NCBI GenBank assembly: GCA_025454835.1
Contig: JALONQ010000026.1
Span: 1 to 33,196, forward strand
From: Bacteroidota bacterium
GTDB lineage: Bacteria; Bacteroidota; Ignavibacteria; UBA10030
DNA: 33,196 nucleotides
Reading direction: 5' to 3'
Below are positions 1-33,196 of this stretch, in pieces. How positions within the stretch are numbered: the first letter of the stretch is position 1; every line of letters begins with the position of its first letter. The position numbers and the translations under genes are program-made. The notes below the pieces were generated by a model. It was given only the letters and a program-made list of their open reading frames with translations. It was not told the DNA's origin and did no database searches.

Positions 1-124
1 GCATGAGTTGACTCCCTTGAGCGTGATACCGCAAACAACGTACGAGCGACTCTTTTGTTGCACAACAACGACCGTCAAACAGAGTTTTTCAGCAGCCTGT
101 TAGAACCTTCCCCCGAGAATTCTC
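1..124. other. Upstream region of coaD
   Basis: No gene start is visible in this stretch before coaD. It contains an inverted repeat, TTGTTG-CA-CAACAA at 55-68, that could be an operator or a small hairpin. A TTGACT box at 8-13 has no acceptable -10 partner at 16-18 bp. The base before the window is unknown, so the end of an upstream gene could lie here. Confidence 0.3.
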
Positions 125-625
125 ATGAAGATCGCCATCTACCCCGGTACCTTCGACCCGGTCACGAACGGTCACCTCGACATCCTCGACCGCGCCGTGA
201 AGCTCTTCGACAAGGTCATCATCAGCGTGGCCCGCAATTCAACGAAGAACCCGATCTTCACGGAGGATGAACGGATCGCCCTCCTGAAGGCGGCGGCGAA
301 GAAGTACAAGAATGTCAGGGTCGAGTCGTTCACCGGCCTCCTTGTCGAATACGCGCGCAGCAAGAAGGCCACGGCGATCGTGCGCGGCCTGCGCGTCATT
401 TCTGACTTTGAGTACGAGTTCCAGATGGCCCTGGCCAACCGCCGGCTGCACGAGGACGTCGAAACGGTCTTCCTCATGCCGAACGAAAAATATACCTACT
501 TGAGCTCGAGCATCGTTCGCGAGGTGGCCCGACTCAACGGCAACGTGCGCGATTTTGTTCCGCCCATCGTCCGTCGCGCGCTCAAGAAGAAGTTGCGTGC
601 CGGGGGAAGCAGCACGAACGCCTGA
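125..625 (+). CDS. coaD: Phosphopantetheine adenylyltransferase
   Basis: CoaD transfers AMP from ATP to 4'-phosphopantetheine to give dephospho-CoA, the fourth step of coenzyme A synthesis in the cytoplasm. The 166-residue product has the usual length and opens with the nucleotidyltransferase signature: GTFDPVTNGH at residues 8-17 holds the T/HxGH nucleotide-binding motif. Later come the RGLR stretch (typical phosphopantetheine-binding segment) and YLSSSIVRE near residues 125-133, matching the conserved ISSS-x-x-R/K motif. The ATG at 125 is the natural start because the family begins with this short beta strand (MKIAIYPG). No clear Shine-Dalgarno sequence precedes it. It is the first gene of a co-oriented series with two aminotransferases, separated from the next by 128 bp, and no terminator is visible between them. 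Confidence 0.97.
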   Translation: MKIAIYPGTFDPVTNGHLDILDRAVKLFDKVIISVARNSTKNPIFTEDERIALLKAAAKKYKNVRVESFTGLLVEYARSKKATAIVRGLRVISDFEYEFQMALANRRLHEDVETVFLMPNEKYTYLSSSIVREVARLNGNVRDFVPPIVRRALKKKLRAGGSSTNA

Positions 626-753
626 CCTGTGCGGGCTCCGGCAGGGGCCGGCCATGACCGCGTGGAGAACGCGTGTCGCGATCACCCGATCGCCGACACC
701 CAATGCCTGGTCGTTGTTCCCCGCATCCAATCTCTCTTTTCACAACCCTCATC

Positions 754-1953
754 ATGCTCTCCATTTCCAAGAAGATCGCCCGCCTTTCCGAATCCCAGAC
801 CATGGCCCTCGCGGCTCGAGCAGGCCGGATGAAGGCCGACGGCATTGACGTCGTGAGCCTGACCGCTGGAGAACCTGACTTCCCCACCCCCTCGCTCGTG
901 AAAGAGGCGGGAATCAAGGCGATCCGGGAGAACTTCACAAAGTACACCGCGAACCAGGGGATCATCGAGCTCCGGCAGGCGATCGCGGCCAAACTGCGGT
1001 ACGACAACCGTATCCCCGTGGACGCCTCTCAGGTTCTCGTCTCGAGCGGGGCCAAGCATGCAATCTTCAATGCGCTGCTTTCCGTCTGCAACCGGCGCGA
1101 TGAGATCGTCATTCCGGCCCCCTACTGGGTCAGCTATCCGGAGATGGCCAAGCTCGTCGACGCTGTACCGGTCATCGTGGAGACATCGCCGAAGAACCAG
1201 TTCAAGATCACCCCGGCGCAGCTCAAGGGAGCCATCACCAAGCGAACGAAGGTCTTCATCCTTTGTTCCCCGTCGAATCCCACCGGCGCGGTCTATTCGC
1301 AGCAGGAGATCGAAGCTCTCGCCGCGGTCGTGAAGAGGGCCGGCATCTTCGTCCTGTCCGACGAGATCTACGAAAAGGTCATTTACGACGGGCTGGAACA
1401 TTTCAGCATCGGATCCATCGACGACCTTCGCGACCAGGTCATCACGATCAACGGTCATTCGAAGGTCTATTCGATGACCGGGTGGCGGATCGGCTACATG
1501 GCGGCTCGGAAGGACATCGCGCAGGCCGCTGAGAAGATCCAAAGCCAGACCACGTCGAACGCCTCCTCCATTTCACAGAAGGCCGCCCTCGCGGCGTTGA
1601 CCAACGACCTCAGCGGCGAAGTGAAGGCGATGGTGGCCGAGTTCGACCGCCGGCGCCGATTTCTCATCGCCGAGTTCGACCGGATCCTGCATCTCTCCTA
1701 TATCTACCCCCGCGGTTCATTCACGCTCTTCGTGAACGTGAAATGGTACCTCGGATCGAGGATCAACGGAGCGCCGATCAAGACCTCCGACGCGCTGTGC
1801 GACTACTTCCTGAACGACCATAACGTGGCCATGGTACCGGGCACCGGCTTCGGCGCGCCGGAATGGCTGCGCTTGTCGTACGCCTGCTCGATGGATGACC
1901 TGCAGAAGGCCGTTCGACGTCTGCACAACGGTTTCGCTGAGCTGGCCAAATAA
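754..1953 (+). CDS. Class I aspartate-type aminotransferase (first of two)
   Basis: This is a PLP-dependent fold-type I aminotransferase, probably aspartate:2-oxoglutarate aminotransferase of the bacterial 1b type, or a related broad-specificity enzyme. The protein is 399 residues from the ATG at 754. That start gives the family N-terminus (MLSISKKIARLSES); an upstream in-frame start at 673 would add 27 atypical residues. Seen motifs: LTAGEPDFPTP near the N-terminus (substrate arm), SPSNPTGAVYS (conserved Asn-Pro-Thr-Gly), LSDEIYEK (Asp that binds the PLP ring nitrogen), and NGHSKVYSMTGWRIGY with the Schiff-base lysine K237. A C-terminal Arg in WLRLSYACS fits the substrate carboxylate-binding position. 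It sits 5' of a second aminotransferase and of pckA, so one likely role is supplying oxaloacetate from aspartate. Exact amino-acid specificity cannot be read from the sequence. Confidence 0.93.
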   Translation: MLSISKKIARLSESQTMALAARAGRMKADGIDVVSLTAGEPDFPTPSLVKEAGIKAIRENFTKYTANQGIIELRQAIAAKLRYDNRIPVDASQVLVSSGAKHAIFNALLSVCNRRDEIVIPAPYWVSYPEMAKLVDAVPVIVETSPKNQFKITPAQLKGAITKRTKVFILCSPSNPTGAVYSQQEIEALAAVVKRAGIFVLSDEIYEKVIYDGLEHFSIGSIDDLRDQVITINGHSKVYSMTGWRIGYMAARKDIAQAAEKIQSQTTSNASSISQKAALAALTNDLSGEVKAMVAEFDRRRRFLIAEFDRILHLSYIYPRGSFTLFVNVKWYLGSRINGAPIKTSDALCDYFLNDHNVAMVPGTGFGAPEWLRLSYACSMDDLQKAVRRLHNGFAELAK

Positions 1954-2180
1954 CGCGGCGGGAGGGGTCGATAGCAATCGTTCCTCTTGGAGCTTGGGAT
2001 CCGATGTTGTTCCGTGGAACTTGATGCTTGATGTCGTTTCGAGCACGCGATTCCGACACGAAAGTGCAGATCGCGACCACCAAGAACTTCCGCGGTAACG
2101 CGCCGCAGCAGCGGAGAGTCTGTCCGGTTTGCTCTCAAGTCTGAGAATCGCCGCCGCTTCCGGAAAACTGAGACGACTGC

Positions 2181-2209
2181 GGAGGAATTCCCGTCTCTGG
2201 GAAACCTCC
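2181..2209 (+). promoter_or_regulatory. Stem-loop in leader of second aminotransferase
   Basis: GGAGG (2181-2185) pairs with CCTCC (2205-2209), and TTCCC (2188-2192) pairs with GGGAA (2199-2203). A 2x1 internal loop separates the two helices and GTCTCT forms the apical loop. It is not followed by a T-run, so it is not a typical terminator. It could be part of an untranslated leader; function is unknown. Confidence 0.35.
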
Positions 2210-2220
2210 CGCCCACGTCA

Positions 2221-2238
2221 CACCTTCCACCTTCCACC
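2221..2238 (+). repeat. CACCTTC heptamer array
   Basis: Two full CACCTTC units plus a partial third stand in tandem. The 13-mer CACCTTCCACCTT recurs in inverted orientation at 15035-15047, upstream of the DAHP synthase gene. Confidence 0.6.
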
Positions 2239-2341
2239 GCTCTCAGTTCTTCGCAGAATCCGCGGTCCTTTGTTGGGCTTCCGCACGGTTCGCGGGTACG
2301 CCCTTTGTTCCTTCAGGTGTGCTGCGTTCCCCATGGAAACC

Positions 2342-2347
2342 AAGGAG
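2342..2347 (+). promoter_or_regulatory. Ribosome binding site fixing the start at 2354
   Basis: A perfect AAGGAG lies 6 nt before ATG 2354. This favours that start over the upstream in-frame ATGs at 2333 and 2129. Confidence 0.75.
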
Positions 2348-2353
2348 CTCCCG

Positions 2354-3571
2354 ATGAGTGTCTCCAAGCTCGCCGCCTCCATCGCTGAATCGCCAACGCT
2401 GAAGTTGAATGAAGAAGCCCAACGGCTCCGCGACAAGGGCGAGGCGGTCATCCATCTCGGCGCGGGTGAGCCCAAGAACAAGGCCCCCATCAACGCCATC
2501 CTCGGCGCCGCCGCCAAGCTCAGCACCGGCGACATCAAGTACACGCCCACCGAAGGCATCACGTCCCTCCGCAAAGCGATCATCCGCTACACCGAAGAGA
2601 ACTACGATCGCGTTGTCGGCGCGGAGAACGTCATCGTCTCACAAGGCGCCAAACAGGCGCTCTTCAACCTGCTCTACACGCTCGTCAACCCGCAGGACGA
2701 GGTGGTGGTGCTCGCGCCGTACTGGGTCAGCTATCCAGAGATGATCCGGATGGTCTACGGCATTCCGGTCATCGTGACGCCCGAGGACGGCGGTTTCGTC
2801 CCGACGATGAAGGACATCGAGCCGGCCATCAGCTCGAACACGAAAGCGATCATCGTCAACAGCCCGAACAACCCTTCCGGCGCGATCTACCCCGAGCAGC
2901 TCGTGGCCGACCTCGTGGCGCTGTGCGAGAAGAAGAACATCTACCTCATCATGGACGACATCTACCATAAGCTCGTCTTTGGAGGGAAACGGACGCCGAA
3001 CGCGCTGTCGCACACGACGAGGGATATCAATTCGACGCGCGTCATCACCATCAACGGCATCTCGAAACTGTACGGCATGACCGGCTTCCGGATCGGCTGG
3101 GCCGTCGCCCCGAAATCGATCGTGTCCGTGATGGCGAACGTTCAAGCCCAGACCTCCTCGTGCACTTCTGTCCTGCTCCAAGCCGCGGCCGAAGGGGCGT
3201 TGACGGGACTGCAGAGCGCGATCGAGACCCTACGGCTCACGCTGGAGAACAACCGAAACGTGCTCATCCAGGAACTCCGGGCTTTCTCGGGGGTGAAGCT
3301 GACCCCTCCGGACGGAACGTACTACAGCCTGCCGGACTTCACGGCGTACAACAAGGATTCCGTGGCCTTGTCGAAGTTCTTGCTCCAAAAGGCGCTCGTG
3401 GTGACCGTCCCCGGGCGGGAGTTCGGCATGGATGGTCATCTGCGCATCTCTTACGCGACCACCATCAAGGACGTCAAAGTGGGCATCGAGCGGATCAAAT
3501 GGGCGCTCGACCCGAACTCACCGAACGAGATCTACATCGGCGAACGAAAAATGGTGCGTGACTGGCTCTGA
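2354..3571 (+). CDS. Class I aspartate-type aminotransferase (second of two)
   Basis: A second PLP-dependent fold-type I aminotransferase, 405 residues, paralogous to the gene just upstream. Seen motifs: HLGAGEPKNKAP (equivalent of the LTAGEPDFPTP arm), APYWVSYPEM, NSPNNPSGAIYP, IMDDIYHKLVF with the PLP-binding Asp, and NGISKLYGMTGFRIGW with the Schiff-base lysine at about K238. DGHLRISYATT near the C-terminus holds the expected carboxylate-binding Arg. The altered arm (GEPKNKAP instead of GEPDFPTP) and a shorter C-terminal insert suggest a different substrate from the first paralogue. It lies 135 bp upstream of pckA, separated by an inverted repeat. Substrates could be aspartate, aromatic or branched amino acids; the sequence alone does not decide. 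Confidence 0.92.
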   Translation: MSVSKLAASIAESPTLKLNEEAQRLRDKGEAVIHLGAGEPKNKAPINAILGAAAKLSTGDIKYTPTEGITSLRKAIIRYTEENYDRVVGAENVIVSQGAKQALFNLLYTLVNPQDEVVVLAPYWVSYPEMIRMVYGIPVIVTPEDGGFVPTMKDIEPAISSNTKAIIVNSPNNPSGAIYPEQLVADLVALCEKKNIYLIMDDIYHKLVFGGKRTPNALSHTTRDINSTRVITINGISKLYGMTGFRIGWAVAPKSIVSVMANVQAQTSSCTSVLLQAAAEGALTGLQSAIETLRLTLENNRNVLIQELRAFSGVKLTPPDGTYYSLPDFTAYNKDSVALSKFLLQKALVVTVPGREFGMDGHLRISYATTIKDVKVGIERIKWALDPNSPNEIYIGERKMVRDWL

Positions 3572-3588
3572 TCGCTCGAAGAGCAAAT

Positions 3589-3679
3589 CACGCAGAGACA
3601 CAGAGAACGCAAAGACCGCAGAGGAAGATGTTTTTCCTCTCTTTCTCTGCGTCCTCAGCGGACTCTGCGCCTCTGCGTG
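3589..3679. repeat. Imperfect inverted repeat with 9-bp periodicity (CGCAGAG type)
   Basis: CACGCAGAG (3589-3597) is the exact reverse complement of CTCTGCGTG (3671-3679). GAGGAA (3621-3626) pairs with TTCCTC (3634-3639) around a 7-nt loop, so almost the whole gap before pckA can fold into one long imperfect hairpin. Each arm is itself a degenerate tandem of roughly 9-bp units built on CGCAGAGA. Similar CGCAGAG/CTCTGCG palindromes are scattered in gaps of many bacterial genomes. It may affect transcription entering pckA, but that is inference. Confidence 0.7.
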
Positions 3680-3706
3680 TAAATCCTTTCCCATGAGACT
3701 TCGACC

Positions 3707-5347
3707 ATGAACAACCTCCTGAGTATCACCACCCCCGCCCAAGCCGAAGCCGGAGCGGTCAAGAGCGACTTCGGCCTCGACCAGATCGGCCTGTCCAACC
3801 TGCACCTGGCCTATTGGAATCTGACGACGGAGGCCCTTTATGAGGAGGCGACCTTCCGCCGCGAGGGGCGCATTGCCCACGGCGGACCGTTCGTCGTCAA
3901 CACCGGCAAGCACACGGCCCGCGCAGCCTCCGACAAGTTCGTCGTCAAAGAACCGACGACCGACGATCACATCTGGTGGGGAGAGTACAATCGCCCGATG
4001 GCCTCCGACAAGTTCAACGATCTTGTCATTCGTATGCAGGGCTACCTGCAGGGGCGTGATGTGTTCGTCCAGGACTGCTTCGCCGGGGCTGACAGCGAAT
4101 ACCGGCTCCCGATCCGGGTGATCACGGAATCCGCCTGGCATTCGCTCTTCGCGCGTAACATGTTCATCATGCCGCGGACCGCCGACGACTGCCGCCGCCA
4201 TGTTCCGGAATTCACGATCCTCGCTCTGCCTGGGTTCAAAGGCATTCCGACGATCGACGGAACCGCCACCAACACCTTTATCGCCCTCAATTTCGAGCAG
4301 AAGCTCTGCGTCATCGGCAACACGGGGTATGGAGGAGAGATCAAGAAGGCGATCTTCACGGTGCTCAACTACCTCCTGCCGCTCAAGGGGGTCATGTCGA
4401 TGCATTGCTCGGCCAACGTGGGCAAGGAAGGGGACGTGGCGGTCTTCTTTGGACTGTCTGGCACCGGCAAGACGACCCTGTCCGCCGACCCCAAGCGTGG
4501 CCTGATCGGCGACGACGAACACGGCTGGAGCGATGAGGGGGTCTTCAACTTCGAGGGCGGTTGCTATGCCAAGGTCATCCGGCTTTCGTCTGCGGCCGAG
4601 CCTCAGATCTTCGCGACCACGCGCCGGTTCGGTACGATCCTCGAGAACGTCCCCTACGACCCGGTGACCCGGCAGGTCGACCTGGACGACGACAGTCTGA
4701 CGGAGAACACTCGAGCTTCTTATCCGCTCGACTTCATCGACAACGCCGTTCAGGCCAAGAAGGCCGGGCACCCGAAGAATATTGTCTTCCTGACCTGCGA
4801 CGCGTCCGGCGTCCTGCCGCCGATCGCGCGTCTGTCACCACAGCAGGCGATGTATCAGTTCATTTCGGGCTATACGTCGAAGATCGCCGGCACGGAGGTG
4901 GGCCTGGGCAAGGAGCCGGAGATCACCTTCAGCACCTGTTTCGGGGCGCCGTTCATGGTCCATCCCCCCCATTTCTACGCCGAGCTGTTGCGCAAGAAGA
5001 TCGAACGCTACAAGGTCAACTGCTGGCTGGTCAACACCGGATGGATCGGGGGCGCCTTTGGGATCGGTAAACGGATCAGCATCGGCCACACGCGCGCGCT
5101 GTTGAATGCCGCTCTTGACGGCTCGCTACTGAACGTGAAGTACCGGAAAGACGACGTGTTTGGATTCGACGTGCCGCTGTTGTGCGAAGGCGTGCCGGCT
5201 AACGTCCTCAATCCGGCCGATGCCTGGCCCGACCCGAAACAGCATGCGGAGAAGTACCGCCAGCTGGCGGCACGGTTCGTGGAGAACTTCAAGAAGTACG
5301 CCCACGGGGCACCGGCCGAGGTCATCGCAGCAGGACCGAAGGTGTAG
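3707..5347 (+). CDS. pckA: Phosphoenolpyruvate carboxykinase (ATP)
   Basis: PckA converts oxaloacetate and ATP to PEP, CO2 and ADP, the entry step of gluconeogenesis. The 546-residue product has the length of ATP-dependent enzymes, not the longer GTP type. Seen motifs: the P-loop kinase-1a sequence GLSGTGKTT at residues 249-257, preceded by MHCSANVG (conserved His that binds metal); LIGDDEHGW (kinase-2 acidic motif); FEGGCYAK (PEPCK signature); TRASYPLDFI (Arg that contacts substrate); and NTGWIGGAFGIGKRISI near the C-terminus (adenine-binding region). The start ATG 3707 has no clear Shine-Dalgarno sequence. An aminotransferase gene lies upstream and a strong hairpin terminator follows 70 bp after the stop. 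PEP made here is the substrate of the DAHP and Kdo8P synthases encoded elsewhere in the window. Confidence 0.97.
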   Translation: MNNLLSITTPAQAEAGAVKSDFGLDQIGLSNLHLAYWNLTTEALYEEATFRREGRIAHGGPFVVNTGKHTARAASDKFVVKEPTTDDHIWWGEYNRPMASDKFNDLVIRMQGYLQGRDVFVQDCFAGADSEYRLPIRVITESAWHSLFARNMFIMPRTADDCRRHVPEFTILALPGFKGIPTIDGTATNTFIALNFEQKLCVIGNTGYGGEIKKAIFTVLNYLLPLKGVMSMHCSANVGKEGDVAVFFGLSGTGKTTLSADPKRGLIGDDEHGWSDEGVFNFEGGCYAKVIRLSSAAEPQIFATTRRFGTILENVPYDPVTRQVDLDDDSLTENTRASYPLDFIDNAVQAKKAGHPKNIVFLTCDASGVLPPIARLSPQQAMYQFISGYTSKIAGTEVGLGKEPEITFSTCFGAPFMVHPPHFYAELLRKKIERYKVNCWLVNTGWIGGAFGIGKRISIGHTRALLNAALDGSLLNVKYRKDDVFGFDVPLLCEGVPANVLNPADAWPDPKQHAEKYRQLAARFVENFKKYAHGAPAEVIAAGPKV

Positions 5348-5418
5348 CAGCAATGAAGAACTGGTGAGAGTATGCAGTAAGCAGGACTCGACAGGTTGAA
5401 AACGCTGGTCGTAGGAGC

Positions 5419-5456
5419 AAGGCGCGGGCGAAGATGATTCCCGCGCCTTCTCTTTA
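5419..5456 (+). terminator. Intrinsic terminator after pckA
   Basis: AAGGCGCGGG (5419-5428) and CCCGCGCCTT (5440-5449) form a perfect 10-bp GC-rich stem with an 11-nt loop, followed by CTCTTTATT. It lies between pckA and the next + gene. Confidence 0.8.
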
Positions 5457-5497
5457 TTGGCCAATTTGACGACATGGAACGAGTAATCCCTTTTTCG

Positions 5498-5505
5498 TAG
5501 ATTTG
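5498..5505 (+). promoter_or_regulatory. Possible Bacteroidota-type -7 element (TAGATTTG)
   Basis: TAGATTTG matches the TAnnTTTG -7 consensus of Bacteroidota sigma factors exactly and lies between the pckA terminator and the zinc-ribbon gene. No TTG at the expected -33 distance was found (the nearest TTTG, at 5465, is too far upstream), so this is tentative. Confidence 0.3.
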
Positions 5506-5550
5506 AGAAGTCAGGCGTGAGTTACTGTTGCGCTTCAGACTTCATGCTTC

Positions 5551-5575
5551 TCTCTTGTTTCGCATTTCGATACTC
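5551..5575 (+). repeat. Degenerate TTTCGCAT-type repeat
   Basis: The stretch contains CTTGTTTCGCAT (5554-5565) followed by TTCGATACTCGG. The 12-mer recurs exactly at 24846-24857, and a similar CGAAACACGAGAAACGAA run in opposite orientation lies at 32936. It sits directly upstream of the zinc-ribbon gene. Confidence 0.5.
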
Positions 5576-5591
5576 GGATTTGGCGGACATC

Positions 5592-5867
5592 ATGCCCACG
5601 TACGATTACCGCTGTTCCTCCTGCGGCCACACCTTCGAAGAGTTCCATTCGATGAAGGATGATCCGTTGATGGATTGTCCGACATGCCACAAGCCGGCCC
5701 TGCAGCGACTCATGGCTGGCGGGGCGGGCATGATCTTCAAAGGAAGCGGTTTCTACCTGACGGACTACACGAGGTCCGGTTCGAAGTCCGCTGCTCCTTC
5801 GAACGAAGCCTCATCGAAGCCCGACCCTACCCCATCAGCTCCGCCGACCGGTCCAACCGCGACCTGA
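5592..5867 (+). CDS. FmdB-family zinc-ribbon protein
   Basis: A 91-residue protein beginning MPTYDYRCSSCGHTFE, the hallmark of the FmdB/CxxC-CxxC regulatory domain family. C8 and C11 with C29 and C32 form a four-cysteine zinc ribbon. The segment GGAGMIFKGSGFYLTDY is the other conserved family piece. The C-terminal 25 residues are rich in Ser, Pro, Ala and Thr and look disordered. The ATG at 5592 was chosen because the family starts with M-P-T/I-Y-x-Y; longer in-frame starts add unrelated residues. Family members are small and of poorly known role; some were proposed as regulators near formamidase genes. It is a single-gene unit flanked by terminators at 5419 and 5890. Confidence 0.9.
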   Translation: MPTYDYRCSSCGHTFEEFHSMKDDPLMDCPTCHKPALQRLMAGGAGMIFKGSGFYLTDYTRSGSKSAAPSNEASSKPDPTPSAPPTGPTAT

Positions 5868-5889
5868 GAGGCCCGACCGCTGCTCTTCG

Positions 5890-5928
5890 GGGGCTGACCC
5901 TTGCATAAGGTGTCAGCCCCTTTTTTTT
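5890..5928 (+). terminator. Intrinsic terminator after the zinc-ribbon gene
   Basis: GGGGCTGAC (5890-5898) pairs with GTCAGCCCC (5912-5920), followed at once by eight T residues (5921-5928). This is a textbook rho-independent terminator. Confidence 0.93.
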
Positions 5929-5978
5929 CCCGAGAACCCTCCCCTTCCGCGCGGCCGAAGGAGGATAGGAAACTTCTG

Positions 5979-6074
5979 ATGCACAACTCAGTCTGTACTG
6001 ATGTCCCTTCCTTACACGATGAAGTAGTATATACGCGTCCGTCAACGAATTCCTCCCTCCTGCCAACCCAGTGA
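5979..6074 (+). CDS. Possible 31-codon leader ORF before the chemotaxis gene
   Basis: ATG 5979 opens a 31-codon frame ([14 protein letters not shown]...) that closes with TGA at 6072-6074. This overlaps the GTG start candidate of the chemotaxis gene (6071) as GTGA. AAGGAGG (5958-5964) and AGGA (5967-5970) lie upstream, the latter 8 nt from the ATG. The peptide has no recognisable family and the frame may be open by chance. The overlap would suit translational coupling. Confidence 0.2.
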
Positions 6075-7828
6075 GTCACATGAAATGGTTCTATGATCTT
6101 TCCATCCGCACAAAACTCCTGGGGGCCTTTGCGGCCTTCGTGCTGCTCATGCTCCTGATCGGGACAGTGGGCATTGTGAATACGAGCGCCTTGTCCACGG
6201 TCGCGACTCATGATCTGGTCCACGAGATCGAACACCAGAGAATGCTCAGCCGCGTCGATGTCGGTTTTCAGTCGATGAGGGCCGAACTGTTTGCGCTGAG
6301 CAGCGCACGGACCGAAGAGTCGGTCGCAGAGTACATCCAACGGTCCAATGATATCGAAGCGGTCTTTGCGTCCGACCTCGACACGCTTCGCATCAACCTC
6401 ACAACGGGTGAGGATAAGACGGTGTTCTCGGATATGGAGGTCTCGATCGAACGGTTCAATCGCCTGTATGATCGTCTCATTGACCTGATGTCGGAGCGCC
6501 AATATGCCGCCGCACAGGCGCTCGTCAGCTCGGAGATCACGCACGAGACCACGGCCCTGCAGGAGCAGCTCACACGCCTCCGGTCGATCTCTGACGCTGA
6601 CGCCCGATCGGTCGTTGCTCATGCCCATTCGCTCTCTGGGACGGCCCTGTACATGATCATCGGGATCGTGGGCCTGACCATTCCCGCCGCCATCTTCCTC
6701 GGATTGTTCATCGCCACGTCGATCAGCAAACCGTTGGTCCGGTTGATCCATTCGATCGACTCGGCGGACCTCAACACCACATTCCAGAACGCACGCCAGG
6801 ACGAGGTGGGACAGCTGATGCGTTCGTTTGAGACCTTCACCGGTACCATCCGTCAGACCCTCCTGGGTGTCGCCGAAGCAGCCGCCGCGGTGGCGAGCGC
6901 AAGCTCACAGATCTCGGCGAGCACGGAAGAGATGGCGGCGGGCGCGCAGCAACAGAGCGCCCAATCGACGGACGTCTCGTCGGCCGTCGAGGAGATGTCG
7001 AAGACGATCTATGAGAACTCCCGGAACGCCGGGAAGACAGCGGATGCGGCTGCGCAGGCCAAGCAAGCCGCCTCGGCCGGCGGTCACGTGGTGCAGCAGA
7101 CGGTGGGCGGCATGCGTCGCATCGCCTCCGTCGTGCAGCAGTCGGCCGACACGGTCCGGGCGCTCGGACGCTCCAGCGAGCAGATCGGGGCGATCATCTC
7201 CGTGATCGACGACATTGCCGACCAGACGAACCTGCTGGCCCTGAACGCGGCCATCGAAGCCGCCCGGGCTGGCGAGCAAGGACGGGGCTTCGCCGTCGTG
7301 GCCGACGAAGTGCGCCGGCTCGCGGAGCGTACCACGACGGCCACGAAGGAGATCGCCGATACGATTCGGCGGATCCAGGGCGAGACGGCCGATGCGGTCA
7401 CGTCGATGGAGGTCGGGACGAAGGAAGTGGACGAGGGTATCCAGATGGCCGACAAGGCCGGCCACTCGCTTCAATCGATCGTCGATCTTTCGCAACGCGT
7501 GACCGATATGGTGACCCAGATGGCCACGGCCAGTGAGCAACAGGCGGGCGCTAGCGAGGAGATCTCGAAGAGCGTGGAGGGGATCAGCAGCGTGACGCAG
7601 GAGACGGCGACCGGTATCCAGCAGATCGCCCGTACGGCAGAAGACCTGAATCGGCTCACGGAGGAGATGCAGCGAATGATCGGTCGCTTCATGCTCAGCG
7701 AAGACCGCGTCGCAGTCGGAGCCCAACGGACGGGTGTGCGAACCGCATCGCCAATGATGACCGGTACGCTCGCGGTCCGCGAGAATGGCCGGCTTGTGAC
7801 GACGGTTGCCAGCGGACGCGGCGGCTGA
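6071..7828 (+). CDS. Methyl-accepting chemotaxis protein
   Basis: A transmembrane chemoreceptor that would signal through CheW/CheA. From GTG 6071 it is 585 residues (582 from ATG 6080). Order of parts: short cytoplasmic tail; TM1 about 15-36; periplasmic all-helical sensor about 40-188 resembling the four-helix-bundle MCP type; TM2 about 190-216; a short, weak HAMP-like linker ([13 protein letters not shown]...[11 protein letters not shown]); then a long coiled-coil signalling domain. The conserved tip is clear at about 375-420 ([20 protein letters not shown], then [20 protein letters not shown]). Glu/Gln-rich helices on both sides ([28 protein letters not shown]) fit methylation sites. No che genes are nearby, so it is an orphan receptor; the ligand is unknown. 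No pentapeptide CheR tether is seen at the C-terminus. Confidence 0.94.
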
Positions 7829-7852
7829 CCCGCCAACCGAAGCCGATCATCC

Positions 7853-7888
7853 CGGAGGGGGCGATCGCTCGACCGGACGGCCCCTTCG
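7853..7888. terminator. Possible bidirectional hairpin between convergent genes
   Basis: CGGAGGGGGC (7853-7862) pairs with GGCCCCTTCG (7879-7888) with two mismatches, between the convergent ends of the chemotaxis gene and the secreted-protein gene. There is no T-run on either side, so terminator activity is uncertain. Confidence 0.35.
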
Positions 7889-7895
7889 CATGTCG

Positions 7896-10800
7896 TTACT
7901 TCACCAGCATCATCTTCTTTGCTTGCACGAAGGTCGACCCGTCGGATCCTCGAGCCACTAGACGGTAGATGTAAAGCCCCGACGGATGGCGATCCGCATT
8001 CCACGCGATCTGACGCGAACCGGCTGATTGCTCCGCCAGCACGATCGTCTCGATCAACTGACCAAGCACGTTGAATACCCTCAGCGTAACGCGGGAGGTC
8101 ATGGGCAGATCATACCGGATCGTCGTGGAGGGATTGAACGGATTGGGAAAGTTCTGCTCCAATCGGAAGCTGGACGGAACAGACATGGCCACTTCATCAA
8201 CGCCGCTCACGGTCGTACTTCGATACAAGCCCTCGCCAGAGGTGCCGACCAGGACGGCCGAGGGCACTCGAGAGATCGTCGTGATCCACGGACGCGAACC
8301 AATGCCGACTCCCGCGGAGACGTTCGTGAAGCTCTCTCCGTCGTCCACGGAGCGGAAGACGCCCGACTCGACTGTGCCGGCGGTGGCATCGGCACGCGTA
8401 CCCACCAGGAGTTCTCCCGAGCTGCCATGGGCCAGGAAGGTGATCGAGCCTTGACCGCCGATGAACAGACCTGTTGCCTGAAGCACAGACCATGAAGCCC
8501 CGAGATCGCTTGAGCGAAACAGATTGCCGGAGCCTGCGACAAGCGTTCCACCCGGGTCAAACGCCAAGGGGCCGCTGAAGTAACTCGGGTCGGCCCAAGT
8601 GGCCCCTCCGTCGGCCGAGAGAGAAAGCCCACCGCTCCGCACAGCTGCGACAGCGCCCGATGAACTCGCCGCCAGAAAACTCACCCGCTGGTTTGATCCG
8701 AGAGTGTCCTCCAGAACGGTTTGCCAAGAAAGCCCGGCGTCCGTGGTCTTCAGGACCCGCCCGCTCGGTGTCCGGCTAAGTCCGGAGTTGTTTCTGGGGT
8801 TCTGGAGGCCGATATAGGCCACGCCCGCAGGTCCTGCGGCGCCAGCAAGTACGGTCTCGTAGTAGTCGCCGGAAACGAATGACCTCGAAAGAGCCCACGT
8901 GAGTCCGACATCGACTGACCGGTACAGGTTCGAGCCGCTCCAAGCGTACGTGGTCCCGTCGGAGCCCGCAAAAATGCCCCCGGCAGAGGACACACTGAAT
9001 CCCGAACTGCTGGGCTCCCAGGTGATGCCCAGGTCCGGAGAACGATAGATGCCGCGGCTGGTCGCCATGAGCACCGTCCCGCCTGTCATGACGAATCCGT
9101 TGACGGTCAATGCGTTGTAGCCCTGCGAGGACTCTGACCACGTGGCTCCGTCATCGGTGGACCGGATGATCGTCCCGCGCGCCGCGCCCAGAAGGAGGCC
9201 GCCACTATGGCGCAACACGGTGTGGGCTCGGGAGTACATGCCTGATCCCGATGACCACGTGCCACCGTTGTCCGTGGAAAGGAACCATTCATCCCCACCT
9301 GCTCCGGCGTAGACCTCCCCGCCCGATCCGTAGGCAAGACGCGATATCCGCGTCGGGCTTGTCGGAATCGGCATCTGCTGCCAAGAATTGCCAAGATCGG
9401 TCGAACGGTAGAGTGCGCTGTCCGTCCCAAAGAAGAGGGATTGCGATGGACTCAGGCTCAGCACTCTTCCGGAATTTCCCGAGGTGAAGACGATGGCCCA
9501 AGTCTTGCCCGAATCCAGTGAACGAATGACCTCGCCTCGGGAATAGGTGAAGAGCTTACCGTGCCCGTCCGTGATGAGCCCGTAGGACAGCACCCCCCCT
9601 ATGCCCGGCAACCTGGATTGGAATGTCCAGGTCACTCCAGCATCGGTCGACCGAATGATGTCATCGGTGTTTGTCCGAACGAATACGGCGCCCGAAGCGT
9701 CGACGCAGAGGGCCGAGGTCACATCTCTGTGCTGGAAGCTCCAAGTTGCGCCGTGATCGACGGACTTGAATAACCCCCGAAATCCTGCCGCCAGGATCGT
9801 TCCGTCCGGAAGCGATGCGGCATCGTAGACGTAGGCCATGCCGTTGCCGGCGACCCTTTGCCATGTCACACCCGCATCGGTCGAGCGATACGCTCCCGTA
9901 CCTGGGAACGAGAAGATCCTTCCGGCGCTGTCCCGGATCATCTTCGATACGGGACCGCCGAAGGGGCCGGTCCCAGCCGTCCAGAAGGACGTTCGGGTGG
10001 TCCGTGGCGAAACAGGGATCAGGACCGAATCCCGCCACTGGTTTCTGTCATCATCAGTGATCATGAACCGAAGCACGTACGTTGATGATTGCCAGAGGTC
10101 GGGGATCAGCGCTTCCAGCCATGTACTGTCGTTGCTCGGATCGTAAGTCAGGCGCGTCTCGGCTCCCGGGACCATGGTGTTGAACGAGAGTGTCTTCGGG
10201 CTATCACCTCCAAACACGGATACGCTACTACCCGATAGCTTCACACCGTTTAGCGTGAACGGTGTTTGATTCCTCACCGTCACGACGATCCTGCCGAATT
10301 CACCCTGCGTGAGCACACCGTCCTGCCCCACATTGTCGTAGACGACCGATGGCTGAGTGACGTCGATCTCACCAGCCGTCACAATACCATTCCCATCCAG
10401 CTTGACGCTGAACGGAGTTCCCGCGAGCGGAACAAGATTCACCCGGCCATCGAGTGGTGCCTGACGTCGGGCGATGGTGATCGTGCCTCCATATCGGCCG
10501 TCATCCGACGATCCGTCCTCGTGCAGTCCATCGTCGAACAGCGGTACTTCGGCAACGGTCGCTCCGGCACTTGTCAACAGCGACACGCTCACGCTCTGAA
10601 ACGCCCGCTCAGCATCGAATGCGATCATTCGAATCGTGGCTTCGTTTGCACTAGGAAACGTCAGGATACGTTCGACAACCGGCACGTTGGGCAATGAGAA
10701 AAGTCGGGTGTACATGATCTGCGCATACTGGTCGACATAGCGCAACTCCGCCACGCTCGACAGGCGGTCTGCTCCGAGTGCGGCGAGTAACGCCGTCACA

Positions 10801-12347
10801 ACCTCTTGCGTGTCGCCGGGCGCCATCGAGAACGGTCCCGTGGTCATGAGCAGACGCCGATCACCGGCCGCGAACGACCATGATTGACCAAGCCCGTCAA
10901 GCCAACCGGTTCCCGTCGTCGGATCCCCGGAGAGCGGATACTTTGACGGAGAACCTCCCGGCGGGTAGGCATATGGCTCATCTGAAGTCGTCAAATCACC
11001 CAACGGAGCGAATCCCCTGAGCATCTTCCACCAACGACCCGTCCCTCGCAGATAGTTGGCAGAGCCCGTTGGTGGATCGGAGTAAGGCGATCCCGCTGAA
11101 AAATAGGCGAATGACGACATGCCGAGATTCCTGAATCCGGCCAGCCTCTTGAGGTCGAACACGGCACTGTCCCCGGGAGCGGGAACGACCGGCCCGGCCA
11201 AGAAGTCATACCCGCCCGCGGGCGGCGGCAGCTTGAAGATGCTGTATTCACCATCGACCGTCGACCCGTTGTACGCGTACCCGAGGCTGAGCACGCTATC
11301 GCAGCCGATCAGGTCGTCGCCGGCATTGCCGATATCCGGATCGGACCACTGGCAGACGAACATCGAGTCGATCCAGAACGCCCCGAACTGATCTCCGGGA
11401 GCGGTTGAGGTGTCGACCCCCCCCTTGTTGATGATCTTGTAGCGATTGAAGATGACGTTCGAGAGGTCGTCCGTTCGGTTGTAACCCCAGACCGTCTTCT
11501 GAATCTCTAGCCCGAGCGGATACGAACCGACGAACGATAATGCGGACGACGTGTTGAGGTCGTTGTACACCGTCCAGATCACTTGGTCCGCGGGTCGGCT
11601 CAAGTCGGCCCCTGCCACACCCGGTTCATCGTAGTTGCCGCTGACCAACTGGTCGACCGAAAAGCTCGGACTGAATTCGGGGGGCGCCTGGTAGCCTGGC
11701 GTTCCATTCCGTTCAATGTAGGGGGCTCCTTTCCATACGGGCCATTGCGACCAATCAAAAGCGTACTGCGAGACGACGGCTGCCTTCTGAGTCGGCGTGA
11801 CGGCCGATTGCGGAACCTCGTACACGGAGGCGGCATCGCGCAGGACTTGGGCGTCGGTCAAGCTGTAGTAGCCTCTCCGGATACGCCAGATGCGCGTATC
11901 AGTGCCTGAGGGATTCTCCACTCCAATGCCGACGGCAGGACCGAACAGGGGATCGATGATCCTGCCTGCCTTCGTACCGACGCCATACGTGCCGCCGCCG
12001 ACTCTGATGTTCTGAGTGCCGGACGGCGAATAGGGATTGGTCCGCGCAGGATTCGTGAAGACTTTCCCTCCCCAGACCAATCCGTCCTGGTAGATGAAGC
12101 TTCCCGTGCCTCGCGGGAAGTACGCTCCATCATCCGCGCCCGGAGAGTGATTGGACTGGCCGTCGTAGCGGGACCAGGTGGTGATATTGTTGATATTCAT
12201 GACAGCGTGCTGTGGCGTCCCGACGACCTGAGCGAGACCCAGCGGAGTGGTGATCCTCTCCCTCGCGGGCTTCTGAGCACTCACCGACGTCATCACCAGC
12301 ATCACGGCTACCGTAGCCGTCATCCATCGATGGAATGGAGTTGTCAT
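7896..12347 (-). CDS. Secreted Asp-box (BNR) repeat protein with T9SS sorting domain
   Basis: A 1483-residue exported protein, probably released or anchored at the cell surface by the type IX secretion system. The N-terminal signal peptide (TATVAVMLVMTSVSA|Q) is clear. Residues about 30-810 form a region without a family name I can assign; it includes a calcium-loop-like segment (DDGLHEDGSSDDGRYGG). Residues about 819-1340 hold 13 Asp-boxes (S-x-D-x-G-x-T/S-W, e.g. RSTDAGVTW, KSVDHGATW, RSPDLGITW, last copy RSVDDGESF) spaced about 43 residues apart, which predicts one or two beta-propellers as in sialidase/VPS10/photosystem-assembly-type proteins. Residues about 1391-1483 are the type A sorting domain (QNFPNPFNPSTTIRYDLP, then VFNVLGQLIET, then SGLYIYRL). 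Asp-boxes alone do not prove sialidase activity, and no catalytic Arg triad could be assigned. Start ATG 12347 is supported by AAGGAG 6 nt upstream. Confidence 0.9.
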   Translation of the reverse strand: MTTPFHRWMTATVAVMLVMTSVSAQKPARERITTPLGLAQVVGTPQHAVMNINNITTWSRYDGQSNHSPGADDGAYFPRGTGSFIYQDGLVWGGKVFTNPARTNPYSPSGTQNIRVGGGTYGVGTKAGRIIDPLFGPAVGIGVENPSGTDTRIWRIRRGYYSLTDAQVLRDAASVYEVPQSAVTPTQKAAVVSQYAFDWSQWPVWKGAPYIERNGTPGYQAPPEFSPSFSVDQLVSGNYDEPGVAGADLSRPADQVIWTVYNDLNTSSALSFVGSYPLGLEIQKTVWGYNRTDDLSNVIFNRYKIINKGGVDTSTAPGDQFGAFWIDSMFVCQWSDPDIGNAGDDLIGCDSVLSLGYAYNGSTVDGEYSIFKLPPPAGGYDFLAGPVVPAPGDSAVFDLKRLAGFRNLGMSSFAYFSAGSPYSDPPTGSANYLRGTGRWWKMLRGFAPLGDLTTSDEPYAYPPGGSPSKYPLSGDPTTGTGWLDGLGQSWSFAAGDRRLLMTTGPFSMAPGDTQEVVTALLAALGADRLSSVAELRYVDQYAQIMYTRLFSLPNVPVVERILTFPSANEATIRMIAFDAERAFQSVSVSLLTSAGATVAEVPLFDDGLHEDGSSDDGRYGGTITIARRQAPLDGRVNLVPLAGTPFSVKLDGNGIVTAGEIDVTQPSVVYDNVGQDGVLTQGEFGRIVVTVRNQTPFTLNGVKLSGSSVSVFGGDSPKTLSFNTMVPGAETRLTYDPSNDSTWLEALIPDLWQSSTYVLRFMITDDDRNQWRDSVLIPVSPRTTRTSFWTAGTGPFGGPVSKMIRDSAGRIFSFPGTGAYRSTDAGVTWQRVAGNGMAYVYDAASLPDGTILAAGFRGLFKSVDHGATWSFQHRDVTSALCVDASGAVFVRTNTDDIIRSTDAGVTWTFQSRLPGIGGVLSYGLITDGHGKLFTYSRGEVIRSLDSGKTWAIVFTSGNSGRVLSLSPSQSLFFGTDSALYRSTDLGNSWQQMPIPTSPTRISRLAYGSGGEVYAGAGGDEWFLSTDNGGTWSSGSGMYSRAHTVLRHSGGLLLGAARGTIIRSTDDGATWSESSQGYNALTVNGFVMTGGTVLMATSRGIYRSPDLGITWEPSSSGFSVSSAGGIFAGSDGTTYAWSGSNLYRSVDVGLTWALSRSFVSGDYYETVLAGAAGPAGVAYIGLQNPRNNSGLSRTPSGRVLKTTDAGLSWQTVLEDTLGSNQRVSFLAASSSGAVAAVRSGGLSLSADGGATWADPSYFSGPLAFDPGGTLVAGSGNLFRSSDLGASWSVLQATGLFIGGQGSITFLAHGSSGELLVGTRADATAGTVESGVFRSVDDGESFTNVSAGVGIGSRPWITTISRVPSAVLVGTSGEGLYRSTTVSGVDEVAMSVPSSFRLEQNFPNPFNPSTTIRYDLPMTSRVTLRVFNVLGQLIETIVLAEQSAGSRQIAWNADRHPSGLYIYRLVARGSDGSTFVQAKKMMLVK

Positions 12348-12745
12348 GGACTTCTCCTTGTGCACGTTGGTCTTTCAGAGACGCCGAAACGACCGGCATT
12401 CGCATGAACCGAGTTCCCGGCCTTCGCCCAAGCTTCATTCGCTACCAGAACAATGGAGGTCACACTGAAGAATGCACAAGCCCACACCACGGCCATCGAC
12501 CGCTGATGTGGGCTCATTGAGAAGGAGTATGCCAGATCATCCGAACACCTTGGCTCACCCCTTTGGGATCAAGTCGTCGGAGAATTGCTGCGTTGCAGCA
12601 ACGGCAAAGTGGGAATATCCTACTTCGGGGTCAAGTGAATCCACGAGAAGGCTTTCTCACAGTCGCGAACGGTGGTAGTTCGGGAGGTAAGCCCCTATGT
12701 GTCGTATCTGATGAGTCGATCACCCCCGGCCGACGACAATGCCGT
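12348..12745. other. 398-bp gap upstream of the secreted Asp-box gene
   Basis: No gene is supported here. It holds the ribosome site AAGGAG (12354-12359, - strand) for the secreted protein, an inverted repeat AGCCCACA (12479-12486) / TGTGGGCT (12507-12514), and a short palindrome TTGCTGC-GTT-GCAGCAA (12585-12601). Either could be part of a long leader or operator. No convincing promoter box was found. The tyrA gene ends at 12746 without a visible terminator. Confidence 0.5.
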
Positions 12746-13837
12746 TCAGTCTTCCCCAATCGCCCCTTTCGCGCGCTTCGCTTCGGCCGGCGACTCGAAC
12801 CAAAGCCGGAACGTTCCGCCCAATCCTTCGCGCACCTTCACAAGTTCAATGTCCTTCACATTGATCTTCGCCGTTGCCAGCGCTCTCAGGACCTTCAACA
12901 GCGCTCCCGGCCGATCCTCGACGAACACCTGGACATCGGTCAGCGTGTGCAGAAATCCCTTCATCTCCGCCGGGATCTGGGCCCGAAGCTCGCGGGCACC
13001 TTTGAAGGACTTCGAAAGGCCTCGCGGAGCACGACGCAGCGCCCGGTCCATTCGATCGAGTTCATGCCGATACAGCTTCAACGCATGACGCACGTCGCGA
13101 CGGTTCGACTCGAGAATATCTCCCCAGAATCCGAACGGACTCGACGCGATCCGCGTCATGTCGCGGAATCCTCCGGCGCCGAGCGGGAGATGGCGCGAAG
13201 CGACCCGGTGCTTCCCTGCTGAACGCATCAGAGCCACGGCCGCCAATTGGGGCACATGACTCAATGCCGCAACCGCGGCATCGTGCGTTGATCCCTCCAT
13301 GCGAACGACCCGGGCACCGACCTGCGCCAGGAATGTCTCCAGCTTCGTCGTACGTCGCTCCGGGGTGTTCTCCATCGGAGAGAGGACATAGAAGGCATTC
13401 TCGAACAAGAGCGGATGAGCGGCTTCGATCCCCGACCGTTCGGATCCGGCCATCGGATGGCCTCCGATGAAGTTTCCCTTGGGGAAGAAACGCTGAGCGG
13501 CCATGAGGACCTCGCGCTTGACCGAGCCTGTGTCGGTCACGAGGGTCGTGGCAGGAACGTGGGGAGCGATCGACTTCAGCTGCCGGAGGATCTCCCTGGC
13601 CGGGAGGGCGAGGATGACGAGGTCGGCGATGCCGACGGCGTGGTGAAGGTCGTGGGCCGCATGCTGGACCGCTCCGATCTCGCAGGCCCGCTTGAGAACG
13701 GCGCGGCGATCATAGCCGACGACGTGGACGTCCTTGAACGTTCTGCGGATGGCGAGCCCCAGCGAGCCGCCGATGAGCCCGACACCGATGATGAGGACGG
13801 AGGGGAATGGGGACGAGGCGAGGGTCGTGCGAGACAT
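12746..13837 (-). CDS. tyrA: Prephenate dehydrogenase with C-terminal ACT domain
   Basis: TyrA oxidatively decarboxylates prephenate to 4-hydroxyphenylpyruvate with NAD(P)+, on the tyrosine branch. The 363-residue protein has an N-terminal Rossmann fold with GVGLIGGS (residues 18-25), TDTGSVK, the family motif HPMAGSE at 127-133, and an all-helical second half with LSHVPQ (catalytic His region). Residues about 301-363 (VFVEDRPGALLKVLRALA, then INVKDIEL) are an ACT domain, which usually means feedback control by an amino acid, here most likely tyrosine. It lies 160 bp downstream of the DAHP synthase gene on the same strand, so both are probably aromatic-pathway genes under related control. The short leader directly upstream of the ATG is filled by a heptamer array. 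No Shine-Dalgarno sequence is seen. Confidence 0.93.
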   Translation of the reverse strand: MSRTTLASSPFPSVLIIGVGLIGGSLGLAIRRTFKDVHVVGYDRRAVLKRACEIGAVQHAAHDLHHAVGIADLVILALPAREILRQLKSIAPHVPATTLVTDTGSVKREVLMAAQRFFPKGNFIGGHPMAGSERSGIEAAHPLLFENAFYVLSPMENTPERRTTKLETFLAQVGARVVRMEGSTHDAAVAALSHVPQLAAVALMRSAGKHRVASRHLPLGAGGFRDMTRIASSPFGFWGDILESNRRDVRHALKLYRHELDRMDRALRRAPRGLSKSFKGARELRAQIPAEMKGFLHTLTDVQVFVEDRPGALLKVLRALATAKINVKDIELVKVREGLGGTFRLWFESPAEAKRAKGAIGED

Positions 13838-13841
13838 GGGA

Positions 13842-13890
13842 ATTGTCGATTGTCGATTGACGATTGTCGATTAACGATTGTCGATCGTGA
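13842..13890. repeat. ATTGTCG heptamer array upstream of tyrA
   Basis: Six tandem heptamers (ATTGTCG, ATTGTCG, ATTGACG, ATTGTCG, ATTAACG, ATTGTCG; 13842-13883) are followed by one decayed copy. The array ends 4 bp from the tyrA start codon, so it occupies the ribosome-binding region of the tyrA message. Copy-number change by slippage could alter translation, which is inference. Confidence 0.85.
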
Positions 13891-13997
13891 GATCAACGCT
13901 GCAGACGATGGTGGCTGGTGTCGTTGGCAGTTCGCTTCCCTCTCTTCGCTTCAGGGCCATCGGAACTCACTCGGGATCCGTCTTCCCATTCACCGCT

Positions 13998-15014
13998 TCA
14001 AGCTATTCTCCGCCCAATGGCCTCCGCAATGATCTTCACCTCGCGCATCAGTTGCTCGAACTGATCGGGGAACAACGATTGGGCGCCATCAGACTTGGCG
14101 TGGTCGGGATCGTGGTGCACCTCCACCATGATCCCGTCGGCACCGGCGGCCACCGCGGCACGCGCCATCGGAATGACCTTGTCTCTGAGGCCGATACCGT
14201 GCGATGGGTCCGCAATGATCGGAAGATGACTCCGCTTCTTCACGAGCGGGATGGCGCCGATATCCATCGTGTTGCGGGTCGAGGGCTCGAACGTCCGGAT
14301 CCCCCGCTCGCACAGCATCACGTTGTGATTGCCACCGGACAAGATATACTCGGCCGACATCAACCATTCTTCGATCGTCGCCGACAGACCACGCTTGAGC
14401 ATGACCGGTTTTGACGCCTTGCCGAGATCTCGCAGAAACGTGTAGTTCTGCATATTCCGAGCACCCACCTGAAGGATATCACTGTATCGCTCCACCATGT
14501 CGATCTGGCTCCGGTCCATCACCTCCGTGATCACCGCCAGCCCATGCGCGTCCGCGGCCTGCCGCATGAACGTCAGACCCTCCTCGCCGAGTCCCTGGAA
14601 GGCATACGGCGACGTGCGAGGCTTGAATGCGCCGCCCCGGAGCACCGTCGCGCCGGCCGCTTTCACGCGCTTCGCAATGATGTGGATCTGCTCTTCACTT
14701 TCGACGGAGCAGGGTCCGGCCATCACGACGACCGGATCGCGTCCGACCTCGACAGAGCCGATCGGGATGACCGTCCCTTCCTCCCGGAACGCCCGGCTGG
14801 CCAGCTTGTACGGGTCGGAAATGCGCACCACCTCAGCCACCCCGGGCAGCAACTCCACCTGCCGGTGGTCAAAGTCAGGCTGGACGCCGATGGCGCCGAT
14901 GACGGTGTGTTGGACTCCGGTCGATCGGTGAATGTCGAAGCCATGTTCCGTGAGGAACTTGATGATGGCTTCGATGTCGTGCTCAGTGGCGTGAGGTGTG
15001 GTAACGACGATCAT
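13998..15014 (-). CDS. aroF: 3-deoxy-7-phosphoheptulonate (DAHP) synthase, type I-beta with regulatory domain
   Basis: DAHP synthase condenses PEP with erythrose 4-phosphate, the first step of the shikimate pathway. The product is 338 residues, with an N-terminal ferredoxin-like regulatory domain (about 1-65, [17 protein letters not shown]) fused to the (beta/alpha)8 barrel, as in the Thermotoga-type enzyme. Barrel motifs seen: AGPCSVES (metal-binding Cys), [16 protein letters not shown] (PEP/E4P site), [16 protein letters not shown], and ADPSHGIG. The domain fusion implies feedback inhibition, commonly by tyrosine or phenylalanine in this subclass. It is followed by tyrA. A TATAAT box lies 16 nt before the start codon. 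The symbol aroF is used loosely for this class; aroG or aroA would be equally common. Confidence 0.95.
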
Positions 15015-15029
15015 GTACCTTGGAAGATC

Positions 15030-15035
15030 ATTATA
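15030..15035 (-). promoter_or_regulatory. Possible -10 box for the DAHP synthase gene
   Basis: On the minus strand a perfect TATAAT lies 16 nt upstream of ATG 15014, leaving a very short leader. The -35 position at 17 bp reads CTTCCT, which is poor. A CACCTTC heptamer repeat (15035-15047) overlaps the spacer. Confidence 0.3.
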
Positions 15036-15047
15036 AGGTGGAAGGTG
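15035..15047 (-). repeat. CACCTTC heptamer repeat, inverted copy
   Basis: The minus strand reads CACCTTCCACCTT, identical over 13 bases to the array at 2221. The rest of the 149-bp gap to lptB holds only a weak bulged stem (15088-15119) without a T-run. Confidence 0.5.
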
Positions 15048-15163
15048 AGAGGAGGAAGGAGTTGGGAAGGGGCCATTCCGATGACCTCAGGGGGATTCTG
15101 CAGTGCCGGACCCTCCCTGATCCTTACCATTCTCCTTTCTCTATTCTCTTCTGACTCGTGTGC

Positions 15164-15910
15164 TCAATACCTGTCCAGCTTGAAGCTCTCGCCCAGATAC
15201 AGCTTTCTCGCTTCTGGATCATTCGCCAGTTCCTCTGCGGTACCGTGCTTCAGGATGCGCCCTTCGAACAGAAGAAATGAGCGGTCCGTGATCGAGAGGG
15301 TCTCATGCACATTGTGGTCGGTGATGAGCACGCCGAGATTGCGCGACCTGAGACCCCGGACGATGGTCATGAGGTCTTCGACGGCGATCGGATCGATGCC
15401 CGCGAAAGGCTCGTCGAGCAGAATGAACTTCGGGTCGAGCGCCAGCGCCCGTGCGATCTCCGTCCGGCGCCGCTCGCCCCCTGACAGGACGAAACCCTGG
15501 CTCTTCGCGATGCGGGTCAGGCCGAAGTCGTCGAGCAGGCGGTCCGTCCGGGCATGCTGCTCCTTTGAACTCAGCTTCGTCATCTGGAGCACGGCCAGGA
15601 TGTTGTCGCGAACCGACAACTTGCGAAACACCGAGGCCTCTTGCGGAAGGTACCCGATGCCCAGCCGCGCTCGTCGGTACATAGGCTCCGTCGTGATGTC
15701 GGCACCGTCGAGATGCACCGTGCCCGCGTTCGGACGCACCATACCGACCGTCATGTAGAAGGTCGTCGTTTTGCCCGCCCCGTTGGGCCCGAGCAGACCG
15801 ACGATCTCTCCCTGACGCACAGAAACGCTCACGTCGTTGACGACGGTTCGTTTCTTGTACCGCTTGACGAGCCCGCGGGATTCGAGAACACTGTGGCTTG
15901 GCTGGATCAT
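15164..15910 (-). CDS. lptB: LPS export ABC transporter ATP-binding protein
   Basis: LptB is the cytoplasmic ATPase that, with LptFG, extracts lipopolysaccharide from the inner membrane and pushes it along the LptC-LptA bridge. From ATG 15910 it is 248 residues, close to the family length. Seen: Walker A GPNGAGKTT (41-49), Q-loop in GIGYLPQEASVFRKL, ABC signature LSGGERRR, Walker B FILLDEPFAGIDP, and H-loop ITDHNV. The phrases YLPQEASVFRKL and LSGGERRRTEIARALA are highly characteristic of LptB rather than of other ABC ATPases. The in-frame GTG at 16000 would add 30 unrelated residues. It is the last gene of the kdsA-lptB operon; lptF/lptG are not in the window. Confidence 0.96.
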   Translation of the reverse strand: MIQPSHSVLESRGLVKRYKKRTVVNDVSVSVRQGEIVGLLGPNGAGKTTTFYMTVGMVRPNAGTVHLDGADITTEPMYRRARLGIGYLPQEASVFRKLSVRDNILAVLQMTKLSSKEQHARTDRLLDDFGLTRIAKSQGFVLSGGERRRTEIARALALDPKFILLDEPFAGIDPIAVEDLMTIVRGLRSRNLGVLITDHNVHETLSITDRSFLLFEGRILKHGTAEELANDPEARKLYLGESFKLDRY

Positions 15911-16036
15911 GTCAGAGTCGGGATTCAAATGCTTCAATCGTCCAGGTCTCCCAGCCCGCCCCGGAACACCTTCGTCGGCGGGCAAGCAACCTGCGAACAC
16001 AGGGCCAAACGCCTGAAGTCAAACCCGTCAACACCG

Positions 16037-17350
16037 CTAGGGCGTCTCTGCGTCGGACATCGTCAGGCCGATCCGCGTCGGCCTGGATCGAAGCCAGCGG
16101 AAGCCGTCGAGGTTGTTTTCGGATTCCCTGCCGTTCACCATCTTCTCCGGCAGGAATTCGCCCTGCACGCCCCGCATCACCTTAATGCGGTCGATCTGCC
16201 CATCGGCAAAGTCCATGATGATCCGGTCGCCGCTCGAACGGTTGGCGCCATTGGGAGCCGCATCATCATACAAGTAGTAGAGACTGGTCGCCGTCCCTTC
16301 GGCATCGATCTGCTGCACCTTTCCGTCGGCGAACCGCATCGTGATGCGGCGACCCGTCAACTGGTCGAACCGCCCCGGACGAAGCGAGTCGGCCCGCGAG
16401 ACCGCCATGGCCCTTCCGCGAACCAAGACCGAATGAAGCTTGCGATCCCTCAGCCGGATCTCGATCGTATCGCCCGTGAGCTGGTTGCGGCCATGCCACA
16501 CCACCGGGTCGCCGGACAGCACGATCCGGTCGGCGCCCGTGTAGAAGGCCGCCAGAGCGCACCGGGCAGCAAGGTCGGTCCGGGCGATGCGTACGCTATC
16601 GCTCGCGATCAGGACCCGTTCGGCACCGCCCAACGATTCCATCCGAATGCTCGCGACCAGCAATGTATCGACCCCGCCGTCGGAAGTGCTGTCGGCCTGG
16701 AGCATCCGGGCGGCACGCGGAACAACGGACCGGTCCTCGGCGTCGAGGTTGATCAACGAATCACCGAAGACCGTGGTTCCATCTGACAGCTGGCGTACGC
16801 GCACATCCCCCACGGCAATCGACCGTTGATCCGATTCCCAGAACGTCAACCGGTCGCTCGTCAGCACCGAGGCGGAGTCTTCGACCTTCACGGACCCGGT
16901 GAACACGGCCCGTCGCTCATCCGGAAAGTACTCACCGTCGGACGACGTGAGCACCGAGCCGGTCCGTTCCAGGCGCACACGCCCCCGCATGACCACGCGT
17001 CGCTGCAGACCGTAATACACGCCCTCATCGGCGAAGATCGTCACCGTGTCCCGACGCACGCGGACACGTTGATAGAGCTCCAGGCGCTCGTCGGCGATGA
17101 ATTGCAGCGCCCGGTCTGACCAGACATTGACGAAGCCGCCCTCGCGCAGGTTCTGGACGAAATGGACATTCCCGATGAGTTCACGAATGTCCTGGCCGTT
17201 CATGATGCGGCCCTTCAACTCCTGGGCCGACTTCAGCTCGATGACGCCCGGCCGTCCCTGCGACCAACCGATGGTGGCCAGCAAACACACGGAGAGCACC
17301 GTCGAGCGGGACATCGACCAGCACCGCTTCCTCTCCCAAGTGACCGTCAT
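16037..17350 (-). CDS. lptA: LptA/OstA-like LPS transport protein
   Basis: A periplasmic protein of the OstA/LptA beta-jellyroll superfamily that would form the LPS bridge across the periplasm. About 437 residues from ATG 17350; ATG 17383 and ATG 17314 are also possible, the last giving a compact signal peptide (MSRSTVLSVCLLATIGWSQ). The mature part is a series of short beta-repeat phrases (VWSDRALQFIADERLELYQR, IFADEGVYYGLQRRVVMRG, TGDTIEIRLRDRKLHSVLVR), the register seen in OstA domains. It is more than twice the length of E. coli LptA, closer to the long OstA-like proteins of Bacteroidota. It lies between lptC and lptB, which strongly supports the assignment. A GC hairpin (17400-17414) lies just upstream. 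Confidence 0.85.
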   Translation of the reverse strand: MTVTWERKRCWSMSRSTVLSVCLLATIGWSQGRPGVIELKSAQELKGRIMNGQDIRELIGNVHFVQNLREGGFVNVWSDRALQFIADERLELYQRVRVRRDTVTIFADEGVYYGLQRRVVMRGRVRLERTGSVLTSSDGEYFPDERRAVFTGSVKVEDSASVLTSDRLTFWESDQRSIAVGDVRVRQLSDGTTVFGDSLINLDAEDRSVVPRAARMLQADSTSDGGVDTLLVASIRMESLGGAERVLIASDSVRIARTDLAARCALAAFYTGADRIVLSGDPVVWHGRNQLTGDTIEIRLRDRKLHSVLVRGRAMAVSRADSLRPGRFDQLTGRRITMRFADGKVQQIDAEGTATSLYYLYDDAAPNGANRSSGDRIIMDFADGQIDRIKVMRGVQGEFLPEKMVNGRESENNLDGFRWLRSRPTRIGLTMSDAETP

Positions 17351-17443
17351 GGCGTCGTTGCTCCGTTCCCCGTCGCGACACATCCGAAAGAGGCCTCGCC
17401 GCCGGACACCGGCGACGGGCGTGATCGTCTTCTTCGTTCCGAC

Positions 17444-17971
17444 CTACTGCCCCGTGGTCTCACCCGTGGCCCTGAAGATGCGATAGTTCTTCAGATTCTG
17501 GTCCGACTCCATCCCCATTCCCTGCAGCCGTTCCTTGGTGGAGAGGATGCGCACGAAGGCCGGAGTATGGATCAGCTGCCGTTTCTGATCCCAATAGAGC
17601 TCCTCCGTGTAGAGCTTCGTGCCGGTCTCCGACGTCACGACGACCTGCTGGCGTGCCTCCAAGTTGTTCGTGACCTCGTCGATCGCCGCCTCACGGCTCG
17701 TCAACACCGTCGTCGGACGGCCGTCGGGATCGTAGAACTGAACGTGCACGCTGTCGCTCAGATGCGTCATGCGGCTCGTCGCGTAGACCTTGAAGTAGCC
17801 GCTGTGGATCACGGCCCGCACCATCCCCGAGTCAGAGATGACGATCTCGCTCTTCCACGACTCCTGCTGCGGCACCGACCGGCTGTCGACCGTCGTCAGG
17901 ACGCTCGGCTTGATCTTCTCCTCGCAGGCGGTGAGCGCCACCGCCGTTAGCATGATCGCCAGTCGCTTCAC
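17444..17971 (-). CDS. lptC: LptC-like LPS export lipoprotein
   Basis: Start GTG 17971 overlaps the kdsD stop as GTGA, giving a 175-residue protein. The N-terminus is a lipoprotein signal (KRLAIMLTAVALTAC) with lipobox LTAC, so it is probably lipid-anchored rather than held by a TM helix as in E. coli LptC. The remainder is a beta-rich LptC/DUF1239-type domain (SGMVRAVIHSGYFKVYA, then VQFYDPDGRPTTVLTSREA, then LYTEELYWDQKRQLIHT); the last phrases are typical for LptC (TEELYWD...). Function: receives LPS from LptFG and passes it to LptA. The open frame continues upstream to 18256, but that part is the antisense frame of kdsD and was excluded. Confidence 0.88.
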   Translation of the reverse strand: MKRLAIMLTAVALTACEEKIKPSVLTTVDSRSVPQQESWKSEIVISDSGMVRAVIHSGYFKVYATSRMTHLSDSVHVQFYDPDGRPTTVLTSREAAIDEVTNNLEARQQVVVTSETGTKLYTEELYWDQKRQLIHTPAFVRILSTKERLQGMGMESDQNLKNYRIFRATGETTGQ

Positions 17972-18951
17972 GACGTCGTCTGTCCGGGACCGATACCGGC
18001 CTTCACGAGGTCGTGCAAGTGGACCATCCCGACCGGGTGATGCTCGTCGTTCGTCACGATGAGCTGAGTGATCTTGTAATGCTCCATCTGCTCCAACGCC
18101 GTCGCCGCCAGGATCGTACGCTGAACCGTCTTCGGGTTGCGCGACATCACGTCCATCGCCCGCATCTGACCGACCGTCGTGGTGCGTTGCAGCAGGCGGC
18201 GCAGGTCGCCGTCCGTGATGATGCCCGTCAGCGCCCCTCCCGCGTCGACCACGCACGTGGCGCCCAGCCGTTTGGAGGTCATTTCGACGATCGCATCGGA
18301 AAGCGAGACCTCCTCACGGACGACCGGTAACGCATCACCCGAAACCATCAGTTGGTCCACCTCCAGCAGGAGCTGCTTGCCGAGATTCCCTCCCGGGTGG
18401 AACATCGCGAAATCTTCCTTCGTGAAGTGGCGCCGCTGGAGAAGCGCCACGGCGAGGGCGTCGCCCATGACGAGCGCCGCGGTGGTCGAGGCCGTCGGAG
18501 CCAGGTCGTGAGGACAGGCCTCTTCCACGACCGATGCGTCAAGGACGATGTCGCTCTTTTGCGCCAACTCGGATCGCAGATTGCCGATCAGCGCGATCAC
18601 CGGCACGCCGAGTTTCCGGAAGACCGGCAAGAGATGCCGGATCTCGTCCGAGTCGCCGCTCTTGGAGATGCAGATGACCACGTCATTCTTCTGGACGGTG
18701 CCGAGGTCGCCGTGCACGGCGTCCCCCGGATGGAGGAAGATCGCCGGCGTGCCTGTCGAGTTCATCGTCGCAACGATCTTGCGCGCAATGATGCCCGACT
18801 TGCCCATGCCGGTGACGACGACGCGTCCGACGGCGCCGGCAAGGAGGTCGACGGCGCGAACGAATTCAGCGCCGATGCGCGGTTCGAGCGCCGCCACGGC
18901 GGCGGCCTCGATACGCACGACACGTTTACCGTGGTCTTGCGAGTTGCTCAT
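17968..18951 (-). CDS. kdsD: D-arabinose 5-phosphate isomerase (SIS + CBS)
   Basis: KdsD (KpsF family) converts ribulose 5-phosphate to arabinose 5-phosphate, the first precursor of Kdo. The 327-residue product has a SIS sugar-isomerase domain (about 25-165; VVVTGMGKSGIIARKI, HPGDAVHGDLG, ISKSGDSDEI) and two C-terminal CBS domains (about 200-325; ITDGDLRRLL, TNDEHHPVGMVHLHDLVK). The motifs PHDLAPTASTTAALVMGDAL and FHPGGNLGK are characteristic of this family. It is coupled to lptC by a 4-nt GTGA overlap and follows the unnamed gene by 6 bp. Confidence 0.96.
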   Translation of the reverse strand: MSNSQDHGKRVVRIEAAAVAALEPRIGAEFVRAVDLLAGAVGRVVVTGMGKSGIIARKIVATMNSTGTPAIFLHPGDAVHGDLGTVQKNDVVICISKSGDSDEIRHLLPVFRKLGVPVIALIGNLRSELAQKSDIVLDASVVEEACPHDLAPTASTTAALVMGDALAVALLQRRHFTKEDFAMFHPGGNLGKQLLLEVDQLMVSGDALPVVREEVSLSDAIVEMTSKRLGATCVVDAGGALTGIITDGDLRRLLQRTTTVGQMRAMDVMSRNPKTVQRTILAATALEQMEHYKITQLIVTNDEHHPVGMVHLHDLVKAGIGPGQTTS

Positions 18952-18957
18952 GGTCGG

Positions 18958-19701
18958 TCATCGGTAGAAGGAAAACCACCGCCGAAAGAACGAGCGCCGC
19001 GGAACCGGCGGGCGGAGCGGATCGTCATCCGCTATCTTGGTGCGCACATGGTTGTAGGAAATGAATGCGACCGCGAGGTCCGCTTCGGTGAATGTGCCGA
19101 GGGCCTCGAACAGCCGGTCCGACCGGAGGGCCAGCCGAGGGTCGCGAACGCCCGTCCGCCGCATCAACTCACTGTAGAACAGCGTGACCGGAACAGGCCG
19201 ACAGATGCCCGTTCGACCGCTGTGCACCCACAACCGGCGATCCTGCGGACAAATGGCCAGCGAGACCGGCGACCCTGATTCGGTGGACATGCCGACCACG
19301 CGCGGCTGCGCAGAACACTGCGGACACGGTCTGCCCGGCAGCCATTCGGAATACGTCCATCGATGCTCGTGAGCACCGCTGCCGGGTTCGACGATCTCCA
19401 CCTCGATCTGTCCTTCGAACTCCTCCCGGACGGTCACCGAGCCGCGCAGCTGCTTCGCAACCAATTCGCCGAAGGCGATCGCCGAAGGCAACGGCGACTC
19501 GAGGTCGGCCCGGTGCTTCGGAGCGGCAAGAACGAGGTTCCCATCGCCTCGCCGTCCAATGGCAACGACCTGCATCGTCTCGATGCGCACACGGACCTGC
19601 GCATACCCGGGACGCTCGGCGGGCAAGACCCACCAGAGCAACTCTCGTTCACGACCACTCAGGGAACGCGGAAAAGATTCAGCCACGATTCTGATGCGCA
19701 A
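18958..19701 (-). CDS. Unrecognised conserved-looking protein in the Kdo/Lpt operon
   Basis: I do not recognise this family. The frame runs 247 residues from TTG 19701 (overlapping kdsC by 23 nt) or 242 from GTG 19686 (8-nt overlap). No signal peptide or TM segment is evident. The N-terminal third has RELLWWVLPAERPGYAQVRV and GRRGDGNLVLAAP; a beta-rich acidic stretch follows (REEFEGQIEVEIVEP); then CPQC at mid-protein and a second CPQ about 25 residues later (single Cys), suggestive of an incomplete zinc ribbon. The C-terminus is basic and aromatic (RRSFFRRWFSFYR), perhaps membrane- or LPS-interacting. Its placement between kdsC and kdsD, with overlap on one side and a 6-bp gap on the other, says it is co-translated with Kdo genes. 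A role in LPS synthesis is inference only. Confidence 0.75.
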   Translation of the reverse strand: MRIRIVAESFPRSLSGRERELLWWVLPAERPGYAQVRVRIETMQVVAIGRRGDGNLVLAAPKHRADLESPLPSAIAFGELVAKQLRGSVTVREEFEGQIEVEIVEPGSGAHEHRWTYSEWLPGRPCPQCSAQPRVVGMSTESGSPVSLAICPQDRRLWVHSGRTGICRPVPVTLFYSELMRRTGVRDPRLALRSDRLFEALGTFTEADLAVAFISYNHVRTKIADDDPLRPPVPRRSFFRRWFSFYR

Positions 19702-20185
19702 GGATCAGATCGATCACTTCACGGACGGCCCCGTGGCCTCCGGTGCGACGACAGACATAGTGGACGGACTTCACAACCGCCGGCACAGCATCCTTTGGAG
19801 CGGCCGAGAATCCCACGCGCATCAACACCGGCAGATCGGGGTCGTCGTCTCCGATGTACGCCACCTCGGCATCGGTCAGCCCGTGCTTTCGGCAGATGTC
19901 GTCGTAGGCCTTTCCCTTGTCATGCATATTCTGATGCACTTCGGTGATGCCGAGCTCGGCGGCGCGCTGTTCCACGACCTTTGACAGACGGCCGGTGATG
20001 ATCCCTATCTTGACGCCGGCACGCTGGAGCTTCATGATTCCGTAGCCGTCCTGCGTATTGAACTTCTTCAACTCCTCGCCGCTGGTCGAGTAGTACACTC
20101 CCCCGTCGGACATGACGCCATCGACATCCAGCAACAACAACTTGATGCGCCGCAACCGGGCTTTCTTCTGGCGTGGCGTGGTCAT
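19679..20185 (-). CDS. kdsC: 3-deoxy-D-manno-octulosonate 8-phosphate phosphatase
   Basis: KdsC is a HAD-superfamily phosphatase that removes phosphate from Kdo 8-phosphate. The 168-residue protein is a capless HAD of the family length: motif I LLLLDVDGVMSDGG (nucleophile D20, D22), motif II IIGIITGR-type (GIITGRLSK), and motif IV IGDDDPDLPVL. The sequence between motifs I and II (FNTQDGYGIMKLQRAG) is diagnostic for KdsC. Its start overlaps the kdsA stop as ATGA (20182-20185), so the two are translationally coupled. Confidence 0.95.
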   Translation of the reverse strand: MTTPRQKKARLRRIKLLLLDVDGVMSDGGVYYSTSGEELKKFNTQDGYGIMKLQRAGVKIGIITGRLSKVVEQRAAELGITEVHQNMHDKGKAYDDICRKHGLTDAEVAYIGDDDPDLPVLMRVGFSAAPKDAVPAVVKSVHYVCRRTGGHGAVREVIDLILAHQNRG

Positions 20186-21021
20186 GAACGCACCGTCGCT
20201 CGTCGGGCAGAGTCGACCGCCTTGACCTGCTTGATCAGACCCTCGAGGAGGTCCAGTTTCAGCTGGCTGGCCGCGTCGCTCAGCGCTTTACGCGGATCGG
20301 GATGGGTCTCGACGAACAACGCATTGATGCCGACCGCCGCCCCCGCCCGGGCAAGCGGAAAGATGAACTCGGGCTGGCCTCCGCTCGTCGTCGCGGCCCC
20401 CGAAGGTAGCTGTACGGAATGCGTTGCATCCAGAACGATCGGATAGCCCGTGCGCCGCATGATCTCCAGGCCACGCATGTCCACGACAAGGTTGTTGTAG
20501 CCGAACGTCGTCCCGCGCTCCGTCAACAGGACCCTGCGATTGCCGGTCTCCCGCACCTTTTCGGCCGCCAGAGCCATATCGGCCGGCGCGGCAAACTGCC
20601 CCTTCTTGATATTGACCACCCTGCCCGTCCGACCGGCGGCCTGCAAGAGTTCTGTTTGTCGGCACAAGAAGGCCGGGATCTGCAGAATATCGACGACCTC
20701 GGCCGCCGCCGCGGCCTCCATCTCCGTGTGGACGTCCGTCAGCACGGGCATTCCGAGATCGCGTCGCACCTCTTCCAGAACGGCGAGCGCCTTCTCCATG
20801 CCGATCGTCGTGAATGATCTCGCGCTGGTGCGGTTGGCCTTCTTATAGGAGGACTTGAAGACAACGGGCATCCGGTGCTTTCGGGCGATGCGCTGAACGC
20901 GCTCGGCCGTGCGCATCACGAGCTCGCGGCTTTCGACGACGCAAGGACCGGCGATGAGGACCAGTGGCGCCGAGCCGCCGAAGGTAATGCCGTGGACAGA
21001 GAATGATGAACCGGATCTCAT
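20182..21021 (-). CDS. kdsA: 3-deoxy-8-phosphooctulonate synthase (Kdo8P synthase)
   Basis: KdsA condenses PEP with arabinose 5-phosphate to Kdo 8-phosphate. From ATG 21021 it is 279 residues; the frame continues to 21084 but those residues overlap the promoter region and are not family-like. Seen: AGPCVVES (residues 25-31), FKSSYKKANRTS, FLCRQTELL, TERGTTFGYNNLVVDMRG, DATHSVQLPSG, and VETHPDP. The Cys at residue 27 corresponds to the metal-ligand Cys of the Aquifex-type enzyme (Asn in the E. coli type), so it is probably the metal-dependent class. It is the first gene of the operon kdsA-kdsC-unnamed-kdsD-lptC-lptA-lptB. Confidence 0.96.
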   Translation of the reverse strand: MRSGSSFSVHGITFGGSAPLVLIAGPCVVESRELVMRTAERVQRIARKHRMPVVFKSSYKKANRTSARSFTTIGMEKALAVLEEVRRDLGMPVLTDVHTEMEAAAAAEVVDILQIPAFLCRQTELLQAAGRTGRVVNIKKGQFAAPADMALAAEKVRETGNRRVLLTERGTTFGYNNLVVDMRGLEIMRRTGYPIVLDATHSVQLPSGAATTSGGQPEFIFPLARAGAAVGINALFVETHPDPRKALSDAASQLKLDLLEGLIKQVKAVDSARRATVRS

Positions 21022-21069
21022 ACGCGTTCGACGTCGTGTCGGTCGGATGATGAGAATGATACTCTCGAG

Positions 21070-21087
21070 TTTGTGAACGTACACAAA
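21070..21087. promoter_or_regulatory. 18-bp palindrome between kdsA and ispE (possible operator)
   Basis: TTTGTGAACGTACACAAA is symmetric at 16 of 18 positions. It lies 49 bp upstream of the kdsA start codon and overlaps the position where a kdsA -10 element would fall. It looks like a binding site for a dimeric repressor or activator; the factor is unknown. Confidence 0.4.
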
Positions 21088-21095
21088 AATGGCTG

Positions 21096-21140
21096 GAGAA
21101 TCAAAAAAGGCCCGTCATTAAAGGGGTTTTCTTGATTCTC
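21096..21140. repeat. 45-bp inverted repeat in the kdsA/ispE divergent region
   Basis: GAGAATCAA (21096-21104) is the exact complement of TTGATTCTC (21132-21140). Inner AAA/TTT and CCC/GGG pairs extend it to an 18-bp arm with three mismatches around a 9-nt loop (GTCATTAAA). Each outer arm contains TTGATT, one on each strand. Confidence 0.7.
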
Positions 21141-21160
21141 GTGCCATCAACCGGTATACT
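21132..21160 (+). promoter_or_regulatory. Sigma70-like promoter for ispE
   Basis: TTGATT (21132-21137) and TATACT (21155-21160) are separated by exactly 17 bp, and the -10 box ends 27 nt before the ispE start codon. The -35 box sits in the right arm of the inverted repeat. Confidence 0.6.
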
Positions 21161-21187
21161 GGGTCACGACGCGACCGCCCTCCCCCG

Positions 21188-22039
21188 ATGCACGACGCCA
21201 CCCACCTCACCGCTCCAGCCAAGGTCAACTTGGGTCTCGAGATCCTGCGTCGGCGCCCCGACGGGTATCACGAACTCGAAACGATCTTCTACCGGATCGG
21301 CCTCGCCGATTCGATCGAGCTGCACGACCGACAGCAAGGATCGACGATGGAATGCAGCGACCCGGCGCTCAGTACCGGTGAAGACAACCTTTGCCTGCGC
21401 GCCGTCGCAGCCATGCGCCACGCAACGGGCATCGAACGCGGCATCCATGTGGTGCTCCACAAACGGATCCCCACCGGAGCAGGACTCGGCGGGGGGAGCA
21501 GCGACGCGGCCGCCGTCTTGCGCGGCCTCAATGCACGTTGGGCCGTCGGACTCTCAGACCGGCACCTGAAGGAGATCGCGTCTTCGCTTGGGTCGGATGT
21601 CCCCGCGTTCATCGGCGGACCCCTCTCTTTCGGAGCTGGGCGGGGGGAGATCCTCCAAGACCTGCCACCGCGGTTTCCCTATTGGCTCGTCTGCGTGACC
21701 CCGCCCCTCTCAGTCTCGACCGCATGGGCCTATGGACATCTCCGCCTTCTCTCCAAGACCGAGCATCAACCCTTGCGCGACCGATTCCTCGGCGCTTTGC
21801 CCGACCTCTCGGCACTGAGCAAGGTGCTCACGAACGACTTTGAAGGATCGGTTCTCGAAGCACAGCCGGCCATTGCGGAAGTCAAGCGGGAGCTGCAAGC
21901 CGCAGGGTGCTCTCTGACGCTCATGAGCGGAAGCGGCTCCTCCGTCTTCGGGCTGACCGCGGATCGTGAAACGGCCGAAGCGACAGCTCGCCGTTTCGGA
22001 CCAACGCATGTCGTATCGATCACTCCGCCTCTAGCATGA
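21188..22039 (+). CDS. ispE: 4-diphosphocytidyl-2-C-methyl-D-erythritol kinase
   Basis: IspE phosphorylates CDP-methylerythritol with ATP, the fourth enzyme of the MEP isoprenoid pathway. The 283-residue GHMP-kinase protein has the N-terminal APAKVNLGLEI with GYHELET (substrate site), the ATP-binding glycine loop PTGAGLGGGSSDAA at 95-108, and the C-terminal GHMP motif LMSGSGSSVFGL. ATG 21188 follows the promoter by 27 nt. Its end overlaps the next gene by ATGA (22036-22039), so the outer-membrane protein downstream is probably translated from the same message. Confidence 0.96.
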   Translation: MHDATHLTAPAKVNLGLEILRRRPDGYHELETIFYRIGLADSIELHDRQQGSTMECSDPALSTGEDNLCLRAVAAMRHATGIERGIHVVLHKRIPTGAGLGGGSSDAAAVLRGLNARWAVGLSDRHLKEIASSLGSDVPAFIGGPLSFGAGRGEILQDLPPRFPYWLVCVTPPLSVSTAWAYGHLRLLSKTEHQPLRDRFLGALPDLSALSKVLTNDFEGSVLEAQPAIAEVKRELQAAGCSLTLMSGSGSSVFGLTADRETAEATARRFGPTHVVSITPPLA

Positions 22040-23970
22040 CGACCCTCTGGCCTCATAGGATCGTGGTGGCGGGACTGGCGTTCCTGATCGCCAGACCGAT
22101 CACCCTGTGCGCACAAGAGACCGTTGCCGACACAAGCCGGGTCGATTCCGCCTACTCCCGCATGATCGCAGGGTTCGGTGAGTTGTCCATGATGGGCGGC
22201 AGGATCGTCGCCTCGCGCGACCGCTGGCAGTGGCTGCCGGTTCGTTCGGTGGCGCAGGTACTTGACGGCCAGGCAGGGCGATACCTTCGATCGGTTGGAG
22301 AATCGGGGGCGGCGGTCGGATCATCGTGGCTTGGAGGCAGCAGCGCCCACGACGAATGGCTCATCGACGGACTTCCGGCCGCAGACCCGATGACGGGCCG
22401 AACGAATCTGGCGCTCCTCCCCCTCGAACAACAGGAAGCGATCGAACAATTGTCGGATGAAGAGGCCCTCCTGGCCGGCCAACGATGGAACCTCGTGACC
22501 CGCCAGTTCTCCACCGTCAGACCTTTGACGGCGATCCGGTTCGTTCAGGAACCCGACGAAACGATCCTCAGCGATGCCTTCTTCACGCAGAACATCGCCC
22601 GATCGACGGCTCTGACGTTCGGCTTCCAACGGCACACGAGCGCCGGGCGTTTCGCCAACGCGGCACTCGACGCCTGGGACCTTCGCGGACGCGTCCGGGC
22701 GAACCTCAGCGAGCGCGCCAACGTGGCAGCCTTCTGGCACTACGGACGTTCCTCCCGGGGCGTGAACGGCGGTGTCGAATCCGCCTTCTCTCCTTCGATC
22801 TTCGACGAGGTGTCGGCCGTGGTGGTGCACTCGTCGGCGTACGAGATCCATGAGCGGAGCGACCTGGGGGTCACGGGAATGTTCCGGCTGGTCGGCGATT
22901 CTCTCTCGACCACGCGGATCAGCACTCTGCATCGCAGCGTGGAACGCGAATACCGGCAGTTCCCCGATCGATTCTCATCCAACGAGGTGCGTCACTTCGC
23001 GAGCGCGAAGGACCTGCTCGTCTCAGCTGAACAGAGGGTCCGGCTTCCATTCCTGTCGTTCGCGGGGGCGGCCCAGATCGCCAGGACGCGCATTGACAGC
23101 ACGGAGGTCTTCGGCCAACGCGACGTCGCGCGGAGTCGGTTGAGCGCTTCGGCGGCGCTCACGCTGCTCGATTGGCTGATCCCCCGAGCCGGGATCGCTC
23201 TCCTCGAGGATGATGGTGAGAACGCCCGGAGTGCGGCGGCGTCTGTCACGCTGAGCCCCTCGATCGGCATGCAAGCGACGCTGTCAGGCATATCCCGGCC
23301 GATCTTCCCGACCTTGCAGGAACGCTTCTGGAGTGACAGCACCGTCTTGAGGCCGCGGCCGGTCAGGCGCGGCGAAGAACGGCTGGTCTCGGCCGGGTTC
23401 TCGTGGGTCGTTGACTCCGCCCTTCGGATCGACATCACCGGATTCCGGCGCACCCAGCGCGACGTCGTCATCGCACGCGCCGCACAGACCGTGCATGGCA
23501 CGCCGTCCATCGCCCTCACCACATGGTCTCCGACGTGGAGCGGCGTGACCGCATCGGCGCATCTCAATGTGTTCGCATTCGAGTTGAGCGGATCGTTCAC
23601 GATGGTGAACGTCGAGGTCTCCGACACACTCTCACTGGTGCTACCGCGATGGTGGGGCCATGCCGAGTTGGCCTTCCACGACCGCATCTTCCGTGATCAG
23701 CTCGGACTGCACGCTGGAGTCCGGGGCCGATTCTCCGATCGTTTGCGCGGGTTGTCGCCCGACCCTCCAACGGGCTTCGAAGTCGCCAACACGAGCACGC
23801 GGATCGGACGTGCCGTGACCATCGACCTCTATGGCACCATGGAGATCGGCAAGGCCTTTGTGACGCTTTCTTGGGAAAACCTGGCCAACGCCTCGACTCT
23901 CCGCGCAGCCATCTATCCGATGCCCGAACGGCAGTTCAAACTCGGCGTGCGGTGGGTATTCTTGGACTAG
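22036..23970 (+). CDS. Putative outer-membrane beta-barrel protein (TonB-receptor-like)
   Basis: A 644-residue protein with a signal peptide (RIVVAGLAFLIARPITLCA|Q). Residues about 70-140 resemble a TonB-dependent receptor plug (VAQVLDGQAGRYLRSVGESG, then WLIDGLPAADPMTGRTNL). The remainder is built of alternating amphipathic strands rich in Arg and aromatic residues (RVRANLSERANVAAFWHYGR, HAELAFHDRIF) and ends in QFKLGVRWVFLD, like a last barrel strand. No TonB box or carboxypeptidase-like N-terminal domain is obvious, and the length is short for a full receptor. Substrate unknown. It starts within the last codons of ispE and is likely co-transcribed with it. It could also be a plug-bearing porin-like protein. 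Confidence 0.72.
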   Translation: MTTLWPHRIVVAGLAFLIARPITLCAQETVADTSRVDSAYSRMIAGFGELSMMGGRIVASRDRWQWLPVRSVAQVLDGQAGRYLRSVGESGAAVGSSWLGGSSAHDEWLIDGLPAADPMTGRTNLALLPLEQQEAIEQLSDEEALLAGQRWNLVTRQFSTVRPLTAIRFVQEPDETILSDAFFTQNIARSTALTFGFQRHTSAGRFANAALDAWDLRGRVRANLSERANVAAFWHYGRSSRGVNGGVESAFSPSIFDEVSAVVVHSSAYEIHERSDLGVTGMFRLVGDSLSTTRISTLHRSVEREYRQFPDRFSSNEVRHFASAKDLLVSAEQRVRLPFLSFAGAAQIARTRIDSTEVFGQRDVARSRLSASAALTLLDWLIPRAGIALLEDDGENARSAAASVTLSPSIGMQATLSGISRPIFPTLQERFWSDSTVLRPRPVRRGEERLVSAGFSWVVDSALRIDITGFRRTQRDVVIARAAQTVHGTPSIALTTWSPTWSGVTASAHLNVFAFELSGSFTMVNVEVSDTLSLVLPRWWGHAELAFHDRIFRDQLGLHAGVRGRFSDRLRGLSPDPPTGFEVANTSTRIGRAVTIDLYGTMEIGKAFVTLSWENLANASTLRAAIYPMPERQFKLGVRWVFLD

Positions 23971-24135
23971 CTCTGCTCCCAAGAACCGAATCGCACAGCA
24001 ACGAACATGTCGCGCGACCGGAGCGGAAATATCGTCCGCAATGATGAAATACTGGCGTTTTCACTTGACGCCGCATACGCTGCGAGCGGTGCTCGAGATG
24101 TCTCCTGAGATGGCTCTTGGGAAGGATCGATCTCT

Positions 24136-24702
24136 GTGTCAGTAGGAACGACGAACCCGGTTGTCACCATATTCGGCTCAGCCCGCCCTCTCCCCGGTTC
24201 GCCGGGCTATGAGCTCGCCTACCACCTCGGAAAGGCCCTCGCCTCGCGCGGATTTGCCGTCTGCAACGGAGGCTATGCAGGCACCATGGAGGCCGCAGCG
24301 AAAGGAGCCCGCGAAGCCGGAGGTCATACCATCGGCGTCACGTGCGATCTCTTCACGCGCATCGTCAATCCGTGGATCGTCGAGGAGGTTCGCACACCCC
24401 GGTTGACGGAGCGGATCATCAAGCTGGCCGATCTGGGCTCGGCGTTCGTCATCCTGCCGGGCGGAACCGGCACGCTGCTCGAACTGGCCTTCGTGCTGGA
24501 GATGGTCAACAAGCGATTCTCGATCGAGAAGCCGGTGATCCTGCAGGGACCGTTCTGGCAGCCGGTCTTGCGGCCACTTGAGGAAGAAATGCGGCAGGAG
24601 GGTTTGGAGGATGTTGCGCGATTCCTTTCCACGAGCACAAGTCCGCAGAAGACAGCCGACCTCCTGCATGAGCGCGTGCGGCCTCCATGGAGACATCGCT
24701 GA
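24136..24702 (+). CDS. LOG-family (lysine decarboxylase-like) protein
   Basis: A 188-residue Rossmann-like protein of the LOG/TIGR00725-type superfamily. Seen: IFGSARPLPGSPGYELAYHL at the N-terminus, CNGGYAGTMEAAAKGA (nucleotide-phosphate site), and PGGTGTLLELAFVLE, matching the PGGxGTxxE signature. LOG enzymes cleave cytokinin riboside 5'-monophosphates or, more generally, nucleoside monophosphates at the N-glycosidic bond; the real bacterial substrate is often unknown, and the old name lysine decarboxylase is misleading. Start GTG 24136 has a GGAAGGA about 10 nt upstream. A stem-loop terminator follows. The 165-bp gap before it shows only weak hairpins. Confidence 0.88.
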   Translation: MSVGTTNPVVTIFGSARPLPGSPGYELAYHLGKALASRGFAVCNGGYAGTMEAAAKGAREAGGHTIGVTCDLFTRIVNPWIVEEVRTPRLTERIIKLADLGSAFVILPGGTGTLLELAFVLEMVNKRFSIEKPVILQGPFWQPVLRPLEEEMRQEGLEDVARFLSTSTSPQKTADLLHERVRPPWRHR

Positions 24703-24737
24703 TCCGCCCAGGACCTCACACCCTCTCAATCACACAC

Positions 24738-24763
24738 AACCCCGGGAAATCACCGGGGTTTGC
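24738..24763 (+). terminator. Intrinsic terminator after the LOG gene
   Basis: AACCCCGG (24738-24745) pairs perfectly with CCGGGGTT (24753-24760) around GAAATCA. The T-run is short (TTT, then GCTGTTCT). It sits between convergent genes. Confidence 0.55.
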
Positions 24764-24825
24764 TGTTCTGGTCGCGTCAACGCACCTCAGCCCGCTTCTT
24801 CATGCAACTGCCAGCGGACTCCCAT

Positions 24826-24883
24826 TTCGGATCTCGGGCTCAGGACTTGTTTCGCATCTCGTGTTTCGCTTTTCGTGCTTCAT
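24826..24883. repeat. Degenerate TTTCG-type repeat overlapping a gene end
   Basis: The block reads as decayed units of TTTCGCA, CTCGTG and TTTCGTG, including CTTGTTTCGCAT (24846-24857) shared exactly with 5554-5565. It begins in the gap and runs through the stop codon into the last 14 codons of the glycosyltransferase gene. Confidence 0.65.
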
Positions 24884-25970
24884 CCATCACCCTCATCATG
24901 GCATCGGCCGACGCTTCCCACGTGAACGTGCCCGCCCACTGAACCGCCTCCCGTGCAACGCGCTGTCGCTCTGGGACATCGCGCAGCACCCGTTCCATCA
25001 TCGCCGCCAGCCGCTCCAGATCGCCGTACGGATACAGCCAGCCCGTGGTCCCGTCTATCACCGAGTCACGCAATCCGGGCACGTCGCTCGCGATGACCGG
25101 TACGCCGCAGGCATTCGCTTCGACGACCGTCAGTCCCCAGCCCTCTTTCGCCGACGGATTCACGACGAGGTCCATCTGCTGAAGCCGACGTACCTTCTCC
25201 TCGGGTGAAACGAATCCCGTGAACTCGACGGACCCTCCGAGCCCGAGCTCGGCGGCGAGGCGTTCCAGGCCCGGCTTGGCGTCTCCGTCTCCGACGACCA
25301 CCAAGGTCGCGCCTGGTATTGCCGCACGCAGACGGGCGAACGCCCGAAGCAAGTGGTCGACACTCTTGTAGGCCTTGATCCGGCCCAGGTAACCGATCGT
25401 GAGTCCCGGCGTGCGCGGAGCAACGGGAGGCTTGTAGAGGTCGTGGTCGACGGCGTTGTGGACCAGCGAGATGTTCGATCCCGGGACGCCATGTTCTTCG
25501 AGCTCGCGTTTCGTGCTGGGCGAGACGGCGGCAAAGAGCCCCCGGCGGTAGACGCGCATCGCCACCTGCTCGGCGCCCCACACATAGGCCGCGGCCGGGA
25601 AGATCGCTTCTTTGAAGATGCTCGTGCCGAAGAGATGATGAACGATCGTGACGAGGGGTTCTCGCACGTACCGCGGAGTGTAGAAGGGTATCTTGTTCAG
25701 GTCGTCGACGACGACGTCATAGCTTTCGCGGGCGAAGGTGGAGCGGTAGCGAAGCGGAACATGGAAGTTGAACGTCGCGCGGCTCCCTTCGCGGACGACC
25801 CGAATTCCATCGATCACTTCGGCCGAGGGGCGACCGGACACGGACGAACAGAACAGCGTCACCTCGTGGCCGCGTGCGGCGATCCGTTTAAAGATCTCGT
25901 GGAAATGCACCTCGGCGCCGCCGCCGAGCGGGTTGAGGATATCCTGCCAATTGATGACGAGGATCTTCAC
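24840..25970 (-). CDS. Glycosyltransferase family 4 protein
   Basis: A GT-B retaining glycosyltransferase of 376 residues, using a nucleotide sugar. The N-terminal domain has GGGAEVHFHEIFKRIAARG (typical acceptor-side Gly loop). The C-terminal domain has IGYLGRIKAYKSVDHLLRAF and EGWGLTVVEANACGVPVIA, which holds the E-x7-E motif of GT4 enzymes, then GWLYPYGD. Start is GTG 25970, with AAGGG 9 nt upstream. The last 14 residues (EARKAKHEMRNKS tail) are encoded by the intergenic repeat and are not family-like. It follows the methyltransferase gene by 6 bp in an operon with the DUF2723 gene. Donor and acceptor sugars are unknown; likely roles are cell-surface glycan or protein glycosylation. Confidence 0.93.
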   Translation of the reverse strand: MKILVINWQDILNPLGGGAEVHFHEIFKRIAARGHEVTLFCSSVSGRPSAEVIDGIRVVREGSRATFNFHVPLRYRSTFARESYDVVVDDLNKIPFYTPRYVREPLVTIVHHLFGTSIFKEAIFPAAAYVWGAEQVAMRVYRRGLFAAVSPSTKRELEEHGVPGSNISLVHNAVDHDLYKPPVAPRTPGLTIGYLGRIKAYKSVDHLLRAFARLRAAIPGATLVVVGDGDAKPGLERLAAELGLGGSVEFTGFVSPEEKVRRLQQMDLVVNPSAKEGWGLTVVEANACGVPVIASDVPGLRDSVIDGTTGWLYPYGDLERLAAMMERVLRDVPERQRVAREAVQWAGTFTWEASADAMMRVMDEARKAKHEMRNKS

Positions 25971-25976
25971 GCCGCA

Positions 25977-26753
25977 TCACCCTTTCCGGGCGATGACCCC
26001 GATGGACAGTCCGGTGTGCAACGGGAGCAGCGTCGTGAGGAGGGGCTTGCGGATCGATGCACGGAGGGCGTGGAGCACGGGGATCCGGGGATAGAGGGGC
26101 AGGCGGATCCCCGCCTTCTTCAGGACCTCGCGCGTCGCGCGATAGAAGAAGCTGGGATACATCCAGACGCCATAGCGATGGACCGGCTCGAGGCCGAGAG
26201 AACGGAGCGCGCGGGTGAGCTCACCGATCGAGAATGAGCGCTCCCAGCCGGCGAACCACTTGTCGAGGGCGATGAGAACGTGCTTGACGAGCGTGTAGGC
26301 GTGGTATCGCTGCGGCACATCGACGAGGAGCAGGCCTCCCGGCCTCAGGACGCGAACGTTCTCTTCCAGGAGCCTCCGCGCCACGGGCTTACGGAAGTGC
26401 TCGAGCAATCCCTGGTGGAAGACGACATCGAACGTGCCGTCCCTGAACGGCAAGGCGAACGTATCGCCGCCGACGATCCGCACGGGCACGCCGTCCTGTT
26501 CTGAGACCCGCTTCAGCAAGCGAAGGGAATTCTCAGCGTAGTCGAGTTGCGTAACCGCAGCCCCCGCGGCCACGAGCGGGAAGCTGTCGCGCCCGGTTCC
26601 GGCGCCGATCTCGAGGACTCGCTTCCCGTGTAGGTCGATCACGCGTCCAAGGTGTTCAAGCACGCGGCCGGCGTTGGAATAGACCTCACCGACCTCCTGC
26701 TTGTCCTCCCAGAAGGTCTCCCAGTGTTCTCTCCGCGATTCACGAGCTGCCAT
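25977..26753 (-). CDS. Class I SAM-dependent methyltransferase
   Basis: A 258-residue methyltransferase with a Rossmann core: motif I VLEIGAGTGRDSFPLV (SAM-binding GxGxG) at about 45-60, acidic Asp in TQLDYAENSL, GGDTFALPFRDGTFDVVFHQ, and VLRPGGLLLVDVP (motif post-II). This is the Methyltransf_11 pattern. Target unknown; the C-terminal third (WMYPSFFYRATREVLKKAG) is family-variable and may bind the acceptor. Gaps of 12 bp upstream and 6 bp downstream place it in one operon with a GT-C-like membrane protein and a GT4 enzyme, so a glycan or lipid-linked sugar is a plausible substrate (inference). Confidence 0.9.
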   Translation of the reverse strand: MAARESRREHWETFWEDKQEVGEVYSNAGRVLEHLGRVIDLHGKRVLEIGAGTGRDSFPLVAAGAAVTQLDYAENSLRLLKRVSEQDGVPVRIVGGDTFALPFRDGTFDVVFHQGLLEHFRKPVARRLLEENVRVLRPGGLLLVDVPQRYHAYTLVKHVLIALDKWFAGWERSFSIGELTRALRSLGLEPVHRYGVWMYPSFFYRATREVLKKAGIRLPLYPRIPVLHALRASIRKPLLTTLLPLHTGLSIGVIARKG

Positions 26754-26765
26754 CCGCCGTCCCTC

Positions 26766-29486
26766 TTACCTCTTCGCCGTGGCGGAATCGGCGGCGGCCT
26801 GCGCCCGACGCATGTTCAGCTGCATCGAGAGCTGCTGGACCGCTTGCTGCACCCCCGGCTGCGCCGCGAAGCTCGTGCCAATGAGCTTCAGGATGCCGTC
26901 GGCTTTTTCGAACTCGGCCACCTCGAGGTAGCTGTAGAAGAGCACGATGATGGGATTGAACTGCGTCAGCTGCTCACGCAGGTATTCGTCCTGGCGAGGT
27001 TCGACGGCCGTAACAACCTCGCGATAGAACGCCGCGGCTTGGTCCTTGCGGCCCGCCTCACCGTAGACCACGCCCAGCCGATAGACCATGCCTGGGTCCA
27101 TGCCAATGACATTCCGGGGAATGACCTCCTCCATCCGGTCGAGCGTGCGGATGCCCTTCTCCGGCTCACGGGCGGTGTAGATGTAGTGCTCCGCGACCGT
27201 GAAGAACAGGTTCCGGTAGTTCGACATCACCAGGCGTCGGGAGTCTTCGTCGAAGTAGTGGTCGGAGTTCTGCAGACCGCGCCATCGGTAGCCAAGTTGC
27301 GGCTCCTTCGAAGGTGTCTCGACCTCGGTAAAGAGATGCGCTTCGATCGCCTTCGTGTCAAGATTCTGCCAGAACGGTCCGCGCCGCGGCGTCAGCTTGA
27401 ACGCCAGGCCACGCAGATGCATGTAGTCGCGCAGACCGATCTTGCCGTCGTCCGACACGGTCATCGCAAAGTAGACTGGCCGTTCCCAATTGGACGAACG
27501 GATGATGTCGTAGACCATGATGTCCTGGACGCGCAAAGCTTTGATATTGCTGAACACCAGCGTCGGCGCCAGCGTGAAGCGGAGCACGCCGCGATTGACA
27601 ACGCTGGTGTCGAGCACGCTCACGCCTGGCACTTCACCCTGATACCGCTTCACGACATCGGGTCCGACCGACAGCTCCAGCTGCCGCTCCTCCCAGGGAA
27701 TGGGCCCGATGCGTTCGATGTCAACGTCCGACGTGCTGATCGGCACCTTCTTCGCGCCATGCGGCTGCTGGTGCTTCAGCTGCTTGATGTACCAGTTCGT
27801 GTTGAGCAGGCTCAGGTTGACGATCCGTATGTCGCGCCGGATCCCTTCGACGTCCTGGAGATACCAGAGCGGGAATGTGTCGTTATCGCCGTTCGTGAAG
27901 AGGATGCCGTCCTTCTCCACGCTCTGGAGAAGGTTGTACGAATAGTCCCAGGCGAGGTAGTTGCCGCGGCGGTCCCCTTCGTGGAAGTTCACCCGCAACA
28001 TGTTCGCCGGGACGAGCAGAAGCGCCAGGACCACCGTCCCCGCCGCCACCGGCACCGACGGCTCGACCTGCTTCAACTGTTCACGGATCATGTCGATGAG
28101 ACCCACGACCCCGATGCCGATCCAGATGGAGAAGGCCAGGAACGACCCGACGTAGAAATAGTCGCGCTCCCGTGGCTGCGGTTCCTGCATATTGAAGTAG
28201 AGAACGAGGATCGTCCCCATCAACAGGAACATGCTCGTGTTGACGAACGCCATCGACTTGTCGCGGCGCCAATGGTAGAAAGCGCCAAGAAGGCCGAGAA
28301 AGAGGGGAATGCCGTAGAGCTTCTTCCAGTCTACCCCCGATTCCTTGACGTCTCCAGCCGCACCGACGTAGTTCCAGCCGAAATAGCGCAGGTACATGTG
28401 CACCATTTGATACCGCCAGAAGTAGTCGAAGTCACTCGTATACTTCTGGTGGTTCTGCTGCTTCTCCGGGTCCGGGTCCCATCGACGCTGGATGAACGGT
28501 TGGGTGCCATACTGCTCGCGGTTGAGGTACGACACGAGCCGTCCCATGGTGCTCGGGTCGTTCTCGTTCATCGGCGGTTGCGCATTCGCACGGATGTACA
28601 CGGTGACATACGTCGAATAGCCGAGCACGATGAACAGGAACGCAAGAAGGGCGACGTTCAACTTCCGATGGCGATTCTGGATGGACCACCAGACGCCGTA
28701 GAGCGCGCCCAACACGAGCACATGCGGCAAGTACGAGAAGATCTCGCTCTTGATCCCCCGGAATTCACCGTCCAGCATCGACGGAAATTCCTTCACGACG
28801 ACCGGATAGATGACCGCGAAGACGAGCACCGACGCCACGCCGAACTTCAGGAACGACGGGACCGAGAACTCGTACCACCGGAAGTAGACGATCAGGAGCA
28901 CGATGAACAGCATGAGGATCGACAGCAGGTGGATGCCGACCGCCAACCCGACGAGGTAGGCGACGAACAACAGGTAGACGTCGCTGCGTGCCCAGTTCGC
29001 ACGCTCATGCCACCGAAGTCCCAGCCACAGCATGAGGGTCATGAACAGCATGCTCAGTCCATAGACCTCGGCCTCGAGCGCGTTGAACCAGAAGGTCTTG
29101 CCGTAGGCCAGCGACAGCGCGCCGATCGCCGCGCCGCCGTAGACGGTGATCTGGTCCGACACTGACTTCGCCGTCCCGCGGAACATCTGGATGAACCGGA
29201 CGATGATGAGGTAGGTCATCATCACTGTCAGCGCACTCGCCAGCTCGGAGATGAAATGCATCCGGACGGCGATGTCGGGCGTGAACGGGATCATCCCGAA
29301 CACCCGCCCGATGAGGAGAAAGAGCGGCGCCCCCGGCGGATGCGGGACCTGGAGGAGGTACGCGGCGGCGATGAATTCGCCCACGTCCCAGAAGACGACG
29401 GTCGGCGATCCTGTGATCGAATAGACGGCCAGCGACGCGATGAAGATCGCCAGCGCCACGATGCGTTTGACGTTCAAATGCGGCAT
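26766..29486 (-). CDS. DUF2723 / TMEM260-like polytopic membrane protein
   Basis: A 906-residue protein with roughly a dozen hydrophobic segments in the first about 530 residues and a soluble helical C-terminal part with TPR-like repeats (YRLGVVYGEAGRKDQAAAFYRE). The N-terminal phrase VVFWDVGEFIAAAYLLQVPH followed by PPGAPLFLLIGR is the DUF2723 signature; the D34-x-x-E37 pair sits where GT-C enzymes keep their acidic catalytic motif. The eukaryotic relative TMEM260 is a protein O-mannosyltransferase, so a lipid-phosphate-sugar-dependent glycosyltransferase is plausible. GAGG lies 5 nt before ATG 29486. It heads an operon with a methyltransferase and GT4. The donor and target are unknown; secreted T9SS proteins would be candidates. 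Confidence 0.88.
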   Translation of the reverse strand: MPHLNVKRIVALAIFIASLAVYSITGSPTVVFWDVGEFIAAAYLLQVPHPPGAPLFLLIGRVFGMIPFTPDIAVRMHFISELASALTVMMTYLIIVRFIQMFRGTAKSVSDQITVYGGAAIGALSLAYGKTFWFNALEAEVYGLSMLFMTLMLWLGLRWHERANWARSDVYLLFVAYLVGLAVGIHLLSILMLFIVLLIVYFRWYEFSVPSFLKFGVASVLVFAVIYPVVVKEFPSMLDGEFRGIKSEIFSYLPHVLVLGALYGVWWSIQNRHRKLNVALLAFLFIVLGYSTYVTVYIRANAQPPMNENDPSTMGRLVSYLNREQYGTQPFIQRRWDPDPEKQQNHQKYTSDFDYFWRYQMVHMYLRYFGWNYVGAAGDVKESGVDWKKLYGIPLFLGLLGAFYHWRRDKSMAFVNTSMFLLMGTILVLYFNMQEPQPRERDYFYVGSFLAFSIWIGIGVVGLIDMIREQLKQVEPSVPVAAGTVVLALLLVPANMLRVNFHEGDRRGNYLAWDYSYNLLQSVEKDGILFTNGDNDTFPLWYLQDVEGIRRDIRIVNLSLLNTNWYIKQLKHQQPHGAKKVPISTSDVDIERIGPIPWEERQLELSVGPDVVKRYQGEVPGVSVLDTSVVNRGVLRFTLAPTLVFSNIKALRVQDIMVYDIIRSSNWERPVYFAMTVSDDGKIGLRDYMHLRGLAFKLTPRRGPFWQNLDTKAIEAHLFTEVETPSKEPQLGYRWRGLQNSDHYFDEDSRRLVMSNYRNLFFTVAEHYIYTAREPEKGIRTLDRMEEVIPRNVIGMDPGMVYRLGVVYGEAGRKDQAAAFYREVVTAVEPRQDEYLREQLTQFNPIIVLFYSYLEVAEFEKADGILKLIGTSFAAQPGVQQAVQQLSMQLNMRRAQAAADSATAKR

Positions 29487-29517
29487 GTGAACCTCATCTC
29501 CGAGAAAAATGCGTCAA

Positions 29518-29548
29518 TAAAGGTATTCTGAAATGCCCTGAAGCGCAA
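29518..29548 (-). promoter_or_regulatory. Possible Bacteroidota-type promoter for the DUF2723 operon
   Basis: On the minus strand TTG (29548-29546) is followed after 20 bp by TACCTTTA (29525-29518), which matches TAnnTTTG at 7 of 8 positions. The predicted leader is about 30 nt. Confidence 0.4.
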
Positions 29549-29662
29549 GAAAATCAAGGGGTTGCAGCCAAACCCTCGTTGAGCCAAGCGCTGGAGCAGG
29601 CAAAGCTCTGCGTCCCTATCTTTTGTGCTCATGACGCCCCATGCATGACCGGCTCCGACGAT

Positions 29663-30811
29663 CTAGCCCAGTTTCGCACAAACCTCGTCACACACGACAT
29701 ATCCTTTCGACGTCAGCCGCAGAATGGGAGGTTCCACGATCGCCAGTTGTTCGCCCACCAGGTCGTCGATCAGCGTCCGACGCTCGTGCAGCAGCGTGCG
29801 ACCGAACTCCCGCTCGAAGCGGTCCAGGTCGATCCCGTCGCTTCTTAGGCCAAGGAAGATGGCCTCCGTCATGAGCTGTTCCCGGCTGAGCCGTTCTTCC
29901 CCGGCCGTCGGCAACTGACCCTGCGACAATCGGGACAGGTACGTGGATAGATTGGCGATGTTCCAGGAGCGAACGGGCGACCCGAACGAATGCGCCGACG
30001 GGCCGAAGCCGACGTAGGGCCCGTGATTCCAGTAGTTATCGTTGTGCCTCGAGCGGCGGCCGGGCCGGGCGAAGTTGGAGACCTCGTACTGCCCGAAGCC
30101 TTCCGACCGCAAGCGTTCCATGGTGTACTCGTACAACTCCGCATCCAGGGCGGGGTCGAGCAAGGAGACCTGCTTCGACTCCACCATCCTCAGCAGCGGC
30201 GTGTTCGGCTCGATGATGAGACTGTAGCATGATACGTGCGTTGGCTCCAGCGCGAGGGTCCGGTCGAGCGTCGACTTCCAGCGATCGAGCGTCTGTCCGG
30301 GCAACGAGAAGATCAGGTCAATGTTCAGGTCATCGAATCCGGCGCGACGTGCGGCCCGGATGGATGCCTCCGCCTGCTCGGCTGAATGAATGCGCGTCAG
30401 GAAGCGCAGCTCATCCTCGTGGAACGACTGAACCCCGAATGAGATACGGTTGACCCCTGCCTTCCGGAATGCGGCGAGCCGTTCTTGGCTGACCGTTCCC
30501 GGGTTGGCCTCCATTGTGATCTCAGCCGCGGGGTCGATCGCGTACGACCGTCGCAGGTCGCCGAGGATCGCCTCCATTTGCTCCGAGCGCATCAGCGAAG
30601 GGGTCCCGCCGCCGAAGAAGACCGTGTCCCAGACCATGTCGGTGCCGTCGGCCGTCGCGGACCGAAGGTGGATCTCCGTCCGAAGCGCCTCCACGAACGA
30701 TGCCATCATGGCATCGCCGTCCATCCGCTCCTCCGTGGGCGCAAGCGAATAGAAGTCGCAGTAGATGCACTTGTGTTCGCAGAAGGGTATGTGGAGGTAG
30801 AGGCCGGGCAT
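29663..30811 (-). CDS. hemW: Radical SAM heme chaperone HemW (coproporphyrinogen oxidase-like)
   Basis: A 382-residue radical SAM protein from ATG 30811 (MPGLYLHIPFCEHKCIYCDF). The CxxxCxxC cluster motif (C-EHK-C-IY-C) is followed by an extra Cys-free DFYS, as in HemW; next are FFGGGTPSLM, ITMEANPGT, GVNRISFGVQSF, and DLIFSLPGQT, all family landmarks. C-terminal HNDNYWNHGPYVGFGPSAHS is the HemN_C-type domain. HemW is thought to insert heme into respiratory proteins rather than to oxidise coproporphyrinogen; many genomes mislabel it HemN. In-frame starts further upstream (to 30871) add residues that lie in the intergenic repeat. It lies downstream of two signal peptidase genes on the same strand. 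Confidence 0.95.
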   Translation of the reverse strand: MPGLYLHIPFCEHKCIYCDFYSLAPTEERMDGDAMMASFVEALRTEIHLRSATADGTDMVWDTVFFGGGTPSLMRSEQMEAILGDLRRSYAIDPAAEITMEANPGTVSQERLAAFRKAGVNRISFGVQSFHEDELRFLTRIHSAEQAEASIRAARRAGFDDLNIDLIFSLPGQTLDRWKSTLDRTLALEPTHVSCYSLIIEPNTPLLRMVESKQVSLLDPALDAELYEYTMERLRSEGFGQYEVSNFARPGRRSRHNDNYWNHGPYVGFGPSAHSFGSPVRSWNIANLSTYLSRLSQGQLPTAGEERLSREQLMTEAIFLGLRSDGIDLDRFEREFGRTLLHERRTLIDDLVGEQLAIVEPPILRLTSKGYVVCDEVCAKLG

Positions 30812-30865
30812 CCGATGCATGCGCAACGAAAAGCAGGAAGCAATGACCCTCGATGAGACCCACGG

Positions 30866-30919
30866 GAGCACGAAGTGAAGAATACTCCCTCACCTTCGCT
30901 CCTGATCTTCGTGGTGCTC
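30866..30919. repeat. Imperfect inverted repeat of CACGAAG/CTTCGTG type
   Basis: GAGCACGAAG (30866-30875) faces CTTCGTGGTGCTC (30907-30919); the arms match except for a 3-bp insertion. It fills the gap between lepB1 and hemW. Confidence 0.5.
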
Positions 30920-30944
30920 TGTCCCCGTTCGCGATCGTTCGATG

Positions 30945-31790
30945 TCAGCGCACCAGCGTCCCGATACGGTCCCACCGCACCCCTCCGTCGCTCCCACCCC
31001 GTTCGTCGGGTTCACGCATCGACCAATAGACCATGAGCGCCTCGCCCACAATATCGCGTCGTGGGACGAACCCCCACATTCGGCTGTCCCAGGAGTTGTC
31101 CCGATGATCGCCGAGGACGAAGTACTGGTCCTCGTCGACCACGAGTTCACGCCGCACCTCGCCGTCGACCACGACGCGGCCCTGGTCTTCGAACTCCACC
31201 CGATGCGCATTACGACGCAAGAGCGGCAGCCAGAACCCTGCCGTCGCGGGGTCGAGGACGAGCGTATCGCCCGCCTTTGGCGCCCGTACGGGGCCATAGT
31301 CGCGGTCGGTGTAGCCCGCCCCTTCCGGGTATCGAGCTTCGCGACGCCGCGTTGTCATGAACGACGGACCGATGGACGTCGAAGGGACCAGGAGCTCGCG
31401 GCCATTGACGATCAACTGGCCGTTCCGGATCTCCACCGTATCGCCGGGTACGCCAACGCAGCGTTTCACGTAGTAGAGCACGTCGACTGGCAGACCGTCG
31501 GAGGTCCGCAACGTGAACTCGAACACGATCACGTCTCCGCGTCGAACGTCGCGCGTCGTGAAGATCGACCGAGGTGTGACCGGCACCGACGTGAACGGCA
31601 CGACGCCCGGCGTGCGAAGCCCGTACGCGAGCTTGTTCACAAGCACCAGGTCACCGATCTGGAGGGTGTTCTCCATCGACGACGAGGGAATGCGGAACGC
31701 CTCGACGACGAACACCTTCAGGAGCAGAGCACACAGGAGGGTCACGACGCCGACGAGAGCGGCATCAAGATATTTGCGGGAAGCGGTCAA
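30945..31790 (-). CDS. lepB: Signal peptidase I (second in tandem)
   Basis: Type I signal peptidase, 281 residues, with an N-terminal TM anchor (about 10-29) and a periplasmic catalytic domain. Catalytic Ser38 lies in IPSSSMENTL (box B) and the general-base Lys109 in YYVKRCVGVPGD (box D). Box E is present as LGDHRDNSWDSR. A single TM anchor is expected. The only reasonable start is TTG 31790 (MTASRKYLDA), with no obvious Shine-Dalgarno sequence. It follows a paralogue by 176 bp of repeat-bearing gap. It would release exported proteins, including the T9SS protein, from the inner membrane. Confidence 0.93.
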   Translation of the reverse strand: MTASRKYLDAALVGVVTLLCALLLKVFVVEAFRIPSSSMENTLQIGDLVLVNKLAYGLRTPGVVPFTSVPVTPRSIFTTRDVRRGDVIVFEFTLRTSDGLPVDVLYYVKRCVGVPGDTVEIRNGQLIVNGRELLVPSTSIGPSFMTTRRREARYPEGAGYTDRDYGPVRAPKAGDTLVLDPATAGFWLPLLRRNAHRVEFEDQGRVVVDGEVRRELVVDEDQYFVLGDHRDNSWDSRMWGFVPRRDIVGEALMVYWSMREPDERGGSDGGVRWDRIGTLVR

Positions 31791-31966
31791 AACTCTGCGG
31801 GCAGAAGCATTGCCACAAAGACCACAGCCGGATGCCCATCACAACTGTCGCGGAGTGAGGATCGATCTCTCTCCTGTTGAAGATCTTGCATCGCTTCGCG
31901 ATGTTGATCGAATGCCTCTGGCTGTTGTTTGTACTCTCTGTGGTTACCATGGCTCACGCGCAGACA
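31791..31966. repeat. Gap between the two signal peptidase genes with CCACAAAG / CTCTGTGG elements
   Basis: CCACAAAGACCACAG (31813-31827) and, in opposite sense, TTTGTACTCTCTGTGGTTA (31927-31945) are decayed arms of the same type as the inverted repeat at 3589. No gene or clear promoter is visible. Confidence 0.45.
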
Positions 31967-32905
31967 TCATCGCACCAGCGAGAAGATCCGTCCCCATCGG
32001 ACAGAACCCAGGCGTTCGAAGATGCTGTAAAGCGGAATGTCGGTGTTCCAGGACCAGTAGACGATCAGCGGCGTCCCGACAAGGTTCTCCTTTGGAATGA
32101 ATCCCCAGAACCGACTGTCAAGGCTGTTGTCCCGATGGTCACCCATCCCGAACAGATAGTCGCGCTCGACGGTGTATGACGTTGCCGCCACGCCGTCAAT
32201 GAGGATCTGTCCCTGCTCTGTCCGCACCGAATGGCCCTCTCGCCGGATGAAGATCTCCCAGGCGTCGATATTGTCCGCGGAGAGCGGCACGTTCATGCCC
32301 GCGAACGGAATGACAAGCGGGCCGTAGTGGTCTTCGTTCCACGGCGCACCCTTCGGGAAGATGCGTTCGTCGGGGATCTCGGCCGGAACCGGCCACGGCC
32401 GGTCGAACTTCATGTGCCGGGGAATGCGGAACTGCGTGCCATTGACGTGCAAGACCCGATTGACGATCTGGAGCGTGTCTCCGGGGAGACCGACGCAACG
32501 TTTCAGATAGAACTGGAAGGCATCGGCTTCCAGGTCGTCCCGATAGCCGGGGAATTCGAATACGATGACATCCCCCCGCTCCACGTCGGCCAGGGCCGGC
32601 AGGCGCACCCACGGCATTCGGATCGGTGGGATGGTGAGCGGGCCCAGTTCGATGCCCGTGAGGGGCACATTCCGCGGCGTCGTGGCGCCGTAGATGAACT
32701 TGTTCACGAACAGGAGCTCGCCCGTCATCACTTCGTTCTCCATCGAGCCAGTGGGCACGAGGAATGATGCGATGACGAAGTTGTTGATCAGAATGAACAG
32801 GCCAAGGACGATGGCCGTCTCTTTGAGCCCGGCGAGGAACCGTTCTTTGAAGCTTCGCTCAGGCTGCTCCTGTTCATCTTTACTCTGTTCGCTCTTACCC
32901 GCCAT
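31967..32905 (-). CDS. lepB: Signal peptidase I (first in tandem)
   Basis: Type I signal peptidase, 312 residues. A charged cytoplasmic N-terminus (MAGKSEQSKDEQEQPERSFK) precedes one TM helix (about 30-50). Catalytic Ser54 is in VPTGSMENEV and Lys135 in FYLKRCVGLPGD; the box E motif MGDHRDNSLDSR is complete. A longer insert between box B and box D than in its neighbour (IELGPLTIPPIRMPWVRLP) could change substrate range. Start ATG 32905 has GGAAAGGA ending 6 nt upstream. It is transcribed before the second lepB and hemW. Confidence 0.94.
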   Translation of the reverse strand: MAGKSEQSKDEQEQPERSFKERFLAGLKETAIVLGLFILINNFVIASFLVPTGSMENEVMTGELLFVNKFIYGATTPRNVPLTGIELGPLTIPPIRMPWVRLPALADVERGDVIVFEFPGYRDDLEADAFQFYLKRCVGLPGDTLQIVNRVLHVNGTQFRIPRHMKFDRPWPVPAEIPDERIFPKGAPWNEDHYGPLVIPFAGMNVPLSADNIDAWEIFIRREGHSVRTEQGQILIDGVAATSYTVERDYLFGMGDHRDNSLDSRFWGFIPKENLVGTPLIVYWSWNTDIPLYSIFERLGSVRWGRIFSLVR

Positions 32906-33196
32906 GGCTCGTCCTTTCCGACGGTCTCTTCATCTCGAAACACGAGAAACGAATACGCCACCTCCAACACGCGATACCCGATACCCGTGACCCGCCTGCC
33001 GAAACTTGATGTCGCTTGGCGGCACGTGATGGGCCTCCGGCTCCGATAACCAATTACCAATGCCCACTCACCAATACCCTCTCCCTCACTAGAAGCAGTC
33101 TCAAAAATCCAAATCTCACAGATTCAAGCATTTCGCGCAGCGACCGCAGCGGAAGCAGTGCTCGCAGCGGTGAAAAATCGGTAGTTATCATTAACG
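32906..33196. other. Repeat-rich region upstream of lepB2
   Basis: No gene is visible in these 291 bp. In order it holds CGAAACACGAGAAACGAA (32936-32953), two CGATACC units (32972-32985), GAAACTTGATGTCG (33001-33014), an ACCAAT array (33048-33078), and a 9-bp-period array at the right end. The region must contain the lepB2 promoter, but only weak partial boxes are seen (GAGATTTG at 33118-33111 on the minus strand, 7 of 8 to TAnnTTTG). Confidence 0.55.
33135..33171. repeat. GCAGCGG 9-bp-period array
   Basis: GCGCAGCGA, CCGCAGCGG, AAGCAGTG and CTCGCAGCGG stand in tandem with 8-10 bp period. It may be one arm of a larger inverted repeat whose other arm is beyond the window. Confidence 0.5.

Follow-up and report, generated by a model that had tools for sequence, protein, structure and literature searches.

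An orphan gene of the Kdo/Lpt operon in Ignavibacteria probably encodes a dispensable, membrane-touching helper of the LPS pathway

The DNA analysed here (the window) is a stretch of 33,196 nucleotides from a Bacteroidota bacterium of the class Ignavibacteria (assembly GCA_025454835.1, contig JALONQ010000026.1). It harbors an operon of Kdo and Lpt genes that all lie on the minus strand in the order kdsA-kdsC-X-kdsD-lptC-lptA/ostA-lptB, X being the orphan gene with which this work is concerned. A DAHP synthase gene comes after lptB, and ispE lies divergently, upstream of the operon. The gene kdsA encodes the Kdo-8-phosphate synthase (20182..21021, start inferred; TIGR01362, 379 bits against a cut-off of 314) and is followed by kdsC for the Kdo-8-phosphate phosphatase, the upstream neighbour of X (19679..20185; TIGR01670, 178 bits, cut-off 107). 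Downstream of X lies kdsD, the gene of the arabinose-5-phosphate isomerase (17968..18951; TIGR00393, 324 bits, cut-off 204). Next come lptC (17444..17971, with a start inferred at a GTG that overlaps the kdsD stop; TIGR04409, 70.8 bits, cut-off 38), an LptA/OstA-like gene (16037..17383) and lptB (15164..15910, start inferred; TIGR04406, 363 bits, cut-off 240). KdsA, KdsC, KdsD/KpsF, LptC and LptB each exceed at least one curated NCBIfam cut-off, whereas the LptA/OstA-like product scores above the gathering scores of the Pfam families OstA_2 and LptD_N and below the cut-off of TIGR03002 (LptA). The E. coli operon has the order kdsD-kdsC-lptC-lptA-lptB. Both operons keep kdsC, kdsD, lptC, an lptA-like gene and lptB close together and in the same direction. 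However, the operon described here contains kdsA and X in addition, and X has no counterpart in the family libraries searched.

X (18958..19686, minus strand) was delimited from its open reading frame and the starts of its homologues. It encodes 242 amino acids if translation begins at the GTG at 19686 and 247 if it begins at the TTG at 19701. The GTG is favoured, as most homologue starts picked by script lie about 3-9 residues ahead of the motif FPRxL. The first-pass annotation had placed a 247-residue product at 18958-19701 and gave no strand; its frame is confirmed on the minus strand with the stop at 18958, and the plus-strand translation of the same segment contains a stop. The overlap with kdsC that it described amounts to 23 bp from the TTG or 8 bp from the GTG, and kdsD indeed begins after exactly 6 bp. 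The sequence features it listed were also all located in X, namely LPAERPGY, the CPQC pair, an acidic stretch (EEFEGQIEVEIVEP) and a basic-aromatic C-terminal tail (RRSFFRRWFSFYR). Its cysteine count has to be corrected, since X has not one but two further cysteines besides CPQC, four in total. Only the first of these two is conserved, so that three cysteines are conserved in the family of genomes to which the source belongs. Neither a signal peptide nor a membrane helix is visible in X by eye. The gene is single-copy, and the sole match in its own genome at E ≤ 10 is X itself. Because 16 aligned homologues (one from the same genus, the rest from other genera of the family) share 39-53% identity with X over frames without an internal stop, sequence comparison confirms X as a real gene and more than a chance frame.

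The first-pass annotation recognised no family for X, and the searches bear this out. X alone matched 0 families in Pfam and NCBIfam at E ≤ 10, PHROGs gave nothing usable (one match at E 0.33), and a sequence search of the PDB returned 0 matches for X alone or for profiles of 17 or 46 members. When 17 and 46 homologues were compared with the family libraries, only scattered weak matches appeared; the lowest E values, 0.013 for Imm68 and 0.0043 for a DNA-ligase model, each came from one member. The KdsA, KdsC and KdsD family models in Pfam and NCBIfam do not match X, the true kdsA, kdsC and kdsD being its neighbours, and the Lpt/OstA models (LptA, LptB, LptC, LptD) match neither X nor its homologues. 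A clear match to an unrelated known family, which the annotation had regarded as speaking against an LPS role, was not found in the searches run. An AlphaFold2 model of X built from 46 sequences (mean pLDDT 94.8, pTM 0.88) comprises a helical hairpin, strands in two groups, helices in the C-terminal part and a less confidently predicted tail. With the whole model, the best Foldseek match in the PDB had an E of 0.027 and none reached E ≤ 0.001; among the 50 matches listed, TM-scores did not exceed 0.18 by query length or 0.24 by target length. VIA gave a best Z of 3.2, with rows covering mainly residues 113-218. The N-terminal domain of hairpin and strands (residues 1-112 counted from the Ala of AESFPR; 19348..19683, minus strand) was also predicted alone (pLDDT 88.1, pTM 0.80); it had no Foldseek match at E ≤ 0.001 and a best VIA Z of 2.2. 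A viral structure library likewise held no match to the model at E ≤ 0.001 (best 0.0016). These results for the whole model and for the N-terminal domain would be compatible with a new fold, and are no proof of one. No paper on X was found in the open-licence part of PMC. The operon type is already known; X and its predicted fold have no convincing match in the libraries searched.

A single-sequence search (E ≤ 0.01) matched 20 of 32 genomes of the family, and a profile search matched 86 of 294 genomes of the class and 21 of 296 of the phylum, every one of the latter from the class of the source. The family count includes a remnant in G015 and a match in G026 (E 0.007) that contains 6 stops and was treated as chance. 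With a 65-row profile the counts were 87 of 294 for the class and 27 of 395 for the phylum, again all of the class. Each of these two counts includes a chance-like match in G118 (E 0.0013), 52 residues with 2 stops, which was likewise dismissed. An alignment-based scan of named contig records added 46 X loci, from Ignavibacteria, Ignavibacteriales, Melioribacter, Stygiobacter or records with broader names (Bacteroidetes, Chlorobi and similar); a single-sequence scan of the same records found no relative of X. One of these loci (L099) belongs to a cultured bacterium, Stygiobacter electus strain 09-Me. This set is not independent, as 33 of the 46 proteins are identical to X from sampled genomes, and the named contig records are all that the profile search covered outside the phylum. 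Within the genomes searched, X is thus confined to one class, the Ignavibacteria. Two copies are decaying, the remnant in G015 (L019), where about 30 residues that lie between kdsC and kdsD still match, and a copy in G029 (L014) with one in-frame TAG.

The neighbourhood of X was read in 89 genomes (86 of the class and three from the family search, including the G015 remnant and the TAG copy of G029). The gene 3' of X is kdsD in 86 of them and lptC in 2, and one contig ends there. The gap to this next gene has a median of 2 bp; it is at most 60 bp in 85/88 cases and negative, i.e. an overlap, in 32/88. On the 5' side lies kdsC in 58 genomes, kdsA within 400 bp in 20, neither gene within 400 bp in 10 (in G206 kdsA is 521 bp away) and a contig end in one. 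The named records agree, with kdsD downstream of X in 45 loci and one locus that has kdsA upstream and is truncated where its contig ends. Among the 88 readable contexts X was never found away from Kdo/Lpt genes. Hence the placement beside Kdo/Lpt genes that the first-pass annotation proposed as a check was found, and homologues lying mostly away from LPS genes, its refuting outcome, were not seen. Its expectation of conservation across the phylum holds in part, as the adjacency is conserved class-wide and not phylum-wide, the matches being restricted to the class. The 86/89 count for kdsD overstates independence, because a vertically inherited operon keeps its neighbours without any functional need.

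Some of these operons have been rearranged. Six genomes of one family (f20) carry X-kdsD-lptC with no kdsA match in the 1.1-2.1 kb examined upstream. In G062 and G141, X-kdsD has neither kdsA nor lptC in the stretch examined. In G275 X abuts lptC (L140), and the sole kdsD found, 46% identical, lies in a different cluster; in G095 X lies directly before lptC, and a KdsD ortholog was not found in the genome. There are only a few such cases, and two of the genomes are incomplete bins (G095 with 92% and G141 with 74% completeness). Where kdsA, kdsC, lptC or kdsD have moved, X keeps kdsD or lptC as its neighbour.

The surroundings of these rearranged loci hold some further genes. Directly after kdsA, G095 has a transaldolase/FSA-CBS fusion (L188:1489-2517, minus strand; PF00923 125 bits, PF00571 53 bits), which may replace KdsD (SIS plus CBS) as the source of arabinose-5-phosphate. 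The only kdsD-like gene of G275 is KpsF-like (L187:1498-2718, minus strand) and adjoins phosphopantetheinyl-transferase-like and flippase-like frames, both named by eye. In G062 and G141, DUF4905 and UPF0047 genes lie directly upstream of X-kdsD (L179:780-2056 and L162:249-1553, in the orientation of the X strand), called by family models in L179 and by eye in L162, and a frame that looks by eye like methionine synthase lies downstream.

X is an accessory and not a core component of this operon, because operons that lack it are intact and most class genomes with kdsD have no X. The gene kdsD was found in 274 of the 294 class genomes (E ≤ 1e-40), as opposed to the 86 with X. From the genomes without a match (208 of the class and 12 of the family, in overlapping lists) 30 were picked by hand, and 28 of these had kdsD. 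Of the 28 loci, 25 keep kdsA-(kdsC)-kdsD with no gene where X would be; the other three (L132-L134) show no kdsA or kdsC match in the vicinity and were kept out of the count of intact operons. LPS is therefore made without X in most kdsD-bearing genomes of the class, and the accessory role that the earlier annotation had considered agrees with this distribution. At least 13 changes in X presence are required on a quick kdsD tree, whose 114 rows comprise 86 that have X and 28 that lack it. In a quick tree of 87 X proteins, from which the G015 remnant and the broken G029 copy were left out and which has several long branches, 9 of the 11 listed families each occupy one side of a branch, while f14 requires 4 changes and f24 requires 6. 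Both trees omit the named-record loci, 33 of 46 being duplicates of sampled genomes, and do not distinguish gain from loss. Taking the fixed position of X and the G015 remnant alongside the trees, we infer that X arose once, early on, and was then passed on mostly vertically and lost repeatedly.

We considered whether X substitutes for KdsC and rejected this idea, since X and operon kdsC are found in all four possible combinations: 19 X-less loci have kdsC in the operon and 6 do not, and among the X loci both kdsC and, in the 20 of 89 mentioned above, kdsA stand directly upstream. Absence of kdsC from the operon is in itself common in the class, with X (the 20 kdsA-X loci) or without it (L113, L120, L128-L131). 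The step must then fall to a different phosphatase, unless kdsC is located at another site in the genome.

The three conserved cysteines form part of a putative metal site. In the alignment of X proteins, CPQC (19315..19326, minus strand) provides the first pair, and a C-x2-D element (19240..19251, minus strand) contains the conserved third cysteine and an aspartate as the putative fourth ligand. Of the 99 distinct X proteins compared, all three cysteines are present in 38, none in 54, one in 7 and two in 0, and the fourth position in the 38 is D in 34 and H in 4. Judged from the alignment, the CxxC-C-D/H site is present or absent nearly as a unit, although the 99 proteins are related and the real number of gain or loss events is smaller than these counts. 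This near all-or-none pattern is as expected of a structural metal site, metal binding being putative. A catalytic cysteine common to all X proteins was rejected, as 54/99 lack all three. Matches of X homologues to zinc-ribbon families are weak and scattered.

Two known proteins invite comparison with this site. The zinc ribbon of NrdR is aligned by VIA with X residues 116-158 in 5 rows (Z 2.5-2.8, rmsd 2.5-2.8, 41-43 residues, 19-27% identity), a region that fits the CxxC...CxxD pattern of X. However, such Z values are usual for common arrangements, and kelch and WD40 blades and other unrelated chains reach equal or higher scores, up to 3.2. Unlike NrdR, whose zinc ribbon precedes an ATP-cone domain, X matches no NrdR or ATP-cone model in Pfam or NCBIfam at E ≤ 10, and only the ribbon region aligns, weakly. 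Also, the fourth ligand in X is D or H, and 54/99 X proteins have no cysteine in the ribbon region. LapB/YciM is a regulator of LPS assembly with a C-terminal zinc ribbon, and it controls the turnover of LpxC together with FtsH. X would resemble it in outline only, as a cytosolic protein with a zinc ribbon, a place in the LPS pathway and a link to the inner membrane. In contrast to LapB, X has no TPR and no Zn_ribbon_LapB domain (PF18073; 0 Pfam families at E ≤ 10), and neither is among the 14 weak families matched by 46 X homologues; X also has no transmembrane helix by eye, and LapB differs in size. Co-occurrence was uninformative about X as a LapB analogue, as PF18073 matched 143 of 149 genomes. 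Among the matches listed, those to PF18073 were mostly frames of about 450-500 codons, which fit RadA.

The second feature that deserves attention is the basic-aromatic tail (18961..19002, minus strand), which has low pLDDT in the model. A net charge of at least +3 in the last 15 residues is found in 83/99 X proteins, compared with 12/84 KdsC, 2/111 KdsD, 14/113 KdsA and 29/94 LptC-model matches. The tails contain recurring patterns such as KKSFFDFLRK. Several X proteins (L054, L139, L143, L165, L170, L171) lack the tail and stop at the core helix, and in 5 of these 6 genomes the profile match continues beyond the stop codon. Amphipathic membrane-binding tails are known from other proteins, and by analogy the X tail seems to resemble them. 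It may instead bind nucleic acid or protein.

Taken together, X, a small protein whose family had not been named before, is probably a dispensable, membrane-touching helper of the LPS pathway. The strong gene association makes it likely that X belongs to the Kdo/LPS pathway. Contact with the membrane seems on balance probable, judging from the tail. We would suggest the following sequence of events. X would be co-translated with KdsD (or LptC) and would remain in the cytosol. Its folded part would bind a partner of the pathway, the putative metal site only bracing the C-terminal half, and the tail would dock on the anionic inner leaflet of the inner membrane. At the membrane, X would then act as an adaptor that couples or tunes Kdo supply to the assembly or completion of LPS and to the Lpt export machine. 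Since X keeps to lptC in genomes whose kdsD ortholog is outside the operon or was not found, and to kdsD in those with no lptC close by, its partner might belong to either side. The adaptor mechanism as such is put forward tentatively, somewhat short of an even chance, while the reading as a whole, in which X is an accessory factor that is cytosolic, touches the membrane and is dedicated to Kdo/LPS assembly, we consider slightly better than an even bet. A bolder version, in which X founds a new family and a new fold and is a class-specific, membrane-tethered factor coupling Kdo and Lpt, invented once and often lost, is unlikely.

Other functions are conceivable and explain part of the data. 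X might be a modifying enzyme with an unknown fold, acting in this class on Kdo, on lipid A or on a precursor of LPS and giving rise to an optional LPS decoration. The charged residues E12, R128, E172 and D60, conserved in 96, 92, 89 and 88 of the 99 X proteins, would also be expected of an enzyme, X is fixed among biosynthetic genes, and optional decorations typically show the kind of patchy distribution that X has on the kdsD tree. Yet neither a usable sequence match to an enzyme family nor a convincing fold match was obtained, and the CxxC-C-D/H element offers no catalytic centre common to all members, with the cysteines missing altogether in 54/99. We regard an enzymatic role as rather doubtful. 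It is also unlikely that X directly regulates KdsD or KdsA, and thereby Kdo supply, without any role at the membrane. The adjacency to kdsD in 86/89 genomes, the overlap with the next gene in 32/88 and the loci where X goes with kdsD away from kdsA and lptC (G062, G141) are what such a regulator would lead one to expect. However, G275 and G095 keep X by lptC while the kdsD ortholog is out of the operon or was not found, and the tail is left unexplained. Distance correlations over the 69 genomes with X, kdsA, kdsD and lptC, which are weak, exploratory and confounded by shared descent, gave a partial r of 0.26 for kdsD, 0.25 for lptC and 0.09 for kdsA, so that lptC equals kdsD in this respect. 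We favour a role at the membrane over activity on KdsD alone.

Finally, X could be a passenger whose function is unrelated and which joined the operon a single time, in the ancestor of the class, and was kept by vertical inheritance. A passenger would explain why X proteins for the most part group by family, why many lineages lack X and why the operon is conserved in its absence. Against this stand the several operon breaks through which X has stayed by kdsD or lptC and the 88 readable contexts with no copy away from Kdo/Lpt genes, and a mere passenger seems quite improbable.

X is present in 86 of 294 class genomes and has kdsD or lptC beside it in 88/88 readable contexts. As a candidate dedicated LPS factor it would, to our knowledge, be the first known for Ignavibacteria. 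LPS assembly is an antibiotic target and has been studied mostly in Proteobacteria. Since X is optional, a comparison between lineages that carry it and lineages that do not could reveal how cells match the supply of Kdo to the export of LPS.
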